Below, piece by piece: positions 1-64,000 of a DNA stretch of 64,000 nucleotides. Source of the DNA: Dyadobacter sp. 50-39. GTDB lineage: Bacteria; Bacteroidota; Bacteroidia; Cytophagales; Spirosomataceae. The stretch lies in NCBI GenBank assembly GCA_001898145.1, contig MKSR01000010.1:62001-126000 (forward strand), written 5' to 3'. Under the pieces are notes generated by a model, which saw only the letters and a program-made list of their open reading frames with translations, was not told the origin of the DNA and did not search any database. Positions within the stretch are counted from its first letter, which is position 1; each line of letters starts with the position of its first letter. The position numbers and the translations under genes were made by a program.

Positions 1-120
1 CTGGCGGATTGCTTCTCCCTTCAATAACTTGGGCTGCAAAGCAGCTTCGTTACCTGCTACAACTGTACTTATCCCCGATCTTTCGATCGCAAAGCAATTT
101 AGTTCGGTTCCCACCGGCAT
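1..120 (-). CDS. possible N-terminal part of a gene leaving the left edge
   Basis: An open frame begins with ATG at 120 and runs leftward off the window without a stop, giving 40 residues starting MPVGTELNCF. The composition is protein-like (ending NEAALQPKLLKGEAIRQ) but no family is recognised, and 40 codons can be open by chance. The neighbour on the same strand is the relic of an AraC-type regulator, so this could equally be decaying sequence. The sequence to the left of the window would decide it. Confidence 0.28.
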   Translation of the reverse strand, partial: MPVGTELNCFAIERSGISTVVAGNEAALQPKLLKGEAIRQ

Positions 121-170
121 AAAATGTGCATATCAAGGCTTTTTTAGTAGAAATCCCGCCGATTAACCGG

Positions 171-611
171 CTAAGAGCCAACAGCGCGCCTTGCCCGGAA
201 ATTGGAGAAGTTGCTCCCGGAAAAATTCTTGAAAAATTTGGCCGGGTAGCCCGACACCCGCCGCACGACTTCCGACAGGTATCCGGGGCTGACAAATAAT
301 TCAGAGGCGTATTCGGACACCCTTTTCCGTGACCAAAAGTTGTTTTCCAGGTTGGTCAGGAACGAAGAGACGATCACGGCTTCCCTTGAAATGGGCGGCG
401 TCTGCCCTACCCGCAGGCATTCGATCAAGCAGGCGACCAGCACGAGCAGTAAGCCATTCAAAATATCATACTTCAATGCCTGACTGCCGGATGACTCGTC
501 GAGCATGACCTGAAAAATTTCTTCCAGTTCAACCTGCTGTCCATGATCGGGAAGGCCGATGATCTGTTCGATGGTATTTCCTTTGGAGGTTACCGCCCCC
601 GCCTGGGGCAA
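171..611 (-). pseudogene. AraC-family regulator relic, truncated at both ends
   Basis: The 146-residue frame matches the middle of a Bacteroidota AraC regulator: the linker region (EEIFQVMLDESSGSQALKYD) and the first helix-turn-helix (FWSRKRVSEYASELFVSPGYLSEVVRR, given here only as a motif around residues 93-120). After SGYPAKFF the frame changes character and stops, so the second helix-turn-helix and the usual end of the domain are missing. The roughly 150-residue N-terminal effector domain is also missing. The only start is a TTG at 611, and the end of the GH92 gene lies 12 bases upstream. It cannot make a normal two-helix AraC DNA-binding domain. Both breaks look like deletions, but they cannot be dated from this sequence. 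Confidence 0.65.
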
Positions 612-623
612 GTACGGGCAACA

Positions 624-2897
624 TTAGGGCCGGCTTGCGGCGCTCACCCCGTAGGTCTTACCAGGTGTAGCACCCATGTAAAACACCAGCTTGCCGCCCT
701 GCATCAAGTCCGTGTGACGAATGTAGGTGTAGGGATAAGGCTTGCCATTCAGTTCTACTTTCTGGATGTATTTGTTGTCCTTGCTGTTATCCTTCGATTC
801 AATGGTAAATGTCTTGCCGTTTTCCAGCCGCAGCGTAGCCGAATCGAACAAAGGCGAACCGAAAACGTATTTCCCTTCCATCGGGTTGACGGAGTACATG
901 CCCAATGCACTGAATGCATACCAGGCGCTCATCTGGCCAACATCCTCGTTGCCGCTCAGGCCGTTGGGTGTGGGTCTGTAAAATTTCTGCATTACCTCGC
1001 GTACCAGATCGGCTGTTTTCCAGGGTTCGCCCAGGTAGTTGTAGAGGTAGGTAATATGGTGGCTCGGCTCGTTTCCGTGCGCATACTGCCCTATCAGGCC
1101 CGAAATGTCCGGTGCAGTCCCCTCGCGGAGCTCCGAAGAAACCGTAAAAAGGCTATCCAACCGCGATTTGAAGGTTTTTTCACCGCCCAGCAGGCCTATC
1201 AGCCCACGCACATCCTGAGGCACAAGGAAGAGGTATTGCCATGCATTGCCCTCGGTGTAGTCGGAGGTTACGGGTACGGAAAAGAATGGATCGAACGGGC
1301 GGCGGAACTGGCCGTTTTCGAAGCGGCCGTTGAAAAAGGCCGTCTGCTTATCATAATACAACTGATAGAGCCGGCTTCTCTTCGTGAAATAGGCGGCGTC
1401 GGCTTTTTTGCCCAATGCGGCAGCCACTTTGGCAACACCCGCATCAGCGATGGCGTATTCCATAGCCCACGCTACGGATTCGTGCATTTTATCGGCCGGG
1501 ATGTAGCTGAGCTTGTTCAGGTACTGCAGGCCCATCGAATCGCGGGTGGCGGTGTGCTTCATGGCCTCGTACACACGCTCACGGTCTCCGGCGGGGATGA
1601 GCCCCTTCCCGAACGCATCCGCAAGGATAATGATGGCCGGGCTTCCCACCATGCAATCCGTTTCGCTGCCTACCAGCGGCCACACCGGCAAGCGCCCCTG
1701 CTGCTCGTGAATGGCCAGCATCGAGCCGGCAATATCCTTCACCAGGCTCGGTTTTACAATCGACATAAAAGGTCCCCAGCCCCTGTAAATGTCCCATAGC
1801 GACATGGTAGTGAGGTTTTTAAAAGGCGCATTTTTGTAAACCTGCTTGTCGGTACCGCGGTAGTCGTTGTTGGCGTCGTTGAAAAGCGTCGGACCGAGGA
1901 ACATGTGGTAAAGGGCCGTGTAAAAAAGCTCCTTATCCGTATTGTTGCGGGTTTCTACCTGGACGGCGCCCAGCGATTTTTCCCATACCTGGTCGGCTTT
2001 GCGGCGGTAAGCCTCAAAATTGCCGGAAGGTGCTTCGGCAGCCATATTGGACAATGCATTCTCCTCGCTTACCGGCGAAAGGGCAACTTTCAGGACCATG
2101 TCGGGATTCCGCGCAGCGTCGAAATACAATGCCGCTTTGGCGTGCTTGCTCTCCACCTGCCGGCCGCTCTGGAGCGTGGTGTCACTGTAAAATTCCGCTT
2201 TCTGAATGGGCTGCGATGTGCGGATCGCAAAGTACAGGCGCTGGTCCTTCGACCAGCCGGTAGAAAACCGGTAACCCGTAAAAGTGGAGTCGTTCACTTG
2301 CTTGATGAATGTCTTCACCGGGCTATCCCAGTTCATCGCAAAACCCAGATCCACCAGGATATGTGCATGATCGGTTTTCTTGTAATGGTACTGATGAATA
2401 CCGACCCGCTCGGTCGCCGTCAGCCGGGCGTCCACGTCGTATTTGTCCAGATGAACCTGGTAAAAGCCCGGATGGCACTGTTCCGACTGTTTCGAAAAAA
2501 GTGATCCGTAGCCTGTTTCCGGCTTTTCAAACTGCATGGGGCGCAGTTGCAGGCGCCCGTTCGCGGGCACGATCATCAGGTCGTTCAGATCGCCTATGCC
2601 CGTCCCGCTCAAATGCGTATGCGTGAAACCAAGGATTTCCTGGCTGATGTAATTGTAGCCCGAACACCAGTCCCAGCCTTTGAACTCATCCCAGCTGCGC
2701 CCGATCTGCGTCGGCCCAAGCTGAACAGCCCCAAAAGGCACATTAGCCCCCACAAAAACGTGCCCATGTTCTTCCGAGCCGATAAAAGGGTTTACATAAC
2801 TGGTTAAGGATCGGGTCTGCGCGTCCACCGCCTGGCCAGTCGAGGAGATGATAAGACCGGCGACGAGGCAATTCTGTGCTATTTTGAATATATTCAT
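624..2897 (-). CDS. GH92 family exo-alpha-mannosidase
   Basis: This is a secreted glycoside hydrolase of 757 residues with an N-terminal signal peptide (residues 1-26, cut near AQT), the usual length for GH92. The family N-terminal beta-sandwich signatures are present (NPFIGSEEHGHVFVGANVPF, GWDWCSGYNY, GFTHTHLSGTG). The C-terminal catalytic (alpha/alpha)6 domain has SLWDIYRGWGP, GSETDCMVGSPA, GNEPSHHITYLYNY near residue 609 with the Glu expected to be the general acid, and GLSGNEDVGQMSAWY near residue 650. GH92 enzymes are calcium-dependent inverting alpha-mannosidases that trim N-glycans or mannans in the periplasm. The last motif reads N-E-D where many members read N-D-D. It lies 62 bases behind the HxlR gene on the same strand, but a small hairpin separates them, so co-transcription is uncertain. 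No SusC/SusD pair is adjacent. Confidence 0.93.
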   Translation of the reverse strand: MNIFKIAQNCLVAGLIISSTGQAVDAQTRSLTSYVNPFIGSEEHGHVFVGANVPFGAVQLGPTQIGRSWDEFKGWDWCSGYNYISQEILGFTHTHLSGTGIGDLNDLMIVPANGRLQLRPMQFEKPETGYGSLFSKQSEQCHPGFYQVHLDKYDVDARLTATERVGIHQYHYKKTDHAHILVDLGFAMNWDSPVKTFIKQVNDSTFTGYRFSTGWSKDQRLYFAIRTSQPIQKAEFYSDTTLQSGRQVESKHAKAALYFDAARNPDMVLKVALSPVSEENALSNMAAEAPSGNFEAYRRKADQVWEKSLGAVQVETRNNTDKELFYTALYHMFLGPTLFNDANNDYRGTDKQVYKNAPFKNLTTMSLWDIYRGWGPFMSIVKPSLVKDIAGSMLAIHEQQGRLPVWPLVGSETDCMVGSPAIIILADAFGKGLIPAGDRERVYEAMKHTATRDSMGLQYLNKLSYIPADKMHESVAWAMEYAIADAGVAKVAAALGKKADAAYFTKRSRLYQLYYDKQTAFFNGRFENGQFRRPFDPFFSVPVTSDYTEGNAWQYLFLVPQDVRGLIGLLGGEKTFKSRLDSLFTVSSELREGTAPDISGLIGQYAHGNEPSHHITYLYNYLGEPWKTADLVREVMQKFYRPTPNGLSGNEDVGQMSAWYAFSALGMYSVNPMEGKYVFGSPLFDSATLRLENGKTFTIESKDNSKDNKYIQKVELNGKPYPYTYIRHTDLMQGGKLVFYMGATPGKTYGVSAASRP

Positions 2898-2910
2898 AAA
2901 GTTTTTAAAG

Positions 2911-2935
2911 AAATCATATTCACTTCGAATGATTT
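2911..2935 (-). terminator. weak hairpin between the HxlR and GH92 genes
   Basis: Seven-base arms AAATCAT (2911-2917) and ATGATTT (2929-2935) enclose an 11-base loop. Read on the minus strand the hairpin lies after the HxlR stop and is followed by an A/T-rich stretch with short T runs. It could end the HxlR transcript or sit in the GH92 leader. The stem is A/T-rich and weak. Confidence 0.3.
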
Positions 2936-2959
2936 TTTAAAAATACATCAAAATCGCAA

Positions 2960-3301
2960 TTAATCTGCCATGATCGTCTGGCGATGTTTCATGCCCCATG
3001 CTGCCAGGCCGTGTATGAGGTCTTGCAGGGTCCAGCCATATTCGGTCAGATTGTACTGGACCGTCACAGGCTGCGTGTCGAGTACCGTCCGCTTGATCAG
3101 CTTATTCATTTCGAGCTCTTTGAGCTCTTTGCTCAACTGTTTGTTCGAAATGCCGTCAAGGTCATTCAGGATGTCTGAAAACCTTCTTTGGCTGTAATAA
3201 CACATGGATGAGAGTATGGAAATCTTCCATTTCCCGCTCAGCACGTCCATCGCGTCGTGAATCGCCATGATGTCTGCTTTGTGACATATTTGCTCCGTCA
3301 T
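2960..3301 (-). CDS. HxlR-family winged-helix transcriptional regulator
   Basis: This is a 113-residue, single-domain winged-helix protein of normal HxlR length. The family N-terminus with its redox-type cysteine is present (ICHKADIMAIHDAMDVLSGKW; Cys5), followed by RRFSDILNDLDGISNKQLSKEL and the wing region (VTVQYNLTEYGWTL). HxlR proteins sense electrophiles, aldehydes or other stress and usually control a divergently transcribed enzyme. Here the divergent neighbour is a short-chain dehydrogenase, and a long inverted repeat fills the gap between the two starts. Control of that gene and of itself is therefore the likely role; this is inferred from arrangement. Confidence 0.93.
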   Translation of the reverse strand: MTEQICHKADIMAIHDAMDVLSGKWKISILSSMCYYSQRRFSDILNDLDGISNKQLSKELKELEMNKLIKRTVLDTQPVTVQYNLTEYGWTLQDLIHGLAAWGMKHRQTIMAD

Positions 3302-3303
3302 AA

Positions 3304-3351
3304 GTTACCTGGTTACCTGAAATATACTGTTACTTTCAGTAACCAAGTTAC
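3304..3351. promoter_or_regulatory. HxlR-type operator, long inverted repeat
   Basis: The left arm at 3304-3322 (GTTACCTGGTTACCTGAAA) and the right arm at 3334-3351 (TTTCAGTAACCAAGTTAC) are near-perfect inverted copies, apart from one inserted base and two substitutions. Each arm holds two GTTAC-type half-sites. The repeat begins 2 bases upstream of the HxlR start and lies just upstream of the -7 box of the divergent dehydrogenase, so a bound dimer could block both. The assignment to HxlR rests on position and symmetry. Confidence 0.75.
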
Positions 3352-3371
3352 TAAAATAAATGTTCCTGTTA

Positions 3372-3379
3372 TAGTTTTG
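3372..3379 (+). promoter_or_regulatory. -7 box TAGTTTTG for the dehydrogenase
   Basis: This matches the Bacteroidota -7 consensus TAnnTTTG and lies 24 bases upstream of the ATG at 3404. The -33 region would fall at the end of the inverted repeat at 3334-3351, which fits repression by a bound regulator. No strong TTG -33 element is visible. Confidence 0.5.
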
Positions 3380-3403
3380 GAAACTATTTAAAACGAGAAG
3401 GAA

Positions 3404-4147
3404 ATGAATTTCACCAATAAAAATGTAATCATATCCGGCGGAAGCCAGGGTATCGGCCTGGCTGCTGCCAAGGCATTTATTCAACATGGCGCGGATGTGC
3501 TGATTACGGGCAGAAATCCGGAAACATTGCGTAACGCGGCCGAAGAAATCAACAGTCCAAACTTGCAGACCCTGGTGGCGGACACCTCGGATCTGGCCCA
3601 GATTGCGCTGTTGGAAAAATGGGTGGAAGAAAGCGGCAAAAAAGTGGATGTGCTCTACCTCAATGCGGCTATCGGCGTGTACGCACCGATTCTGCATGTT
3701 ACAGAAGCTGATTTCGACGCGCAATTCAACGTAAACGTCAAGGGCCATTTCTTCACGCTGCAAAAGCTCATACCGCACCTGGCCGATGGCGCGTCGGTGA
3801 TCTTCACATCGTCCGGCGTAGCCGCTGCCGCCGGCGTGGCGAGCAGTGTGTACTCGGCCACCAAAGCGGCATTGAACAAGATAGCCGATATCGCCGTCAA
3901 CGAGTTGGCTGACCGCAAGATACGGGTCAATATCGTCAGCCCTGGCCCCATCCAGACTCCCGGACTGCTTTCAGTAGCATCCGCGGAAATTCAGGATTTG
4001 CTAGCTTCCAGAAGTGCACTCCAGCGACTGGGAAATGCGGAAGAGGTAGCCAATACCGTATTATTTCTCGCTTCCGACGCTGCGGGGTATATTAATGGAG
4101 CTGATATCGCCGTAGATGGCGGATCGATTCAATACATGCTCAAATAG
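3404..4147 (+). CDS. short-chain dehydrogenase/reductase (SDR)
   Basis: This is a classical SDR of 247 residues. It has the nucleotide-binding glycine motif GGSQGIG near residues 12-18, an NAAIG stabilising motif, and the catalytic Tyr150-x-x-x-Lys154 (SVYSATKAALNK) preceded by the expected serine (TSSG). The C-terminal NGADIAVDGG is typical of classical SDRs. It would use NAD(P)H to reduce or oxidise a small carbonyl or alcohol, probably in the cytosol. The substrate cannot be told from the sequence. Divergence from an HxlR gene across a shared operator suggests induction by a reactive aldehyde, quinone or similar compound. Confidence 0.93.
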   Translation: MNFTNKNVIISGGSQGIGLAAAKAFIQHGADVLITGRNPETLRNAAEEINSPNLQTLVADTSDLAQIALLEKWVEESGKKVDVLYLNAAIGVYAPILHVTEADFDAQFNVNVKGHFFTLQKLIPHLADGASVIFTSSGVAAAAGVASSVYSATKAALNKIADIAVNELADRKIRVNIVSPGPIQTPGLLSVASAEIQDLLASRSALQRLGNAEEVANTVLFLASDAAGYINGADIAVDGGSIQYMLK

Positions 4148-4171
4148 CGGAGTGAAAGTGAACTCATTGGT

Positions 4172-4972
4172 TTAAAACAATAATGTGTCCCCCTCGGCAA
4201 TGATGCCTTCCTGTAAAGGGATCACATTCTGCCCGAAAATGATTTTGTTACCCTGGCGGCGGGTCCGGGCGAGCGCTTTCAGCGGCTGCTTGCCCGCCCG
4301 CCCCGATTCCGGGTCCACATTCACCATCAGGCAGCGTTCGCAGGGAGAGATGGCGGCAAACCGGGCACCGCCGATCTTGAAGGTTTCGATGAAATCTTCC
4401 TCAAATGGCCCGCAACCCGAAATAATCAGGTTGGGACGAAAACGCCGGATGTCGATTTTTTCTTCGAGAGAAATGTTCAGCGCATCGACGGACGACTGGC
4501 CCACCAAATGGTAGGGAAAATCATCGGCGAAGCTCAATGCACGCGGCGTCCGGTCATGACCGTCGTAAGTCCTGCTGACAACTGCCTGGCGCATGCCCAC
4601 GATGGAAATCTCCCGGCCAAGCTTGTCGCTGAGCCACCGGTTGGCTGCTGCGCTGGGCATATGCGCCATTGCAAGGTCGTCCCACACTTTAACTGTCAGC
4701 AGCGGGCCTTCCGGATGGGACAATGGGATCAATATCGAATCTTCCAGCTCGTCTATGGAGGCAAGCAGCAGTCCTTCCGGCACGATACGGGCTTGCAGCC
4801 GGGCCATCTGGGGCAGGATACGCTGCGTCAGGAAGCGGCCAAACGCATCGATAAGCATCCACTGCCGGTCATGCCGCAAACCCGCCCAACCGGCATACGC
4901 CTCCCGTACGCGAAAACCGGCCAGCGATTTGACCGGGTAAATCCAGATTTCGGATAGGTAGGCCGAATCCAC
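4172..4972 (-). CDS. MOSC-domain protein (mARC-like)
   Basis: This 266-residue protein has an N-terminal MOSC beta-barrel domain (SEIWIYPVKSLAGF, LRHDRQWMLID) and a C-terminal MOSC domain (RRFRPNLIISG, PCERCLMVNVDP). The cysteine in PCERC is the expected molybdenum-cofactor ligand of this family. Related proteins (YcbX, mARC) reduce N-hydroxylated compounds using a separate redox partner. The start appears to be GTG at 4972, since no ATG lies in frame before the upstream stop. It is 20 bases behind the FAD-binding gene on the same strand, so that protein could supply electrons; this is inferred from position only. Confidence 0.88.
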   Translation of the reverse strand: MDSAYLSEIWIYPVKSLAGFRVREAYAGWAGLRHDRQWMLIDAFGRFLTQRILPQMARLQARIVPEGLLLASIDELEDSILIPLSHPEGPLLTVKVWDDLAMAHMPSAAANRWLSDKLGREISIVGMRQAVVSRTYDGHDRTPRALSFADDFPYHLVGQSSVDALNISLEEKIDIRRFRPNLIISGCGPFEEDFIETFKIGGARFAAISPCERCLMVNVDPESGRAGKQPLKALARTRRQGNKIIFGQNVIPLQEGIIAEGDTLLF

Positions 4973-4992
4973 AGGTCACTGTTGGTTTGATA

Positions 4993-6747
4993 TTAACATT
5001 CGGCATGCAGGGGTGGATGGCTGGCATTCATTACTTGGCCGAGCTTTTCCACGATGCAGCGGGACGCCTGCTCGCAAAAATCCAGCCCGGAATAATCCGG
5101 ATTGTAGCCGCCGATGTACGGCACGGCCATGATGTAAATGCGGTCGTTCGGGATGTTGTATTCGTTCACGATCTGGAAATGGTCGGTGATGGTAATGCCG
5201 GAAACTTTCAGGAAATACTCGCCGTGCTCGTTCTGCACGATAAGCTCGTTCCCCTCTGCCAAAAGCTTCTCGGCCTCTTCCCGCGATTTGAACCGCAATG
5301 CCGCCTGGCTTACCGATTTCCGCCGGAGCAGCCCCGGGAATGGAAGGTCTTCGATTGATAAATGCGGTTGTCCCGAACAATCGACATAGGTGTGGTAGCG
5401 GATCGCATGTTTTTTACCGTCGTGCTCATCGGTATAGTGGTAGCGGATGCCGCCTTCTTTCAATGGCTCTACCCGGCCCTCCTGGCCCACCGTGACGATG
5501 TCGAGCCGGCCCGCGTCATGCAACGCAAACAGCTCGTCGCACGAGGACTGCGGCACGAATGCGATCACGATCGAAACGAGCGGCATCAGCACGTTTTTCA
5601 GGCGCAGCATGTCTTCGGCCGACAAATACTTGGCAGGGTAATTCATTGTAAAGCTCAGCTCAGCCAGCATTTCCTTCCAGAAAATGGATTTGCGCCGTCT
5701 GATCGACTCCTCCGCTTCCTCGTATTCTTCCCGGAAAAGTCTGAATGGCGGCTTCCCCTCGCGCATGGACATGACCAGATCCACAAACGATTCGAGGTTA
5801 TGGTTCTTTATGCGCTTGTAAAATTCGGGATCGCTTTTTTGGAAACGGCGTTTGAAGTTTTGCTCAAATACGAAGTCGAGGGAAAGAAACCCGCCGTTTT
5901 CCTTTTTGTTGGCGTCGACTTCCTCCTGGGTCAGCAGCGAGTCCTGCGAAAGTTCCGGCTGCCGCAGGTGGAACCGGATCGCCGGCAGGAGGCCGTTGCG
6001 GGAATGCATCACAATTTTAAATTTCTCACTGCCCTCGGCCGGTACAAACCGCAACTTCCCGTTTTCCTCCTCGAAACTTCCGTTGTGTCTGGCCAATGTG
6101 CGAATCGCGTCGATGGCCGTCAGCGACGACCCTTTGATCGCCACCGCGTGGTTGACCTGCAATGCCAGCTTGGTAGGCGGATAAGGCGAAAGGAAATAAC
6201 CTTTTCTGGCGCTTTCGCCCTTCTCCGGCCACCGGTGGCCCGAACACACGACTGCATAATCGAACTCGCGCGTCTTGCCCGATCCCAGGGTAAGCTGCAC
6301 TTTTTGCTCCTCATGGCAGTCGGTCAGGTCGGTTACCTCGGTATTGAGATGCACCTTAATGACCCTCCCCTCATTCGCGGCCTGCTCGCGCAGGAGGCTG
6401 AATTGTCCGGCCAGGTATTTGCCGAAAAGCAGCCTCGGTACCACGTGGTGCTGAGTGAAATTATCGCGGTCGATGGCGTATTGTTCGGGCAGTTTCCCCG
6501 CCATTTCGTCCAGCCAGCGGCTGAGTGTCATAACCAGGGGAGGAATTTCATTGCCCGATACGTTGGTGATATGTTCGGCTGTTGCGCCCTGGGGGCTATA
6601 CGGCATTCCCGCGCCAACGATACCGGTCTTTTCGAAAACCTCGATTTCCAGCTCCTTATCCAATGTAAGCAGGTGTTTTAACAAATACAGGCTGCTAGGC
6701 CCGGCACCTATAATGGCGATGTTCTTGGGATTGTTCTTGTGATTCAT
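4993..6747 (-). CDS. FAD/NAD(P)-binding oxidoreductase
   Basis: From ATG at 6747 the protein is 584 residues, beginning MNHKNNPKNIAIIGAGPSSL with a dinucleotide-binding GxGxxS motif in the first 20 residues. Later features are a second nucleotide-binding region around AVVCSGH and AVAIKGSSLTAIDAIRTLA, and a C-terminal AVPYIGGYNPDYSGLDFC. This layout matches the FAD-NAD(P)-binding family often annotated as HI0933/NAD_binding_9-like proteins of unknown substrate. An alternative start at 6786 adds 13 residues. The frame stays open further upstream to 6972, but that would run into the VOC gene. It is the middle gene of a possible VOC-FAD-MOSC unit. Confidence 0.85.
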   Translation of the reverse strand: MNHKNNPKNIAIIGAGPSSLYLLKHLLTLDKELEIEVFEKTGIVGAGMPYSPQGATAEHITNVSGNEIPPLVMTLSRWLDEMAGKLPEQYAIDRDNFTQHHVVPRLLFGKYLAGQFSLLREQAANEGRVIKVHLNTEVTDLTDCHEEQKVQLTLGSGKTREFDYAVVCSGHRWPEKGESARKGYFLSPYPPTKLALQVNHAVAIKGSSLTAIDAIRTLARHNGSFEEENGKLRFVPAEGSEKFKIVMHSRNGLLPAIRFHLRQPELSQDSLLTQEEVDANKKENGGFLSLDFVFEQNFKRRFQKSDPEFYKRIKNHNLESFVDLVMSMREGKPPFRLFREEYEEAEESIRRRKSIFWKEMLAELSFTMNYPAKYLSAEDMLRLKNVLMPLVSIVIAFVPQSSCDELFALHDAGRLDIVTVGQEGRVEPLKEGGIRYHYTDEHDGKKHAIRYHTYVDCSGQPHLSIEDLPFPGLLRRKSVSQAALRFKSREEAEKLLAEGNELIVQNEHGEYFLKVSGITITDHFQIVNEYNIPNDRIYIMAVPYIGGYNPDYSGLDFCEQASRCIVEKLGQVMNASHPPLHAEC

Positions 6748-6850
6748 TGATGCAGCAGGGTATTCCACAACTTTGGCTTGTTCCATGCCCGACTTACGAA
6801 TATCGTGCCAAGCAGAAATTGTGCACTTTTCAAAAACAACACCTGCATCG

Positions 6851-7252
6851 CTACTGGGCCCGCGCGATTGCGTCGGCCGTAACCGGCGTAAAGAAGTTGA
6901 CCAGGTTACCATCCGGATCACGGAAGAGTAGCGAGCGATTCCCCCATGGCATGTTGGTCGGGGCCTGTACAACCGCCTCGCCGAGGTAACCGATAATGCG
7001 CTGGTATTGCGTATCCACGTCGTCGACCCGGAATTCCAGGATGACGGAGCGATTTGCAGCAGGTGCTGCTACACCCTCTGCGCCAAACAATTGTAAAGTG
7101 CGGGTACTACCGATCGCAAGCACAGCCACCGGTGTGCGGAGCTCGGCAAAATCTTCGGTGTAGCGGGTGGCAGGAAAGCCGGTGACGTGCTGGTAAAAGT
7201 CGGTCAGCCGGGTAACGTCGGCAGTGATAATGCGGGATGAGACGAATGTCAT
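6851..7252 (-). CDS. VOC/glyoxalase-superfamily protein
   Basis: From ATG at 7252 the protein is 133 residues with the paired beta-alpha-beta-beta-beta modules of the vicinal oxygen chelate superfamily (DVTRLTDFYQHVTGFPATRY; NRSVILEFRVDDVD; LLFRDPDGNLVNFFTPV). The first module has no obvious metal-binding His at the usual place, while the C-terminal Asp-Pro-Asp-Gly-Asn turn is conserved. Members range from glyoxalases and dioxygenases to antibiotic-binding proteins, so no substrate is assigned. The longer frame to 7372 adds a low-complexity leader without support. It lies about 100 bases before the FAD gene. Confidence 0.85.
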   Translation of the reverse strand: MTFVSSRIITADVTRLTDFYQHVTGFPATRYTEDFAELRTPVAVLAIGSTRTLQLFGAEGVAAPAANRSVILEFRVDDVDTQYQRIIGYLGEAVVQAPTNMPWGNRSLLFRDPDGNLVNFFTPVTADAIARAQ

Positions 7253-7427
7253 GATGGGTCTGATTAGGTTTTGATTTGCAAAAGAAACCACCGCTTCTGA
7301 CAGCTGTATGTCAGCAGGGAAATGCGATAGTGCCGAAACAATGGGCCTATTCATCTGCCGCCTTTCATACAAAAGCCGGACTGCTCATGCAATCCGGCTT
7401 TCCAACAATTTCCGTTATCGGGATGTA

Positions 7428-8249
7428 CTACGCAGTGATAAATGCCAGTATATCCTTATTGATCGTTTCTGCTTCCGTGGTAGGCATTCCGTGCGGGAAG
7501 CCCGGGTAGGTAATCAAAGTGCCATTTTTCAGCAATGCAGCCGCTTTCACTGCCGTGATCTGGTAAGGAACGATCTGATCGTCCTCTCCGTGCAGTACGA
7601 GCACCGGCACATCGACATTCTTGAGGTCTTCTGTAAAATCGGTGGCGGAAAATGCTTTTACGCATTCGTAGTGGGCCAGCACGCTGCCCATCATGCCCTG
7701 CCTCCACCAGTTATCCCGGACACCCTGCTTCTCAACGGCCCCTTCGCGGTTATAGCCATAGAAAGCGGCTGTAAAATCCTTGAAATACTGCGGGCGGTTT
7801 GTGGCGGTCATGAGCCGGATTTCGTCGAAAACGCTGGCAGGTACCCCATCCGGATTGCTTTCCGATTGGATCATCATCGGCGTCACGGCACTTACGAGTA
7901 CTGCTTTGGCCACCCTGTCTTTTCCGTGTTTGTTCACATAATGGATCACCTCCCCGCCCCCGGTAGAGTGCCCCACATGCACCGCGTCTCTCAGGTCCAG
8001 ATGCGCGGCCAGTTCGGCCACGTCTGCCGCATAGGTATCCATCTCATGCCCCTGGAAAGTTTGGGATGAGCGCCCGTGCCCGCGGCGGTCATGTGCGATC
8101 ACCCGGAAACCCTTCTGCAAAAAGAACATCATCTGGTTGTCCCAATCGTCGCTCGAGAGCGGCCATCCGTGGTGAAAAACGATCGGCTGTCCGGTGCCCC
8201 AGTCTTTGTAGTACATTTCTGCTCCGTCGCGCAGTGTAAGCGTGCTCAT
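7428..8249 (-). CDS. alpha/beta hydrolase, non-heme chloroperoxidase-like
   Basis: This is a 273-residue alpha/beta hydrolase, full length for the cofactor-free haloperoxidase/esterase group. The nucleophile elbow is GHSTGGGE with Ser95, the acid is in LHGEDDQIVPY (Asp223 or Asp224), and the catalytic His253 is in GFPHGMP. The oxyanion region FHHGWPLSSDDWD and the DRRGHGRS segment are characteristic of this group. No signal peptide is seen, so it should be cytosolic. Members hydrolyse esters and form peracids in vitro; the natural substrate is not evident. A 175-base gap separates it from the VOC gene downstream. Confidence 0.93.
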   Translation of the reverse strand: MSTLTLRDGAEMYYKDWGTGQPIVFHHGWPLSSDDWDNQMMFFLQKGFRVIAHDRRGHGRSSQTFQGHEMDTYAADVAELAAHLDLRDAVHVGHSTGGGEVIHYVNKHGKDRVAKAVLVSAVTPMMIQSESNPDGVPASVFDEIRLMTATNRPQYFKDFTAAFYGYNREGAVEKQGVRDNWWRQGMMGSVLAHYECVKAFSATDFTEDLKNVDVPVLVLHGEDDQIVPYQITAVKAAALLKNGTLITYPGFPHGMPTTEAETINKDILAFITA

Positions 8250-8361
8250 GCTATGTTTGGTTAAGAAGTGAAAAATATCGCTACAATATCGGGATATTCA
8301 TTACAAAACCACTACCCAAGGTACCAGCTGAGTTTTTTATTGGTGAAATAGCCCCGACATT

Positions 8362-9318
8362 TTACCTGCTTGCGCGCTGGCGCGAAGCGGGCGGCAGGAT
8401 GTTCCTGCGGAACAGCGAGGGCGATACATTTTCCTTTTTCCTGAAAAATGTGGTGAATGCGGCCTGTCCGGAAAAGCCTAGTCCGTCGCTGATTTTGTTG
8501 ATGTCCCAGTCGGTTTGCACGAGCAGCGATTTTGCTTCGTGCAGCAAGCGGTCCTGGATGTGTTCACGCACCGTTTTGCCGGTGTGGTTTTTAATGAGCG
8601 CATTCAGGTAATTGGGGTGAACATGGAGCTGGTCCGCGAATTCGGCGGCCGTTTTCAGCTTGGCCATGCCGTCGTGCTGCACCTGAAATGACGATTCCAG
8701 CAGGGAGAGGAATTTATAAATGTAGCCATAACTCTCCGGCACGGGCATTTCCGCCCTGTTTTTGCCGGCCCTTTTGCTTTCGAGCAGTATCATTTGCAAT
8801 TGCAGCAGAATGGCTTGCTTCTTGTCGTCATCGTCCCCTCTCTCCTCTTTGAGCATTGCGGCGAAGCTGTCGTTGATGACCGACGACTGGTGGGCCTGCA
8901 ACTGGACTACGGCTTTGTCGGCATGGAAGAATGCGTAGTGCCTGAAAAGCTGTGAAACATGCTCGGCACCCGGCCCGAAGTAGTCGGGATGGATGAGGCA
9001 GAAGTGGCCGCCGGTCTCCGTGGAGGTGGTTTGCCACGACATGATCTCGTCGGGATGCACAAATGCGATTTCATCCGGCCCCATTTCGTACCGGTGCAAC
9101 CCGATGGTGAGAATGCCTGTACCCGAGGTCATGTGGAAGATCTTGTAAAATTTCCGGCGGTGCGGAGAAATGTAGTCCTTCACCGGGTAGTCGTCCCGGT
9201 TCTCGATGATGAACTGCGCCGAGCTTACCGGATAATGCTGCACGTCCAGTAAAGGCACTTTGTATTCCTCTGCTGCGAATTTTTCGAGTTCAATCCTAGG
9301 GATGCCTGTGTTTTCCAT
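8362..9318 (-). CDS. AraC-family transcriptional regulator
   Basis: The start is placed at ATG 9318 (MENTGIPRIELEKF), giving 318 residues. The frame is open to 9438, but that would overlap both the hairpin at 9345-9375 and the upstream dehydrogenase. The N-terminal half is a cupin-type sensor (FHMTSGTGILTIGLHRYEMG, AFVHPDEIMSW). The C-terminal 100 residues hold the two helix-turn-helix motifs (TAAEFADQLHVHPNYLNALI, INKISDGLGFSGQAAFTTFF). The upstream same-strand short-chain dehydrogenase is a common kind of target for this subfamily, but a terminator lies between them. Confidence 0.93.
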   Translation of the reverse strand: MENTGIPRIELEKFAAEEYKVPLLDVQHYPVSSAQFIIENRDDYPVKDYISPHRRKFYKIFHMTSGTGILTIGLHRYEMGPDEIAFVHPDEIMSWQTTSTETGGHFCLIHPDYFGPGAEHVSQLFRHYAFFHADKAVVQLQAHQSSVINDSFAAMLKEERGDDDDKKQAILLQLQMILLESKRAGKNRAEMPVPESYGYIYKFLSLLESSFQVQHDGMAKLKTAAEFADQLHVHPNYLNALIKNHTGKTVREHIQDRLLHEAKSLLVQTDWDINKISDGLGFSGQAAFTTFFRKKENVSPSLFRRNILPPASRQRASR

Positions 9319-9344
9319 GTTCGCCAGTTGTCTGGCGTAAATAT

Positions 9345-9375
9345 AATAACCACCAGGCCTGGCCCGGTGGTTATT
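9345..9375 (-). terminator. intrinsic terminator after the second SDR gene
   Basis: Perfect 10-base arms AATAACCACC (9345-9354) and GGTGGTTATT (9366-9375) enclose an 11-base loop. On the minus strand the hairpin lies 17 bases past the dehydrogenase stop and runs into TATATTTA. It supports separate transcripts for the dehydrogenase and the AraC gene. Confidence 0.7.
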
Positions 9376-9391
9376 TTGCGCATTGTTTGAA

Positions 9392-10231
9392 TTAATAATC
9401 GGTGGATTTGCTGACATTTTCGAATGCATCCAGATCACTTTGCAGCATCCCGATCTTGCTGTGCGCCATGCCGAATGCGTCGGAGCCCAGGAACAGGTGC
9501 AAGGGTTTGATATCCATTTCGGCCACCCGGATCAATGCTTCTGCTGCCTTCTGAGGATCTCCCGGCTGGTTACCGACGATCTGCTCATTGTGTATCACTT
9601 CGAGCTCGCGCGCTTCCTTGTACGCGGCTATCGGGTGCGCGGCTGTCCGCATGGAACCTTGCAGCAGAAAGTTGGTTTTGAAATACCCCGGGTACACAAT
9701 GGTGGCAGAGATGCTCATCGATTTGGTTTCCGCCGATAATGCTTCCGTCAGGCCGGCAACCGCAAACTTGGTGGCGTTGTAAATGCCCCAGCCGGGGAAA
9801 GTCCCCATGAACCCGGCGATAGAGGAGATATTGAAGAATGAACCGGCGCGCTTTTCCCGGAACAACGGCATTACCTTGCGGATGACGTTCAGGATCCCGA
9901 ACACATTCACATCAAAATTCTCGCGGGCTTCTGCGTCACTCAACTCTTCCAGCGTACCCAGCTGACCGTAACCTGCGTTGTTGACCACCACATCGATGGT
10001 GCCGAACCTGCCGATGATCTGATCAACGGCTTCACCTACGGAATGGTCGCTGCCCAGATCCACCTGAAGCGGCAGAAACTGATCACCTGCGAAACCTACT
10101 TCTTCCCGCAGCGCTTGTGCATTACGTGAAGTAGCGGCAACTTTATAACCCTCATTCAAAAGGCGTTTCACCAATGCAAGTCCCAAACCTTTTGATGCTC
10201 CTGTAACAAACCAAACTTTTTTCGTTTCCAT
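9392..10231 (-). CDS. short-chain dehydrogenase/reductase (SDR)
   Basis: This 279-residue classical SDR has TGASKGLG at residues 10-17, NNAGYGQ, Ser137 and the catalytic Tyr151-x-x-x-Lys155 (GIYNATKFAV). The C-terminal extension after residue 190 (PGYFKTNFLLQGSM) fits the 270-280-residue group commonly paired with AraC regulators in Bacteroidota. It should be a cytosolic NAD(P)-dependent oxidoreductase of unknown substrate. A short palindrome sits 14 bases upstream of the start and may be its operator. It is not closely similar by eye to the SDR at 3404-4147. Confidence 0.93.
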   Translation of the reverse strand: METKKVWFVTGASKGLGLALVKRLLNEGYKVAATSRNAQALREEVGFAGDQFLPLQVDLGSDHSVGEAVDQIIGRFGTIDVVVNNAGYGQLGTLEELSDAEARENFDVNVFGILNVIRKVMPLFREKRAGSFFNISSIAGFMGTFPGWGIYNATKFAVAGLTEALSAETKSMSISATIVYPGYFKTNFLLQGSMRTAAHPIAAYKEARELEVIHNEQIVGNQPGDPQKAAEALIRVAEMDIKPLHLFLGSDAFGMAHSKIGMLQSDLDAFENVSKSTDY

Positions 10232-10244
10232 GATTTCCTTTGTT

Positions 10245-10259
10245 TTTGTATGCTACAAA
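10245..10259. promoter_or_regulatory. short palindrome upstream of the SDR gene
   Basis: TTTGTA (10245-10250) and TACAAA (10254-10259) form a perfect 6-base inverted repeat around TGC, starting 13 bases before the minus-strand dehydrogenase start. Its position suits an operator. AraC proteins more often use direct repeats, so the binding protein is unknown. Confidence 0.35.
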
Positions 10260-10493
10260 GTTCGTATGGAGCTCCAAAACCGGGTTTGTTCAGAGTAAAG
10301 CAGTACTTATTAGTTTCAAAGATCCGGTAAAACTTCCGGCTTCGGCGCACGGATATCCGCTTGATCCGCGCGGGGACCTGATGCCGTTAAATATCAAAAT
10401 ATGTATACTTAAGAGCCATATGCTTATATTGTTGGTAGCCGCACTATGCTCATCAGATATCCAGCCTATCCTCAACTAAAAGCCCCGACAAAA

Positions 10494-11859
10494 ATGCACC
10501 AGGTTATACCCATTGGAATTAGCGGTTTGAATAAATTACTGGCTGGTTGCTCTGAGGCGATATTTCTATTGAATACTGCTTTTGAGATCACCTACCAAAC
10601 TCCCAGCCGCACGCTTTCATCGGGCTTACCTTACCTAACGCAGGCAGGACGCCGATTTATTGAACTCGTGCATGCAGACTACACCGAAACGATCACGGAC
10701 GTACTTGCGGGGATCTCCCAGGCAGCGGGCCGGTCGGAAACTTCCGTTTTCCGGTGGCCCGACCATCAGAATCGGCCTGTATGGGCCAGAGGGGGTATTT
10801 ACCAATATGACGGAAGACGCGGACATCGGCGCGATCGTTTGCCATGTCCAGGAAATGCCGACCGAAAATTCACCTGTTTGGGGAGCCGCCGGAGGCGCCG
10901 AATGGAAGCCTGAACTCCGGGCCAGGCGGTCGCTGGAAGAAGTCAACGAGATCCTCGAGAGCATCGGCGACGGCTTCTTTGCCCTGGACCAGAACTGGAC
11001 GGTAACCTACTGGAACAACATGGCCGAAACGGTGTTGGGGAAACCCAAAGAACAAGTTTGGGGCCAAAATCTGTGGGAGGTCTTTCCGGAGTCGGTAGGG
11101 TCGCAATCTTACATGAAGTACTACCAGGCGTTCACCGAAAACCAGTCGGTCCATTTCGAGGATTTTTACCCGCCGCTTCAAAAGTGGTACGAGATCAGCG
11201 CATATCCGTCGCCCAAAGGACTTTCCGTCTATTTTCGGGACATTACCGAGCGAAAGCGCCTCAATTCCGCTTTGGAGGAGTCCAAAAAAAATTACATCTC
11301 CCTATTTGAATCCTGCCCTCTCCCGATGTGGGTATTCGACTTAGAAACGCTGCGTTTTCTGGACGTCAACCAGGCCGCGATAGACCATTATCAGTATACC
11401 AAGGAGGAGTTCCTCGCCATGTCGGTCCGCGATATCAGGCCCTATGAAGAAATACCGATCCTGGAAGCGGCCTTGTCCTTCAATCCCGTGACTCGCAGGG
11501 GCGAAAAGAAAGGGATTTTCAGACACAGGAAAAAAAATGGCGAAATCGTTCAGACCGACATTCAGACTAACCTTATTCAATATGAAGGCCGTCCGGCCGT
11601 GGTGACCATTGCCAACGATATGACCGAGCGGTTCGCCTATGTGCAGGCAATCGAGCATCAGAATGCCAAACTGCGGGAAATCGCATTCATGCAGTCGCAC
11701 GTCGTGCGCGCCCCGCTTGCCCGGATCATGGGTATCGTTTCAATGCTTCAGGATCTGGACTTGCGGGAAGACGAAAGGCAGCAACTCCTCGATTTCCTCG
11801 AAATTTCGGCCAATGAAATGGACGGAATCGTAAAGCAGATATCCGACAAGACGATTTGA
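10494..11859 (+). pseudogene. PAS-domain sensor gene with a +1 frameshift in a G5 run
   Basis: Two frames join into one protein. Frame one (from ATG 10494) encodes the start of a first PAS domain (AIFLLNTAFEITYQTPS, RRFIELVHADYTETI) up to RPVWARG. The second frame continues it exactly (VFTNMTEDADIGAIVCHVQE) and goes on with two more PAS domains (SIGDGFFALDQNWTVTYWNN; SLFESCPLPMWVFDLETLRF) to the stop. Removing one G from the GGGGG run at 10791-10795 restores a continuous reading frame. The C-terminus has a dimerisation-type helix (QSHVVRAPLARIMGIVSML) with no ATP-binding kinase domain, an ending also seen in intact Bacteroidota PAS proteins. The frameshift may be real, phase-variable or an assembly error. 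If translation starts internally, a 399-residue product from about 10660 is possible. Confidence 0.75.
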
Positions 11860-11903
11860 AACGAGGCTAATACTCCTGAAAGACAAGCCGGGCGCTTTTC
11901 AGC

Positions 11904-12473
11904 CTACGCTTCCACCGTTTCCACTTTATTGAAACATTTGAAAACTTCACGGTAGAAATCCGGGTGTGATTGCCAGGTTTGCCCTGTGACAATATTCCCG
12001 TCGCGGACAGCCTCCTGGGTAGCATATGTGCCGCCTCCCATCTCGACTTCGGCTTTCAGGTGCTCGTAGGCAGTTACGATACGGCTGTTGGCCAGCCCGG
12101 CAGCGATCAGGATCTGTATCCCGTGGCAGATGGCAAAGACCCATTTGCCCTGCCGGTCAAATTCCCGGACTACTTCGAGCAACGCGGGGGAATTCCGCAG
12201 GTATTCGGGAGCGCGGCCGCCCAGCAGCAAAATGGCGTCGTAGTCCGCTACCACCACCTCATCGAAAGTCAGATCCGAAGGCAGGCAATAGCCCGGCCGC
12301 TCAACATAAGTATCCCAGCCGATTTCGAAATCGTGCATTACCAGATGAAGCCTTCGCTTACTGGGTGCGGCAATCAAGGCAATATCGCCTTCTTCCTGAA
12401 AGCGGTGAAGGGCATAGAGGGTTTCGTAGCTTTCGCCGGCATCTCCTGTGACAAGCAGTATTTTGCGATTCAT
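11904..12473 (-). CDS. DJ-1/PfpI-family protein
   Basis: This 189-residue protein has the class I glutamine-amidotransferase-like fold of the DJ-1/PfpI group. It shows LLLGGRAPEYLR, the nucleophile elbow AICHGIQIL with Cys116, and the C-terminal GNIVTGQTWQSHPDF. Family members include glyoxalase III/deglycases, chaperones and proteases; nothing here selects one. There is no signal peptide. It is convergent with the frameshifted PAS gene (45 bases apart) and has damaged PAS genes on both sides, so it seems to have outlived its neighbours. Confidence 0.9.
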   Translation of the reverse strand: MNRKILLVTGDAGESYETLYALHRFQEEGDIALIAAPSKRRLHLVMHDFEIGWDTYVERPGYCLPSDLTFDEVVVADYDAILLLGGRAPEYLRNSPALLEVVREFDRQGKWVFAICHGIQILIAAGLANSRIVTAYEHLKAEVEMGGGTYATQEAVRDGNIVTGQTWQSHPDFYREVFKCFNKVETVEA

Positions 12474-12496
12474 TGTGAAAAGAATTTGGGACCTGT

Positions 12497-12524
12497 GATG
12501 CCTGAATAGCGTCGTTTAGGCATC
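12497..12524. promoter_or_regulatory. 7-base inverted repeat upstream of the DJ-1 gene
   Basis: GATGCCT (12497-12503) and AGGCATC (12518-12524) are perfect inverted copies 24 bases upstream of the minus-strand start. With a 14-base spacer it could be an operator or a weak hairpin. No T tract follows on either strand. Confidence 0.3.
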
Positions 12525-12590
12525 TGAATAAGTCGAAAAGTTGAAATCAGGCCCTTACTACTGGTTCAGCTGGAAAAGAGTTAGCCGCAT

Positions 12591-13377
12591 TCACGCCCAA
12601 ACGCCGCGTGCTGCTCGCGGGAAATAGTTTGAGAGGTGATTTGAACGAACGGGGCGATGATAGTACCGTCCGACGCCATACGGTGAAACCACCATCTGCC
12701 CATCCGCCGATGTCATCCTGCCTATGTAGTCCATTGCTTTGGGCGAAGCCGATTGGCTTTCGGCCACGAGGCGGCTGGCAAACTGCATAATCTTACGCAA
12801 AGGCTCCGGAAGGTCGTGCGACGCCACGTAGGCAAGATCAAAATAGGTTTGTCCGCGACTGAATCACCTGCAAATGGCCGGTAGCGGGATTGAGGATCCT
12901 GTATTCTGCCCTGAGCTTGCCACCGGATTCAGCTCGCTGCGCCGACATGAATGCTTCCGACAACGTCTCCAGATCCTCTTTCATCACGCAGCAGACCGCC
13001 TCTCCGAAGGTCATGTCTTTTTCAGTAAAACCAACCATTTCGCGAAGCCGCGGCGAAAACACGACCGTGCCGATCGTCGCCAGAATGGGGGGCATTCCAG
13101 GCCCCGCGTCCTCTATCACCATCACGTTCCATTAAACCCAGAACGGTTCGCCGGTGGCCTCGTTGAAAAGCCTGATATATTGGCTCCCGCTTCCGGTAGC
13201 CAATATATCGCCGACGAGCCCCGCGACTTTGTCCCGGTCCTCCGGATAAACAGCGTCCATCAGCGTCCGGTCATTGTTGGAAGACCAACCCAGTTTTTTC
13301 AGCGTATAGGGCCCTATGCCCGAGGTGTATTTTGAGATAGAGGGCCTTTTGTCCAGTGCCGGCCCACGCTCATTCAC
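12591..13377 (-). pseudogene. degraded PAS sensor histidine kinase
   Basis: Three pieces in order on the minus strand make one broken gene. 13377-13135 encodes the end of a PAS domain (KKLGWSSNNDRTLMDAVYPE ... GEPFWV) and ends at a TAA (13132-13134) that is in frame with the next piece. 13131-12838 continues (WNVMVIEDAGPG, then a second PAS start GTVVFSPRLREMVGF). One extra T in TTTT near 12840 then shifts the frame into DLAYVASHDLPEPLRKI, the histidine dimerisation box with its His. The coding pattern fades after GRMTSADG, and the ATP-binding domain is absent. It has at least one nonsense change, one frameshift and a C-terminal deletion, so it is not functional. Confidence 0.75.
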
Positions 13378-13656
13378 TTACGACGCCAGCGTCCGGAAAA
13401 CTTTTCGATGTTCCGCCACGGACTAGTCCAGGCTTCCTACTTTAATTTCTGTCAAGGGTGCTGTCAGCTAATAATACGTCAAATTAACGCTTTTTACCCT
13501 TAAAAAGATGAGCACAACCAACGGATTGCCGGCATCGTACGCCAGCAAGCTTCCTCTGAAAAAGATAAAATAAATACAGCAGCTAGCTTTTCCCTTCCCG
13601 ATATAATTATTTTGCGATAAACCTTTTCATTTCCAATCCCATTAAATCACCAACCA

Positions 13657-14268
13657 ATGCAAACCCATTCCAAGCAATCCGAGGAGTCGCTTTGGAAATC
13701 CTTTATCCTGGGTAATAATGATGCATTCGAGCTGTTGGTGAACGGCATTTATCCCTCGCTGTTTCAGTACGGCTGCAAGTTCAGCAGGGACCCGGAAATG
13801 ATCAAAGATTGCATTCAGGACGTGTTTCTCAGGGTTTGGGAAAGCAGGGCAAACCTCAACCATTCCATTCCACCGATGCCTTACCTTTTCGCATCCCTCA
13901 GGCGGCAGCTCCACCAGCAGGTAACCAGAAACGACGGAGCAGCTAGGGATTATTGGGAAACGGAATATTTCGAGGCGGTATTCACTGTGGAAGATGCCAT
14001 GATCAGCTCGGAGGCCAGCAAGGAGCTAAGCGACAGGTTCGCCGCATTGCTCAATGGCCTTCCATCCCGGCAGAAAGAAATCGTTCTGCTCAAATTCTTC
14101 GAAAACCTCTCGCGGGAAGAGATCGCCGCAACCATGCAAATCACCCCGCAGTCGGTCTCCAATACGCTTCAAAAATCCCTTAACTGGCTCAGAAACAACT
14201 GGCCCACGACCGTCTTGTCAGCCGCGCTTTATTTATGTAAATATTTTGATAAAAATTTCAACTCCTGA
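13657..14268 (+). CDS. ECF-type RNA polymerase sigma factor
   Basis: This is a 203-residue sigma-70 family protein with region 2 (FELLVNGIYPSLFQYGCKFS, IKDCIQDVFLRVWE) and region 4 (LPSRQKEIVLLKFFENLSRE, ITPQSVSNTLQKSLNWLRNN). It has no region 3, as expected for ECF sigma factors. It is 52 bases upstream of a FecR-type anti-sigma gene, followed by SusC and SusD genes. In Bacteroidota this arrangement lets the outer-membrane receptor signal substrate to the sigma factor, which then raises expression of the uptake genes. The 279 bases upstream show no other gene and no clear -7 box. Confidence 0.93.
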   Translation: MQTHSKQSEESLWKSFILGNNDAFELLVNGIYPSLFQYGCKFSRDPEMIKDCIQDVFLRVWESRANLNHSIPPMPYLFASLRRQLHQQVTRNDGAARDYWETEYFEAVFTVEDAMISSEASKELSDRFAALLNGLPSRQKEIVLLKFFENLSREEIAATMQITPQSVSNTLQKSLNWLRNNWPTTVLSAALYLCKYFDKNFNS

Positions 14269-14320
14269 AGGGTATCTGAGCTGAGGTTTCCGCTATAGTG
14301 GTCCGGAAGCAAAAACCCTT

Positions 14321-15364
14321 ATGGAACATTTTTATCGCCTCACGGCAGAAGAACTGGTTTTAAACGAAGATTTCCGCCGGATAGTGCTGGCACCTACACC
14401 GGAGCAGGCGCTCGAATTTCGTGAATGGACCAACCGTTACCCGGCAGAAAGCCGCACATTACTGGCTGCCGCGGAAGCGATCAGGGCGGTGCGTCTGGCC
14501 CATACTCCCCTTTCGGAAACCGACCAGGCGCAGGCTATCGACAGGATATTCGACCTGACCACCCGGCAGCCACAACGGACGGTTACACGAAAGCTTTACT
14601 ACTGGGCAGCCGCTGCGGCCGCAGTTATCGCGATATCCATCGGCCTTTACCTCGGCCAGGGCACCAAACACGCGCCTTCCCTCACAAACGCTTCGACAAA
14701 GAGCGGCGCCTATGGCTGGGTACGCAACGATCACGCGCGCTCGCAGGTGATCCGGCTTGCGGACGGCAGCAGCGTTTTTCTCAAACCGGGCAGCGCGGTT
14801 CGTATACCCGACCAGTTTGCCGCCAGTTCCCGGAAAATCGAACTCAAAGGGGAAGCCTTTTTCGAAGTGGAACCCGACAAATCCAGACCGTTTTTCGTGT
14901 ACGCGGGCAATACGGTTACCAGGGTACTGGGAACCAGCTTCAGCGTAAGCGCGCCCGGCGCGGCCGGGCGTACGGTCGTGAGCGTGCGTACGGGAAAAGT
15001 TAGTGTGTCGCTGCCTGATGGCACGCAACCCGGCCGGTCGGCGGAAATTGTACCGGGGCAGCAGGCGACATTGAGCGGTGAAGGCATAGCCCTTTCGCTG
15101 ATCCATTCCGATGACGCGATCAGCCGTTTCCTGGCCACGGCAGCAAATGGTGAGCATATCGAGGTAGTGCGCTACCTGGTGAGTGCAAGCCAGGCTTTCG
15201 ACCTGGAAATCGATTTTGATCCGCGTAAGCTCAAATCATGCAAAATCAGGGCCAATTTCGAGGGAATGCACCTGATGGAACAGATCGACGCGATGTGCAG
15301 GGCGATCAACGCGACCTATAAAGTCTCCGACGGAAAAATTGTCATTGTGTCCCGGGGATGCTGA
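14321..15364 (+). CDS. FecR-family anti-sigma factor
   Basis: This 347-residue anti-sigma factor has a cytoplasmic N-terminal part (residues 1-90) that should hold the sigma factor, one membrane helix at about residues 91-113 (YYWAAAAAAVIAISIGLYLG), and a periplasmic FecR domain (VIRLADGSSVFLKPGSAVRI, KIELKGEAFFEVEPDKSRPF, VTRVLGTSFSVSA). The C-terminal DUF4974-like domain (SASQAFDLEIDFDPRKLKSC) resembles the STN fold. All family parts are present. The following SusC carries the STN domain that should contact it, so this pair can transmit the signal in the standard way. Confidence 0.95.
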   Translation: MEHFYRLTAEELVLNEDFRRIVLAPTPEQALEFREWTNRYPAESRTLLAAAEAIRAVRLAHTPLSETDQAQAIDRIFDLTTRQPQRTVTRKLYYWAAAAAAVIAISIGLYLGQGTKHAPSLTNASTKSGAYGWVRNDHARSQVIRLADGSSVFLKPGSAVRIPDQFAASSRKIELKGEAFFEVEPDKSRPFFVYAGNTVTRVLGTSFSVSAPGAAGRTVVSVRTGKVSVSLPDGTQPGRSAEIVPGQQATLSGEGIALSLIHSDDAISRFLATAANGEHIEVVRYLVSASQAFDLEIDFDPRKLKSCKIRANFEGMHLMEQIDAMCRAINATYKVSDGKIVIVSRGC

Positions 15365-15460
15365 CGAGCTGCTTCCGGCGCATGCATACCCAATCTTCCT
15401 ATTCCTGAACCCTTAACCCACCCTGCTGTGACCCACATGCTTTAAACTAAAACAAAAAAA

Positions 15461-15486
15461 ACCGGCGGTGCTCGAACACTACCGGT
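15461..15486. other. hairpin in the FecR-SusC intergenic leader
   Basis: Arms ACCGGCGGTG (15461-15470) and CACTACCGGT (15477-15486) pair at 8 of 10 positions around a 6-base loop, preceded by an A-rich run on the plus strand. It lies 89 bases before the SusC start. On the plus strand it lacks a T tract, so it is not a simple terminator. It may be an mRNA structure in the SusC leader. Confidence 0.35.
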
Positions 15487-15574
15487 CTGAAACTCTCCGA
15501 TCCTGCATTTTCGACGATACGGACCGGATTGAGCGGCTTCAACCTTTTTCAAGTATTAAAACCATTCTAAAAGT

Positions 15575-18500
15575 ATGAAAAAAAACATACTAGGCTACTA
15601 CTATTTTGTCCGGCTCATGAAAATCAGCGCCTTACCATTCCTGCTGTTGCTCTCTTGTACAGTGAGCGCCATCGCATTGAACGCCGACGCGCAGGACCTG
15701 CTCACCAAGCGGGTCAATCTCGAAGTCAAAAACCAGTCGGTGCATTCGCTGCTGGTTGAGATCGAGCGGCAGACCCATGTGCGCTTCGTATTCAGTCCGG
15801 CGATGATCGATGCGGGAAGGCTGGTATCCGTAACAGCCCGGAACCAGACGATTTCCCAGATTCTGGATAAGTACTTCAAACCGATGGGCATCAGTTATGA
15901 ATGCACGGAAAAAGTCATCGTGCTCCGGTCGGACAAAGCGCTGATGAGGCCGGAACCCGCCCCGGCCAGGACCCAAGAAGAGGCCGGGCTGAAAAAAGTG
16001 AACGGGACGGTAACCGATGAAACCGGCTCGGGCTTGCCCGGCGTGAGCATCCTGGTGAAAGGAAGCGCCATCGGGACGACCACCGACATTGAGGGAAATT
16101 TCGTAATGGATAACCTGGACGATGCGGCGGTGCTCATCTTCTCATTTGTCGGGTATGTCGCACAGGAAGTTGCCGTGGGCGGCCAGTCTGTCATCCGCAT
16201 TTCCCTCAAACCATCGCAGAAGGAACTGGACGAACTGGTAGTGGTGGGATACGGGACCGTAAAAAAAGCCATCCTCACCGGCGCGGTAGCCACCATCGAT
16301 TCGAAATCTATCGAAAACCGCCCGATCACCAATTCCTCGCAGGCGTTGCAGGGATTGCCGGGCGTATATGTGAATATGAACCAGGGAAGGCCCGGAGCCG
16401 ACGGAGCGAATATCACGATCCGCGGCGTCAGCTCCTACAATACGGAGATGGGGAGCGGCCCGCTGGTGCTGGTGGATGGCGTGGAATTCTCGCTCAGGGA
16501 TGTCAATCCCAATGATATTGAAAAAGTTACAGTACTGAAAGACGCGGCATCCGCGGCAATTTACGGAAGCCGCGCGCAGAATGGCGTAGTGCTGATCACC
16601 ACCAAAACAGGCCAGAAAAACACGAAGGTAAGGATCGACTATTCCGGTTACCTGGGCATTCAGCAGGCGACACGGCTGCCCGATAATGTCGTAACCAATA
16701 CATTGGAATACATGGAAGGGAAAAACCGGGCGCTTGCCAACGAAGGCCGGGCAGCCGAATACAGCCAGGCCCTGATGGACGAATACCGCGCAGGTACCGA
16801 TCCATATATTTACCCCAATACCGACTGGTTTAAGGTGATGTTCCGGAACGCGGCGATCCAGGAACACAACCTGCGGTTATCGGGCGGTTCCGACCGCTCG
16901 ACCTATTCGGTTTCCCTTGGTTATCTCGATCAGAAGGGTATTCTGCCCGGCAGCAGCGCGAAAAAATATTCATTCAGCACCAATATCAATTCGGAGGTTA
17001 CTCCCTGGCTGACGATCGGAAGCAATGTGATCGCCACCTGGTGGGATAACAACGAGGGGGCCTACACCGTGAATGACGGCAATGGAGAGGGCGGCATCAT
17101 GGGGCTGATCTACCGCGGATTGCCTATGCAAACCAACCTGGCCCAGGATGGCACTTACGCCGACCAGTGGATCAGGGTGCCGGGCCATAATTTCTTCCGG
17201 AACCCTTACGCCCTTTCGTTCGAAGGAAGGCATATCAACAAAAGCCTGCGGGGCATCGCCAATTTGTATGCCCAGATAAACCTGCCGTTCGATGTGAAAT
17301 ACAAGATCACCGTGGCGCCGAACATGTATTTTGAAAATGAAAAGTTCAACTACCCCGTCATTCCGCTCACCAACACGAAAACCGGCGATGTTACGAACAT
17401 GGGCAATATTCCGCCACGCGGCGTATTCCAGGGCAGCGGGCTCAACTTTTCATTCACGAATTTCCATACGTTAAACTGGGAGAAGAATTTCAAAGAAAAC
17501 CACTATATCAATGCATTGGGCGGTTTTAGCCTGGAACATTTTTCGATCGGCAGGTTCACGGCCCAAAACCAGGGATACCTCGGCAACGAAATTACCGAAC
17601 TGAATGGCGGAAGCCTTAACCCGGCCGTTACAGGGACGTCCACCAAGTCGCGCATTATGTCGACATTCGGACGGATCAACTATGTTTTCAAGGATAAATA
17701 CCTGTTCGAAACCAATTTCCGGTTCGATGGCTCTTCGCGCTTTGAAGAATCGCGGCGATGGGGTTTCTTCCCCTCCTTTTCGGCCGGCTGGCGGATCAGC
17801 GAAGAGAATTTCCTGAAAAACGTACAGGCGGTCAGCAACCTGAAATTGCGGGCGTCGTGGGGACAGCTGGGGAACCAGAACATTCCCCTGTTCAGCTATA
17901 TCAATGCGGTGGAGCTGAATTCGTCTTCATTTACGGCCAACTATTCTTTCAATAATATAGTGGCGAGCGGCGCTGCAGTGCGCACGCTGGCCGACCCGAC
18001 CGTAGGCTGGGAATCTACCACCGCCAGCAATGTGGGTATCGATGGCGGCCTGTTCAACAACCGGCTGACATTCGAGTTCGACCTTTTCCGGAAATATACC
18101 GACGGCATTCTTGCCCGGGTGAACCTGCCCGCGCAGGTAGGAAACCTGCAGGGACCGCTGAGCAATATCGGGTCGGTTTCCAACAAGGGCTATGAACTGA
18201 CCATCGGCTATCGCGACCGCATCGGCGGGGTGAACTACAACCTCGCGGGGAATATCACCCATTTGGTCAACAAGGTCGAGAACACCAATGGCGCTATTCT
18301 GTACAATACCAACAGGATCATCCAGGAAGGTTCGCCGATTAATTCGTTTTTCGGACTGCAATCACTCGGCTTGTTTCAGTCCAAAGCCGAAATCGATGCT
18401 TCTCCTTTCCAAAACAATGTGACCAATCCGGGCGACATCAAATACAAGGACCAGAATGGCGACGGGAAGATAGACAGCGGCGACCGCGTCGTGATCGGGC

Positions 18501-18991
18501 AGTCGAATCCGGGATATACCTATACTTTTACCGCCGGCGGCGACTACAAGGGGTTCGACCTGGCGATGTTCTGGCAGGGCACTTTCAAAATAGACACTTA
18601 TGTGACCGCTAACCTGGCACAACCTTATAAAAATGGCGCCGGTGTTACCCGCGACTGGCTTACCGACTCCTGGACGCCGGAAAATCCCAATGCCTCGCTG
18701 CCCCGGCTGACGACTGCCAATGGCTACCCGCAAAACTTCCAGGTTTCCGATTTTTGGCTCCAGAGCATTGCCTACCTCCGGCTGAAGAACATCCAGCTGG
18801 GCTATACGCTGCCGGGCAATGTGGTCAAAAAACTGGGTTTGTCCAAAGTAAGGCTCTATGTGAATGGCCAGAATATGATCACTGTTTCCAAATTCCGGCT
18901 GGGCGATCCTGAACGCGACCCGGCAGCGGCAGGCGTGGTGGCTTACCCGATCGCCAAAGTGGCTTCGTTTGGCCTGAACGTTTCTTTCTGA
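15575..18991 (+). CDS. SusC/RagA-family TonB-linked outer-membrane receptor with STN domain
   Basis: This is a 1138-residue outer-membrane glycan importer. After a signal peptide (ending near NADAQD) it has an STN domain of about 70 residues (VKNQSVHSLLVEIERQTHVR onward), a carboxypeptidase-D-like domain (VNGTVTDETGSGLPGVSILV), the TonB box and plug (ELDELVVVGYGTVKK, LVDGVEFSLRDVNPNDIEKV) and a long beta-barrel ending in a terminal Phe (ASFGLNVSF). The STN domain marks it as a signalling receptor acting through the FecR protein encoded upstream. SusD starts 22 bases downstream and would form the lid of the pair. The substrate is probably a sulfated glycan, because a sulfatase follows; this is inference. 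Confidence 0.96.
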   Translation: MKKNILGYYYFVRLMKISALPFLLLLSCTVSAIALNADAQDLLTKRVNLEVKNQSVHSLLVEIERQTHVRFVFSPAMIDAGRLVSVTARNQTISQILDKYFKPMGISYECTEKVIVLRSDKALMRPEPAPARTQEEAGLKKVNGTVTDETGSGLPGVSILVKGSAIGTTTDIEGNFVMDNLDDAAVLIFSFVGYVAQEVAVGGQSVIRISLKPSQKELDELVVVGYGTVKKAILTGAVATIDSKSIENRPITNSSQALQGLPGVYVNMNQGRPGADGANITIRGVSSYNTEMGSGPLVLVDGVEFSLRDVNPNDIEKVTVLKDAASAAIYGSRAQNGVVLITTKTGQKNTKVRIDYSGYLGIQQATRLPDNVVTNTLEYMEGKNRALANEGRAAEYSQALMDEYRAGTDPYIYPNTDWFKVMFRNAAIQEHNLRLSGGSDRSTYSVSLGYLDQKGILPGSSAKKYSFSTNINSEVTPWLTIGSNVIATWWDNNEGAYTVNDGNGEGGIMGLIYRGLPMQTNLAQDGTYADQWIRVPGHNFFRNPYALSFEGRHINKSLRGIANLYAQINLPFDVKYKITVAPNMYFENEKFNYPVIPLTNTKTGDVTNMGNIPPRGVFQGSGLNFSFTNFHTLNWEKNFKENHYINALGGFSLEHFSIGRFTAQNQGYLGNEITELNGGSLNPAVTGTSTKSRIMSTFGRINYVFKDKYLFETNFRFDGSSRFEESRRWGFFPSFSAGWRISEENFLKNVQAVSNLKLRASWGQLGNQNIPLFSYINAVELNSSSFTANYSFNNIVASGAAVRTLADPTVGWESTTASNVGIDGGLFNNRLTFEFDLFRKYTDGILARVNLPAQVGNLQGPLSNIGSVSNKGYELTIGYRDRIGGVNYNLAGNITHLVNKVENTNGAILYNTNRIIQEGSPINSFFGLQSLGLFQSKAEIDASPFQNNVTNPGDIKYKDQNGDGKIDSGDRVVIGQSNPGYTYTFTAGGDYKGFDLAMFWQGTFKIDTYVTANLAQPYKNGAGVTRDWLTDSWTPENPNASLPRLTTANGYPQNFQVSDFWLQSIAYLRLKNIQLGYTLPGNVVKKLGLSKVRLYVNGQNMITVSKFRLGDPERDPAAAGVVAYPIAKVASFGLNVSF

Positions 18992-19013
18992 CCCTTTTAA
19001 CAGCATTATCTAC

Positions 19014-20513
19014 ATGAAAATATATCAACTTCTCCTTTCCGCTCTGATGCTCTCGGGCTGTTCCGATTTTCTGGACCTCAACCCTACCGACCGCTTTACA
19101 GAGACTACATTCTGGCAAACGGAAGAGCACGCCAATGCAGGCCTGACCGCCACTTACAGCGCATTGCTGAATGTATATGGGAGCAACATCCCGGCCACCC
19201 TGGACGCGATTACGCCCAATTTTTACAGCTATGACAACCAGAGCGGTGCCGGAAACATCGCCCGGGGGATTCACGACGCCGCCAATACGGGCATTATCAA
19301 TTCGCGGTGGGGAAATGCATACCAGGGAATCGGGCGGGCCAATTCGGTGATAACCCGTGTGCCGGGCATTACCATGGATGATACCCGGAAAAAGCTGGTG
19401 ATCGCGGAAGCGCAATTTCTGCGCGCTTTCTTCTATTTCAGCCTGTGGTCGGTATACGGCGGTGTGCCGCTGATCACCGAGCCGCCGGTGAAAGAGCAGG
19501 GTGAACTTCCCCGGAACACCGCAGAGGAAATAGAAAAACAAATGCTGACCGACCTGGACGCGGCTATACCGGTACTGCCCGCCAGCATCGCCGCGGCAAA
19601 CAAGGGACGTGCCGGCAAGGCAGCTGCCCTCGCTCTTAAAGCGCGTATTCTCTTGTACAAAGGGCAATGGGCCGCGGCAGCAGAAACTTCAAAGGCCTTG
19701 CTCGATCTGAAATCGAATGCATTGTTCCCGGACTACCGTGGGCTTTTCATGCCTGAAAATGAAGGAAATACCGAAATTTTACTGGATGTACAATACAAAC
19801 AGCCGGAGTTCACCCACTCAAACGATATCCAGTTCGATCAGTTCAACTCCTTCGCTCCTACCCAAAACCTGGTGGACGAATATGAGGCGCTCGATGGCAA
19901 GTCCATTCAGGAATCATCGCTTTATGATCCGGCAAAGCCTTTTGAATCCCGAGACCCGCGTCTGAAAAGCACCGTGATCACTATTGGCAGCCAGTTCAAG
20001 GGAAAGCCGGTGGTTACCACCACTTATCCGCAAACAGGTTACGGCCTGAAAAAAGGGACTACTTACCGGGACAATGAAGCTCCGCCGGCCGGGAAAGTCG
20101 ACAATATTTCCGACCTGAATGTGGTGCTCATCCGCTATGCCGAGGTGCTGCTTACTTATGCCGAGGCGCAGAATGAGGCCGTAGGACCCGACGCGTCGGT
20201 GTACGCCGCCGTCAACCAGGTGCGCAAGCGGGCCGGTATGCCCGATTTTCCGGCCGGACTTTCCCAGGCGGCGATGCGCGGGCGCCTGCGTCACGAGCGA
20301 AGGATCGAATTCGTCGGCGAAGGCCAGTATTATTTTGACCTGAAAAGATGGAAAACAGCCGATGTGGACCTCAATACCGACGTGACCAACTACCTGAGAA
20401 AAGTGGTGGACAACCGGTCCTTTAACCCGCAGCGGGATTACCTGTGGCCCATACCGACCACTGCTTTGCAAACCAATGCCAACCTGGCACAAAACCCCAA
20501 CTACAACCGTTAA
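19014..20513 (+). CDS. SusD/RagB-family surface glycan-binding lipoprotein
   Basis: This 499-residue protein has a lipoprotein signal (LSALMLSGC, Cys16) followed by CSDFLDLNPTDRFTETTFWQ, the usual SusD N-terminus. The SusD/RagB TPR-like fold is recognisable from AEAQFLRAFFYFSLWSVYGG and the C-terminal IRYAEVLLTYAEAQNEA, RRIEFVGEGQYYFDLKRW and YLWPIPTTALQTN motifs. It should sit on the outer membrane over the SusC barrel and deliver oligosaccharides. The stop is 14 bases before the sulfatase start. Confidence 0.96.
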   Translation: MKIYQLLLSALMLSGCSDFLDLNPTDRFTETTFWQTEEHANAGLTATYSALLNVYGSNIPATLDAITPNFYSYDNQSGAGNIARGIHDAANTGIINSRWGNAYQGIGRANSVITRVPGITMDDTRKKLVIAEAQFLRAFFYFSLWSVYGGVPLITEPPVKEQGELPRNTAEEIEKQMLTDLDAAIPVLPASIAAANKGRAGKAAALALKARILLYKGQWAAAAETSKALLDLKSNALFPDYRGLFMPENEGNTEILLDVQYKQPEFTHSNDIQFDQFNSFAPTQNLVDEYEALDGKSIQESSLYDPAKPFESRDPRLKSTVITIGSQFKGKPVVTTTYPQTGYGLKKGTTYRDNEAPPAGKVDNISDLNVVLIRYAEVLLTYAEAQNEAVGPDASVYAAVNQVRKRAGMPDFPAGLSQAAMRGRLRHERRIEFVGEGQYYFDLKRWKTADVDLNTDVTNYLRKVVDNRSFNPQRDYLWPIPTTALQTNANLAQNPNYNR

Positions 20514-20527
20514 TCGCTCTATACCTG

Positions 20528-22609
20528 ATGAAGGTTTTCAAAATAGCTATAAACGCGCTCTTTACGTTGACTTTTGCTTCCGCCGCATTTGCGGGGGAGC
20601 AAAAGCAACCTTCCAAACCCAACATTATCTTCATCCTGGTCGACGACATGGGCTGGGGCGATGTGGGGGCTTTCTGGCAAAACCAGCGCAACCGCCGGAA
20701 TGACCGCAGCGAACCCTGGCAGTTTACCCCCAACCTGGATGCAATGGCCGAGCGGGGCGCTATGCTCACCCACCATTATTGTGCGGCTCCCGTGTGCGCC
20801 CCGTCGCGGGCGTCGATCCTGCTGGGCGTGAGCCAGGGCCATGCCAACGTGCGCGATAACCAGTTCGACAAGGAATTGCAGAACAGCTTTACGATCGGCC
20901 ATGTGCTCCAAAAGGCAGGATACAAAACCGGCCTGGTTGGAAAATGGGGCTTACAGGGGGCAACCGCCTCGGAGCCGGAATGGCCCGCGCACCCGCTTAA
21001 CCGTGGTTTCGACTATTCGTATGCATACATCAAGCATGTCGACGGCCATGAGCATTATCCGAAAGAGGGTATTTACAGGGGCAGGAAGAATGTGTGGGAG
21101 AACAAAACCAATGTAGCCGGCGGGTTGGATAAATGCTTTACCACCGACCTCTGGACGGCGGCGGCCAAACGATGGATCAGGGAGGAGGCAAAAACAGCAG
21201 GGAACAACCAGCCATTTTTCCTTTACCTCGCCTACGATGTGCCCCATGCGGTACTGGAATTGCCCACGCAGGCCTACCCTACCGGTGGTGGTTTAAAAGG
21301 TGGGCTGCAGTGGCTGGGGACGCCCGGGAAAATGATCAACACCGCCAGCGGTGAGCCTGATTCCTACATCCATCCCGACTACGCCCGCGCGACTTACGAC
21401 AACGACAAAAATCCCGCGACCGCGGAAAAGCCCTGGCCGGATACCTACAAGCGTTACGCGACGCTCTGCCGGCGTATCGATGACGGTATCGGCGATATAT
21501 TCAGGTTGTTGAAGGATTTGAAGATCGACGATAATACGATGGTGGTGTTTACTTCGGATAACGGGCCATCCATCGAATCGTACCTGCCCAAAGAATATGT
21601 GAATTACAGTCCGGAGTTCTTCAACAGTTTCGGGCCTTTCGATGGTATCAAACGCGATGTATGGGAAGGCGGCGTGCGGGTACCGACGATCGTTTCCTGG
21701 CCGGGAACCATACCAGGCAGGCAGGTGATCGACTCTCCCAGCGCCTCGCACGACTGGCTGGCGACGTTCGCGGATGCCGCGCACATCGCGGCACCTGCCA
21801 GAACGGATGGCGTGTCGTTGCTTCCTCACCTGACGGGCAAAGGTACGAAGCAGGAAAGCCTGATTTACATTGAGTATGAACAGAACGGCAAAACACCGGA
21901 TTTTGAAGAGTTTGCACCCAACCATCGCTCCCGGCAACGCAATCAGATGCAAAAAATCCGCAAGGGGGAGTACGTGGGCGTCCGGTACCGGATCGGGTCG
22001 GCAGACGACGATTTTGAAATATATCAGGTCGTTAAAGACCCTCAGGAAACGCAAAATCTCGCGTCTGATCCCGCTTTCAGACAAATGCAGCAGGATTTTA
22101 AGCGCATGGCGCTGCGGGTGAGGCGCCCCGACCCCGAAGCCCCACGCCCCTACGACCAGGCAATGATTCCCGCCATCACAACGAATGGGGCCGAAGCCGG
22201 GCTGAAATTTAAAATCTACAAAGGTAAATACCCCTGGGTCTCCGACTTATCCAATGTAAGCCCGGCCGAAGAGGGAGTGCTGACCAGCCTCGACCTTTCC
22301 AAAGTAAAGACCGATGAAGGCATGCTCGTGATAGAAGGGGTGATCCGGGTGGAAAAGGATGGAAAATATAGCATATCTATGTCGGGGAATGATGGCTTTC
22401 TGGTGAAAATACACCAGGCCAACGTGCTGGATGGGAGTTTCGATTACGAGAAAGGCAGGGAGCTCGCTGCGGCGGTCGCATTGGAAGCAGGTGACCATCC
22501 AATCCGGATTTTCTATCATATCCAAAAAGGCGTCAGTCCCAAACTAGCGCTTCAATGGCAGCCCGTTGGAGGCGCGGCAACCGGGGGCCCGGCATTTTTT
22601 CACAAATAG
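20528..22609 (+). CDS. S1-family sulfatase with C-terminal PA14-like domain
   Basis: The ATG at 20528 gives 693 residues with a signal peptide (MKVFKIAINALFTLTFASAA). An in-frame ATG at 20444 would lie inside the SusD gene. Metal-binding residues are at PNIIFILVDDMGWGD (Asp39, Asp40) and FTSDNGPS. The formylglycine site is CAPSR with Cys90, so it depends on an anaerobic or aerobic maturase encoded elsewhere. The last 130 residues (VLTSLDLSKVKTDEGMLVIE, YSISMSGNDGFLVKIHQANV, HPIRIFYHIQKGVSPKLALQ) resemble a PA14-type carbohydrate-binding module. It likely desulfates the glycan imported by the preceding SusC/SusD pair, in the periplasm or at the surface. Confidence 0.93.
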   Translation: MKVFKIAINALFTLTFASAAFAGEQKQPSKPNIIFILVDDMGWGDVGAFWQNQRNRRNDRSEPWQFTPNLDAMAERGAMLTHHYCAAPVCAPSRASILLGVSQGHANVRDNQFDKELQNSFTIGHVLQKAGYKTGLVGKWGLQGATASEPEWPAHPLNRGFDYSYAYIKHVDGHEHYPKEGIYRGRKNVWENKTNVAGGLDKCFTTDLWTAAAKRWIREEAKTAGNNQPFFLYLAYDVPHAVLELPTQAYPTGGGLKGGLQWLGTPGKMINTASGEPDSYIHPDYARATYDNDKNPATAEKPWPDTYKRYATLCRRIDDGIGDIFRLLKDLKIDDNTMVVFTSDNGPSIESYLPKEYVNYSPEFFNSFGPFDGIKRDVWEGGVRVPTIVSWPGTIPGRQVIDSPSASHDWLATFADAAHIAAPARTDGVSLLPHLTGKGTKQESLIYIEYEQNGKTPDFEEFAPNHRSRQRNQMQKIRKGEYVGVRYRIGSADDDFEIYQVVKDPQETQNLASDPAFRQMQQDFKRMALRVRRPDPEAPRPYDQAMIPAITTNGAEAGLKFKIYKGKYPWVSDLSNVSPAEEGVLTSLDLSKVKTDEGMLVIEGVIRVEKDGKYSISMSGNDGFLVKIHQANVLDGSFDYEKGRELAAAVALEAGDHPIRIFYHIQKGVSPKLALQWQPVGGAATGGPAFFHK

Positions 22610-22711
22610 CCGACCGCCTCATGAACACTATCGCCTTATTGTTGCGAAACGTTGGTCCGAAATGGAATGATGGCACAGTATTAGTCCGCGGTCCCTAAAA
22701 CGGCAAGGAAC

Positions 22712-23098
22712 ATGAATGAAGAAAAAAACCGCTACAAAGCGAATGATCATCTGGCTAACGAGCGTACCTACCTCGCTTGGGTAAGGACGGGTATTGGAAT
22801 TATGGCTTTCGGGTTCGTGGTGGTCAAGTTTTCACTTTTTGTGACCCAGATCGGTCTTGCGCTGGGCACCACTGTCAAGGCCCCTACGCACGGCTATTCA
22901 CGGGTGATCGGGGTTATCCTGGTGCTATTTGGCATTTGCACCATCCTGCTTTCCTTCATGCAATACCACCGCACCGAACGACAGCTGAAATCCGACACCT
23001 ATCTTCCAAGCAGCTGGCTGACAAATTTGATGACGGGCGTCCTGATATTGATCAGCCTGCTGCTTGTTATCTATCTCATACAGAGCATTTATCAATGA
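22712..23098 (+). CDS. DUF202 (YidH-like) membrane protein
   Basis: This 128-residue protein has the family N-terminus NDHLANERTYLAWVRTGIGI and three membrane helices (about residues 28-48, 68-92 and 106-126). Between helices two and three is the conserved charged segment QYHRTERQLK. YidH/DUF202 proteins are small inner-membrane proteins of unknown function. It is 102 bases past the sulfatase on the same strand. The linkage to the glycan unit is unclear, as such genes occur in many contexts. Confidence 0.9.
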   Translation: MNEEKNRYKANDHLANERTYLAWVRTGIGIMAFGFVVVKFSLFVTQIGLALGTTVKAPTHGYSRVIGVILVLFGICTILLSFMQYHRTERQLKSDTYLPSSWLTNLMTGVLILISLLLVIYLIQSIYQ

Positions 23099-23099
23099 G

Positions 23100-23123
23100 G
23101 GCCGGATTAACCCGTCTCCGGCC
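23100..23123. terminator. hairpin between convergent genes
   Basis: GGCCGGA (23100-23106) and TCCGGCC (23117-23123) form a G+C-rich stem with a 10-base loop, in the 28-base gap between the convergent DUF202 and LytTR genes. It may serve both directions. No T tract follows, so confidence is limited. Confidence 0.4.
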
Positions 23124-23126
23124 AGC

Positions 23127-23888
23127 TTAGCTATCGAGCCAGCTTTTAAACTCCTGGCTCTTATATTTACTTACATACACATCCTGGTTAAAAGGCGGGG
23201 CCAGAAATACCTGCAACCGGCTGCTGAAAAGCGTTTTAACCTTTTGTATGGCGTCTATCTTGGCAATAATTTTACGGTTAACCCTGAAAAACACAGCCGG
23301 GTCCAGCACTTCTTCCAGACTTTCCAGATTGTTGTCAATCAAATACTTCTTGCCATCGTTGGTTACCAGAAAAACCACCCGGTCGTCGGCATAGAAATAG
23401 GCCAGTTCGTCCACATTTTTAAAGAGAAGATTGTCCGCATATTTCACCAGAAACCTTGTCTTGTATTTCTTGGTCAGCAGCTGCAGCGTGTTCCTGAGAT
23501 TTTCCAAATCGATCGGAACCACTTCCCGGGTGGGATTGAGTGCCTCGTACTTGGCCAGCGCCCGCGTAAGATCCTGCTTGTCGAGCGGTTTCAGGAGGTA
23601 ATCAATGCTGTTCATTTTAAATGCCTGCAATGCGTAGCGGTCATAGGCCGTCGTAAATATTACCGGGCATTTGACGGCAATGCGCTCGAAAAGCCCGAAG
23701 CACAGGCCATCGGACAAGTGAATGTCCAGCAGCAGCAGATCCGGCTCCGGATTGTCGTTGAACCACGCAGCCGCCTCTTCAACGGATTCCAGCGTCCCCA
23801 GCACTTCGGTTTTGGGGTTACATTCCAGCAGCAGCTGTGATGCCCGCGTGGCGGAAAGCGCCTCATCCTCTAAAATTAGTACTTTCAT
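23127..23888 (-). CDS. LytTR-family response regulator
   Basis: This 253-residue regulator has an N-terminal receiver domain (MKVLILEDEA; phosphoacceptor Asp55 in LLLLDIHLSDG; switch residues in IFTTAYDRYALQAF; Lys in DYLLKPLDK) and a C-terminal LytTR DNA-binding domain (LVKYADNLLFKNVDELAYFY, FFRVNRKIIAKIDAI). It is 15 bases downstream of its histidine kinase on the same strand, forming a pair. LytTR regulators bind paired direct repeats upstream of target promoters. No clear target is seen; the fasciclin gene just upstream is a candidate by position. Confidence 0.95.
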   Translation of the reverse strand: MKVLILEDEALSATRASQLLLECNPKTEVLGTLESVEEAAAWFNDNPEPDLLLLDIHLSDGLCFGLFERIAVKCPVIFTTAYDRYALQAFKMNSIDYLLKPLDKQDLTRALAKYEALNPTREVVPIDLENLRNTLQLLTKKYKTRFLVKYADNLLFKNVDELAYFYADDRVVFLVTNDGKKYLIDNNLESLEEVLDPAVFFRVNRKIIAKIDAIQKVKTLFSSRLQVFLAPPFNQDVYVSKYKSQEFKSWLDS

Positions 23889-23903
23889 AACAGGGTTATT
23901 TGG

Positions 23904-24968
23904 TCAGTAGCCGTACTTGCCCGACATGGGGCGGCTGCTTTCGGATTCGATGTAAATGAGTGGAATAGTCACACTGAAATACTGATCGGTCTGCTCCACC
24001 AGCACTTTATCGTGGCCTAAAAAGTCGTATCGCCTGGCAATGTTGGTAAGCCCGAGGCGCGTGGAATCCTCATCCTCCACTATTTTCATTTGCAGATTAT
24101 TCCGCACCGTAATTGAATCGTTGTCCAGACAAAAAATCTCGATGTGCAGCGGCCGCGTCCTGGACACCACATTGTGTTTCACCGCATTTTCAACCAGCAA
24201 CTGTAACGATACCGGCAAAATGTAAGCTGAGAGGCAGCCTTCAGAAATGTCGATATTAATACTCAATCCTGCATCAAAACGGGTTTTCAGCAGGTACAAA
24301 TAGGATTTGATAAAGGCTATCTCCTCCCGCAGCGGGATAAGCTCCTTCTCGTCGCTTTTGAGAATATAGCGGTACACGTTCGAGAATTGTTTGACAAATT
24401 CGACGGAAGCATTGGCATCACTGGAGATCAGTGCCGTCAATACGCTCAGGTTATTGAACAGAAAATGCGGATTCACCTGGCTGCGGAGCGATTGCAACCG
24501 GGCCTGGCTTGTGATCCGCTTATAATGCTCGATTTCCTGCCTGCTTAAGTCCAGGTGATGGATGTACAAAAAAATCACGTGGATGGTGTTTAGGAACAGG
24601 TTTATCCTGAAACAGAACATCAGCAGTAGCTTCATGGGTAGAACCCACTCCTGCCAGTCCCGTGAAAGCGTATAATAGGCGGTAGGAATCCCCAAAAGCA
24701 ATGTAACCGCCGCGGTGATCACAATGCTACCTCCCAGATTATACGCAATGCGCTTCCAGATGACGGTAACATCGCTCTCGCCCAGCCATTTGTCCCAAAG
24801 GCGGTTACCTTCCCAGATGCCGGCCGTCACGACAAGAAACAAAGCGAATATCACGCGTTGGTCAGCACGGATGTGGTAATACTCAAACGATTCCAGCATC
24901 AGCGTGTTCAAAAACGAATACGCCGCCAGCAGGAAAATGAATAAGTAACGGTACCGGTTGCTAAACAT
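23904..24968 (-). CDS. LytS-type sensor histidine kinase
   Basis: The start is set at ATG 24968 (MFSNRYRYLFIFLLAAYSFL), giving 354 residues. The longer frame from 25016 would start inside the terminator of the upstream fasciclin gene. The N-terminal half has about four membrane helices. The kinase core is of the His_kinase type (SQVNPHFLFNNLSVLTALIS with the phosphorylated His, then REEIAFIKSYLYLLKTRF), followed by an ATPase domain (LQLLVENAVKHN, TRLGLTNIARRY). Its short, poorly defined periplasmic loops suggest that it senses a membrane or intracellular cue. It partners the LytTR regulator at 23127-23888. Confidence 0.92.
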   Translation of the reverse strand: MFSNRYRYLFIFLLAAYSFLNTLMLESFEYYHIRADQRVIFALFLVVTAGIWEGNRLWDKWLGESDVTVIWKRIAYNLGGSIVITAAVTLLLGIPTAYYTLSRDWQEWVLPMKLLLMFCFRINLFLNTIHVIFLYIHHLDLSRQEIEHYKRITSQARLQSLRSQVNPHFLFNNLSVLTALISSDANASVEFVKQFSNVYRYILKSDEKELIPLREEIAFIKSYLYLLKTRFDAGLSINIDISEGCLSAYILPVSLQLLVENAVKHNVVSRTRPLHIEIFCLDNDSITVRNNLQMKIVEDEDSTRLGLTNIARRYDFLGHDKVLVEQTDQYFSVTIPLIYIESESSRPMSGKYGY

Positions 24969-24985
24969 GACTGGGGCAAGTAGTG

Positions 24986-25033
24986 AAAAAAAATGTCCAA
25001 TGACAAGCGCGGCCATGCCCCGCCTGTCATTGG
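24986..25033 (-). terminator. intrinsic terminator of the fasciclin gene
   Basis: Perfect 9-base arms CCAATGACA (24997-25005) and TGTCATTGG (25025-25033) form a stem that, read on the minus strand, starts 12 bases past the fasciclin stop and is followed by an 8-T run (complement of 24986-24993). It separates the fasciclin transcript from the kinase/regulator pair and rules out the longer kinase start at 25016. Confidence 0.85.
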
Positions 25034-25045
25034 ATACGCGCCCTG

Positions 25046-25978
25046 CTACGGGATCAGCACTTTGTCGATGACATGCACCACGCCATTGGTGGCGAGTATA
25101 TTGGCCGCGGTGATGTTGGATGCACCGCTGGTCTTACCGACAACTTTCGGCTGCCCTGCGAGGTCGAACGTGAGGGTCCCGCTGGTGTTGGCAGTCGCAA
25201 CCGGCCCGGAAACGTTAGGGAGATCCGTAGAGAATACGCGGTTAGGCACTACATGGTAAAGCAGTACATTGGTAAGCAAGGTCTTGCTGGCCGGCGCGAG
25301 CAGCGTAGCCTTGGGGGTTGTTTTGTACAATTCACGGAATGCCGCATTGGTGGGGGCAAACACGGTAAGACCGCTCGATGCGGACGACAATGCAGCCGCC
25401 ACTGCCGGGTCGGCGGCCAGTACGAGCGAAACCAGTTCGGTAAAATTGGTATCGCCCTGCGCAATTTGTACCAGCGACTTCGATGGCGGTACGATCACGT
25501 TGTCGATTACATGGATTACCCCGTTCGAGGCGCTGACATCGGTGGCAATCACCTTGATATTTCCATTGATAAACACGCCATTCGCGTTCTTGGAAAGGTA
25601 AATATCATTGCTTGTGTTGACCGTCTTCACCGCACCGCTTTTGACATCGGCAGCTTTTACTGTCCCGCTGATCACGTGCGAGGTAAGAATGGGCGTCAGG
25701 GCTTCTTTGGACAATCCGTCCAGACTGGTAATTCCCGCTTTGGTAAAACCTGCATTATTAGGTGCAAATACCGTAAATGGGCCTGCCCCTTTCAAGGTAG
25801 TCACCAATTCGGCTTTGGTGAGGGCGGCCACGAGCGTGGAGAATTGCGGGTCGGCTGAGGCTACGGTCGGGATATCGCCTGTTACGGGGTCCGGCGTGTT
25901 ATCGTCGTCGTCGTCGTTGCACGAAGCAAGCGATAAAGCAACCATAGAAGCAACCAGCCATGTTTTTAGTGTTTTCAT
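25046..25978 (-). CDS. two-domain fasciclin (FAS1) lipoprotein
   Basis: From ATG 25978 the protein is 310 residues with a lipoprotein signal ending LSLASC (Cys20), then a run of five aspartates and two FAS1 domains. Domain one spans about residues 35-170 (LKGAGPFTVFAPNNAGF, GVIHVIDNVIVPP) and domain two about 175-308 (SSGLTVFAPTNAAF, NGVVHVIDKVLIP). FAS1 domains mediate adhesion at cell surfaces or in the matrix. An alternative ATG at 25996 adds six residues. It ends at its own terminator. The single-domain FAS1 gene at 30712-31266 is a distant relative. Confidence 0.93.
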   Translation of the reverse strand: MKTLKTWLVASMVALSLASCNDDDDDNTPDPVTGDIPTVASADPQFSTLVAALTKAELVTTLKGAGPFTVFAPNNAGFTKAGITSLDGLSKEALTPILTSHVISGTVKAADVKSGAVKTVNTSNDIYLSKNANGVFINGNIKVIATDVSASNGVIHVIDNVIVPPSKSLVQIAQGDTNFTELVSLVLAADPAVAAALSSASSGLTVFAPTNAAFRELYKTTPKATLLAPASKTLLTNVLLYHVVPNRVFSTDLPNVSGPVATANTSGTLTFDLAGQPKVVGKTSGASNITAANILATNGVVHVIDKVLIP

Positions 25979-26229
25979 TGATGCGATAGATTTCATAGAT
26001 AATTATTGAGTTAAAGTTGAGAACTGCTTCAATAACCTATGAAAATCTTTCTCTCGTTCGCTGGCCGGGGCGAATAGGAATAACTTGATTGTGAATGGAA
26101 CGAATTCGCGAATTAAAAGGAAAAGCACGGTCAGCTAACCGGTTGGCCCGGCATATAGCAAAAATTTCTTTTTATATACATTATAATTATATATAAATTT
26201 ATTTTTAATATAAACTAAACTCACTTGTT

Positions 26230-28629
26230 ATGCTCGCACATTACCTATCTTTTGCCTGGCGCAGGCTCTGGCGCGAAAAGCAGGTCAATCTGATCCGGAT
26301 AGCCAACCTGAGCGTCGGATTAGCCAGCGGCCTGGTCATTTTCCTCGTGGTCAATTACATGCTCACTTTCGACCGTTACCATCCGCATACAGACCGTACC
26401 TACTGGGTGGTGACGGACGTCAAACGGGAGTCGGTAATGCCTACCGACGCGGCCCCGCGCCCTCTGGCAGACGTGTTGCGCAGCAGCTATCCCTTTATTG
26501 AAAGCGCCGTCCGGCTCGAAACGATATTTGGCCGCATGATCAGCATCCCCGACGGCAAAGGCGGCTGGGCCAGGAAATTCAACGAGGCCCGGAACATGTG
26601 TTTCACCGAACCGGAGTATTTCAGTTTGTTCGGAGTTGAATGGTTGAGCGGAGATCCCAAAACCGCCCTGCTGGAACCGAATACGATTGTCATCAGCGAG
26701 CGGTATGCCCAAAAGTACTTCAATACTGCCCTACCGATCGGACGAACGCTACGCTTCGACAACCGCGTGGACCTCACTGTCACCGGCATCATCAAGGACC
26801 CACCGCCCAACACACAGCTGCGCTACGACGGCCTTATCTCCTATGCGACCATTCCGGGGCTCGAATCACAGGCTGCTTTGCAGGATTGGCTCGGACTTCA
26901 GAGCATGTGTTTCGTACTTCTCAGAGACGGTGCCTCGGAAATTCAGTTGACGCGCGCATTGCAGGCGGTCAAAAAGCAATTCCTGCCTGCTGCCGAGGCG
27001 GCGCATTTTGATTATCAGATACTGCCGATCGAGGAACTCAACCACCAGCGGAGCGGCATGGCCCCCCGACCGGTACTGTACGCACTGATCGCCGTCGGGC
27101 TGTTGCTGGTGGGGGCTTCCTGCATCAACTACATCAACCTCGCCACGGCACAGGCATTGCAGCGCGCACATGAGGTGGGCGTACGGAAGGCGATCGGAAG
27201 CAACCGGTTCCAGCTCATTAAGCAGTTTATGCTGGAAACGGCCATGCTTACATTCTTTTCGGTTTGTCTGGCCCTGGTCCTCACCCAGCTTGCCCTCCCC
27301 TGGGCCAATCAGACGCTCAACGATCAGGATGAGACCCTGCGACCCGGCATTTCCATATTGGACCTGCTGCAACCGGAGGCCCTGCGATGGTTTTTGCCCC
27401 TGATACTCCTGGTTACGCTCATGGCTGGATTGTACCCTGCCTGGGCGCTGTCGGGCTTCAATCCGACGAAGGCGCTGGCAGGCCGGCTCAGCCGGGGCGC
27501 ACGGGGACTGAGCATTCGCCGGACGCTCATTACCGGACAGTTTCTACTGACCCAGCTATTTCTGATTGTCGTTTTGGTGATCACTTCCCAATTGCGCCAT
27601 ATGCGGGAGGTCGACTGGGGATTTTTGCATGAGGGCAAACTGGCCGTTTGGCTGCCCCAGGAGCGTAATGCCGAATATGCCCGACTGCGTGATGGGTGGC
27701 AGCGCATTCCGGGCGTGGGCCCGGTTGCATTGGCGAGCGACCCGCCTGCCTCGCGCTTCAACCGGCCCGTACCTTTCAGCTACCATACCGCCACGGAGCC
27801 CGAAACATTCGAAACCATCATCCGGGCGGCTGACGAAAACTACCTGCCGGTTTTCGGCATTCAACTGGTAGCGGGGCGGAATTTCGATGCGACCGACACG
27901 ACAGGCCGGCAGGTGATTGTCAACCAGCAGCTGTGCAGCCGGCTGGGCGTTTCCTCTCCGGCGCAAATGATCGGCAAGCGGATGCGTATCAAGGACGCCG
28001 ACCGGACCATTGTGGGCGTTGTCAAGGACTTTCGCAGTGGCGATTTGCATCAACCTGTAGTGCCCGTTACCCTGATTCACGAACTGCAACATGCCACCAT
28101 GGCCGTACTCACCCTTGCGGGCCCGCCATCGGCCTCATGGGACAAGCAGGCACGTGCTGTTTGGGAGCAGGTGCTTCCCGATGAACTCTACAAATCGGCC
28201 CCGGTCGATTCACTCCTGGAATCGTTTACGGACATGGAGCGGCTGCTGGCCGGCTTCGTGCAGGTATTTGCCTGCATTGCCATCGCCATGAACTGCCTGG
28301 GCCTTTACGGGCTGGTCACATTTATGACGGAAACCCGCGCAAAAGAAATCGGGATACGCCGGATACTGGGCGCCCGTACCGGCCAGATGCTTTGGATCTT
28401 CGGGCGGGAATTCAGTCGTCTGATGGTCCTTGGGTTTATCATCGCGGCCCCGCTAGGCTGGTGGATCACGGCAGGGTGGCTCCAGCAATACTCGTACCGT
28501 ATCCACCTCGACGCCTGGCTGATGCTCGCTACGCTGGCGTTAATGGCGGCTATTACCACGCTCACCGTGCTCGGGCATGCTATGAAAGCGGCTGTGTCCA
28601 ACCCTGTGAACTATCTCCGGTCGCAGTAG
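26230..28629 (+). CDS. ABC transporter permease, MacB/FtsX type
   Basis: This 799-residue permease has two copies of the MacB periplasmic-domain/FtsX unit. The first membrane helix is near residues 20-40, a large periplasmic domain follows, then FtsX helices around PVLYALIAVGLLLVGASCIN, LALVLTQLALPW and FLPLILLVTLMAGLYPAWAL. A second periplasmic domain and terminal helices (VFACIAIAMNCLGLYGLVTF, REFSRLMVLGFIIAAPLGWW) complete the repeat. The motifs REWEVGVRKAIG-like (HEVGVRKAIGS) and AKEIGIRRILGA are the coupling helices. The ATPase is not encoded nearby. Such long permeases are numerous in Cytophagales and are thought to export lipids or peptides or to move lipoproteins. The 230 A/T-rich bases upstream should hold its promoter. 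Confidence 0.92.
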   Translation: MLAHYLSFAWRRLWREKQVNLIRIANLSVGLASGLVIFLVVNYMLTFDRYHPHTDRTYWVVTDVKRESVMPTDAAPRPLADVLRSSYPFIESAVRLETIFGRMISIPDGKGGWARKFNEARNMCFTEPEYFSLFGVEWLSGDPKTALLEPNTIVISERYAQKYFNTALPIGRTLRFDNRVDLTVTGIIKDPPPNTQLRYDGLISYATIPGLESQAALQDWLGLQSMCFVLLRDGASEIQLTRALQAVKKQFLPAAEAAHFDYQILPIEELNHQRSGMAPRPVLYALIAVGLLLVGASCINYINLATAQALQRAHEVGVRKAIGSNRFQLIKQFMLETAMLTFFSVCLALVLTQLALPWANQTLNDQDETLRPGISILDLLQPEALRWFLPLILLVTLMAGLYPAWALSGFNPTKALAGRLSRGARGLSIRRTLITGQFLLTQLFLIVVLVITSQLRHMREVDWGFLHEGKLAVWLPQERNAEYARLRDGWQRIPGVGPVALASDPPASRFNRPVPFSYHTATEPETFETIIRAADENYLPVFGIQLVAGRNFDATDTTGRQVIVNQQLCSRLGVSSPAQMIGKRMRIKDADRTIVGVVKDFRSGDLHQPVVPVTLIHELQHATMAVLTLAGPPSASWDKQARAVWEQVLPDELYKSAPVDSLLESFTDMERLLAGFVQVFACIAIAMNCLGLYGLVTFMTETRAKEIGIRRILGARTGQMLWIFGREFSRLMVLGFIIAAPLGWWITAGWLQQYSYRIHLDAWLMLATLALMAAITTLTVLGHAMKAAVSNPVNYLRSQ

Positions 28630-28657
28630 GGAGAGCGGGGCGAAGTGGCGTGGCGAA

Positions 28658-29962
28658 TCAGTAAACAATTGTAACCGAACCGGCTTTGATCAGATGGTTA
28701 CCGGCGATGATCTTAAATGCATAAACGCCTGACGGGACCAGTACGGCCCTGTAAATGCCATCCCAGCTGGAAGTGAGGTTTCCTTTGGCCCGATGAACCA
28801 CTTCGCCCCATCTATTGTAAACCATTACCTCGAAATCCTCGTAATCCGTCGCGTTGGTAATGTTCCAGGTATCATTTTTCCCATCGCCATTCGGCGTAAA
28901 AATCGTTGGGACAAACATTTGCCTGGACACGTCAACCGGCGCCGTACATCCGGTTGTTTTAAATTCTTTCTTTGCAGCTACCGGAGTTTTAGGAAAGCAT
29001 GATTCCGGGTATACGACTTCCGCTGTTAAATTGAAAGTATAGCTGGAGTCTTTGGCGGTCGTGAACATGAATTCGTCGGATTCAAATCCGGGGTAAGCGA
29101 CATCATCGACATACCAGGTAACTTTCGCGTCTTTTGCCGGAGGCGTCAGGCGAAAAGTCGCTTGTTCCCCCGCACATATTTTAGAGCTGTTGGATATGAT
29201 AGCTAATTTTTCGGGTTCCTCGGAAGGTATTCCATTGTAAAGTGCTTCAATTTCCTCCCGATTGAGTGCGCGATCGTATATATGCAGGTCGTCGATCTTC
29301 GATTTTGCAGCTTGTCCATAGTTGTTGCGGGCACCAATCGTCGCCCGCACCACGCTTGTTCCGTAAAAGGCTTTTTTACCTGAAACGCTATTGGAACAAA
29401 CGAGTTTGTTATTGATATAAAACTCATATTTGGTATCGGTTTTAACCAATACCAGGTGATACCACGGGCCCAATACCGGTGTTGAAGGCTCCGTGCACAA
29501 CACATTGTCAGCGACCCCCAGGTAGCTTCCATGCGAAAACCCCGTATGCCGCTCGTCCGAGTAATGGTCGCCCAGTAAAATATGCTGATCGCCATAGTCG
29601 CTTCCCACCGAAAAGAAAAAAACAGCTTGCCCATATGCCGGCACATAAGTAGGTTGTACCCAAATAGAATAGGTAAAAACATTCAACTGCAGTTGCCCTG
29701 CTCCTATTTCAATAAAATCATCGACACCGTCGAAATCAAAGGCTGCGCTGGAAGTGCCGAAGCGATCAGTTGTGGAGGTGGCACCCTTGATTTTACCGTG
29801 GTTGGCCTGAGTGCTCAGATCGTTGGCATTGCCATTGAATGGATAACACCCGATCAGCCCGCGTCTAAGATCGACCTGCGCAATGCCCGCCGTTGCGCAG
29901 CATAGAAACAGGGTACAGGCAATAAGGACGAACGCATATTTGGAAGCAGGGAGGATTGGCAT
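28658..29962 (-). CDS. LamG-domain protein with type IX (gliding-type, CHU_C) sorting tail
   Basis: From ATG 29962 the protein is 434 residues with a signal peptide (CTLFLCCATAGIAQ). Residues about 33-230 form a LamG/concanavalin-like domain (GLIGCYPFNGNANDLSTQAN, FDFDGVDDFIEIG, YSIWVQPTYV, KSKIDDLHIYDRALNREEIE). An Ig-like stretch follows, then a C-terminal type B sorting domain (VPTIFTPNGDGKNDTW, VMVYNRWGEVVHRAKG, WDG, GVYAFKI). It should be secreted through the type IX system and act at the surface or in the medium. The ligand is unknown. A TTG six bases further upstream is less likely as a start. Confidence 0.92.
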   Translation of the reverse strand: MPILPASKYAFVLIACTLFLCCATAGIAQVDLRRGLIGCYPFNGNANDLSTQANHGKIKGATSTTDRFGTSSAAFDFDGVDDFIEIGAGQLQLNVFTYSIWVQPTYVPAYGQAVFFFSVGSDYGDQHILLGDHYSDERHTGFSHGSYLGVADNVLCTEPSTPVLGPWYHLVLVKTDTKYEFYINNKLVCSNSVSGKKAFYGTSVVRATIGARNNYGQAAKSKIDDLHIYDRALNREEIEALYNGIPSEEPEKLAIISNSSKICAGEQATFRLTPPAKDAKVTWYVDDVAYPGFESDEFMFTTAKDSSYTFNLTAEVVYPESCFPKTPVAAKKEFKTTGCTAPVDVSRQMFVPTIFTPNGDGKNDTWNITNATDYEDFEVMVYNRWGEVVHRAKGNLTSSWDGIYRAVLVPSGVYAFKIIAGNHLIKAGSVTIVY

Positions 29963-30100
29963 TAGCAAGACGGCAATAAATTAAGCCGACAAAAATAATA
30001 ACTCCCTAGTTACCAACAGACACAGTTGAGCCATTTGTTGACAAATTTCCGGAGACTCCTGCTAACCAAGCGTCAAAAAAGAAAAATGTTAAAAAAATAG

Positions 30101-30114
30101 ACAGACTTGTCTGT
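30101..30114. promoter_or_regulatory. TetR-type operator
   Basis: ACAGAC-TT-GTCTGT is a near-perfect palindrome overlapping the -33 region of the promoter that follows. The form is typical of TetR/AcrR binding sites. No tetR gene lies in the window, so the regulator, if any, is encoded elsewhere. Confidence 0.6.
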
Positions 30115-30129
30115 TCATTTTTTTTATTG

Positions 30130-30137
30130 TACATTTG
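30130..30137 (+). promoter_or_regulatory. -7 box TACATTTG for the NTF2-like gene
   Basis: This is an exact TAnnTTTG match. A TTG at 30107-30109 lies 20 bases upstream, the normal Bacteroidota -33/-7 spacing, and falls inside the palindrome at 30101-30114. The ATG follows 100 bases later, leaving a leader of about 90 bases. Confidence 0.65.
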
Positions 30138-30236
30138 TGTCGCAGCATCGACGAACCCGTGGAAGAGCATTTGGGCCCATAGAGCGAAGGCGTTGCAGAT
30201 AGTTCAATATCATTTTCAACTTAATTCTTAGAAAAA

Positions 30237-30647
30237 ATGGAAAAGAAATTTCCCTTGCCTCCTTTCACACTGGAAACGGCAAAAGAGAAAATCCAACTAG
30301 CGGAAGACGCCTGGAACAGTCAAAATCCCGAGAAGGTGTCCATGGCCTACACCGTCGACAGCGAGTGGCGAAACAGAAATGTGTTTGTGAATGGCAGGGA
30401 AGAAATTGTGGCATTCCTGGCCAAGAAATGGGAAAAGGAGTTAGACTATAAACTCAAAAAAGAATATTGGGCGCACACCGACAACCGAATTGCGGTCAGA
30501 TTCGAATATGAGTATCGCAATAAAGAGGGCAAATGGTTCAGAGCCTACGGCAATGAGAACTGGGAGTTTGATGAAAACGGCCTTATGGCCAAACGGTATG
30601 CGAGTATCAATGACCTCGAAATCGATGAGGCCGACAGACATGTGTGA
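30237..30647 (+). CDS. NTF2-like (DUF1348) protein
   Basis: This 136-residue protein has the complete DUF1348/SnoaL-like fold: an N-terminal helix pair ([20 protein letters not shown]), [20 protein letters not shown], and the strongly conserved C-terminal [20 protein letters not shown] and [11 protein letters not shown]. Proteins of this family are small cytosolic proteins, possibly isomerases or binders of small hydrophobic molecules, and are often regulated by TetR proteins. That fits the palindrome in its promoter. It is monocistronic, as the next gene is convergent. Confidence 0.92.
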
Positions 30648-30672
30648 GAGCACTTTTGAAAACTGCACAATC

Positions 30673-30699
30673 CATCGTCCCGATCCGGCCGGGACGATG
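30673..30699. terminator. hairpin between convergent NTF2-like and fasciclin genes
   Basis: Perfect 10-base arms CATCGTCCCG (30673-30682) and CGGGACGATG (30690-30699) with a 7-base loop sit in the 64-base gap between the two convergent genes. The stem is strong. T tracts are short on both sides, but it probably ends transcription both ways. Confidence 0.6.
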
Positions 30700-30711
30700 A
30701 ATGTGAATTTC

Positions 30712-31266
30712 TTATTTGGGCATCAATACCGTGTCGATCACGTGAATTACGCCATTTGACTGAAAAACATCGGGTATGGTGACCATCGCTTTGGTCCCTT
30801 TTGCATCCGTCAACACAATTTTCTTACCCATTTGCATTGCGGTAAGTTCTCCACCCGCCACAGTTTTCAACATCGCTTTGCCACCCCCGTCTTTTATAGC
30901 CTTCATAAGGTCGGCGGCACTCATTTTGCCTGACACGACGTGGTAGGTCAGAATGCCCGTCAACATCTCCTTGTTTTCAGGTTTTACCAGCATATCCACC
31001 GTTCCTTTCGGCAATTTGTCGAATGCCATATTGGTTGGCGCGAATACCGTAAAAGGCCCCGGGCCGGATAGCGTTTCTACCAGGCCGGCAGCCTTTACCG
31101 CCGCAACCAGTGTGGTGTGATCTTTTGAATTTACCGCATTCTCAATGATGTTCTTGGATGGATACATGGGAGCCCCACCTACGGTTACGGATTTTTCTTG
31201 TGCGAACGAATAGTTTCCGATCACCAGTAGTGTGATCAGACTGAGCAAAAAATTGAGCTTTTTCAT
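30712..31266 (-). CDS. single-domain fasciclin (FAS1) secreted protein
   Basis: This 184-residue protein has a signal peptide (MKKLNFLLSLITLLVIGNYS, cut after FAQ) and one FAS1 domain from about residue 45 (GPGPFTVFAPTNMAFDKLPK, ILTYHVVSGKMSA, NGVIHVIDTVLMP). It is a close match to the small Bacteroidota FAS1 proteins that are exported and of unknown role. It is divergent from the ferritin-like gene pair across a 336-base intergenic region. Confidence 0.93.
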   Translation of the reverse strand: MKKLNFLLSLITLLVIGNYSFAQEKSVTVGGAPMYPSKNIIENAVNSKDHTTLVAAVKAAGLVETLSGPGPFTVFAPTNMAFDKLPKGTVDMLVKPENKEMLTGILTYHVVSGKMSAADLMKAIKDGGGKAMLKTVAGGELTAMQMGKKIVLTDAKGTKAMVTIPDVFQSNGVIHVIDTVLMPK

Positions 31267-31602
31267 CTTACAGGTCAGCTTGGAAAAGTGAATAATGAAG
31301 TGTGTGATCGATCAACACGACCAATCTACGCGTGTCACCAAGCGCTTGGATCATTTGTTTCAGCTATTCGATGATATTAGCTAGGCAAATATTTACAATC
31401 AATTCATTTAGAGATATTTACATAAACAACTAAACTCCAACCCACGCCAGGAACGTATATCCACCATTAGACAAAGGATAGAATGGATATAAAAATATTT
31501 TTTTACGAGGCTTGATCTTAAGTTCAACAGTGGGCGTACGTCTCCCCGAAACTCATTCAAAATGGAGGAGAAATCACTCGTTAACCTTTATTATCCAAGA
31601 TC
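31267..31602. other. divergent intergenic region with a 12-base palindrome
   Basis: This 336-base A/T-rich region has no gene. It contains the perfect palindrome CCAAGCGCTTGG at 31338-31349, 72 bases from the fasciclin start, a possible operator. AGGAGAA near 31565 is not positioned as a ribosome site for the ATG at 31603. No clear TAnnTTTG box was picked out. Confidence 0.4.
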
Positions 31603-32316
31603 ATGCACACAAATACGAATTACGGTTCCAATGCGAAAGAGGATGAAATGGCCTCACTCGTCAGCAGACGTTTATTTTTACGCTCAACCGGCTTAACCAC
31701 TGCACTCGGAGCGGTCGTTATTGCATCTGCTTGTACCACGGAAGACCACCAACTCCCAGGCATGGGCGACGCCGTCGAACTCGGATCGGGGGACATTGGC
31801 GTGTTGAACTATGCTTACGCGTTGGAGCAGCTGGAAGCAGCATTTTACACGAAAGTCGTTGATTCATTCTATGCCGGCGCCACGGACGAGGAAAAGGCCC
31901 TTCTCACAGATATCCGCGACCATGAGATCGTTCACCGCGAATTTTTCAAGGCCGCATTGGGCGACAAGGCGATAAAAGGGCTGACACCCAATTTCGACGG
32001 AATCGACTTTTCCAATAAAGCCGCAGTGCTTGGGGCAGCCAAGTTGTTCGAGGATACGGGTGTGGCGGCATACAACGGCGCGGGAAAACTGATCAAAGAC
32101 CCTAATTACCTGCTGCTGGCTGGAAAAATTGTGTCTGTGGAGGCGCGGCACGCGGCAGTCATCCGGGATCTGATCAACCCGAAATCTGCTGATTTTGCCG
32201 GAGACGATATTATCGACATGAATGGTTTCGACAAGGCCGTTGCGCCCGCCGACATTCTTGCGGCAGTTAAGGGTTTCGTGAAGGACACCATCAATGGAGC
32301 CAGCGTAGGTAAATAA
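31603..32316 (+). CDS. Tat-exported ferritin-like domain protein
   Basis: This 237-residue protein has a twin-arginine signal (SRRLFLRSTGLTTALGAVVI) followed by a possible lipobox (IASAC). The rest is a ferritin-like four-helix bundle with candidate di-iron ligands in LEQLEAAFYTKVVD, DIRDHEIVHREFFKAA and SVEARHAAVIRDL. Tat export suggests that the protein folds, and may load metal, before leaving the cytoplasm. It is the first of a pair 27 bases apart. Such pairs are common in Bacteroidota but have no assigned reaction; ferroxidase, catalase-like or stress roles are possible. Confidence 0.88.
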   Translation: MHTNTNYGSNAKEDEMASLVSRRLFLRSTGLTTALGAVVIASACTTEDHQLPGMGDAVELGSGDIGVLNYAYALEQLEAAFYTKVVDSFYAGATDEEKALLTDIRDHEIVHREFFKAALGDKAIKGLTPNFDGIDFSNKAAVLGAAKLFEDTGVAAYNGAGKLIKDPNYLLLAGKIVSVEARHAAVIRDLINPKSADFAGDDIIDMNGFDKAVAPADILAAVKGFVKDTINGASVGK

Positions 32317-32343
32317 TCGCTCACACTAACAAGATCACAGACA

Positions 32344-33135
32344 ATGGATATTTTCAAAATCATAGATAAGTTTCAGCAAATAGACGGAGACGCCGTAGGA
32401 AGACTCGAATATGCGTCACGCCGTCATTTCATGAACAAAGTTGGGAGCAAGTTGGCGTCCGCCGCTATTCCAACCGCATTTGCAGCAATTGTAAACAAAG
32501 CATTTGCACAATCGGCAGCCGCCATCGACGTGCTTAACTATGCGTTGACCCTCGAATACCTGGAAGACGAATTTTACAAGGGAGGCCTCGCTGCATCGAA
32601 CCTGATCCCCGCGTCGGACAAGGCGATATTTATGCAGATCGGCAAGCACGAGTCCCAGCACGTGGCTTTCCTGGTGAAGGCTCTTGGCGCCAAAGCGATC
32701 GCGAAGCCGATGTTTGATTTTACTTATAAAGGAGCATTTGCAGATGTTTTCAGCAACTACAAAACATTTGTGACTGTGTCGAGCGCGCTCGAAGATACTG
32801 GTGTGCGTGCGTACAAAGGGCAGGCAGGGGTACTGATCACAGACCCGCAAATTTTGGAATATGCATTGCAGGTACATTCCGTGGAAGCCCGCCATGCGGC
32901 TGTTGCGAGGCGGCTGGCAGCAACATTACTGGCCATGCCTGCTATGAAAGGCTGGATCACGGGTAAGGAAGGCGCGGTACCGGCTATTTATGCGGGAGAA
33001 GACAACATGACCCAGGGAGGCGTGAATATCAAAGGCCTGGCTTCCAAATCGGACGCTGCTGTCACAGAAGCTTTCGATGAACCGCTGACGAAAGAAGCGG
33101 TGCTGGCGATTGCCGGTCCGTTTATCAAAATGTAG
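32344..33135 (+). CDS. second ferritin-like domain protein, probably Tat-exported
   Basis: This 263-residue protein has a twin-arginine-like stretch further in than usual (SRRHFMNKVGSKLASAAIPT, from about residue 21), then AFAQ and a ferritin-like bundle. Its candidate metal ligands match the preceding gene's: LEYLEDEFYKGG, IGKHESQHVAFLVKALG and HSVEARHAAVARRL. The parallel motifs suggest that the two subunits assemble together. It ends 89 bases before a strong bidirectional terminator. Confidence 0.88.
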   Translation: MDIFKIIDKFQQIDGDAVGRLEYASRRHFMNKVGSKLASAAIPTAFAAIVNKAFAQSAAAIDVLNYALTLEYLEDEFYKGGLAASNLIPASDKAIFMQIGKHESQHVAFLVKALGAKAIAKPMFDFTYKGAFADVFSNYKTFVTVSSALEDTGVRAYKGQAGVLITDPQILEYALQVHSVEARHAAVARRLAATLLAMPAMKGWITGKEGAVPAIYAGEDNMTQGGVNIKGLASKSDAAVTEAFDEPLTKEAVLAIAGPFIKM

Positions 33136-33223
33136 GTCAAATCCCATTTCAGGACATTTCTCCTGACTGCCTTTTATGCATCGCAGATAATTCAGGCAAT
33201 TTTGGTATTATCGAGGCAAAAAG

Positions 33224-33254
33224 AATCCCTGCAAACCGTTGGCTTGCAGGGATT
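33224..33254. terminator. bidirectional intrinsic terminator
   Basis: Perfect 11-base arms AATCCCTGCAA (33224-33234) and TTGCAGGGATT (33244-33254) enclose a 9-base loop. On the plus strand TTTTACCGTTTTTT follows; on the minus strand CTTTTTG follows. It ends the ferritin-like operon and the convergent permease gene, whose stop is at 33276. Confidence 0.85.
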
Positions 33255-33275
33255 TTACCGTTTTTTAGCGACCCG

Positions 33276-35681
33276 TCACTCACTTCGCAACGATTTTACC
33301 GGATTCGTCACCGCCGCTTTCACACTTTGGAAACTCACCGTGATCAGCGCAATCACCAGCGTTGCCACCAACGCCGGCATAAAAATGGCAGGTCCGAGGG
33401 AAATGCGGTATTCGAAGTTGCTCAGCCAGCTCTTCATCACCCACCAGGCCACCGGCGCGGAGAGGAAAAATGCAATGCCGACAAGTTGCAGCAACTCGCG
33501 GTTAAACAGCCAGAGAATGCTGCCCACGCTCGCCCCCAGTACTTTACGAACACCCACCTCCTTCGTGCGCTGCACAACCATGAACAGGATGAGCCCGTAC
33601 AAACCCATACAGCCGATCAGCAGCGCAATGCCGGCAAAAAAGTTGATCAGCCGGCCGATGGTCTGCTCCTGCTCGTAGTTCTCCCGGATCTGGTCCTCCA
33701 CAAACTTCGGCTCGAAAAAACTGTCGGCATATACCTGGTTATAAGCCTTTTCCAGCTGTTTCAATGCACGGCTGTAATCGGCAGACCGGAGCTGAATGTT
33801 GGCGGAATAATAGCCGGTGGCTACGGTAGTCAGAAATATCGGGCTAATGCGCTGGCGGAGGTCCGACTGGTTGTAGTCTTTTAATACCCCCACAATTTCG
33901 AGCGGCGCAAAACCGGCCTTATTCAGGTGTTTGCCCACCACATCGCCGGGCCGGGTGAAGCCCAGGCGTTTCATCAGCGTCTCGTTAATAAGTGTTTCGC
34001 GGGCGGTGTCCGACGGTTGCAGGTTACGGCCCGCTATCAGTTTCAAACCATACAACCCCACATAATCGGCGTCGATCCAGGCCTGTTGCGGGCCAAATGG
34101 CTCCTCCTCCGGGCGGTTATCGAAGCGGATGCTCGTCTGGCTCGTCCAACCCGACTGCGGAGGACCGCCCATCGAATAGCTCACATGGGCGACGTCCGGG
34201 ATCGCATTGGCGAGGTTGCGGAAAGCGCGCATTTTGCCGACGTCCTGCGAGGGGACGTTGGGCAGGTCTACGGTAAGGATGGCATCTTTGTGGAAGCCGA
34301 GGTCCTTCGTCTGTACATAATGCAGCTGGTTGGCCACCACAATGAGCCCGATGATGAGCATTTGGGAAATGGCGAACTGCATGACCACCAGCCCGTGCCT
34401 TAGCGAAAACCTGCCCGCTCGCTGCGTGGTAAGCCGCCCGGCCAGTGCTACCACCGGGCGAAAGCCCGCCACCACCAATGCCGGGTATAAGCCCGCGAGC
34501 AAGATAACCGCCAGCACCAGCAAAACCAGTCCGCCAACGATCTCCGGAGAGAAATAGAAGGTAAACCGGAACACGCCGTGCAGGTAAGTTTGCGCCAATA
34601 TCTGGCCGTAATTAAAAATTACCATCCCCAGCACCAGGGCCGCCAGCACGATCAGCGTCGTTTCGCCCATGAACTGCCAGAAAAGCTGCGTTTTGGTACT
34701 GCCCAGTACCTTGCGCACGCCTACCTCCCGTGCCCGGTTAAGCGCCTGTGCGGTGGCAAGGTTTACAAAGTTGATGCTGGCCGTACCGATCAAAAGTATG
34801 CCGATCAGTGCCAGCGACCATAACAGCCCGCGGCTTACGCCCCCATACTCGGGCGACAAATGCATGCTGCTGAACTGGATCGCAGGATATGAAGTTTCCT
34901 TCATTTTCGCAGGGTTGTATTTTTTGACAAATGACGGCAGCTGCCGGTTCCAGTCCGCGACGGTGAACCGGTCGTTGAAAAGGGCGAAACAATGGGTACT
35001 GCCATTGGTATTGTCGAAAGGCTGGTCTTCGGGGCGGCCATTGAGCCGTTCTTTCACCAGCGGCCAGGAAGCCATTACCGAATAGGCTAGGTCGGTGTCG
35101 TCGCGGTAGTCGGCAAATACGCCCACTACGCGCGCGGGGATGCGGGCGTCCAGCCGCACGAGGCGGCCTAAGGCATGGGCGGTGGAGCCGAAGCATTTGC
35201 GGGCCATTTCGGCACTCATCACCACGGTACCCGGCTGGCTCAGTTCGCCGGGGCCGCCGGCTATCCATGTGTAATCGAAAATATTGAAAAAGGCGGGCTC
35301 CACGAACGCGCCGCGGTGTGTATTGTCCTTGATTTTCTTGTCGGCCCCGTTGACAACCGGCACGGCCACCATCGGCGAATACCATTCTTCCAGCATGGCC
35401 ACACGCTCGATGTCGGGATATTCGTTCCGGACAGCCTGACCCAGCGGATATGGAATGCCCTGAATGTTGAATGCGCCCGACGAGGATGAGAAGCGGGAAG
35501 TGATCTGATATATCCGGTCGTAATTCCGGTGATGCTGGTCGACCTGGTAGTGAAAACGGACGAGCGCGAAGATCAGTAATGCGCACCCGAGGCCGAGTGC
35601 AAGTCCGCTGATATTGATGACCGCGTAAGCCTGGTTCTTACGCACATTGCGCCATGCGATTTTGAAATAATTATAGAGCAT
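33276..35681 (-). CDS. ABC transporter permease, MacB/FtsX type
   Basis: This 801-residue permease has the same double MacB-domain/FtsX arrangement as the one at 26230-28629. It has a first helix near residues 20-42, FtsX helices around LLWSLALIGILLIGTASINF and LVLLVLAVILLAGLYPALVV, terminal helices (LINFFAGIALLIGCMGLYGL, LLQLVGIAFFLSAPVAWWVM), and coupling motifs REVGVRKVLGSTKTQLF and TKEVGVRKVLGASVG. The overall identity to the other copy is clearly partial, so this is an old duplication rather than a recent one. No ATPase gene is adjacent. Export of lipids, lipoproteins or peptides is inferred from the family only. Confidence 0.92.
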   Translation of the reverse strand: MLYNYFKIAWRNVRKNQAYAVINISGLALGLGCALLIFALVRFHYQVDQHHRNYDRIYQITSRFSSSSGAFNIQGIPYPLGQAVRNEYPDIERVAMLEEWYSPMVAVPVVNGADKKIKDNTHRGAFVEPAFFNIFDYTWIAGGPGELSQPGTVVMSAEMARKCFGSTAHALGRLVRLDARIPARVVGVFADYRDDTDLAYSVMASWPLVKERLNGRPEDQPFDNTNGSTHCFALFNDRFTVADWNRQLPSFVKKYNPAKMKETSYPAIQFSSMHLSPEYGGVSRGLLWSLALIGILLIGTASINFVNLATAQALNRAREVGVRKVLGSTKTQLFWQFMGETTLIVLAALVLGMVIFNYGQILAQTYLHGVFRFTFYFSPEIVGGLVLLVLAVILLAGLYPALVVAGFRPVVALAGRLTTQRAGRFSLRHGLVVMQFAISQMLIIGLIVVANQLHYVQTKDLGFHKDAILTVDLPNVPSQDVGKMRAFRNLANAIPDVAHVSYSMGGPPQSGWTSQTSIRFDNRPEEEPFGPQQAWIDADYVGLYGLKLIAGRNLQPSDTARETLINETLMKRLGFTRPGDVVGKHLNKAGFAPLEIVGVLKDYNQSDLRQRISPIFLTTVATGYYSANIQLRSADYSRALKQLEKAYNQVYADSFFEPKFVEDQIRENYEQEQTIGRLINFFAGIALLIGCMGLYGLILFMVVQRTKEVGVRKVLGASVGSILWLFNRELLQLVGIAFFLSAPVAWWVMKSWLSNFEYRISLGPAIFMPALVATLVIALITVSFQSVKAAVTNPVKSLRSE

Positions 35682-35710
35682 AATGGGGAGTTAGGATGTT
35701 GAGGCCGGAT

Positions 35711-35738
35711 CGCCGGAACGCCGGAACGCCGGAACGCC
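35711..35738. repeat. 8-base tandem repeat, 3.5 copies
   Basis: The unit CGCCGGAA occurs three times in a row followed by CGCC, just upstream of the permease gene. The preceding bases look like a decayed fourth copy. Its length may vary between strains. It lies 30-57 bases before the minus-strand start, so it sits in the promoter or leader. Confidence 0.6.
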
Positions 35739-35846
35739 AAACCTGCTAATCCAATTTCCGTACCATGAAGACAAAACTGCTCTGCCATCATTTGTAACCC
35801 CCTTTTCATCCATCAGCATGTGCGGTATTGAACATATTTTGTCCGG

Positions 35847-36035
35847 TTACGGACTTAATCCGACAACCCGAATGGATTCGAGGCTATCGGTTTCAAATAC
35901 AGCATACCGGCCGGTGGGAATGATGTGACCGGTCAAATGCCTTGGTACCTGGCTCAGGTCCTCGACCGGGACCCCGGCCGTGTAGATGATGCGTTCACCA
36001 GTGACGGCGTCGTTGAATCGGTCACATATCCCAAA
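35847..36035 (-). pseudogene. fragment of a GyrI-like/AraC effector-binding domain
   Basis: This 62-codon minus-strand frame without a start codon encodes FGICDRFNDAVTGERIIYTA followed by GVPVEDLSQVPRHLTGHIIP and TGRYAVFETDSLESI. This is the core of the GyrI-like small-molecule-binding domain, where VGVEV-D-S-VP-G-IP-GKYAVF is the usual pattern. It is bounded by stops on both sides, lacks the N-terminal third and ends early, so it is a gene relic. The rest of the 435-base intergenic region (35682-36116) holds the tandem repeat and the promoter of the sigma gene. Confidence 0.55.
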
Positions 36036-36092
36036 TTACCATTCAATTTAAAAATTTATTTAGAATAAATCTACATAAAGTCTATGCTTGTG

Positions 36093-36100
36093 TATATTTG
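36093..36100 (+). promoter_or_regulatory. -7 box TATATTTG for the sigma gene
   Basis: This is an exact TAnnTTTG match 16 bases upstream of the ATG at 36117, leaving a very short leader. No convincing -33 element is seen, which could mean weak or activator-dependent expression. Confidence 0.5.
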
Positions 36101-36116
36101 TGCACTTGCATAGCGT

Positions 36117-36656
36117 ATGAGCCACTTTACACGATCAAATCCAACTGTCCGCATAGACGAAAAGTCTTTCAAGGAGCTTTACCAGCTGCATTGGGAGAAG
36201 ATTTTTGCGGTGTGCTATAATAATTTGCGGGACGTAGAGGTCGCAAAAGGGATGGTGCAGGAAATATTCAAATCGCTGTGGGAGCGGCGCACGGAACTGG
36301 AAATCAATGTGTCCGCTGAACGTTATTTGCTGCGCGCGGCCAAGTTCAAAGTATTTGAATACCTGAGAAATACCAGGATACGCCGGGAACATATGCAGCA
36401 GGTGTGCATGCTCGAATGCGGCTCGGCGGATTGTACAGAAAACGACGTAATGTACAACAGCCTCAAACAGAAGGTGTCCGACCTGGTGGACACGCTACCG
36501 ACGCAATGCCGGAAAGTTTTCAAAATGAGCAGGGAGCAGGGATTGTCGAACAAGGAAATTTCACACTCGCTCCTGATTTCCGAGCGCGCCGTCGAATATC
36601 ACATCACGCGCGCATTGTCCACACTCAAAGCCAACCTGGACGAATACTCCGTGTAG
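36117..36656 (+). CDS. ECF-type RNA polymerase sigma factor
   Basis: This 179-residue sigma-70 family protein has region 2 (FKELYQLHWEKIFAVCYNNL, VAKGMVQEIFKSLWERRTEL) and region 4 (LPTQCRKVFKMSREQGLSNK, EISHSLLISERAVEYHITRA), the Bacteroidales-type ECF pattern. It heads the siderophore-type locus and precedes a short anti-sigma gene by 75 bases. It should direct transcription of the receptor genes, but the matching anti-sigma factor is unusual (see next gene). The divergent 435 bases upstream carry gene debris. Confidence 0.93.
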   Translation: MSHFTRSNPTVRIDEKSFKELYQLHWEKIFAVCYNNLRDVEVAKGMVQEIFKSLWERRTELEINVSAERYLLRAAKFKVFEYLRNTRIRREHMQQVCMLECGSADCTENDVMYNSLKQKVSDLVDTLPTQCRKVFKMSREQGLSNKEISHSLLISERAVEYHITRALSTLKANLDEYSV

Positions 36657-36731
36657 TTTTCTGTCGGCGCTTACGGTTAAAGCTAATTTGTGCTACTTTT
36701 ACCAAAAGCATTCTTTTGGCGAAAGTGCACT

Positions 36732-37403
36732 ATGAACATTACGAAGGAAATCATTGAAAAGTACCACCAGGGACTGTGCACACCCGAGGAGGAGCAGGCC
36801 GTAGAAAAGTGGCTGGACGACGACGGACCGGATTTTGCCCCCATCGATCCGCTTCCTGCCGGCGACAGCAAGTTCAAGATACAGGATGATATGTGGGCGG
36901 AGATTTCCGCAGCACTGCCCCAGCCTAAACCTTCCCCAGTTACGACTTTTTTCACACCAATCTGGCGCCGGGTAGCTGCTGTATTCGTAATCGGAATCGC
37001 GGCTGCATTGACTATTTTCATGAAAAGCCGCTCGGCACACCAGCAGTTGATCGTCATCAAAAACAGCTCGGAAACCACCAACCGCAACCTGCACGAACGT
37101 GCCTATTCCATTTCCATCGGCCCCAAAAGCAATGTCGAGATCAACAACGAAACAGGTGAGTTCGACTTTTGCGGCGCGGTGCTGATCAATCCCAAACGCG
37201 ACATCGAATTGACCATTCAGGGTAGCTGCGCCCGTGCGGATGAAAAACGCGGAAAAATGGTTTTGCGCAAAGGCCAGCAATATATCGCATTGAATTACGG
37301 TAATGCGTCGCACCCGGGCGAGGTCGTGATCCTGCCGCAAACATCCATTACCGGTCTGCCTCCCTTGATGCAGCGCCAGCTGATGTCGCAGTTCAATATC
37401 TAG
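36732..37403 (+). CDS. short anti-sigma-like membrane protein
   Basis: This 223-residue protein has an N-terminal cytoplasmic region like that of FecR-type anti-sigma factors (EIIEKYHQGLCTPEEEQAVE, KWLDDDGPD), a single membrane helix at about residues 78-97 (VAAVFVIGIAAALTIFM) and a periplasmic part of about 125 residues. The periplasmic part lacks the FecR signatures and the C-terminal DUF4974 domain, and the protein is about 120 residues shorter than usual. It shows IVIKNSSETTNRNL and MVLRKGQQYIALNYGN instead. Position after the sigma gene supports the anti-sigma role. It ends 7 bases before the DUF4374 gene. The start at 36732 is preferred to an upstream ATG at 36690. Confidence 0.75.
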   Translation: MNITKEIIEKYHQGLCTPEEEQAVEKWLDDDGPDFAPIDPLPAGDSKFKIQDDMWAEISAALPQPKPSPVTTFFTPIWRRVAAVFVIGIAAALTIFMKSRSAHQQLIVIKNSSETTNRNLHERAYSISIGPKSNVEINNETGEFDFCGAVLINPKRDIELTIQGSCARADEKRGKMVLRKGQQYIALNYGNASHPGEVVILPQTSITGLPPLMQRQLMSQFNI

Positions 37404-37410
37404 GAGGCTT

Positions 37411-38619
37411 ATGAAGGGAAGTGTCGGGAAGCTGTTTTTTTCACTTTATCTTTTTTCAGTTTTTGGGCTTACTGGTTGCGGCGGCTCCGAAGACAGTACT
37501 TCGCGCAAAAAATACAGCTTGTACGTCATGCTGAAAGATGGTTCGGAATACATCACGCGGACTGATTCCATTGATTCCGGAGAAACTGACCCGCTTGTTT
37601 CCGGCACCAAGGTAATCCCACCCCGGCTTTTTTACGACCTCATCGTCCGCGACAACAGCTACTACCGACTGAACTGGAAAGACACCCGTTTTATCCGCAC
37701 CGCAATCGAAAACAATGAATTCAAAGAAACCGGCTCGGTACAGCTTACGGGGCAATGGAGCATTGACAGTTACGTCTGGCGCGGCGATACGCTATGCATT
37801 TTTGGTTTTGATGTGAAAAATCAGGCAGTCCGTTTTGCGAACATTGCAACAGCCAATCTGCAAGCGCAGGAACAAAATATCAGCCTGCCGAAGCCTGCCG
37901 CCCCGTTCAATTCCATGTCGGTCGGGTTTGCGAATTTCATGAACGGACATTTGTACCTGGGCTATACTTATCATAAAACCGATCTGAAAAGCTACACCAC
38001 CAGCGACACCTTGTATGTAGCGCAGCTGACCTATCCGGGATTGAAGGTGGTGAAAACTTTCAAAGACACGCGCTCTACATACCCCGGCGGGGTCAATACC
38101 CGGCAGTCGCACTATTTTCATGATGAAAAAGGTGATTTCTATTTTATCGCATGCCCGGGCATTGCATTGGGCGACAATCCTTCCAAACCGACCGGCATTT
38201 TTCGGATCAACAAATCGACTGGTGAGCTCGATAAAGACTATTTCTTCAATATCTCCACGTCGCCGATCCATAACCACGGCTACGGTTTCTGGTATTTAGG
38301 AAATGGAAAAGCGATCGTTCGGACAGAACGGAAAGGCGTATTCAGAGGAATGGAAGACCACTGGCTCGTGCCGCATTTCGACTTTTTTGTTCTTGACCTT
38401 GAAAAACAAACTACTGAAAGGCTCAACCTGCCGCTCGATAAAGGTACCGCCCGCAATTGTGTGCTGGTTGAAAACGGGCTCGCGTACATCTCCATTAATC
38501 CCAATGCGGGCGGCAATTACGTCTGGATTTACAATCCGAAGACCGGTTCCCTGAAAAAAGGCCTGCATTTCAGCGACGATGTGGATTACATTCTGCGCCT
38601 CGAAAGACTGAATCCCTGA
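37411..38619 (+). CDS. DUF4374 surface lipoprotein, XusB-like (first copy)
   Basis: This 402-residue protein has a lipoprotein signal (FSVFGLTGC, Cys23) and a beta-propeller-like body of the DUF4374 family. Landmarks are SYVWRGDTLCIFGFD, FNSMSVGFANFMNGHLYLGY, TRSTYPGGVNTRQ, GYGFWYLGNGKAIVRTERKG and the end DVDYILRLERL. In Bacteroides thetaiotaomicron the DUF4374 protein XusB binds ferric enterobactin at the surface for import by XusA. A similar siderophore-binding role is inferred here. The second copy at 41130-42356 shares GNGKAIVRTR and DYILRLE motifs, so the two are paralogues. Confidence 0.88.
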   Translation: MKGSVGKLFFSLYLFSVFGLTGCGGSEDSTSRKKYSLYVMLKDGSEYITRTDSIDSGETDPLVSGTKVIPPRLFYDLIVRDNSYYRLNWKDTRFIRTAIENNEFKETGSVQLTGQWSIDSYVWRGDTLCIFGFDVKNQAVRFANIATANLQAQEQNISLPKPAAPFNSMSVGFANFMNGHLYLGYTYHKTDLKSYTTSDTLYVAQLTYPGLKVVKTFKDTRSTYPGGVNTRQSHYFHDEKGDFYFIACPGIALGDNPSKPTGIFRINKSTGELDKDYFFNISTSPIHNHGYGFWYLGNGKAIVRTERKGVFRGMEDHWLVPHFDFFVLDLEKQTTERLNLPLDKGTARNCVLVENGLAYISINPNAGGNYVWIYNPKTGSLKKGLHFSDDVDYILRLERLNP

Positions 38620-38707
38620 TTATTTTTTTTATTTTTTTTTGAACAACACCTTCGGGTAACTGCGCTGGCCGCTACTAGGTGAATGGTATCTAATTTCCAT
38701 TCAATCC

Positions 38708-41098
38708 ATGCAAGCCCGCAAGAAGCATTTCTTTTTTATCCTGTTCCTTTTAACCGCGAATGCTGCGCTGGCCCAGAAAGCAGCGCGGGTATCCGGCTTC
38801 GTCCGCACGGAAAGCGGCGAAGCAATTCCCGGCGCGACCGTGTCCGTCAAAAACACCACTTTCGGTTCAACCACCGACGCGGGCGGCTTTTTTGAATTAT
38901 CCTTTGATAAATCGGGCAGCTATGTACTGGAAGCCTCCGCATTGGGCTACACTTTATTTTCCAAAGAAATCGCTGTCAAAAGCGGCAGCAGGACAGCGCT
39001 GAATTTCGATCTGAAAGAAAACCAGCACGACCTGAACGAGGTGAGTGTGTACGGTAAAACAGAGGTTCAGGAAGTCAAAGAGCAACCCTTCACCGTGAAT
39101 GCGATTGAAACGCGGCAGTTTGCCAACACCACTGCCGATTTGAACCAGGTACTGAACCGCAGCGCCGGGGTGCGTATCCGGGAGCAAGGCGGGCTGGGTT
39201 CCAATTTCAATTTTTCGATCAATGGGCTTTCCGGTAAAGCGGTCAAATACTTCATTGACGGCGTACCGCTGGAAATCCTCGGCAGCGCGGTTTCGCTGAA
39301 CAATATCCCGGTCAACCTGGCCGAGCGCATCGAAGTGTATAAAGGTGTGGTACCGGTGCAACTGGGCTCCGACGCAATGGGCGGGGCAGTGAATGTTATC
39401 ACGAATCAAAACCACCGCAACTACCTTGATCTCAGCCACAGCTACGGTTCGTTTAACACCCACCGTTCGTCCGCCAGCGGCCAGTATGTCCACAAGCCGA
39501 CGGGCATTACCGTGAAAGCCAGCGGCTTTTATAATTATTCGGATAACAACTACAAGATGAAAGGCGTGGAAATCCTGGAAGGCGGCACGCGCGTCGGCAA
39601 CCAGATCACCGACCTTTCGGGTGCCCGGTTTGTGACGGCCGATGTGCGGCGTTTTCACGATCACTATCAGTCGGCAATGGGCCAGCTGGAAGTGGGGATT
39701 TCCAACAAACGGTGGGCGGATGTTCTGTACGCGGGCATCGGCTATTCCGAAGGCCGGCAGGATCTGCAAACGGGTTTCGAGCAGGCGATTGTGTATGGCA
39801 ATGTCACGCGCAAGAGCAAGGCGACGACCGCTACTTTTCGTTATAAAAAATCGGATCTTTTTGTAAAAGGCCTGGAATTGAGCCTGTTTGGATCTTTATC
39901 CAAAGACAGCTACGTGACTGCCGATACGCTTTTCCGCCAGTATTATTGGGACGGCGCGTGGACGGTGAAGAGTGCCAGTGAAATGAACGGGATCAGATCT
40001 GTTGCGCACATTATCCGCCCGCGCAGCTTCCTGCGTGCGAACGTGAGTTATGTGATGAACGACAAGCATTCTTTCAACGTAAACTACACTTTTGACCACC
40101 TGAAAAACGAGAATTTCAATGCATTGCAGACTTCTTTCGACGACATGCCGGGCTTACTGAACAAGCAGATACTGGGTTTCGCCTACCAGCAGGATTTCTT
40201 CGATAAAAGACTGACAAATACCTTCTTCGGGAAATATTACGGATTGGGGCTGGAACGAAAAAAGTATGTCGACAATGCCTACCATTCGCTGAGCACGCAA
40301 TTCAATATGTACGGTTACGGGATTGCGTCCCGCCTCAAAGTACTGGCAGATCTGGGCATCAAACTTTCCCTTGAACGCGCCTACCGATTGCAGGAAGTGG
40401 AGGAAGTTTTCGGGGATGGTTTGAATATCAATCCAAATCCCGACCTGAAACCGGAAAGCAGCTACAATGCAAACCTGGGCGGCTATTATGGCTTTCGTGT
40501 AAACAAACACAGGTTTTTCCTTGAAGCCGCAGCTTTCTACCGCGACGCGCAGGACTTCATTTTCGCCGTGCCCGACCAGCGTTCGAAAGCATTGAAGAAT
40601 GAGAACAAATCCAGCGTACGGGTGACCGGGTTCGAAGGCGAGGCACGCTACGATTACGGCGACTGGCTTTCATTCAACATCAATGCGACTTACCAGAGTG
40701 CGGTGAATATGACCCGGTTCGGCAGCACCGAATCGACGCAGCCGGAGGCGACCTATAAAAACAAGATCCCGAACCAGCCGTGGCTATTCGGCAATGCAAA
40801 CCTGAGCGTTGGCAAAAGCAATGTGTTCAGCAAAAACGACCGCCTGCAATTCAGCTGGTTTACCCAGTACGTGCACTGGTTTTACCTGACCTGGGAAGCA
40901 TTCGGAAACGTGAATGGAAAATCGACGATCCCGGATCAGTTGATTCATAATGCTACGCTGAGCTATTCTTTCAAAAATGGCCGCTATAACATTTCGGCAG
41001 AATCGCGCAACCTGACCGACGCGCTGGCATTCGACAATTTCCGATTGCAAAAACCCGGGCGCGCTTTCTCGGTGAAACTCCGCTATTTCCTCCAATAA
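38708..41098 (+). CDS. TonB-dependent receptor, XusA-like siderophore type
   Basis: This 796-residue outer-membrane receptor has a signal peptide (LFLLTANAALAQ), a carboxypeptidase-D-like domain (VSGFVRTESGEAIPGATVSV), a plug (EQPFTVNAIETRQFANTTAD, GVRIREQGGLGSNFNFSING, VYKGVVPVQLGSDAMGGAVN) and a beta-barrel ending RAFSVKLRYFLQ. The first mature segment goes straight into the carboxypeptidase-like domain, so there is no N-terminal STN signalling domain. By comparison with xusABC it should import ferric siderophore captured by the flanking DUF4374 lipoproteins. T-rich runs follow the upstream gene, but no clear terminator was seen. Confidence 0.93.
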   Translation: MQARKKHFFFILFLLTANAALAQKAARVSGFVRTESGEAIPGATVSVKNTTFGSTTDAGGFFELSFDKSGSYVLEASALGYTLFSKEIAVKSGSRTALNFDLKENQHDLNEVSVYGKTEVQEVKEQPFTVNAIETRQFANTTADLNQVLNRSAGVRIREQGGLGSNFNFSINGLSGKAVKYFIDGVPLEILGSAVSLNNIPVNLAERIEVYKGVVPVQLGSDAMGGAVNVITNQNHRNYLDLSHSYGSFNTHRSSASGQYVHKPTGITVKASGFYNYSDNNYKMKGVEILEGGTRVGNQITDLSGARFVTADVRRFHDHYQSAMGQLEVGISNKRWADVLYAGIGYSEGRQDLQTGFEQAIVYGNVTRKSKATTATFRYKKSDLFVKGLELSLFGSLSKDSYVTADTLFRQYYWDGAWTVKSASEMNGIRSVAHIIRPRSFLRANVSYVMNDKHSFNVNYTFDHLKNENFNALQTSFDDMPGLLNKQILGFAYQQDFFDKRLTNTFFGKYYGLGLERKKYVDNAYHSLSTQFNMYGYGIASRLKVLADLGIKLSLERAYRLQEVEEVFGDGLNINPNPDLKPESSYNANLGGYYGFRVNKHRFFLEAAAFYRDAQDFIFAVPDQRSKALKNENKSSVRVTGFEGEARYDYGDWLSFNINATYQSAVNMTRFGSTESTQPEATYKNKIPNQPWLFGNANLSVGKSNVFSKNDRLQFSWFTQYVHWFYLTWEAFGNVNGKSTIPDQLIHNATLSYSFKNGRYNISAESRNLTDALAFDNFRLQKPGRAFSVKLRYFLQ

Positions 41099-41129
41099 GA
41101 ACACCATCCATTTTTAATTTTTAAATCCA

Positions 41130-42356
41130 ATGAGCAAATTTTTCAGCTTCCCTGTCAAAACATTCATCATAGCTATGGCTGCATTCGTGCTGAACGGATG
41201 CAGCGACGATCCCGGCGGCAGTACGCCGGTGGAAGAAGAAGGTAAGTATTCGGCGGTAGTGTGTGTGGGCAGCTGGCCGAACACCGCTTACTACATTGCG
41301 GACGTGCCTTCGCTCACCTCCGGCCAGATCAGTCTGCAAGGAAATGGCGCAGAAATGACCGGAAAGGTGTATGCGCAGGACATTATCCAGCGCGACGGTT
41401 TTTACTACCACGCCAATGCAGGCAGTGGCCGGTTTGGTAAATACCATGTTGAAAAGGGTGCATTGGTCGTTGACAAGGAAATTCCTTTCACGCACCTGGA
41501 TTGGAGCTCGTATGTGTGGATCGACGACGCTACATTGGTGGTATTCGGCACAGGTGAAAACGCCGCGGGCGTAAACGAAGCGCGATACGCCGTGGTAAAA
41601 GTGGCGGATATGTCGGTGACGCTTGGCAAACTGGCGGTGCAGCCTTTCCCGAGTGCCACGATGGACCGCATCGCATTCGGCTTTGCAGAATACCGCGACG
41701 GGAAAATCTTCCTTGGATACAGCTTTTCCACTTCCGATTTCTCCAAATGGCCAATCGTGGAAAGCATTCAGAACTTCAACGTAGCCGTAGTGAACTACCC
41801 GACCATGGCCGTGGAAAGCAACATTTTCGAATCGCGCTCCTCGGCACCAGGCGGTCCGATCGTGTACGCGCCGGTATCGTTCCAGGATGAAAGCGGCGAC
41901 ATTTACTTCATTACCGACCCTGTCAATAATTACGATTACAAATCGCCCTCGGCTGTGTACCGCATCAAAAAAGGCGCAACTACCCTTGACAGTTCCTATT
42001 ACCTGGATTTCTCGTCCAAAACCAGCAACGGAATGGGCGCTGCGATGTGGTACATCGGAAACGGCAAAGCCATCGTCCGCACCCGCGTAGCCGGCGAAAG
42101 CATCGACGCGGATCACTCCTTTTCCATCATCGATGCCAAAAATGGTGCTTTCCTGAAAAAGCTCGACCTGCCAGCCGACAAAGGAGAGCGTATGGTGAAT
42201 GCCGTGGTGCGCGAGGACGACAAGGTTTACATTGCTGTGAATGCGGCCGATAAAGATTACATCTGGGAATATGATACTACGGCCGACAAGCTGACGCCCG
42301 GCGCTGAATTTATCGGAGGGATTGATTACATATTGAGATTGGAAAAAACGAAATAG
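41130..42356 (+). CDS. DUF4374 surface lipoprotein, XusB-like (second copy)
   Basis: This 408-residue protein has a lipoprotein signal (FVLNGCSDDPGG, Cys24) and the DUF4374 body: SSYVWIDDATLVVFGTG, TMDRIAFGFAEYRDGKIFLG, RSSAPGGPIVYAPVSF, MGAAMWYIGNGKAIVRTRVA and FIGGIDYILRLEKTK. It starts 31 bases after the receptor and is likely in the same operon. It is a diverged paralogue of the first copy; the mid-protein segments differ most, which could mean a different ligand. The two copies flanking one receptor gene is an unusual arrangement. Confidence 0.88.
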   Translation: MSKFFSFPVKTFIIAMAAFVLNGCSDDPGGSTPVEEEGKYSAVVCVGSWPNTAYYIADVPSLTSGQISLQGNGAEMTGKVYAQDIIQRDGFYYHANAGSGRFGKYHVEKGALVVDKEIPFTHLDWSSYVWIDDATLVVFGTGENAAGVNEARYAVVKVADMSVTLGKLAVQPFPSATMDRIAFGFAEYRDGKIFLGYSFSTSDFSKWPIVESIQNFNVAVVNYPTMAVESNIFESRSSAPGGPIVYAPVSFQDESGDIYFITDPVNNYDYKSPSAVYRIKKGATTLDSSYYLDFSSKTSNGMGAAMWYIGNGKAIVRTRVAGESIDADHSFSIIDAKNGAFLKKLDLPADKGERMVNAVVREDDKVYIAVNAADKDYIWEYDTTADKLTPGAEFIGGIDYILRLEKTK

Positions 42357-42410
42357 GGCACGGAGCGCTGGTTATGACCTTTTTTTGACAGGCGCTCGCT
42401 CACTCTCACC

Positions 42411-42508
42411 TTTGTCACCCTGAGCGCAGTCGAAGGGAGCAACCGGAGGCACTGGTAGCATTGTGCTCACCTCCGGGTAAGTGCTTCGACTGCGCTCAGC
42501 ATGACAAA
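42411..42508. repeat. long imperfect inverted repeat (REP/MITE-like)
   Basis: The 25-base arms at 42411-42435 and 42484-42508 match at 23 of 25 positions after inversion; the core is TGAGCGCAGTCGAAG. Inside the loop, CCGGAGG (near 42443) and CCTCCGG (near 42470) form an inner stem, so the whole unit can fold into a long interrupted hairpin. The core is a recurring bacterial intergenic sequence in Cytophagales and other genomes. It fills most of the 221-base gap before the PepSY gene and could act as a terminator or mRNA stabiliser. Confidence 0.75.
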
Positions 42509-42577
42509 AAAGATTGCCAGAATTTGCAAAGCAAAACGACACCTACACCCACTAGTACCACATCACCATCACTTTAA

Positions 42578-43708
42578 ATGCTCAAAAAAATAAACGCCTG
42601 GCTGCACTTGTGGCTGGGCCTTGCTTCCGGAATTGTCGTTTTCATTGTCTCGGTCACGGGCTGTGTGCTGGTGTTCGAGCAGGAATTGAAATCGCTGACC
42701 CGGCCGTGGTCACATTCAGAAAGGGTCAATAACGAACCCTATCTGCCACCTTCGAAGATCGCGGAACGGTTGAAGACCTCCCTCCCCGGCAAGGAAACAC
42801 GCAGCATCTGGTACTACGGGCACGGCGAAGCGGCAAAGGTGACGATTGATGCGGATTCAATGGTTTTTGTCAATCCGTATACAGCCGGGGTACAGGCGAT
42901 TGTGGTGGGCGACGATTTCTTTCATTTTCTGCTCGACGGGCATGTCGGCGTTTGGATCGAAGGGGACGTGGGCCACCAGATTGTTGCCTGGGCGACTTTG
43001 ATCTTTTTCATTCTGCTCCTCACCGGGCTGATTTTATGGTGGCCGAAAAAATGGACGAAGAGTGAGAAGGAAAAGGCATTTACGATTAAATGGAAGGCTA
43101 AATTCAAGCGGGTCAATTATGACCTGCATAATGTGCTCGGCTTTTACGCGCTGATTGTCGCGATGATCCTGACATTGACCGGGCTGATAATGGGTTTCGC
43201 CTGGATCAATAATGGTGTTTACTTTCTTGCCTCGGGCGGGGCCGAGCCACCAAAAAGGGTGAGAAGCTTTTCCGACACCACGCAGATCATCGCGCCCAGC
43301 AGTATTCCGGCCGTCGACCGGGCCTTCAAAAAAGGATTGGAGGAACTGGCGGTCTATAACCAAGACGCGATTATCATTGGCTTTCCCGACGACCCGCAAG
43401 ATGCGATTTACGTTTGTACAGACATGGACCGCGGCGCGTGGCGGGACATTTACCTGGACCAGTACACCCTGGAAATGCTGCCTTCATCCGGTGTGCAAGT
43501 GGACCAGCTGAATTTTGCCGACTGGCTGAGACGCAACAATTACGGGTTACACGTAGGCGCGATCGGAAATATGCCTACGAAGATTATTTATTTCATCGCA
43601 AGCCTCATTTGTGCGAGCCTTCCTGTGACTGGATTTTTGGTATGGTGGGGCAAACGAAAAAAAACAAAGCGCGTCGGGCGCAAAATTATATTGAACTATG
43701 ATTCGTAA
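42578..43708 (+). CDS. PepSY-domain inner-membrane protein, XusC-like
   Basis: This 376-residue PepSY_TM protein has four membrane helices: LGLASGIVVFIVSVTGCVLV (about 15-37), IVAWATLIFFILLLTGLILW (about 135-155), VLGFYALIVAMILTLTGLIM (about 190-210) and ASLICASLPVTGFLVWWGKR (near the C-terminus). Conserved His and Trp residues in HLWLGLASG and LILWWP are typical. In xusABC the homologous XusC is proposed to reduce or release iron from siderophore in the inner membrane. Its last 11 bases overlap the next receptor gene, so the two are translated together. Confidence 0.9.
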   Translation: MLKKINAWLHLWLGLASGIVVFIVSVTGCVLVFEQELKSLTRPWSHSERVNNEPYLPPSKIAERLKTSLPGKETRSIWYYGHGEAAKVTIDADSMVFVNPYTAGVQAIVVGDDFFHFLLDGHVGVWIEGDVGHQIVAWATLIFFILLLTGLILWWPKKWTKSEKEKAFTIKWKAKFKRVNYDLHNVLGFYALIVAMILTLTGLIMGFAWINNGVYFLASGGAEPPKRVRSFSDTTQIIAPSSIPAVDRAFKKGLEELAVYNQDAIIIGFPDDPQDAIYVCTDMDRGAWRDIYLDQYTLEMLPSSGVQVDQLNFADWLRRNNYGLHVGAIGNMPTKIIYFIASLICASLPVTGFLVWWGKRKKTKRVGRKIILNYDS

Positions 43709-46139
43709 ACTCCTGCTCTTTGCAGCATTCTCATTTTCCTTCATCAAGATATTAAAAGCCCAGCCTCAACCCGCGCCCGCCTATCTGGTCAAAGGATTCA
43801 TTGCTGATTCAGTCAGTAAAAAGGCGATTGAATTTGCAACGATTGGTATTCTGGATAGCGAGAAAAAAGTCGTTGCACTGACGTATTCCGATGAAAATGG
43901 CATATTTAAATCTGCCGATATCCAGGCAGGTGATTATTTCCTTAACCTTTCCTTTATGGGGTATGCACAAAAGGTTGTCGCATTTTCCGTATCTCCGCAA
44001 TTACCGGTGCTCGACATAGGTACCATTTACCTCAAAGCGGAAGTGACCCAGCTTAACGCCGTGACAGTAACGGGAACGCGCGCGCTGGTGGAGCAGCAGC
44101 CGGGTATGCTCATTTACAATGCCGAAAAAGATATCAGTAACTCGGGCGGCACTGCTGCCGACGTACTTCGCAAAGCACCGATCCTGAATGTAGACGCCGC
44201 CGGAAATGTGACCATGCGCGGCAACAGCAATCTGCGCATCCTCATCAATGGAAAATACTCCGGCCAAATGGCCCGCTCGGCGGCAGATGCATTGAATATG
44301 ATGCCGGCCAACTCGATCAAAGCAATAGAAGTAATTACCAGTCCTTCGGCGCGATATGACGCGGAAGGTGCAGCAGGTGTGATCAATATTATTACCAAAA
44401 AAGGGCAGCAGAACGTGAGCGGTACTGTGGAAATGGTGGCGGGAAACCTTGAACAGGCGCTCAACCCAAGACTATCTGTCAGCCGTGAAAAATGGAATAT
44501 CAATACAACCCTGCACGCGCACCAGTTCAGAAACCGTGAAGAGACGGCATTGAACAGACTGACCTACGAAAATGGCGGGAAAACGGGCCGCGTCCAGCAG
44601 AATATAGTCCGTGATAACAGAAAGCCGCACGGATCCGGCGATGTGCAGATTGAGTTTACGCCCGATTCCGCGCATGTTTTTAACTTTTCGGTCAACGGCT
44701 GGTTTGGGAAATGGCCGGATAACAGCGAGCAGCACAACCAGCGCTTTTCGGCCAGTGAAACATTGCTGGAAGATTTTCGCCAGAATGTGGTCACACGCTC
44801 ACCGACGCTGGGCGTAGATTTGAACCTCGGCTACACCAGGAAATTCAAAAAGCCGGGTGAGGAATTGTACTTCATGGCGCAGCATAACCGCTCGACCGAC
44901 GGTTTCAACTACGATGCCGTGCAGCGCGATGCGGATAATGCATTGTTGTACCGCGAAATCAACGATAACGAAAACCTGAACCGGGAATGGACGGTACAGA
45001 CGGACTACATTTTCCCTTTCGGCACTGGCTATCAAAATGCCTGGGAAAGCGGGGCAAAAATGATCTTGCGCGAAAACAGCAGCGATTACCAGGTGTCGGG
45101 CAGCGGAAACAATAATCCGGGCGAGCTTGTGCCGGTAGGCTCGCGCACCGACCTTTTCAAATACACCCAGAACGTTTTCGCAGGTTATACCCAGCTGAAA
45201 TTCAAATGGCAAAACGGCTGGGCGCTGCATGCCGGGGCACGCATGGAAGGTACTTACCTGGAAGGCAACCAGCGGAGCCAGCATAACACTTTTAAAAATG
45301 ATTTCTGGAATTTCGTACCGAGTGCGACTTTATTCAAGAAACTGAATGCTAATAATAACCTGACTTTAAGCTATACGAAAAGAATTTCGCGCCCGTCGAT
45401 CTGGGACCTGAACCCCAATGTGAATGCGCAGGACCCAAAGAATCTGGAAATCGGCAACCCCAACCTGCGTCCCGAGCAGGTGAACCAGGTTGAATTCACC
45501 TACGCATTGCAAACCGAGTCCGACTTTTTCCTGAACGCATCCCTGTTTTCGCGCAAAACCACCAATTCCATTGAAAGCATTGTAACAATTGGCGAGGCGG
45601 GGATTACCACCGCTTCTAAACAAAACCTGGCTTCCAACATCCAGTATGGGCTCAACCTATCTACCTCGCTGAGCATAATGCCCGGCTGGAAGATCAACAG
45701 CAATGCGAATGTGCGCCGCGCCCGTTTCCGCAGCGGCGCTCTGAATATCCGCAATGAGGGTATGGCGTGGGGAATGAATATCAACAGCAGCTGGAAGTTG
45801 CCGCAAAATTTCAGCGTACAGGCATACGCGGACTACGATGCCCGCAGTGTGACTTTGCAGGGTTTTGAAAGCTATTGGATGTATTACAGTTTCTCGGCCA
45901 AAAAAGAGTTACCGGCGCAGAAATTGACGATTTCTCTCACAACCGTAAGCCCTTTCGGAGGCTATATCGGTCAAACTGTCGTGACCAGCGCGGCGGATTT
46001 CCATTCGACTTTGGCCTCGCGCTACCTGATGCGATCGGTAAGATTGTCGCTCAACTGGGAATTCGGGACTATGTTCAGGACTGTGAAAAGCCGGAAAGTG
46101 GAGAATGATGATCAAAAGAATGTAAAAAGCACGGGTTGA
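43698..46139 (+). CDS. TonB-dependent outer-membrane receptor (OMP_b-brl_3 type)
   Basis: This 813-residue protein has a signal peptide (FAAFSFSFIKILKAQ), a carboxypeptidase-D-like domain (VKGFIADSVSKKAIEFATIG), a plug (LIYNAEKDISNSGGTAADVL, NVTMRGNSNLRILINGKYSG, VITSPSARYDAEGAAGVINI) and a barrel of the outer-membrane beta-barrel family 3 type. It differs from the XusA-like receptor in size and motifs. Overlap with the PepSY gene ties it to iron acquisition, so it may import a second siderophore or act as a regulated partner; this is inference. Confidence 0.92.
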   Translation: MIRKLLLFAAFSFSFIKILKAQPQPAPAYLVKGFIADSVSKKAIEFATIGILDSEKKVVALTYSDENGIFKSADIQAGDYFLNLSFMGYAQKVVAFSVSPQLPVLDIGTIYLKAEVTQLNAVTVTGTRALVEQQPGMLIYNAEKDISNSGGTAADVLRKAPILNVDAAGNVTMRGNSNLRILINGKYSGQMARSAADALNMMPANSIKAIEVITSPSARYDAEGAAGVINIITKKGQQNVSGTVEMVAGNLEQALNPRLSVSREKWNINTTLHAHQFRNREETALNRLTYENGGKTGRVQQNIVRDNRKPHGSGDVQIEFTPDSAHVFNFSVNGWFGKWPDNSEQHNQRFSASETLLEDFRQNVVTRSPTLGVDLNLGYTRKFKKPGEELYFMAQHNRSTDGFNYDAVQRDADNALLYREINDNENLNREWTVQTDYIFPFGTGYQNAWESGAKMILRENSSDYQVSGSGNNNPGELVPVGSRTDLFKYTQNVFAGYTQLKFKWQNGWALHAGARMEGTYLEGNQRSQHNTFKNDFWNFVPSATLFKKLNANNNLTLSYTKRISRPSIWDLNPNVNAQDPKNLEIGNPNLRPEQVNQVEFTYALQTESDFFLNASLFSRKTTNSIESIVTIGEAGITTASKQNLASNIQYGLNLSTSLSIMPGWKINSNANVRRARFRSGALNIRNEGMAWGMNINSSWKLPQNFSVQAYADYDARSVTLQGFESYWMYYSFSAKKELPAQKLTISLTTVSPFGGYIGQTVVTSAADFHSTLASRYLMRSVRLSLNWEFGTMFRTVKSRKVENDDQKNVKSTG

Positions 46140-46178
46140 ACTTTCCGTCACGGGTGACTTCTATTGCGCAAGGGCACA

Positions 46179-46865
46179 TTACTCAACCACGGCGGGGTTA
46201 ATCGCTATGTGACTTTCTGCTACGTCCAGAATAGTCGGATAATTATTGGGAGGGCCGGCCAGTGCGCCGGCTGTAACCATATTATAGATCAGAAAAAGCA
46301 CATTACCTGATATTTCTGAATACACAGGTATATTCAGAGGTGGCAATACCTGCTCGCGTGCATGATAGGAAGCATCCGCGATGACGACGGACGTGTCACC
46401 CACTGCCATATCCAGTCGGACCGGAAGCGGTGGGAAAACCGGAGGAAAGCTGCTGATGTCAAATGCGTCGGAACCGAGCGGTAATACGCGTATGATTTTA
46501 GGCATCACATACTGGTAAGATACGTCGAAGGCGGGATTTGAAATTCGCTTCACATGGATCTTGACTTTGAAAGTGGCATCAATGAAACCGGGTGACGGAT
46601 GAAAGCTGCTCCATGCCCGGCTTACAGGCAGGGTAATGTCCGGATGGCCCGGCACAACGGTTCCGAAAATATCGCCGACATTTAACTTGTTACAAAACTC
46701 CACTTTTAGAATTTCAAATTCACAAGGATAAAGCCTCGGGGTGCCATCGACCAATTTACACCCGGTCAGCGGGTCTGGCTCGGTGTGGTCTGTACAGGAT
46801 ACGGCTATTGCCGCCGCGATGACAAAGGTAAATGACACCAGTTGGGACAAGCAGGAATGTTTCAT
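46179..46865 (-). CDS. hypothetical lipoprotein
   Basis: This 228-residue protein has a lipoprotein signal (VIAAAIAVSC, Cys24). No family is recognised. It contains paired cysteines early in the mature part (GCKLVDGTPRLYPCEFEILK and FCNKLNVGD) and a central beta-rich region with many prolines (SFPPVFPPLPVRLDMAVGDT). It is convergent with the receptor gene (39 bases apart) and divergent from the TPR kinase gene. Location at the outer membrane or periplasm is inferred from the signal only. Confidence 0.8.
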   Translation of the reverse strand: MKHSCLSQLVSFTFVIAAAIAVSCTDHTEPDPLTGCKLVDGTPRLYPCEFEILKVEFCNKLNVGDIFGTVVPGHPDITLPVSRAWSSFHPSPGFIDATFKVKIHVKRISNPAFDVSYQYVMPKIIRVLPLGSDAFDISSFPPVFPPLPVRLDMAVGDTSVVIADASYHAREQVLPPLNIPVYSEISGNVLFLIYNMVTAGALAGPPNNYPTILDVAESHIAINPAVVE

Positions 46866-47109
46866 ACAGCAGCAATTTGATAGCGATTTGCAAATATTTC
46901 CAAGTACTTAAAGCCAGACAGATCTCTGTAAATGAGGCATGTACAGATCAAATTTAGTGAGACAACTGCACCAAAATCATGAGCTTGGTCAGGAATATAA
47001 ATGACGGGACCGGCGACGATTTCTCCGTGACTGCACTGTTTTTGAGTAGATCAGGGTTTCGCTCCACTTGTGGTAGGAACCTCTCGTCAGGATGCTTTAT
47101 AATCGGCGA

Positions 47110-49158
47110 ATGATTAAACGTTTTGTACTGATTCTTATACTGCTGTACCCGACGTATATGGTTACGGGGCAGACCAGTAATCGGCTACCGGCACCGTTTT
47201 ATGCACTCCGCACAGACGGCGAAAAAGCACTTTATCTCAAAAAAGCGATCAGTGACTCCATTAAAACACAGGCCTACGCCCGGGTTCCTGCATGGTGCCA
47301 TATGGCCCTGGGATTTGCCAAAAAGTCGAAAAAGGACACATTAAGCCCAATTTTATATCAATACCTGGGTGATGCCTATGATGCCGGCCGCCCGGATAGC
47401 GCTGCTATTTATTTCCGGAAATCGATGGCTGCCTACCGGAATATCCCGCTGACAAAGAAGTTATACCTGTTACAATCGCTGGCCTACAACTACCAGGCGC
47501 TCAACGAGAAAGACTCACTTATATTCTACATTCATGCGCTTGAAAAGGCGATTAAACCAATGCCCGACAAGGATGCCCGGAAGATTACGGCTACAACCAC
47601 CATCGCAAGCAGCTACGCAGTCATCAACGAATATGACAACGCCATTAAAAACTACCGGCTCGCGGTAAGGCAGAGTATGCTCACGAAGGATTCGAGCAAC
47701 ATCGTAGCGGCGTTGGTCAATATTGGACTCACTTATAATCAGTTGGACGACAATAAGTTCGCAATTTACTACACCCGCCAGGCCCTGCCCTATCTCGGGA
47801 AAGACGATTATCCGAGGTTGATCACCTACTTCAACCTGACGGATTACTATCTGAATATGGAAATGCAGGATTCTGTCCGGTACTTTCTGACAAAGGCCAA
47901 TGCGATCGCAGTTAAATTGAACGACGAGGCGGCGATCCATTCCATCGAAATCAAGCAGGCGCTGCTGATGATCGCTGAAAAAAAGTACGCGCCCGCGAAA
48001 ATTGTCTTGCAAAAGAGCCTTGACTACCTGTTGAAGAATGAGCCCAGTACACAGATCGTCAACTGCCTGCTGGTGTACGCTTCGTTAGACACCGCCCAGA
48101 ACAACTATTCAGACGCCGACAAGCATTTGAATCTACTCGCGAATGTCGCCCAGAAAATTGACATGAAGGTTTATAAACTGGAAGCGCTCAAACTGCACAT
48201 TGCAGTGAAACAACGTTTGGGACAATACAAGCAGGCTTTCGAACTTCAAAAGAATTTTATTGCCATCAATGATTCGGTTAAAACCAAAAATGCCCAAACG
48301 GAGCTGGCGCAGCTTCAGACCGAATACCAGACCTCGCAAAAAGAGGAAAAAATACGGCTGCTGCAAAGTGAAAATCAGATCAAAGACCTTGAAATAGAGG
48401 CATCATTCCGCAATAAAACGCTGCTGATATTGCTGCTGCTCGTACTGGTCTTTGTGTTTGGCGCCGTGTATTACATTCGTCAGCTTCGCAGCCAAACCGA
48501 GCTTCAAAACCTGAGATCCACTTTGGAAATCAAGGCATTGCGCAGCCAGATGAACCCGCATTTTATTTTCAATTCATTAAATTCCATTCAAAAATATATT
48601 TGGGAAAACCGGCAGGAAGACGCTTCCGAGTACCTGACAAAATTTGCAAGGCTGATCCGGCTGGTACTGGAAAATTCGCTGTACGAATCCGTCAAACTCA
48701 CCGATGAACTCGCTTCCCTGAGGCTTTACATAGAGATGGAACAGCGGCGCAATAATGAAAAATTCGACTACACCATCGCTGTGGCCGACAACATCGATAC
48801 GGAATCGACGCTGATACCGCCGCTGCTGCTGCAACCGTACATTGAGAATGCGATCTGGCATGGTCTGAGCCAGAAAGACGGGCGCGGTCAGCTCGACATT
48901 GCCATAGAAAAAACATCGGAAAACCTGATTTGCCGCATCGAAGACAATGGCATCGGTCGGGCCAGATCGGCGGAAATCAGGATGGACGGTATTCAGAAAA
49001 AATCGCTGGCGATGAATATTTCCAGTCAAAGGATCGAATGGCTGAAAAAGGAGTCGAATGTGAGATCTTCTGTGGAAATTATCGATAAATTCGACGGAGA
49101 CACCGCTACCGGCACGACCGTGCTCCTCACTTTACCACTGCTGCAAAAACATGATTAA
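47110..49158 (+). CDS. TPR-containing LytS-type histidine kinase
   Basis: The ATG at 47110 (MIKRFVLILILLYPTYMVTG) is preferred to the one at 47092, giving 682 residues with a signal peptide. The periplasmic region (about residues 30-400) holds TPR repeats (YAVINEYDNAIKNYRLAVRQ, VNIGLTYNQLDDNKFAIYYT). A membrane helix at about 438-458 follows, then the kinase core (SQMNPHFIFNSLNSIQKYIW, His484; SLRLYIEMEQRRNN) and the ATPase domain (LLQPYIENAIWHGL, RIEDNGIGR). TPRs suggest that it senses a protein or peptide outside the membrane. It overlaps the LytTR regulator by 8 bases. Confidence 0.94.
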   Translation: MIKRFVLILILLYPTYMVTGQTSNRLPAPFYALRTDGEKALYLKKAISDSIKTQAYARVPAWCHMALGFAKKSKKDTLSPILYQYLGDAYDAGRPDSAAIYFRKSMAAYRNIPLTKKLYLLQSLAYNYQALNEKDSLIFYIHALEKAIKPMPDKDARKITATTTIASSYAVINEYDNAIKNYRLAVRQSMLTKDSSNIVAALVNIGLTYNQLDDNKFAIYYTRQALPYLGKDDYPRLITYFNLTDYYLNMEMQDSVRYFLTKANAIAVKLNDEAAIHSIEIKQALLMIAEKKYAPAKIVLQKSLDYLLKNEPSTQIVNCLLVYASLDTAQNNYSDADKHLNLLANVAQKIDMKVYKLEALKLHIAVKQRLGQYKQAFELQKNFIAINDSVKTKNAQTELAQLQTEYQTSQKEEKIRLLQSENQIKDLEIEASFRNKTLLILLLLVLVFVFGAVYYIRQLRSQTELQNLRSTLEIKALRSQMNPHFIFNSLNSIQKYIWENRQEDASEYLTKFARLIRLVLENSLYESVKLTDELASLRLYIEMEQRRNNEKFDYTIAVADNIDTESTLIPPLLLQPYIENAIWHGLSQKDGRGQLDIAIEKTSENLICRIEDNGIGRARSAEIRMDGIQKKSLAMNISSQRIEWLKKESNVRSSVEIIDKFDGDTATGTTVLLTLPLLQKHD

Positions 49159-49879
49159 CTGCCTGATTATCGACGACGAGCAGCATTGCATCGACACATT
49201 AACCGCGATGCTGAAAGCCCGGTTTTCGGAAAAGGTATCCGTTGCCGGCTCCACGACCGATAGTCGCGAAGCCGTAGAGATGATCGGGCAGCATCAGCCT
49301 GACGTACTTTTTATCGATGTTGAAATGCCCTATCTCAATGGCATACAAGTAGTTGATGTAATTCCAAACCGTAGTTGCGCAGTCATTTTCACGACCGCTT
49401 ATGACCGGTATGCATTACAGGCGCTCAAAACCGAAGCGGTGGACTATTTGCTGAAACCGATCAGTCTGCGGGAATTGGGCGAAGCCATCGAAAAAGCGGC
49501 GCAGCGATTACAGCTTTTACGAGCGGAAGTGACAAGAAAGGATGTGCCGCTGCCTCAGAAATTGCTTTTACCAACCAGCAAAGGGCTGCTGGCGGCCAGT
49601 ATCCCCAACATCATCCGGGTGGAAGCCGATAGCAATTACTGCCGTTTTCACATTGACGGGAAGCCCGAAATCGTGGTCGCAAAGACATTGAAAGAGTATG
49701 AGGAGATCCTGGTTCCCTGCCATTTTTTCAGAGTACATCAGTCTCATCTGATCAACCTGCACTACGTCGAATACTTTCACCCCGGCCTGGAAGAATACGT
49801 GATCCTCACCAATGGGGAGCAAATAGAGGTTTCCAGGCGCCGCAAAGCCGAATTCCTTCAAAAATTGGCCGCATTATAG
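49151..49879 (+). CDS. LytTR-family response regulator
   Basis: This 242-residue regulator has a receiver domain (MINCLIIDDEQHCIDT; phosphoacceptor Asp56 in VLFIDVEMPYLNGIQ; Lys in DYLLKPISLRE) and a LytTR domain (IIRVEADSNYCRFHIDGKPE, HFFRVHQSHLINLHYVEYFH). Translation is coupled to the kinase by the 8-base overlap. The next gene on the same strand, 152 bases downstream, encodes a giant FG-GAP surface protein and is a likely target by position. Confidence 0.95.
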   Translation: MINCLIIDDEQHCIDTLTAMLKARFSEKVSVAGSTTDSREAVEMIGQHQPDVLFIDVEMPYLNGIQVVDVIPNRSCAVIFTTAYDRYALQALKTEAVDYLLKPISLRELGEAIEKAAQRLQLLRAEVTRKDVPLPQKLLLPTSKGLLAASIPNIIRVEADSNYCRFHIDGKPEIVVAKTLKEYEEILVPCHFFRVHQSHLINLHYVEYFHPGLEEYVILTNGEQIEVSRRRKAEFLQKLAAL

Positions 49880-50031
49880 CATCCCATTCCTTTTAAGAAC
49901 GACCAGTTTCCGGGGAAACCTCGCCGGATTCTAGGAATTGTATGCCATCTGCTCAAAGCCCGGAAAATTGATTTCGGGCCGGTTTACCTTGCATTGTATC
50001 TGAATCACAAGGTCTAAACTAAATCATCGTC

Positions 50032-53000
50032 ATGAAACGCAACTTTACCTGGACGGCCTGCATACTCGCATCGCTCTTGATCGTTTCCGGCGTCCGCCGC
50101 ACACTTTTGCCGGCTAACAAAATCGCCACCATCCAACACGGCAGTCAAATCGCGCATCCTGCATTTCAACCCAAATTCCCTGCACTTCCCGGTCAGGCCG
50201 GCTTGTCGAATGCCGGTAAAGCCGAGTCGGCTGAGGACATTGAAACACTCAAAGGTGGTGACTGGTACAAGAACGTTATGAGCGATATAGAGCGTAAAAG
50301 CTACTTTGTGGCATCCTCCGGCGACAGTGTCAATAGCATTAACCCAAAACAGAAAATGCAGGCTGTGTACCGAACTGACGGTTTTACCTTGTCGAACATG
50401 CCGGATCGCCACGACCCTGCAAAACTGGAAAACAGCATTCCAGATAGCTCTTCCCGGCAAAACTGGAAACTGAATATGCGTGTGCAGGGGTTGTATGCGG
50501 ACGGTGTGCTGGCCATTTCAAATGATCCCGACCCCAAGATTGCTACCGACACGAGTGAAGTCACTTTTACCCACCATAACCAGCTGGTGGTTCAGTACCA
50601 GAATCGGGAAGATGGTGTGCGGCAGAATTTTATTGTAAAAAATAAGCCTTCCGTAAATGCACAGGAGCTTCGGGTTAAAATGAAGTTTTCGGGAGAATGG
50701 ACGGTTAACCAGGCTGATCCAAATGAACTACAATTCGCCCTGGAAAATAAAGAAGGAGAGCTGACTACCAAAGTCATTTATAAGGACATTAAAGCCTGGG
50801 ACGCGAATGGAAACATCCTGGCTGCCCGCATGGAAACGGGTAAAGACCACGATTTCAGTCTGGTAGTGGCGGTGGCGGATGCAGCATATCCTGTGACGAT
50901 CGATCCGCTATCTACCACTGCCAGTACTACATTAACCGGCCCGTCGGCCAACGCTAGTTTCGGGTGCAGCGTGGCGGGCGCGGGCGATGTGAATGGGGAT
51001 GGCTATGGCGATGTGGTCGTGGGGGCTTACGGGCTCGCGGCCAATGCGGGTGCGGCTTACATCTATATGGGCAGCGCGACGGGATTGTCCACCAGCCCGG
51101 CCAGGATTTTGACCGGTCCGGCAAACAGCTATTTCGGTTCCTCCGTGGCAAGCGGCGACGTGAATGGGGATAATCGCAGCGATGTGATCGTGGGGGCTTA
51201 TCGATATGCCGGCAACGCCGGCGCAGCCTACATTTATCACGGAACTTCCACCGGGCTTAATACCACACCGGCCGTCATATTAACCGGATCGGCCGGCAGT
51301 ATGCTGGGTATCAGCGTAGCAGCGATCGACCTGAATGCGGACGCTTTTGGTGATGTTATCGTTGGCGCGTCCAATTTTAATGCCGGTACAGGCCGTGCCA
51401 CGGTTTACCTGGGCAAGCCCGGGGGCATTTCACCAACACCAACCTATATTTTGAATGGTACTGTTGCCAATGGCCGCTTCGGGTGCAGCGTCGCCGGTGC
51501 GGGTGATGTGAACGGGGACATTTTTGGCGACATTATAGTCGGGGCGAGCGAAGCGAACCAGGCATATATTTACCATGGAAATGAGGATGGCATGTATACT
51601 TCCGTCGCATCCACATTAACCAGTCCTGCATTCAATACGTCTTATGGCCTGCGCGTTTCGGGTGCCGGGGATACGGATGGCGACGGGTACTGTGAAGTGA
51701 TCGTGGGTGCCTATGCGAATAATGCGGCATATGTGTATAAAGGCAGCCCTGCTGGAACGCAGACCTCGCCGGCAAAAAGCTTTGCGGGTTACGGGGGCGT
51801 GAGTGTTGCCGGTGTGGGCGACGTCAATGGCGACGGCTATGCAGATGTGATGGTGGGTGCAAGTTCAACCGGCACTTACGCGGGCTCGGCGTATCTTTTT
51901 CAGGGCAGCGCATTGGGATTACCTTCTGCCCCGAGCCAAACTTTTCAGGGATCTGCCGGGTATTACAGCTATTTTGGATGCAGCGTTGCGGCTGCGGGAG
52001 ACATCAATGGGGATGGTTACAGCGATGCTATCGTCGGTGCATCGGGTACTTCGTCCAACACTGGCTCCGCTTATGTTTACCTGGGCAGTCCAGTCATGCT
52101 CACATCGGCGTCAACTTTGAGCGGTGCCATTTCCTTTGGATTTAGCGTAGCCCATGCCGGGGATATGAATGGAGACGGATACGGAGATGTGGTCGTCGCA
52201 GCTATCATTAATACCTCGCAATATGGGACTATTTATCTATATCCTGGCAGCGCCGGCGGCCTGGCCACCAGCGCCTCGTCGCAGTTAAGTATGGGCGGAC
52301 ATATGGACTATCTTGGATACAGCCTGGCCCGCGCAGGAGATGTCAATGGCGACGGATTCAGCGATATCATCGTGGGCACACTCAATGTAAAAAAAGCCTA
52401 TGTCCTGCATGGAAGCGCACAGGGGCAGCTGATACTTGGTACAACGTTACAGGAAACCACCGAACGGTTTGGATTTATCGTCGATGGTGCCGGTGACATC
52501 AATGCAGACGGTTACGATGATGTGATCGCAGGTGGAACAGGCACGGCTTCCAAGGCATACGTTTACATGGGATCTGCGTCCGGCGTCGCCACCACGGCGA
52601 CTACCATACTCGCCCGCCCAAATTTAACCTTTGGTACCATAGTTTCGGGAATAGGGGACGTCAATGGCGACGGGTATGGCGATGTTATGATGATGATAGC
52701 CTACAATGATTTAAACATTCAGACAAATAGTGATCGGGGCCACATCTACCTGGGCAGTGCCACCGGCTTATCCAATGTTCCATCGACAGTCATTGCGCCA
52801 TACCTCGGAGTGGGTGGTTTGGTATCGAGGGTCGCCAATGCAGGAGATGTCAATGGCGATGGGTACGGAGATGTCATTATCGGTTCAGCCAGTTCTTATT
52901 CGAAGGCTGGGTCTGCCTATTTATACAAAGGAAGTTCATCAGGCATTTCCAACAGCAATTACATACTGATCCAGGGATCACCTGGCGAAGGTTTCGGGAG

Positions 53001-53973
53001 CAATGCGAGTGCGGGTGATATCAACCGCGACGGATATAGCGACCTGGTGATCAGCACCTCCGGCAATGATTACGGCCCGAGGATTGTAAAAATTTACAAA
53101 GGCGGTGCGTCTGGTCTGGTTTATTCAAATACTATTCCTGGTTCTGGCAATGTGAATGGCGCCATCTGCTCGGCATCGGGCGATATTAATGGCGACGGCT
53201 ACAGCGACATTATTGTCCAAGCCAATTCTACTAATTCCGTAAATGTCTACCTGGGAAATGGCGGAAGCAAACGGGGTAACATGTTCCGTCTTTATAATTC
53301 CGACCTGACCTCCCGGATCAGCGCTGCCAACAACCTGAGTACCACTTTCGGCGTCGGCCTTTTTGTCCGGCCAGCCGGTGGAACAGCTTATGCAAGGTTA
53401 ATATGGGAAACAAAACCGCAGGGAGTACCATTCAGCAGCGGATCTTCCATTACGAATTATACAGGCAAAACCGGTTTGGAAACCTTTACCTACATTGGCC
53501 CCGCCGGCACGGAGCTGAAAGCACTGGTCGCCAAAACAGGACGTTACACAAAGGTCAGGGTCAGGCTCGAATACTGGTCTGCTGACCGCCCATTCGGACA
53601 GACTTACGGCCCGTGGATTTATTTACAAAACCATAATCCGGGTGTTTTGAACAAAAATGTGCCGAATGCCAGAATGTATGCGTCCGAGCGCTACGAAATG
53701 TCGCAGGAAGAAGTAAAACCCGCGGCATTTAAACTAACCGTCTACCCGAATCCGGTTGTCGACAAGCTGAACCTGAAACTGGAAGACGGCTTTACGTGGG
53801 GCCAGATCAGGAACATTCAGATCGTCAATACCAGTGGAAACATATTGTACAATGCCGGCCAGGTGCGGCACGGCGAAGTGAATGTATCGGCGCTGGGCAG
53901 CGGAAATTATATTATCAGACTTGTTCACCAAGACGGTACGGTCTACCACTCCAAATTCACCATCATCCGATAG
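50032..53973 (+). CDS. FG-GAP repeat protein with type IX sorting domain
   Basis: This 1313-residue secreted protein has a signal-type N-terminus (CILASLLIVSGVRRT), a region of about 290 residues before the repeats that includes a jelly-roll-like segment, and 14 FG-GAP repeats (pattern GDVNGDGYGDVVVGA) spanning roughly 50980-53210. The Asp/Asn-rich loops bind calcium in integrin-type propellers; two seven-bladed propellers would fit 14 repeats. A type A sorting domain ends it (LTVYPNPVVDKLNLKL, YIIRLVHQDGTVYHSKFTI). It is likely surface-exposed and adhesive. Repeats differ in sequence, some with altered calcium loops (AIDLNADAFGD, MMMIA). Confidence 0.93.
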   Translation: MKRNFTWTACILASLLIVSGVRRTLLPANKIATIQHGSQIAHPAFQPKFPALPGQAGLSNAGKAESAEDIETLKGGDWYKNVMSDIERKSYFVASSGDSVNSINPKQKMQAVYRTDGFTLSNMPDRHDPAKLENSIPDSSSRQNWKLNMRVQGLYADGVLAISNDPDPKIATDTSEVTFTHHNQLVVQYQNREDGVRQNFIVKNKPSVNAQELRVKMKFSGEWTVNQADPNELQFALENKEGELTTKVIYKDIKAWDANGNILAARMETGKDHDFSLVVAVADAAYPVTIDPLSTTASTTLTGPSANASFGCSVAGAGDVNGDGYGDVVVGAYGLAANAGAAYIYMGSATGLSTSPARILTGPANSYFGSSVASGDVNGDNRSDVIVGAYRYAGNAGAAYIYHGTSTGLNTTPAVILTGSAGSMLGISVAAIDLNADAFGDVIVGASNFNAGTGRATVYLGKPGGISPTPTYILNGTVANGRFGCSVAGAGDVNGDIFGDIIVGASEANQAYIYHGNEDGMYTSVASTLTSPAFNTSYGLRVSGAGDTDGDGYCEVIVGAYANNAAYVYKGSPAGTQTSPAKSFAGYGGVSVAGVGDVNGDGYADVMVGASSTGTYAGSAYLFQGSALGLPSAPSQTFQGSAGYYSYFGCSVAAAGDINGDGYSDAIVGASGTSSNTGSAYVYLGSPVMLTSASTLSGAISFGFSVAHAGDMNGDGYGDVVVAAIINTSQYGTIYLYPGSAGGLATSASSQLSMGGHMDYLGYSLARAGDVNGDGFSDIIVGTLNVKKAYVLHGSAQGQLILGTTLQETTERFGFIVDGAGDINADGYDDVIAGGTGTASKAYVYMGSASGVATTATTILARPNLTFGTIVSGIGDVNGDGYGDVMMMIAYNDLNIQTNSDRGHIYLGSATGLSNVPSTVIAPYLGVGGLVSRVANAGDVNGDGYGDVIIGSASSYSKAGSAYLYKGSSSGISNSNYILIQGSPGEGFGSNASAGDINRDGYSDLVISTSGNDYGPRIVKIYKGGASGLVYSNTIPGSGNVNGAICSASGDINGDGYSDIIVQANSTNSVNVYLGNGGSKRGNMFRLYNSDLTSRISAANNLSTTFGVGLFVRPAGGTAYARLIWETKPQGVPFSSGSSITNYTGKTGLETFTYIGPAGTELKALVAKTGRYTKVRVRLEYWSADRPFGQTYGPWIYLQNHNPGVLNKNVPNARMYASERYEMSQEEVKPAAFKLTVYPNPVVDKLNLKLEDGFTWGQIRNIQIVNTSGNILYNAGQVRHGEVNVSALGSGNYIIRLVHQDGTVYHSKFTIIR

Positions 53974-54005
53974 TACCCGTTTGCAATCGCTTTTTACAGG
54001 AACCG

Positions 54006-55481
54006 CTATTTGCCGTTTACCGGTAGCTCAAATTCGAACGTGGCGCCTATGCCTTTTTCGCTGAAAACCCGGATCGAACTTTGGTGCAGTTCCAGGATTT
54101 TACGCACAATGGCCAGTCCGATTCCCATCCCTTTACCGGCCGCGGCTTGCAGGTCGGCCTGCTTATAGCGCTCGAAAATCTGCTGCTGGAATTCCCGGGC
54201 AATGCCGACGCCGGTGTCGCTCACGCGGGCCGTGACGCTGTCGCCCGTCTGGGTGAGCGCGATGGAGATTTTTCCGCCGTCGGGCGTGAACTTGAATGCA
54301 TTATCGAGCAGGTTTTGAAATACGCGCTCAGTGAGGCTGATATCGGCAAATACGGCAGACAGTGCGGCGGGGACGTCCAGTTGCAGGGTAATATTCCGCT
54401 CCTGTGCTTTCAGTTGATAGGCGCTCACAATGTCGGATACCAGCTCGCCGATCGGGAAAAATTCCTTTTGCGGCGCTACCACATTTGCCTCGAGTTTGGA
54501 ATACTGGAAAAGCTGGTCTACCAGCCCCGAGAGCTTTTTGGTGCCATCGTGGACAATGGAAAGGTACCGTTCCGACTCCGCGCGGGAGAGCGAATCGCCT
54601 TTGATGAGCAGTGTTTCGGTGTACCCCTGCATGATCGAGAGCGGTGTACGCAGGTCGTGCGAGACGTTGGCGATCAGCTCCTGGCGCAGACGGTCGGTGG
54701 CGGTCACCTTCTCGAAGTTATCGACGATCACATCGGCCATTTCGTTGAAAGTCGAAGTTAACACGCCCAGATTACCTTCGGCATACCCATTGATCCGTGC
54801 GGCGTAGTCGCCGTCCTGGAACTTTTTGAAAACGCCGGCGATGCTGCAAATGCTGTCGGTAATCAGGAAGAATGTAACCACGCCTACCACGAATGCCCCG
54901 AGCAAGGCGGCGAAAAAGATATACAATGCCAGCCGGAAGTTCAGGTCGTCATTGAGCGAGCTTAAAATCTGTTTCTGTTTCTCGCTTGCGAGCACGGCGT
55001 ACACATAACCGGCGACTTTACCATTTTCACGGACAGGCGCCACCGAAAAGATACTCGCCTCGCCGGGCCGTTTGGGATTGTCGCCCAGCGGCCGCTTCGA
55101 GGCCTCCGATGCAAGCCAGTCTCTGACCTTGCCCATGTCGACCTTCTTTATATGTACAGAAGCTTGCGGCACCACATAATCCGTGATGTTGCCGAGCGTA
55201 TCCAGCAGGTACACTTCCACGCTCGGGTTGGCGACCATTGTGGAATGGATAATGTCGTGGGTAACGGTGGTATCCGGGCGGCCGTTTTTAATGGGCTGGG
55301 TAAATGTGGCCAGGTGCCCGGCAATGTCGCCATACAGCTGCTGGTGCGCCGTCATGTAATAAGATTTGGAAAAACGGGAGCCGATCAGCACAAACACCAG
55401 GGCCAGCACGAGGAGCAGACTGGCGAAAACGGCGCTGATTTTCCAGAAGAGCAGATTTCCGCGGATGGTTTTGACAGACAT
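54006..55481 (-). CDS. transmembrane sensor histidine kinase
   Basis: This 491-residue kinase has membrane helices at about residues 16-35 and 185-210. Between them is a periplasmic sensing region of about 150 residues, including a PASTA-free loop (HIKKVDMGKVRDWLASEA). A HAMP domain, the dimerisation box (ELIANVSHDLRTPLSIMQGY, His275) and an ATPase domain (VFQNLLDNAFKFTP, VSDTGVGI, KGMGIGLAI) follow. It starts 1 base past the stop of the OmpR-type regulator, so the two are co-transcribed. The signal sensed is unknown. Confidence 0.95.
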   Translation of the reverse strand: MSVKTIRGNLLFWKISAVFASLLLVLALVFVLIGSRFSKSYYMTAHQQLYGDIAGHLATFTQPIKNGRPDTTVTHDIIHSTMVANPSVEVYLLDTLGNITDYVVPQASVHIKKVDMGKVRDWLASEASKRPLGDNPKRPGEASIFSVAPVRENGKVAGYVYAVLASEKQKQILSSLNDDLNFRLALYIFFAALLGAFVVGVVTFFLITDSICSIAGVFKKFQDGDYAARINGYAEGNLGVLTSTFNEMADVIVDNFEKVTATDRLRQELIANVSHDLRTPLSIMQGYTETLLIKGDSLSRAESERYLSIVHDGTKKLSGLVDQLFQYSKLEANVVAPQKEFFPIGELVSDIVSAYQLKAQERNITLQLDVPAALSAVFADISLTERVFQNLLDNAFKFTPDGGKISIALTQTGDSVTARVSDTGVGIAREFQQQIFERYKQADLQAAAGKGMGIGLAIVRKILELHQSSIRVFSEKGIGATFEFELPVNGK

Positions 55482-55482
55482 T

Positions 55483-56187
55483 TTATAGATCCTCGTTAAA
55501 CCGGTAGCCTACGCCCCAGGTGGTTAGTACAAATGACGGGTTGGAGGCATCGGCCTCTATTTTTCCTCTCAAACGGTTGATGTGCGTGTTGACCGTGTGT
55601 TCATAACCCTCGAAATCATAACCCCACACAAGGCTCAGCAGCTGCTTCCGGCTGTAACTTCTGCCCGGATTCGATGCCAGCAGGACGATCAGCTCGAATT
55701 CGCGGGGCGAAAGTTCGATCCGTTCGCCACGCAGCACGACCTTTCGTTTATCGACATCTATTTCCAATCCGGCAATGCTGATCTGCGGCGCCAGCGGCTG
55801 GCTATACCTCGCTTTTTCTTCACTCCGGCGAAAAATAACGCGCACGCGCGCAATGAATTCGCGGACGCTGAACGGCTTGGTCAGGTAGTCGTCGGCGCCG
55901 GTTTCCAGCCCCATTACCTTATCGATTTCTTCCGAACGTGCGGTGAGCATCAGAATGGGCATCTGGCGGTCGGTCTGCCTGATCTTCCGGCATACCTCCA
56001 TCCCGTTCAGCCCCGGCAGCATCACGTCCAGAATCACCAGGTCGAACGCCGAATCCAGCGCCCGGCCGAGTCCGTTCTGCCCGTTTTTTTCGCTGACTAC
56101 CTTGCAGCCCAGATCGGAAAGGTGGATCGTCAGCAGCTCCGTGATATTGCTGTCGTCTTCGATGATCAAAACATTTTTCGTGTCCAT
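55483..56187 (-). CDS. OmpR-family response regulator
   Basis: From ATG 56187 (MDTKNVLIIEDDSNI) the protein is 234 residues. It has a receiver domain (Asp54 in DLVILDVMLPGLNG; MLTARSEEIDKV; Lys in DDYLTKPFSV) and a winged-helix domain (VVLRGERIELSPREFELIVL, NTHINRLRGKIEADASNPSF, RFNEDL). The frame is open to 56382 but includes an unrelated leader. It precedes its kinase by 1 base. The spondin gene diverges from it across 139 bases and may be a target. Confidence 0.95.
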   Translation of the reverse strand: MDTKNVLIIEDDSNITELLTIHLSDLGCKVVSEKNGQNGLGRALDSAFDLVILDVMLPGLNGMEVCRKIRQTDRQMPILMLTARSEEIDKVMGLETGADDYLTKPFSVREFIARVRVIFRRSEEKARYSQPLAPQISIAGLEIDVDKRKVVLRGERIELSPREFELIVLLASNPGRSYSRKQLLSLVWGYDFEGYEHTVNTHINRLRGKIEADASNPSFVLTTWGVGYRFNEDL

Positions 56188-56243
56188 TACCCGCTGATTT
56201 TCTGCAAAGTTTATAAATAAAACTGTGCGGAAGTCCACCGTGA

Positions 56244-56251
56244 TACTTTTG
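56244..56251 (+). promoter_or_regulatory. -7 box TACTTTTG for the spondin gene
   Basis: This is an exact TAnnTTTG match 75 bases upstream of the ATG at 56327, in the gap shared with the divergent OmpR-type regulator gene. No strong -33 element was seen. Confidence 0.45.
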
Positions 56252-56326
56252 TTATAATTCCGTAACGGCTGTGGGATACCGGTTTTTTTGCTTTGCATTA
56301 TCCAAACACAAAAAACATCGGAAAGA

Positions 56327-57613
56327 ATGATCAAACCACTGCTCGGGCTGTCACTTACAGCCCTCATTTTCAGCTCCTGCACGAAGGACCACGACCCTCA
56401 GCCGACCTCCAAAAGCATTACCATAGAGAACGTGCTGGACAGCAAACCGCTCGTGGAGTCGGGCACATTCAAGGGCACCGGCACGCCGCCCGTGATCCTT
56501 CCGGGACAATCCGTTTCCTTTTCCTTCTCGGCCGCCAAAAATCAGCGCCTCACTTTTGCTACCATGTACGGATGGAGCAATGACCTCTTCTTTGCGCCGG
56601 AAAATCCGGGCATCAGGCTGTATGGCGACGACGGCACCCCGATGACCGGTGATGTTTCGGCGCAGATCAAACTCTGGGATAACGGCACACGGGTGAACGC
56701 TGTGCCCGGCATGGCCCTCGCCCATCCCGGCACCGCCGAAGCCACACCCAAGAATATCAAAGAAGTGAACGGGACCGACGACTATGGAAATGCATTCCTG
56801 CCTGCGTCGCAATTAATGAATGTGTCGCTGGCCTATGACGGCAATTCGATGTTCACGATCACGATTAAGAACCAGTCGGGCGGGACGGCAAACGAAACCC
56901 CGTTCAGTCCGGGCGTGTGGGCCATTTCGTACGTAGCCGGGGGAAACCTGCTGCTGCCGGAGCCGGTCTATTCGGCTGGTAAAGCCACTACGGATGCACT
57001 GACGCGCATCGCCGAGGCGGGGGACAACACACCGCTGGGCACCTGGCTGGCCTCGCAGACCGGCATTTTTACGCCTTTATCGCCCATACTGGTGGTGGTA
57101 TACAGTGGTACTGAAAATCCGTTTTTCAAAACCGGCGAAAACGATCGCGGTCAGGGCTTGAAAGACCTCGCGCAGAAAGGTAATGCCGATATTCTCGCCG
57201 CTGCATTGCAGGGCAAGCCGGGTATCAAAAATGTGTACGTTCTCAAAGAACCGACGAGTACCGTGCTGCTCCCGATGATCGGTGGTAATGCGGGCGGAAA
57301 GGTATCGCAAGCGCTCACGCTCGCACCCGGCGACCGCATTGCGCTCGCAACAATGTACGGGTTTTCCAACGACTGGTTTTTCGCAACCAGCGGCAACGAT
57401 ATCGATGGCAGTGCAACCGGCGATGTATCGGGTTCGGTGGCATTGTACGACAACGGCACCGCCCTCGATCAGTTCCCGGGCGCTGGTATCACGCAGTTCA
57501 ACCTCGCCGGAACGCCGCTGAGCGAGAGCAAGGCTATTGCCCCCGTTCCAAATCCCAATGCGTTCACCACGCTGCCGGCTATCGGCAGCATCATTAAGGT
57601 CACATTACAGTAA
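56327..57613 (+). CDS. lipoprotein with two spondin-type domains
   Basis: From ATG 56327 the protein is 428 residues with a lipoprotein signal (TALIFSSC, Cys18). Two spondin-N-like domains are visible: the first with SFSFSAAKNQRLTFATMYGW, SNDLFFAPENPGIRLY and AQIKLWDNGTRVNAVPG; the second with LAPGDRIALATMYGFSNDWF and SVALYDNGTALDQFPG. The duplicated motif Y-G-x-S-N-D-x-F-F-A marks an internal duplication. Bacterial spondin-domain proteins are exported and of unknown role. The longer frame from 56288 has no support. It precedes the YHS genes across a tandem repeat. Confidence 0.88.
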   Translation: MIKPLLGLSLTALIFSSCTKDHDPQPTSKSITIENVLDSKPLVESGTFKGTGTPPVILPGQSVSFSFSAAKNQRLTFATMYGWSNDLFFAPENPGIRLYGDDGTPMTGDVSAQIKLWDNGTRVNAVPGMALAHPGTAEATPKNIKEVNGTDDYGNAFLPASQLMNVSLAYDGNSMFTITIKNQSGGTANETPFSPGVWAISYVAGGNLLLPEPVYSAGKATTDALTRIAEAGDNTPLGTWLASQTGIFTPLSPILVVVYSGTENPFFKTGENDRGQGLKDLAQKGNADILAAALQGKPGIKNVYVLKEPTSTVLLPMIGGNAGGKVSQALTLAPGDRIALATMYGFSNDWFFATSGNDIDGSATGDVSGSVALYDNGTALDQFPGAGITQFNLAGTPLSESKAIAPVPNPNAFTTLPAIGSIIKVTLQ

Positions 57614-57621
57614 AAGTCTGC

Positions 57622-57685
57622 CCGCAGGATCGCCTGACCGCAGGATCGCCTGACCGCAGGGTCGCCTGGCCGCAGGGGCGCCTGG
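57622..57685. repeat. 16-base tandem repeat, 4 copies
   Basis: Unit CCGCAGGATCGCCTGA occurs at 57622-57637 and exactly again at 57638-57653, then as two diverged copies to 57685 (GGTCGCCTGG and GGGCGCCTGG ends). It is followed by a G+C-rich inverted stretch (GCCCGCGG, twice). It lies between the spondin stop and the YHS gene and may vary in copy number between strains. Confidence 0.75.
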
Positions 57686-57746
57686 CCGCCCGCGGCAAAG
57701 CGCCCGCGGTGCTGGTTTGCGGGGTCTATTTTGAAATACTAATCCT

Positions 57747-58211
57747 ATGAAAAAGCAAATTGCACTACTCGCACTAGTCGTCCTGTCGGCCTGCGCCGGC
57801 TTCGCGCAAACGCCCGAAGTGCGTAAAAAACAGTACAACCTAGAATCCGGCCTTGCAATACAGGGCTACGATCCCGTGGCCTATTTCACCATGCAAAAGG
57901 CCGTAGAGGGTAAAAAAGAGTTTTCGGCCAACTACAATGGCGTGACCTACCATTTCACCTCGAAAGCCAACCGGGACGAGTTCACCCAACACCCGATGCG
58001 TTATGAACCGCAGTTCGGAGGCTGGTGTGCCTATGCCATGGGTAAGAAAGGGGAAAAAGTAGAGGTCGATCCGGAAACCTTCAAAGTCGTAGACGGGAAG
58101 CTCTATCTTTTTTACAACAAATATTTCAACAACACCCTCAAAAGCTGGAACCAGGATGAGGCGCGTTTGAAAACGCAGGCCGACAATCACTGGACTAAAT
58201 TCGTACCCTAA
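57747..58211 (+). CDS. YHS-domain secreted protein (first copy)
   Basis: This 154-residue protein has a signal peptide (LALVVLSACAGFAQ) and a YHS domain: LAIQGYDPVAYFTM, VTYHFTSKANRDEFTQHPMR, YEPQFGGWCAYAMGKKG and the C-terminal VDGKLYLFYNKYF. YHS domains bind metal in some proteins such as copper-transport ATPases and methane-oxidation proteins; here the single Cys in GGWCAYA is the candidate ligand. It is followed 12 bases later by a second copy. Confidence 0.92.
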   Translation: MKKQIALLALVVLSACAGFAQTPEVRKKQYNLESGLAIQGYDPVAYFTMQKAVEGKKEFSANYNGVTYHFTSKANRDEFTQHPMRYEPQFGGWCAYAMGKKGEKVEVDPETFKVVDGKLYLFYNKYFNNTLKSWNQDEARLKTQADNHWTKFVP

Positions 58212-58223
58212 CCTCGCATTTCG

Positions 58224-58667
58224 ATGAACAAATTCCTTTTGATACTCGCGCTAACGATCAGCGCATTCGCTGCCCGCGCCCAGCAATCCGAAATATTTGC
58301 ACCCGGCGGCAAAGCGCTCAAAGGCTATGATGTAGTGGCATTCTTCAACGAAGCCAAACCCGTGGCAGGCGCCGATAGCCTCACTTATGCATACATGGGT
58401 GCCGAATGGCTTTTCGCCAACCGCCGCAACCTGGAAGCATTCAAGGCCAATCCGGAGAAATATGTGCCGCAATACGGCGGCTACTGCGCCTACGGCACCT
58501 CGCAGGGGCATAAAGCGCCTACCGAAGCCGAAACCTGGACGATCGTAGGGGACAAGTTGTATTTCAACTACAATATGAAGGTAAAAAACAGCTGGACGAA
58601 AAAGCAGGACGAGCTGATCGACAAGGCGGATGTCCAGTGGCCATTGATCAAACACAAAGCCGAATGA
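58224..58667 (+). CDS. YHS-domain secreted protein (second copy)
   Basis: This 147-residue protein has a signal peptide (ILALTISAFAARAQ) and a YHS domain with ALKGYDVVAFFNE, EWLFANRRNLEAFKANPEKY, VPQYGGYCAYGTSQG and WTIVGDKLYFNYNMKVKNSW. It has the same layout as the preceding gene, with the same GGxCAY motif and clear divergence elsewhere. The two are probably a tandem duplication. Its stop overlaps the start of the DoxX gene. Confidence 0.92.
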   Translation: MNKFLLILALTISAFAARAQQSEIFAPGGKALKGYDVVAFFNEAKPVAGADSLTYAYMGAEWLFANRRNLEAFKANPEKYVPQYGGYCAYGTSQGHKAPTEAETWTIVGDKLYFNYNMKVKNSWTKKQDELIDKADVQWPLIKHKAE

Positions 58668-59062
58668 CGATGAAAACCCGCAACACCTGGACCTGGCTGC
58701 TGAGAGTGGTAGCCGCGGGCATTATGCTGCAAACGCTGTACTTCAAATTTACCGCCGATCCGGAATCCGTTTTCATCTTCTCCAAAGTGGGTATGGAGCC
58801 GTGGGGCCGCATTCTGGTGGGTGTTTTTGAACTCGTCGCCTCAATACTGATCGTCATCCCCCGCACGACGGCCTACGGGGCGCTGATCGGCATCGGGGTC
58901 ATGACCGGCGCAGTGTTCATGCACATCACCCGGCTGGGTATCGAAGTACAAAACGATTCGGGGCAGCTCTTCGTCTACGCGCTGCTGGTCCTTGGCAGCT
59001 GCCTTGCCCTGGCCTACCTGCAACGCGACAGCCTCTCGGGCATCCGCACGCAGGACCGATAG
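58664..59062 (+). CDS. DoxX-like membrane protein
   Basis: From ATG 58664 (ATGA overlap with the YHS stop) the protein is 132 residues; ATG 58670 is an alternative. It has four membrane helices (WLLRVVAAGIMLQTLYFKFT; ILVGVFELVASILIVIP; YGALIGIGVMTGAVFMHI; LFVYALLVLGSCLALAYL), the DoxX/DUF4870-like topology. It lies in an operon with the YHS pair, so exported metal-binding protein and membrane redox protein may work together. A strong terminator follows. Confidence 0.85.
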   Translation: MTMKTRNTWTWLLRVVAAGIMLQTLYFKFTADPESVFIFSKVGMEPWGRILVGVFELVASILIVIPRTTAYGALIGIGVMTGAVFMHITRLGIEVQNDSGQLFVYALLVLGSCLALAYLQRDSLSGIRTQDR

Positions 59063-59067
59063 CATTC

Positions 59068-59091
59068 AACCATGCCTTTCGGGGCATGGTT
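59068..59091 (+). terminator. intrinsic terminator after the DoxX gene
   Basis: Perfect 9-base arms AACCATGCC (59068-59076) and GGCATGGTT (59083-59091) with loop TTTCGG are followed by TTTAT. It separates the YHS-DoxX operon from the DinB gene and shows that the DinB start at 59086 (inside the stem) is wrong. Confidence 0.8.
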
Positions 59092-59118
59092 TTTATCATT
59101 CGCCCCAAAAATCCCATT

Positions 59119-59625
59119 ATGAACAGACACATCCATAAGTCCGTGACCGCCATACTCGAACAGATCCACGAGGTGCTAGCCGCATTGGACGATGCGCATT
59201 ACACCGAGCGCCTGGCGGTTCTGTCCGGCGCCTCGCTGGGGGAACACGTCCGGCATATCGTCGAGTTTTTTGAAGAACTGGAAGCGGGCTGCCTTACGGG
59301 CGTCGTAGATTATGATGCCCGTAAGCGGCAGAAAGACCTTGAAACATCCCGTGCCTATGCGATGCTGAAGTTACAGCAAATCGCAGCAGGCATCCGACCG
59401 CACGGCAAGGCATTGAACCTGGCCTGCAAAATGCCGCTTAACGGAGCCCGCTACCTGGTGGCGACCAGTTATGAAAGGGAACTGCTCTATAACCTCGAAC
59501 ACGCGGTGCACCACATGGCACTGATGAAAATCGGGGTCGAGGCGATGACCGATATCAGTCTGCCAGCGCATTTCGGTGTGGCCCGCTCTACGATCGAATA
59601 CCGTCAAACCCAATGTGCACAGTAA
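59119..59625 (+). CDS. DinB-family metal-binding protein
   Basis: From ATG 59119 (MNRHIHKSVTAILEQIHEVL) the protein is 168 residues with a four-helix DinB fold. Candidate metal ligands are the histidines in GEHVRHIVEFFEELEAG and NLEHAVHHMALMKIGVEAM. DinB proteins include thiol-dependent transferases for bacillithiol-like thiols, and Bacteroidota often carry them. Its end overlaps the next gene by 13 bases, so the two are translated together. Confidence 0.85.
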   Translation: MNRHIHKSVTAILEQIHEVLAALDDAHYTERLAVLSGASLGEHVRHIVEFFEELEAGCLTGVVDYDARKRQKDLETSRAYAMLKLQQIAAGIRPHGKALNLACKMPLNGARYLVATSYERELLYNLEHAVHHMALMKIGVEAMTDISLPAHFGVARSTIEYRQTQCAQ

Positions 59626-61412
59626 CCTACATCCCTACCTCCACCGGCGTGCTGCTCACCTCCAACCGCGATGAGCGTATGGACCGCGCGCGCGCATTGC
59701 CCCCCGCCATTTACCCGGAAGGCGACCGCTCCCTCACTTACCCGAAGGACGCGCAGGCAGGCGGCACCTGGATCGCACTCCGGGGCGGGCGTTCCGCGGC
59801 GGTGCTGCTCAATGGGGGCTTCACAAATCATGCACGCAAAACACATTATACGAAAAGCCGCGGGCTGGTGATGCTGGACATTGTCTCGGCGGAAGTGCCG
59901 CTAAGCCGGTTCCGCGGCATGTCGCTGGAAGCCATCGAGCCATTTACGTTGATACTCCTCACCGACGGCGAGCTGATGCGGTGCACCTGGGATGGAATGC
60001 AAAAGCATATCAGTTACCCGGACCCGCAAAAGGCGCATATATGGTCGTCGGCCACGCTATATGGGCAGGAGGTGCGTATGGAGCGGGAAGGAATGCTGCA
60101 AAACTGGCTGTCCTGCGCACCTCAGCTTACAGCGGAAACGGTGCTGGGCCTGCACCTTTCGCCATCTTTGAAATACGAAACCAGCCCCGCACGCGAGTAT
60201 GCACACATGCGGACCGTGAGCGTAACCTCGCTGGAATTACCAACCGACGGCGCGGCCAGCATCCGCTACCATGATCTTCTGCACGGCAAGTACGATCCTG
60301 ATCAGGAGACGGGTAAGATGGCACTCCAAAATCCAAACTCCGCATTGCCTGATTTCGACAGCTTCTACTGGAAAGCCCGCCGGTTCTTCATCCGGCTCGG
60401 GCATTGGGAATACTGGCCCATGGAGTGCGTGTACCTGCCGCTGCTCCCGCTTTGGCTGTGGCTTAGTCTCCGCGCGCGGTCGCTGCTGTTTTTCAGCGCT
60501 GCTAATCCGGGCATTCAGTATTCGGGGTTCATCCATGAGCGGAAAAGCGACATTTATCCACTGCTTCCGCCGGATTTGTACCCGAAAACAGTGCTTTGCC
60601 CGGCCGGCTCGACAGCCTCCGCTGTCGCGTCGATGCTTGCGGAGCATTGCCTTGCATTCCCTTTGATCGCCAAACCCGATATCGGCGAGCGCGGTGTGCA
60701 GGTGAAGCTGCTGAAAAGCGCGCAGGACCTGGAAGCGTACCGGCTCGCCAGCCGCGTCGACTTCCTTTTGCAGCAGTATGTGGATTATGAAAATGAAGCG
60801 GGGATTTTCTACTTCCGAATTCCTGGTACAGCGCACGGGCATATTTCCGGCATTGTCGGGAAAGAATTCCTGCGCGTGACCGGCGACGGGCGGAGCACGA
60901 CGCTTTCCCTATTAACCCAAAACAACCGGGCGATTTTGCAGCTTCCGGCATTGGAAAAAGCTTATGGCGAAGCGCTTCTCGCTATACCCTCTGCCGGTGA
61001 ATCCCTCAACCTCGTCCCCTACGGTAACCACAGCCGCGGCGCTAAGTTCATCGACCTTGCCGATCGCATAACACCTGCATTGACAGCCGCCATCGACGAG
61101 GTCTGCCAGCGGATTCCGGGTTTCGATTTCGGCAGGCTGGACATCCGTTTCAAAAGCTGGGAAGACCTGGAAGCCGGAAGCAACTTCTCGATCATCGAGC
61201 TCAACGGCACGGGCAGCGAACCGACCCACATTTACGATCCCTCGCATTCATTACTTTTCGCCTGGAAAGAGATTTACCGGCATTGGAAAGTCGTATTTCA
61301 CATCAGCCTTCAAAACGTCCGCAACGGCAGGCAGCGCCTTATGACCTGGCGGGAAGGTCGCCGCATGCGCTATGAGCATCGCAAGCATTTTGAGCGGTTA
61401 GAAATGCATTGA
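59613..61412 (+). CDS. NRDE (TANGO2-like)/ATP-grasp fusion protein
   Basis: This single 599-residue frame has two families. Residues 1-245 form an NRDE/TANGO2 domain, starting MCTVTYIPTSTGVLLTSNRD with Cys2 as the expected N-terminal nucleophile and continuing AGGTWIALRGGRSAAVLLNG. Residues about 265-560 resemble a D-Ala-D-Ala ligase-type ATP-grasp: LGHWEYWPMECVYLPLLPLW, RARSLLFFSAANPGIQYSGF, nucleotide-binding LIAKPDIGERGVQVKLL, LLQQYVDYENEAGIFYFR and metal-binding GRLDIRFKSWEDL and IIELNGTGSEP. The two families usually occur as separate proteins. The fusion implies a common substrate pathway with the overlapping DinB gene; the reaction is unknown. Confidence 0.85.
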   Translation: MCTVTYIPTSTGVLLTSNRDERMDRARALPPAIYPEGDRSLTYPKDAQAGGTWIALRGGRSAAVLLNGGFTNHARKTHYTKSRGLVMLDIVSAEVPLSRFRGMSLEAIEPFTLILLTDGELMRCTWDGMQKHISYPDPQKAHIWSSATLYGQEVRMEREGMLQNWLSCAPQLTAETVLGLHLSPSLKYETSPAREYAHMRTVSVTSLELPTDGAASIRYHDLLHGKYDPDQETGKMALQNPNSALPDFDSFYWKARRFFIRLGHWEYWPMECVYLPLLPLWLWLSLRARSLLFFSAANPGIQYSGFIHERKSDIYPLLPPDLYPKTVLCPAGSTASAVASMLAEHCLAFPLIAKPDIGERGVQVKLLKSAQDLEAYRLASRVDFLLQQYVDYENEAGIFYFRIPGTAHGHISGIVGKEFLRVTGDGRSTTLSLLTQNNRAILQLPALEKAYGEALLAIPSAGESLNLVPYGNHSRGAKFIDLADRITPALTAAIDEVCQRIPGFDFGRLDIRFKSWEDLEAGSNFSIIELNGTGSEPTHIYDPSHSLLFAWKEIYRHWKVVFHISLQNVRNGRQRLMTWREGRRMRYEHRKHFERLEMH

Positions 61413-61523
61413 ACTAACACAAATTTGTAAGTCTCCGGGTAATTCCCACCCCCGCCTGCGATCCGGAAATCTGCCGGGCGAGCGTATACCTGATCTCCGT
61501 TTTTGATTTTCCCTTTTGCAGCA

Positions 61524-61766
61524 TTATGCTATCTCAAACCAGCCTTCGCTGCAAAACCGCTGCCGGCCAACAGACCATGTAAGCTGGGCGAGCCAGAAGC
61601 CTTTGGCAAAGCGGCGGGTCGAAATGCTGACCCTGGGTCCGTTCGCAGGTGTAAGGGGTACGGTAAGCCCGTCGTCCGCGGACTGACGGGTGAAGGTCAC
61701 TTCCGCTTTGGCAAAATAAAGCGGCAGCACAAAAGTGACTTTTTCCTGTTCAGATTGATAGGTCAT
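61524..61766 (-). CDS. small hypothetical protein
   Basis: This 80-residue minus-strand frame (MTYQSEQEKVTFVLPLYFAK, TPANGPRVSISTRRFAKGFW, LAQLTWSVGRQRFCSEGWFE) has protein-like composition. The end resembles small Bacteroidota proteins related to FixH (pattern G-W-x-A-Q-L-T-W and a C-terminal Glu-x-W-F-E-I), but no family is certain. No ribosome site is visible, which is normal in this phylum. Confidence 0.5.
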   Translation of the reverse strand: MTYQSEQEKVTFVLPLYFAKAEVTFTRQSADDGLTVPLTPANGPRVSISTRRFAKGFWLAQLTWSVGRQRFCSEGWFEIA

Positions 61767-62213
61767 GATAGTAAGGTTAAAGTGAAATAAAGGGAGCCAT
61801 AACGATCCGGCGGATCGAAATTAGCTTTCCAACCGGGCAATGTGGATGATACCCGGCACGGCAGAATATGACTTTCCTCAGAGCGCAACATCAGTCATCA
61901 TGCGTCATGAGCAAAGTCATAACTGTACGCGCCGGATCGGTGGAAATTTGGATCCGGAATCCAGGAGACGCTGCTCCAACCAAAGACCTGTCGCTAATGA
62001 AAACTACCAGGAAATGGGATGGGGCGTGATCGGATGGGCAATCAGCCTGGCATGGAGGTTTCGATTTGATCACCGCGAGCGACCACCTGCCCGACGCAGT
62101 GCCCATGATAGTAAGCGGCGTTGTGATCTTGCAGGGTATTTACCTGGCCAGGAAATATGCTGGATGATCCCGCGTCAACACCGAGTCGCTAACCAGCCAT
62201 CAATCAAATACTT
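61767..62213. other. gene-poor region with a possible membrane-protein relic
   Basis: No intact gene is seen. Around 62014-62167 two frames could join into a small membrane protein: MGWGVIGWAISLAW in one frame and, after a one-base shift, LITASDHLPDAVPMIVSGVV and ILQGIYLARKYAG, a plausible second helix. It has no clear start and no recognised family. It may be a frameshifted relic or chance. Confidence 0.3.
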
Positions 62214-63146
62214 TCAGCCCGTTTGGTAGGGCTCACACCAACCAAAATTCTGCGCGACGATTACAGATTTGTTTTGGTTTACAAATTCCAAAAATGAGCT
62301 GGAAGCCTGGGCGTGCTTTTTACCTTTAAGCCAGATCAGGCTCCATGTCGTCTGTATCGGCAGGCCGCGTACAGGTATAATTTCCAATTCATTATTGGCC
62401 AGTTCATTTCGTATCCCGATCAGGGGCATGATGGAATAGCCCAATCCTGCCAGTACCGCTTGTTTAACGGCTTCATTGGAAGTAAGTTCCATTTTCTTGA
62501 CGACTGAAATGTTTTGTTCGGAAATAAACCTTTCCATCACCTGGCGGGTGCCGGAGCCCTTTTCCCGGAAGATAAGCGGCACGCGCTGAAAGAATTCCGT
62601 GGCGTCGCTGATAGGATCAACCATTTGTCCTGCCTTCCCAACCAGATACAAGCGGTTGGGTAAAAGGTCAAGCCATTCAATATTAATCGTCGTCGGGGGT
62701 ATCGAAACCAGGGCAAAGTCCACCTCATTATTTTCAAGGCTTTCCAATACCCTGCTTTTATTGGTCACATCCATCGATAATTCGATCCCCGCATGCCTGC
62801 TAAGAAAATCGGATAGGAAGAATGGCATCACATACTTGCCGGTCGATACGACCGAAATTTTCAGTTTACCCGTAAGCTCGCCTTTGTAAGCCAGGGTTTT
62901 ATAGTTGATCGCATGAACCTGTTCGATGATCTTCTCCGCAGCTGCGGCGATATCACGGCCGAACTCGGTGATGTATAACTTTCGTCCAATCACCTCCGTA
63001 AGCGGAATTTCGAATTGCGCCTCGAAATTTTTCAACTGAATGGATACTGCTGGTTGCGACAAATGAAGCTCTTCCGATGCCTTGGTAACGCTTTCGGCTT
63101 TGACAACGGCTACAAATACCCGAAGCTGATTTAAGGTATAGTTCAT
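62214..63146 (-). CDS. LysR-family transcriptional regulator
   Basis: This 310-residue LysR regulator has an N-terminal helix-turn-helix (MNYTLNQLRVFVAVVKAESV, TKASEELHLSQPAVSIQLKN) and a C-terminal effector-binding domain (LKISVVSTGKYVMPFFLSDF, GSGTRQVMERFISEQ, VKQAVLAGLGYSIMPLIG), close to the CbbR group in layout. It is divergent from the isocitrate dehydrogenase gene across 90 bases, the classical arrangement for a LysR regulator and its target. Control of carbon or nitrogen metabolism is inferred. Confidence 0.93.
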   Translation of the reverse strand: MNYTLNQLRVFVAVVKAESVTKASEELHLSQPAVSIQLKNFEAQFEIPLTEVIGRKLYITEFGRDIAAAAEKIIEQVHAINYKTLAYKGELTGKLKISVVSTGKYVMPFFLSDFLSRHAGIELSMDVTNKSRVLESLENNEVDFALVSIPPTTINIEWLDLLPNRLYLVGKAGQMVDPISDATEFFQRVPLIFREKGSGTRQVMERFISEQNISVVKKMELTSNEAVKQAVLAGLGYSIMPLIGIRNELANNELEIIPVRGLPIQTTWSLIWLKGKKHAQASSSFLEFVNQNKSVIVAQNFGWCEPYQTG

Positions 63147-63175
63147 AAGTTTTATTTATGCAAATGATAGTAAAT

Positions 63176-63191
63176 ATAAATGAAAATTTAT
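63176..63191. promoter_or_regulatory. candidate LysR box
   Basis: ATAAAT (63176-63181) and ATTTAT (63186-63191) form an interrupted palindrome with a 4-base gap, in the shared promoter between the LysR gene and icd. LysR boxes have a T-N11-A core within such symmetry. A/T-rich palindromes arise easily by chance. Confidence 0.4.
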
Positions 63192-63204
63192 GAATCCTTC
63201 AAAA

Positions 63205-63212
63205 TAGCTTTG
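63205..63212 (+). promoter_or_regulatory. -7 box TAGCTTTG for icd
   Basis: This is an exact TAnnTTTG match 24 bases upstream of the icd ATG at 63237. The palindrome at 63176-63191 lies in the -33 position. Confidence 0.5.
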
Positions 63213-63236
63213 CAGACGTAAATCAAAACCAAACAC

Positions 63237-64000
63237 ATGACAAAGATTACCGTAGCAAAGGGTGATGGGATCGGTCCGGAAATCATGGACGCCACGCTCA
63301 GAATTATTCTAGCAGCAGGTGCAGACCTGGAAATTGAAGAAATCACGGTCGGAGAATCGGTTTATCTCGCAGGTAACGCCGCCGGCATAAGCCCTGAATC
63401 GTGGGACGTCATCCGGCGAAACAAGGTTTTCCTGAAAGCGCCTATCACCACGCCGCAGGGAGGGGGGTACAAAAGCCTGAATGTGACTACACGAAAGTTT
63501 CTGGGGCTTTATTCCAATGTTAGGCCTTGCATGAGCCTATACCCCTTTGTAAGCACCAAACATCCGCAGATGGACCTGATCATCATCCGCGAGAACGAGG
63601 AGGACCTTTATGCGGGTATCGAGCACCAGCAAACAGATGAGGTCGTGCAGTGCCTGAAACTGATCAGCCGGCCCGGATGTGAAAAAATTGTAAGGTACGC
63701 CTTCGAATATGCACGGCAGCAGGGCCGGAAAAAAGTCACCTGCTTCACGAAGGATAACATTATGAAGCAGACCGACGGCTTGTTCCACCGGGTGTTTGAT
63801 GAAATCGCCCAAGAGTACCCCGACATTGAAAATGAGCATTGGATTATCGATATCGGCGCGGCAAAAATGGCCGACACGCCGGAGGCTTTCGACGTGCTGG
63901 TGATGCCTAATCTTTACGGCGATGTCCTGAGCGACGTCGCTGCGCAGATAGCGGGATCTGTGGGCTTGGCGGGTTCGGCCAATATCGGCGAAGAATGCGC
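63237..64000 (+). CDS. icd: isocitrate dehydrogenase, NADP type, cut by the window edge
   Basis: The first 254 residues of an isocitrate dehydrogenase are present, starting MTKITVAKGDGIGPEIMDAT. Substrate-binding elements are KAPITTPQGGGYKSLNVTTR (Ser and Asn of the isocitrate site), LYSNVRPCMS, IIRENEEDLYAG, the Tyr/Lys region TCFTKDNIMKQTDGLFHRV and the metal-binding Asp in VMPNLYGDVLSDVAAQIAGS. It resembles the Rickettsia/Bacteroidota NADP enzymes of about 480 residues. It catalyses oxidative decarboxylation of isocitrate to 2-oxoglutarate in the TCA cycle. The divergent LysR gene probably regulates it. Confidence 0.92.
   Translation, partial: MTKITVAKGDGIGPEIMDATLRIILAAGADLEIEEITVGESVYLAGNAAGISPESWDVIRRNKVFLKAPITTPQGGGYKSLNVTTRKFLGLYSNVRPCMSLYPFVSTKHPQMDLIIIRENEEDLYAGIEHQQTDEVVQCLKLISRPGCEKIVRYAFEYARQQGRKKVTCFTKDNIMKQTDGLFHRVFDEIAQEYPDIENEHWIIDIGAAKMADTPEAFDVLVMPNLYGDVLSDVAAQIAGSVGLAGSANIGEEC

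Follow-up and report, generated by a model that had tools for sequence, protein, structure and literature searches.

What reaction the product of the human disease gene TANGO2 carries out is a matter of dispute; the protein has been regarded as a heme carrier, an acyl-CoA binder, or a cysteine Ntn hydrolase. In the available part of one article, human TANGO2 is reported to bind acyl-CoA, and its authors state that acyltransferase activity was ruled out (PMC11867700). The accessible portion of another proposes a cysteine Ntn hydrolase and terms heme–TANGO2 interactions nonspecific (PMC13044924), and HtpA, a TANGO2 homologue of Shewanella, is assigned to heme trafficking in the available text of a third (PMC10470608). 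Fusions suggest which proteins work together, and in Dyadobacter sp. 50-39 a TANGO2 relative is joined to an enzyme class of well-understood chemistry, the ATP-grasp ligases. Here, we ask what the two halves of this protein may do, and whether they could act on one molecule. The window, meaning the whole analyzed stretch of 64,000 nucleotides, covers positions 62,001 to 126,000 of contig MKSR01000010.1, and all nucleotide coordinates below refer to it.

Results

The fused protein

The gene at 59613..61412 (+ strand) translates without a stop into 599 amino acids, beginning with MCTVTYIP and carrying the NRDE motif at residues 18–21. Translation, Pfam, AlphaFold2, and Foldseek together divide it into an NRDE/TANGO2 domain (residues ~1–230; 59613..60302, +), a linker (~231–246), and an ATP-grasp domain (~250–599; 60342..61409, +). 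An earlier note on this DNA, made from the sequence alone, had described one uninterrupted frame joining an NRDE domain with its expected Cys2 to an ATP-grasp with intact nucleotide and metal motifs, and this description was borne out on each count. Pfam TANGO2 (PF05742) matched residues 13–116 with an E-value of 2.3e-7 and 31.7 bits against a cut-off of 22.6. The RimK-like ATP-grasp model reached 16.7 bits over residues 340–398, under its cut-off of 21; because Pfam was sub-threshold there, the second half is assigned by fold and conservation.

The AlphaFold2 model, built from a 111-row alignment, had a mean pLDDT of 93.9 and a pTM of 0.69, with the linker predicted to be disordered (pLDDT below 50 at residues 234–241). 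With Foldseek, the NRDE side matched human TANGO2 (8sv7 and 9bwa; probability 1.00, TMt 0.53–0.61), 3gvz, and isopenicillin N acyltransferase (2x1d), and the ATP-grasp side matched cyanophycin synthetases (7wac and others), GshF (3ln6), and Ddl. A PDB search with the single fused-protein sequence returned no match, but profile searches did. Rfam had no match within the window at gathering scores.

Active-site residues of the two heads

Across 48 aligned NRDE domains, Cys2, Arg19, Glu21, Asn67, and Ser146 were invariant, and Asp20 and Arg158 were conserved in at least 90%. For human TANGO2, the available part of PMC13044924 names Cys2, Asn25, Asp27, Asn157, and Lys166, and aligns Asn75 with a catalytic Asn of bile-salt hydrolase. 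Asn67 occupies the first oxyanion position in our protein, and Arg158 aligns three residues beyond the basic human Lys166, which is Arg in other members. The second oxyanion Asn (human Asn157) is replaced by Ser146. This column holds Asn in five of eight other TANGO2-like proteins, and Ser or Ala in the other three and in the Vibrio protein described below. As a consequence of this replacement, the chemistry of the NRDE head may differ or be lost.

The ATP-grasp residues (numbered on the whole protein) Lys354, Gln387, Glu395, Arg508, Asp510, Glu529, and Asn531 were invariant in 29 of 29 rows of an alignment that takes in distant and proteobacterial members, which confirms the intact nucleotide and metal site. 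Judging from these alignments, catalytic function looks preserved in both heads, the Ntn site being unusual. Among solved chains, the ATP-grasp profile matched a cyanophycin-synthetase-type enzyme (7ta5; E = 5.4e-11) and GshF (3ln6; E = 4.6e-7), and by profile and modeled fold these, not a member of the Ddl family, are its nearest solved relatives. Full-length cyanophycin synthetase models scored 18.9–20.9 bits against cut-offs of 850–877, which places the protein outside that family. The earlier label of a D-Ala-D-Ala-ligase-type domain holds in part: Ddl structures match the fold, but they rank under cyanophycin synthetase and GshF, and no Pfam or NCBIfam Ddl model matched the window protein at an E-value of 1. 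We therefore rejected it as a family name. Two distant relatives, one at locus L101 and the one in Vibrio, do match PF07478, below its cut-off. The 19-residue hydropathy maxima in the N-terminal 120 amino acids of the 29 rows ranged from 0.68 to 1.92 and did not always fall in the starting helix; given this variation, we do not assign a membrane helix to the beginning of the ATP-grasp part.

DinB and the other neighbors in the window

The gene upstream encodes a DinB-fold protein (59119..59625, +), for which ATG 59119 is the likely start and 59086 the beginning of the longest frame. Its stop at 59625 lies beyond the ATG of the fused gene at 59613, inside the codons for MCTVT, giving the 13-base overlap that the earlier note had pointed out. 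Of 100 loci, 24 were set aside for lack of a called DinB or of a nearby MCT start; in the 76 that were measured, the overlap between DinB and the NRDE start was exactly 13 bases in 68. Pfam DinB_2 scored 20 bits, under its cut-off of 24.8. The predicted structure is a four-helix fold (pLDDT 94.9) with best matches to 3gor, 3dka, 2f22, and 1rxq, two of them at E-values of 0.001 or less. YfiT is also among its matches, and mycothiol transferase and EgtB are weak ones. Five histidines (H43, H46, H128, H131, and H132) were invariant in 47 sequences and form a putative metal site.

Farther upstream on the same strand lie a DoxX-like membrane protein identified by Pfam (58637..59062), a gene of the YHS-domain (seleno)protein type (58224..58667), and a second gene of the same type, recognized by profile matches (57747..58211). 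A terminator-like hairpin with a 10-pair stem and a T-rich tail (59068..59091, +) stands between DoxX and DinB, and DinB and the fused gene may have their own transcript. The number of such sites in the region was not significant (3 against a shuffle mean of 6.3).

Recurrence of the fusion

Was the fusion an artifact of assembly? The same fusion recurs in several genera and its parts are adjacent elsewhere, which rules out an assembly join of two genes. A search with the fused protein matched 33 of 59 genomes, counting that of the window. For the genus, with 37 genomes, the fused form was counted in 9, the two parts split by a single in-frame TAA in 2, adjoining but separate genes in 9, and no module in 17, after two spurious matches were dropped (residues 328–543 within a 930-aa frame in G001, and a 28-residue piece in G035). 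DinB was present in exactly the 20 genomes with the module and in none of the 17 others (Fisher p = 6e-11, ignoring kinship). It lay about 5–8 kb from the module in G002, G022, G023, G026, and G034, with one TGA in the G023 frame, and about 1.6 kb away in G029. Eleven further genomes of the genus, outside the fused-protein search, divided into 7 with DinB and 4 without.

Among the named loci, which are the best 80 of 190 relatives and thus tilt toward near ones, the fused form made up 20, including loci of Dyadobacter, Larkinella, Chitinophaga, Mucilaginibacter, and Siphonobacter. In a sample of 296 genomes from the phylum it was rare, being confined to the window's genome and G309, with a full-length version carrying one internal stop in G210. 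Both the same fusion and adjacent genes with DinB, the association suggested for a domain search, were thus found and are conserved among relatives. An ATP-grasp tree of 116 rows, in which the ATP-grasp of L121 is missing, placed the fusion in one clade of Dyadobacter, Chitinophaga, and Mucilaginibacter, with Siphonobacter apart. Fusion to NRDE accounts for three changes on it, at least two forced by the starred branches; the tree was made by a quick method, has several long branches, and does not distinguish gain from loss. At least four distant ATP-grasp clades occur inside the genus, which suggests horizontal transfer.

The module in Bacteroidota

Among 100 loci, the recurrent neighbor clusters were DinB (82), LysE-type (46), YHS (43), DoxX (36), YceI (18), and MsrB-like (12), counts that reflect short flanks at loci L001–L020 and an ORF filter that missed some genes. 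For example, the DinB genes of G028 (the genome of L007) and of L133 are present but escaped the filter. Part of the clusters were named: YceI, DM13, and one LysE-type representative by Pfam, and MsrB by eye.

A 5-kb neighborhood count was also made in the phylum sample. The ATP-grasp of the type found in the class Bacteroidia, at 32 places in 31 genomes, had a separate NRDE gene within this distance in 18, DinB in 22 (leaving 10 of 32 without it), and PF13444 in none. Strong separate NRDE matches lay near DinB in 18 of 25 places, and DinB lay near ATP-grasp or NRDE in 43 of 51. At most four ATP-grasp and NRDE candidates per genome and at most 12 for DinB were scored, so that absences are upper bounds. 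The count took in the matches of ATP-grasp and DinB, the 25 separate NRDE genes with strong scores, and the PF13444 matches of genomes with ATP-grasp; weak TANGO2 matches, which in genomes with the distant form sit on other contigs or far off, were left out.

L131 combines DinB and ATP-grasp with a gene that looks YHS-like by eye, and NRDE is absent. NRDE is not essential to the core, since it is absent beside this pair and none was found within 5 kb of the 25 distant places described next. DinB and ATP-grasp consequently look like the core, with NRDE as a frequent partner.

A distant form with VTT domains and aminolipid acyltransferases

In four families outside the class Bacteroidia, 25 places in 25 genomes carried the ATP-grasp in frames of 812–907 amino acids. 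Two of these proteins were scanned and both had a VTT (DedA-like) domain, the one at L102 also an alpha/beta hydrolase. A PF13444 gene on the same strand lay within 5 kb of all 25 VTT-type places, and DinB lay near 19 of them; window-type NRDE was not found within that distance. At L101, the PF13444 neighbor matched OlsB best (133 bits) and the PlsC neighbor OlsA best (129 bits), both well under curated cut-offs, and the best model for the VTT part was UptA, also under its cut-off. OlsF-like and PlsC genes likewise lie near the ATP-grasp of a member of Saprospiraceae (L099).

A survey of plasmids and chromids extended this range. Salinivibrio has VTT, ATP-grasp, DinB, and NRDE, with the 13-base overlap present. 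In Paracoccus, the ATP-grasp gene adjoins an alpha/beta hydrolase and VTT, and NRDE is missing. VTT and ATP-grasp form a single protein in Azospirillum; in Variovorax (L134) a PF13444-type gene adjoins ATP-grasp and VTT was not found; and in Komagataeibacter (L120) none of these partners is nearby. In Vibrio THAF191d (L122), VTT, ATP-grasp, DinB, NRDE, YHS, DoxX/MauE-like, and OlsF-like genes stand in one row, with DinB and NRDE lacking the overlap. Two of these labels are sub-threshold, the MauE match at 17.7 bits (cut-off 27) and the OlsF model at 428 bits (cut-off 620). Photobacterium (L133) has the same set, its OlsF-like match split over two frames. The Vibrio row unites the neighbors of the window type with those of the distant form.

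In the available part of PMC12186959, ornithine lipids are reported as products of two OlsF homologues in V. cholerae, and a putative four-gene operon, VCA0649–VCA0646, is named there without its products, which speaks neither for nor against the module. PF13444 had no match in the window's genome, so the aminolipid (OlsB/OlsF) pathway was not recognized there. The tie to aminolipids is good in the distant form; in the window's own type, with no PF13444 match in that genome or within 5 kb of the 32 Bacteroidia-type places, it is indirect.

Discussion

Our proposal, to which we give a probability of roughly 40%, is that the fused domains are the two heads of one enzyme. It would belong to a conserved and probably mobile biosynthetic module for making or altering an amide on an amphiphile derived from an amino acid. 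The ATP-grasp head would turn a carboxylate into an acyl phosphate and then form an amide or peptide bond, and the NRDE head would act as a cysteine Ntn enzyme that hydrolyzes or transfers an acyl or amide group on the same molecule. DinB may contribute a metal-site enzyme to this path, whose product would be moved by a membrane protein: VTT in distant members, a LysE-type protein in many Bacteroidota. The established domain identities and folds, the conserved active-site residues, the fused or adjacent architecture, and the coupling to DinB by co-occurrence and the 13-base overlap all support this proposal. The earlier note had predicted that the two domains act on one amine or acid substrate; a shared substrate is plausible because many genomes carry them fused or side by side. 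The alpha/beta hydrolase in the L102 fusion and beside the NRDE-less Paracoccus gene fits a hydrolase or acyltransferase role for NRDE. Counted against the proposal are the Ser at the second oxyanion position, the lack of NRDE beside the L131 pair and the failure to find it near the 25 VTT-type places, Komagataeibacter, with none of the partners nearby, the 10 of 32 places without DinB within 5 kb, the Vibrio row with no overlap and a sub-threshold DoxX/MauE label, and, in the window, the hairpin that parts DoxX from DinB.

The identity of the substrate is the most conjectural step. An aminolipid-like amphiphile is suggested because distant members are tied to OlsB-, OlsA-, and OlsF-like acyltransferases, and these surroundings, together with VTT, favor an amphiphile over a thiol. 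The binding of acyl-CoA by human TANGO2 (available part of PMC11867700) and the Ntn hydrolase proposal (available part of PMC13044924) also speak for the proposal, and a lipid-type substrate is our best lead. Since no PF13444 match occurs in the window's genome, the acylation there must fall to another acyltransferase or to NRDE itself, or else the substrate must be a different one. Amino acids are the usual cargo of LysE exporters, which counts against the proposal. On a more specific reading, which we consider rather doubtful, the module would be an undescribed, horizontally transferred system by which Bacteroidota and Proteobacteria tailor aminolipids or lipopeptides. Here, the ATP-grasp would couple the carboxylate of an N-acyl amino acid to an amino acid or amine, so that, for example, glycine-lipid-like molecules become dipeptide lipids; NRDE would be a real cysteine acyl-amide hydrolase or acyltransferase on the same lipid, DinB would modify the lipid, and VTT or LysE-type proteins would move it. 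We do not claim a ligase for the serine-glycine lipid flavolipin, as no published ligase was found in the literature searched, including the available part of PMC11631085.

Could the product instead be a soluble metabolite? The ATP-grasp might attach an amino acid as a protecting group, DinB act on the conjugate, NRDE remove the group, and LysE export the product. Such protecting-group logic would resemble that of ergothioneine synthesis or of glutathionylspermidine synthetase/amidase. The ergothioneine path has the same three enzyme kinds (the ligase EgtA, the DinB-containing EgtB, and the cysteine Ntn amidohydrolase EgtC), and finding them within one module, with LysE-type clusters in 46 of 100 loci, the YfiT and weaker mycothiol transferase and EgtB matches of DinB, and GshF among the ATP-grasp relatives, makes this possible, if unlikely. 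Against it, the identified clusters (a part of the total) show no recurrent gene for cysteine, glutathione, or histidine betaine, NRDE is missing beside the L131 pair, and VTT and aminolipid acyltransferases accompany the module in other lineages. By the same count, nothing found supports the earlier suggestion that DinB works on a thiol conjugate, as no thiol-pathway gene recurs among the clusters identified, again a part of all clusters. A more modest role for NRDE, as a non-catalytic lipid- or acyl-CoA-binding domain that merely positions or feeds the ATP-grasp, would suit the reported properties of human TANGO2 (acyl-CoA binding, acyltransferase activity said to be ruled out, in the available part of PMC11867700) and the Ser in place of the second oxyanion Asn; we think it improbable given a Cys2 invariant in 48 of 48 domains along with Arg19 and Asn67.

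We give still less weight to heme, metal, or oxidative-stress handling, in which NRDE would behave like HtpA (a heme-trafficking homologue in the available text of PMC10470608) among redox neighbors and the ATP-grasp would modify a chelator or carrier. YHS, DoxX, YceI, and MsrB-like clusters (43, 36, 18, and 12 of 100 loci) and the DM13 representative agree with it, but neighbors differ between lineages, an ATP-driven ligase has no role in heme carriage, and heme–TANGO2 interactions are termed nonspecific in the accessible portion of PMC13044924. The patchy distribution in the genus, and the presence there of several ATP-grasp clades distant from one another, might also recall an anti-phage or other defense cassette passed between genomes. 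This we regard as hardly credible, as no PADLOC model matches the fused protein or DinB and no defense-type gene appears among the identified neighbor clusters.

Returning to the amide-forming two-headed enzyme that we prefer, each of its parts resembles known systems in some respects and departs from them in others. With the TANGO2/NRDE family (PF05742; 8sv7, 9bwa; HtpA) it shares the MC start, NRDE motif, fold, Cys2, Arg, Asp, and first oxyanion Asn, and it differs in the Ser at the second oxyanion position, the fused ATP-grasp, and the DinB partner. Cyanophycin synthetase and GshF give the best fold and profile matches and share the Lys, Asp, Glu, and Asn of the ATP/Mg site, whereas our protein differs in its N-terminal region, which has an aromatic, hydrophobic helix, and scores far below the cyanophycin synthetase cut-offs. 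D-alanine–D-alanine ligase, the name carried by some plasmid relatives, is shared at the level of the ATP-grasp fold. Glutathionylspermidine synthetase/amidase likewise fuses a cysteine amidase to an ATP-grasp-type amide ligase; to our knowledge, its amidase fold is unrelated to NRDE and it has no DinB. EgtA, as far as we know, is not an ATP-grasp enzyme, and EgtB carries a further domain that the window DinB lacks. Genes of ornithine and glycine lipid synthesis (OlsBA, OlsF, GlsBA) stand beside the ATP-grasp in some lineages, and we know of no step in those pathways that uses NRDE, DinB, or an ATP-grasp of the window type.

The literature searched, which lacks most subscription journals, contained no description of the fusion or module and no paper placing an NRDE family protein together with an ATP-grasp; the family or domain name occurred there only in PMC11867700, and ATP-grasp was not found in PMC12493201. 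Within that literature, the expectation of an undescribed system stands, and the earlier observation proves correct, with a stronger case than the note had made. The association of NRDE with ATP-grasp and DinB hints at a job for a family of disputed reaction. Relatives of the fused ligase lie beside aminolipid acyltransferases, which makes the action of NRDE on an acyl amide testable in a culturable bacterium. If true, the tailoring reading would supply an enzymatic reaction for the TANGO2 family in bacteria, and with it a lead to the human reaction.

Gene neighbourhood of the module

In the window, a terminator-like hairpin (59068-59091, + strand) separates the DoxX gene from the DinB gene, so that the YHS and DoxX genes may be transcribed separately from DinB and the fused gene. 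A 441-aa protein encoded at 56288-57613, for which no Pfam matches were found at E 1, was equated by eye with a cluster that 12 of the 100 loci carry on the upstream side of the module. Immediately preceding DinB at 12 loci, mostly from Flavobacterium (L045-L047, L049, L050, L066, L072, L074 and L077-L080), is an MsrB-like gene, read by eye as methionine sulfoxide reductase B. Elsewhere in the window, a 1313-aa protein (50032-53973) has many 'GDVNGDGY'-like repeat units and, by eye, resembles a secreted FG-GAP repeat protein.

Paralogues, occurrence and partial modules

The ATP-grasp family includes a second paralogue, which forms a separate clade in the ATP-grasp tree and occurs at eight loci (locus-internal coordinates: L042:2210-3253, L057:1569-2654, L060:1142-2221, L062:1093-2172, L063:755-1861, L081:509-1588, L108:4132-5175 and L114:3473-4516). 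It adjoins a gene from the CCG cysteine-rich cluster and, at L108, an NRDE gene.

Loci L085 and L086 come from one 'Bacteroidetes' and one 'Chlorobiota' MAG. Because their ATP-grasp sequences are nearly identical (short branches in the tree) and their neighbouring genes are the same in the clusters over 100 loci, one MAG is probably mis-binned, and the Chlorobiota occurrence is therefore only putative.

Some sites hold only parts of the module. At locus L113 (3175-4885), an NRDE gene of the window-protein family is followed by a TseH-like/DUF6695 protein, and no ATP-grasp of that family was found near the NRDE gene. Among 59 genomes searched, G035 carries a 28-residue ATP-grasp fragment, 75% identical, inside a 39-aa frame (contig C12, 1057210-1057293), possibly a decayed remnant. 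At locus L131 (2109-4236), a YHS-like gene stands with DinB and the ATP-grasp, and NRDE is missing; in some lineages this partner is dispensable.
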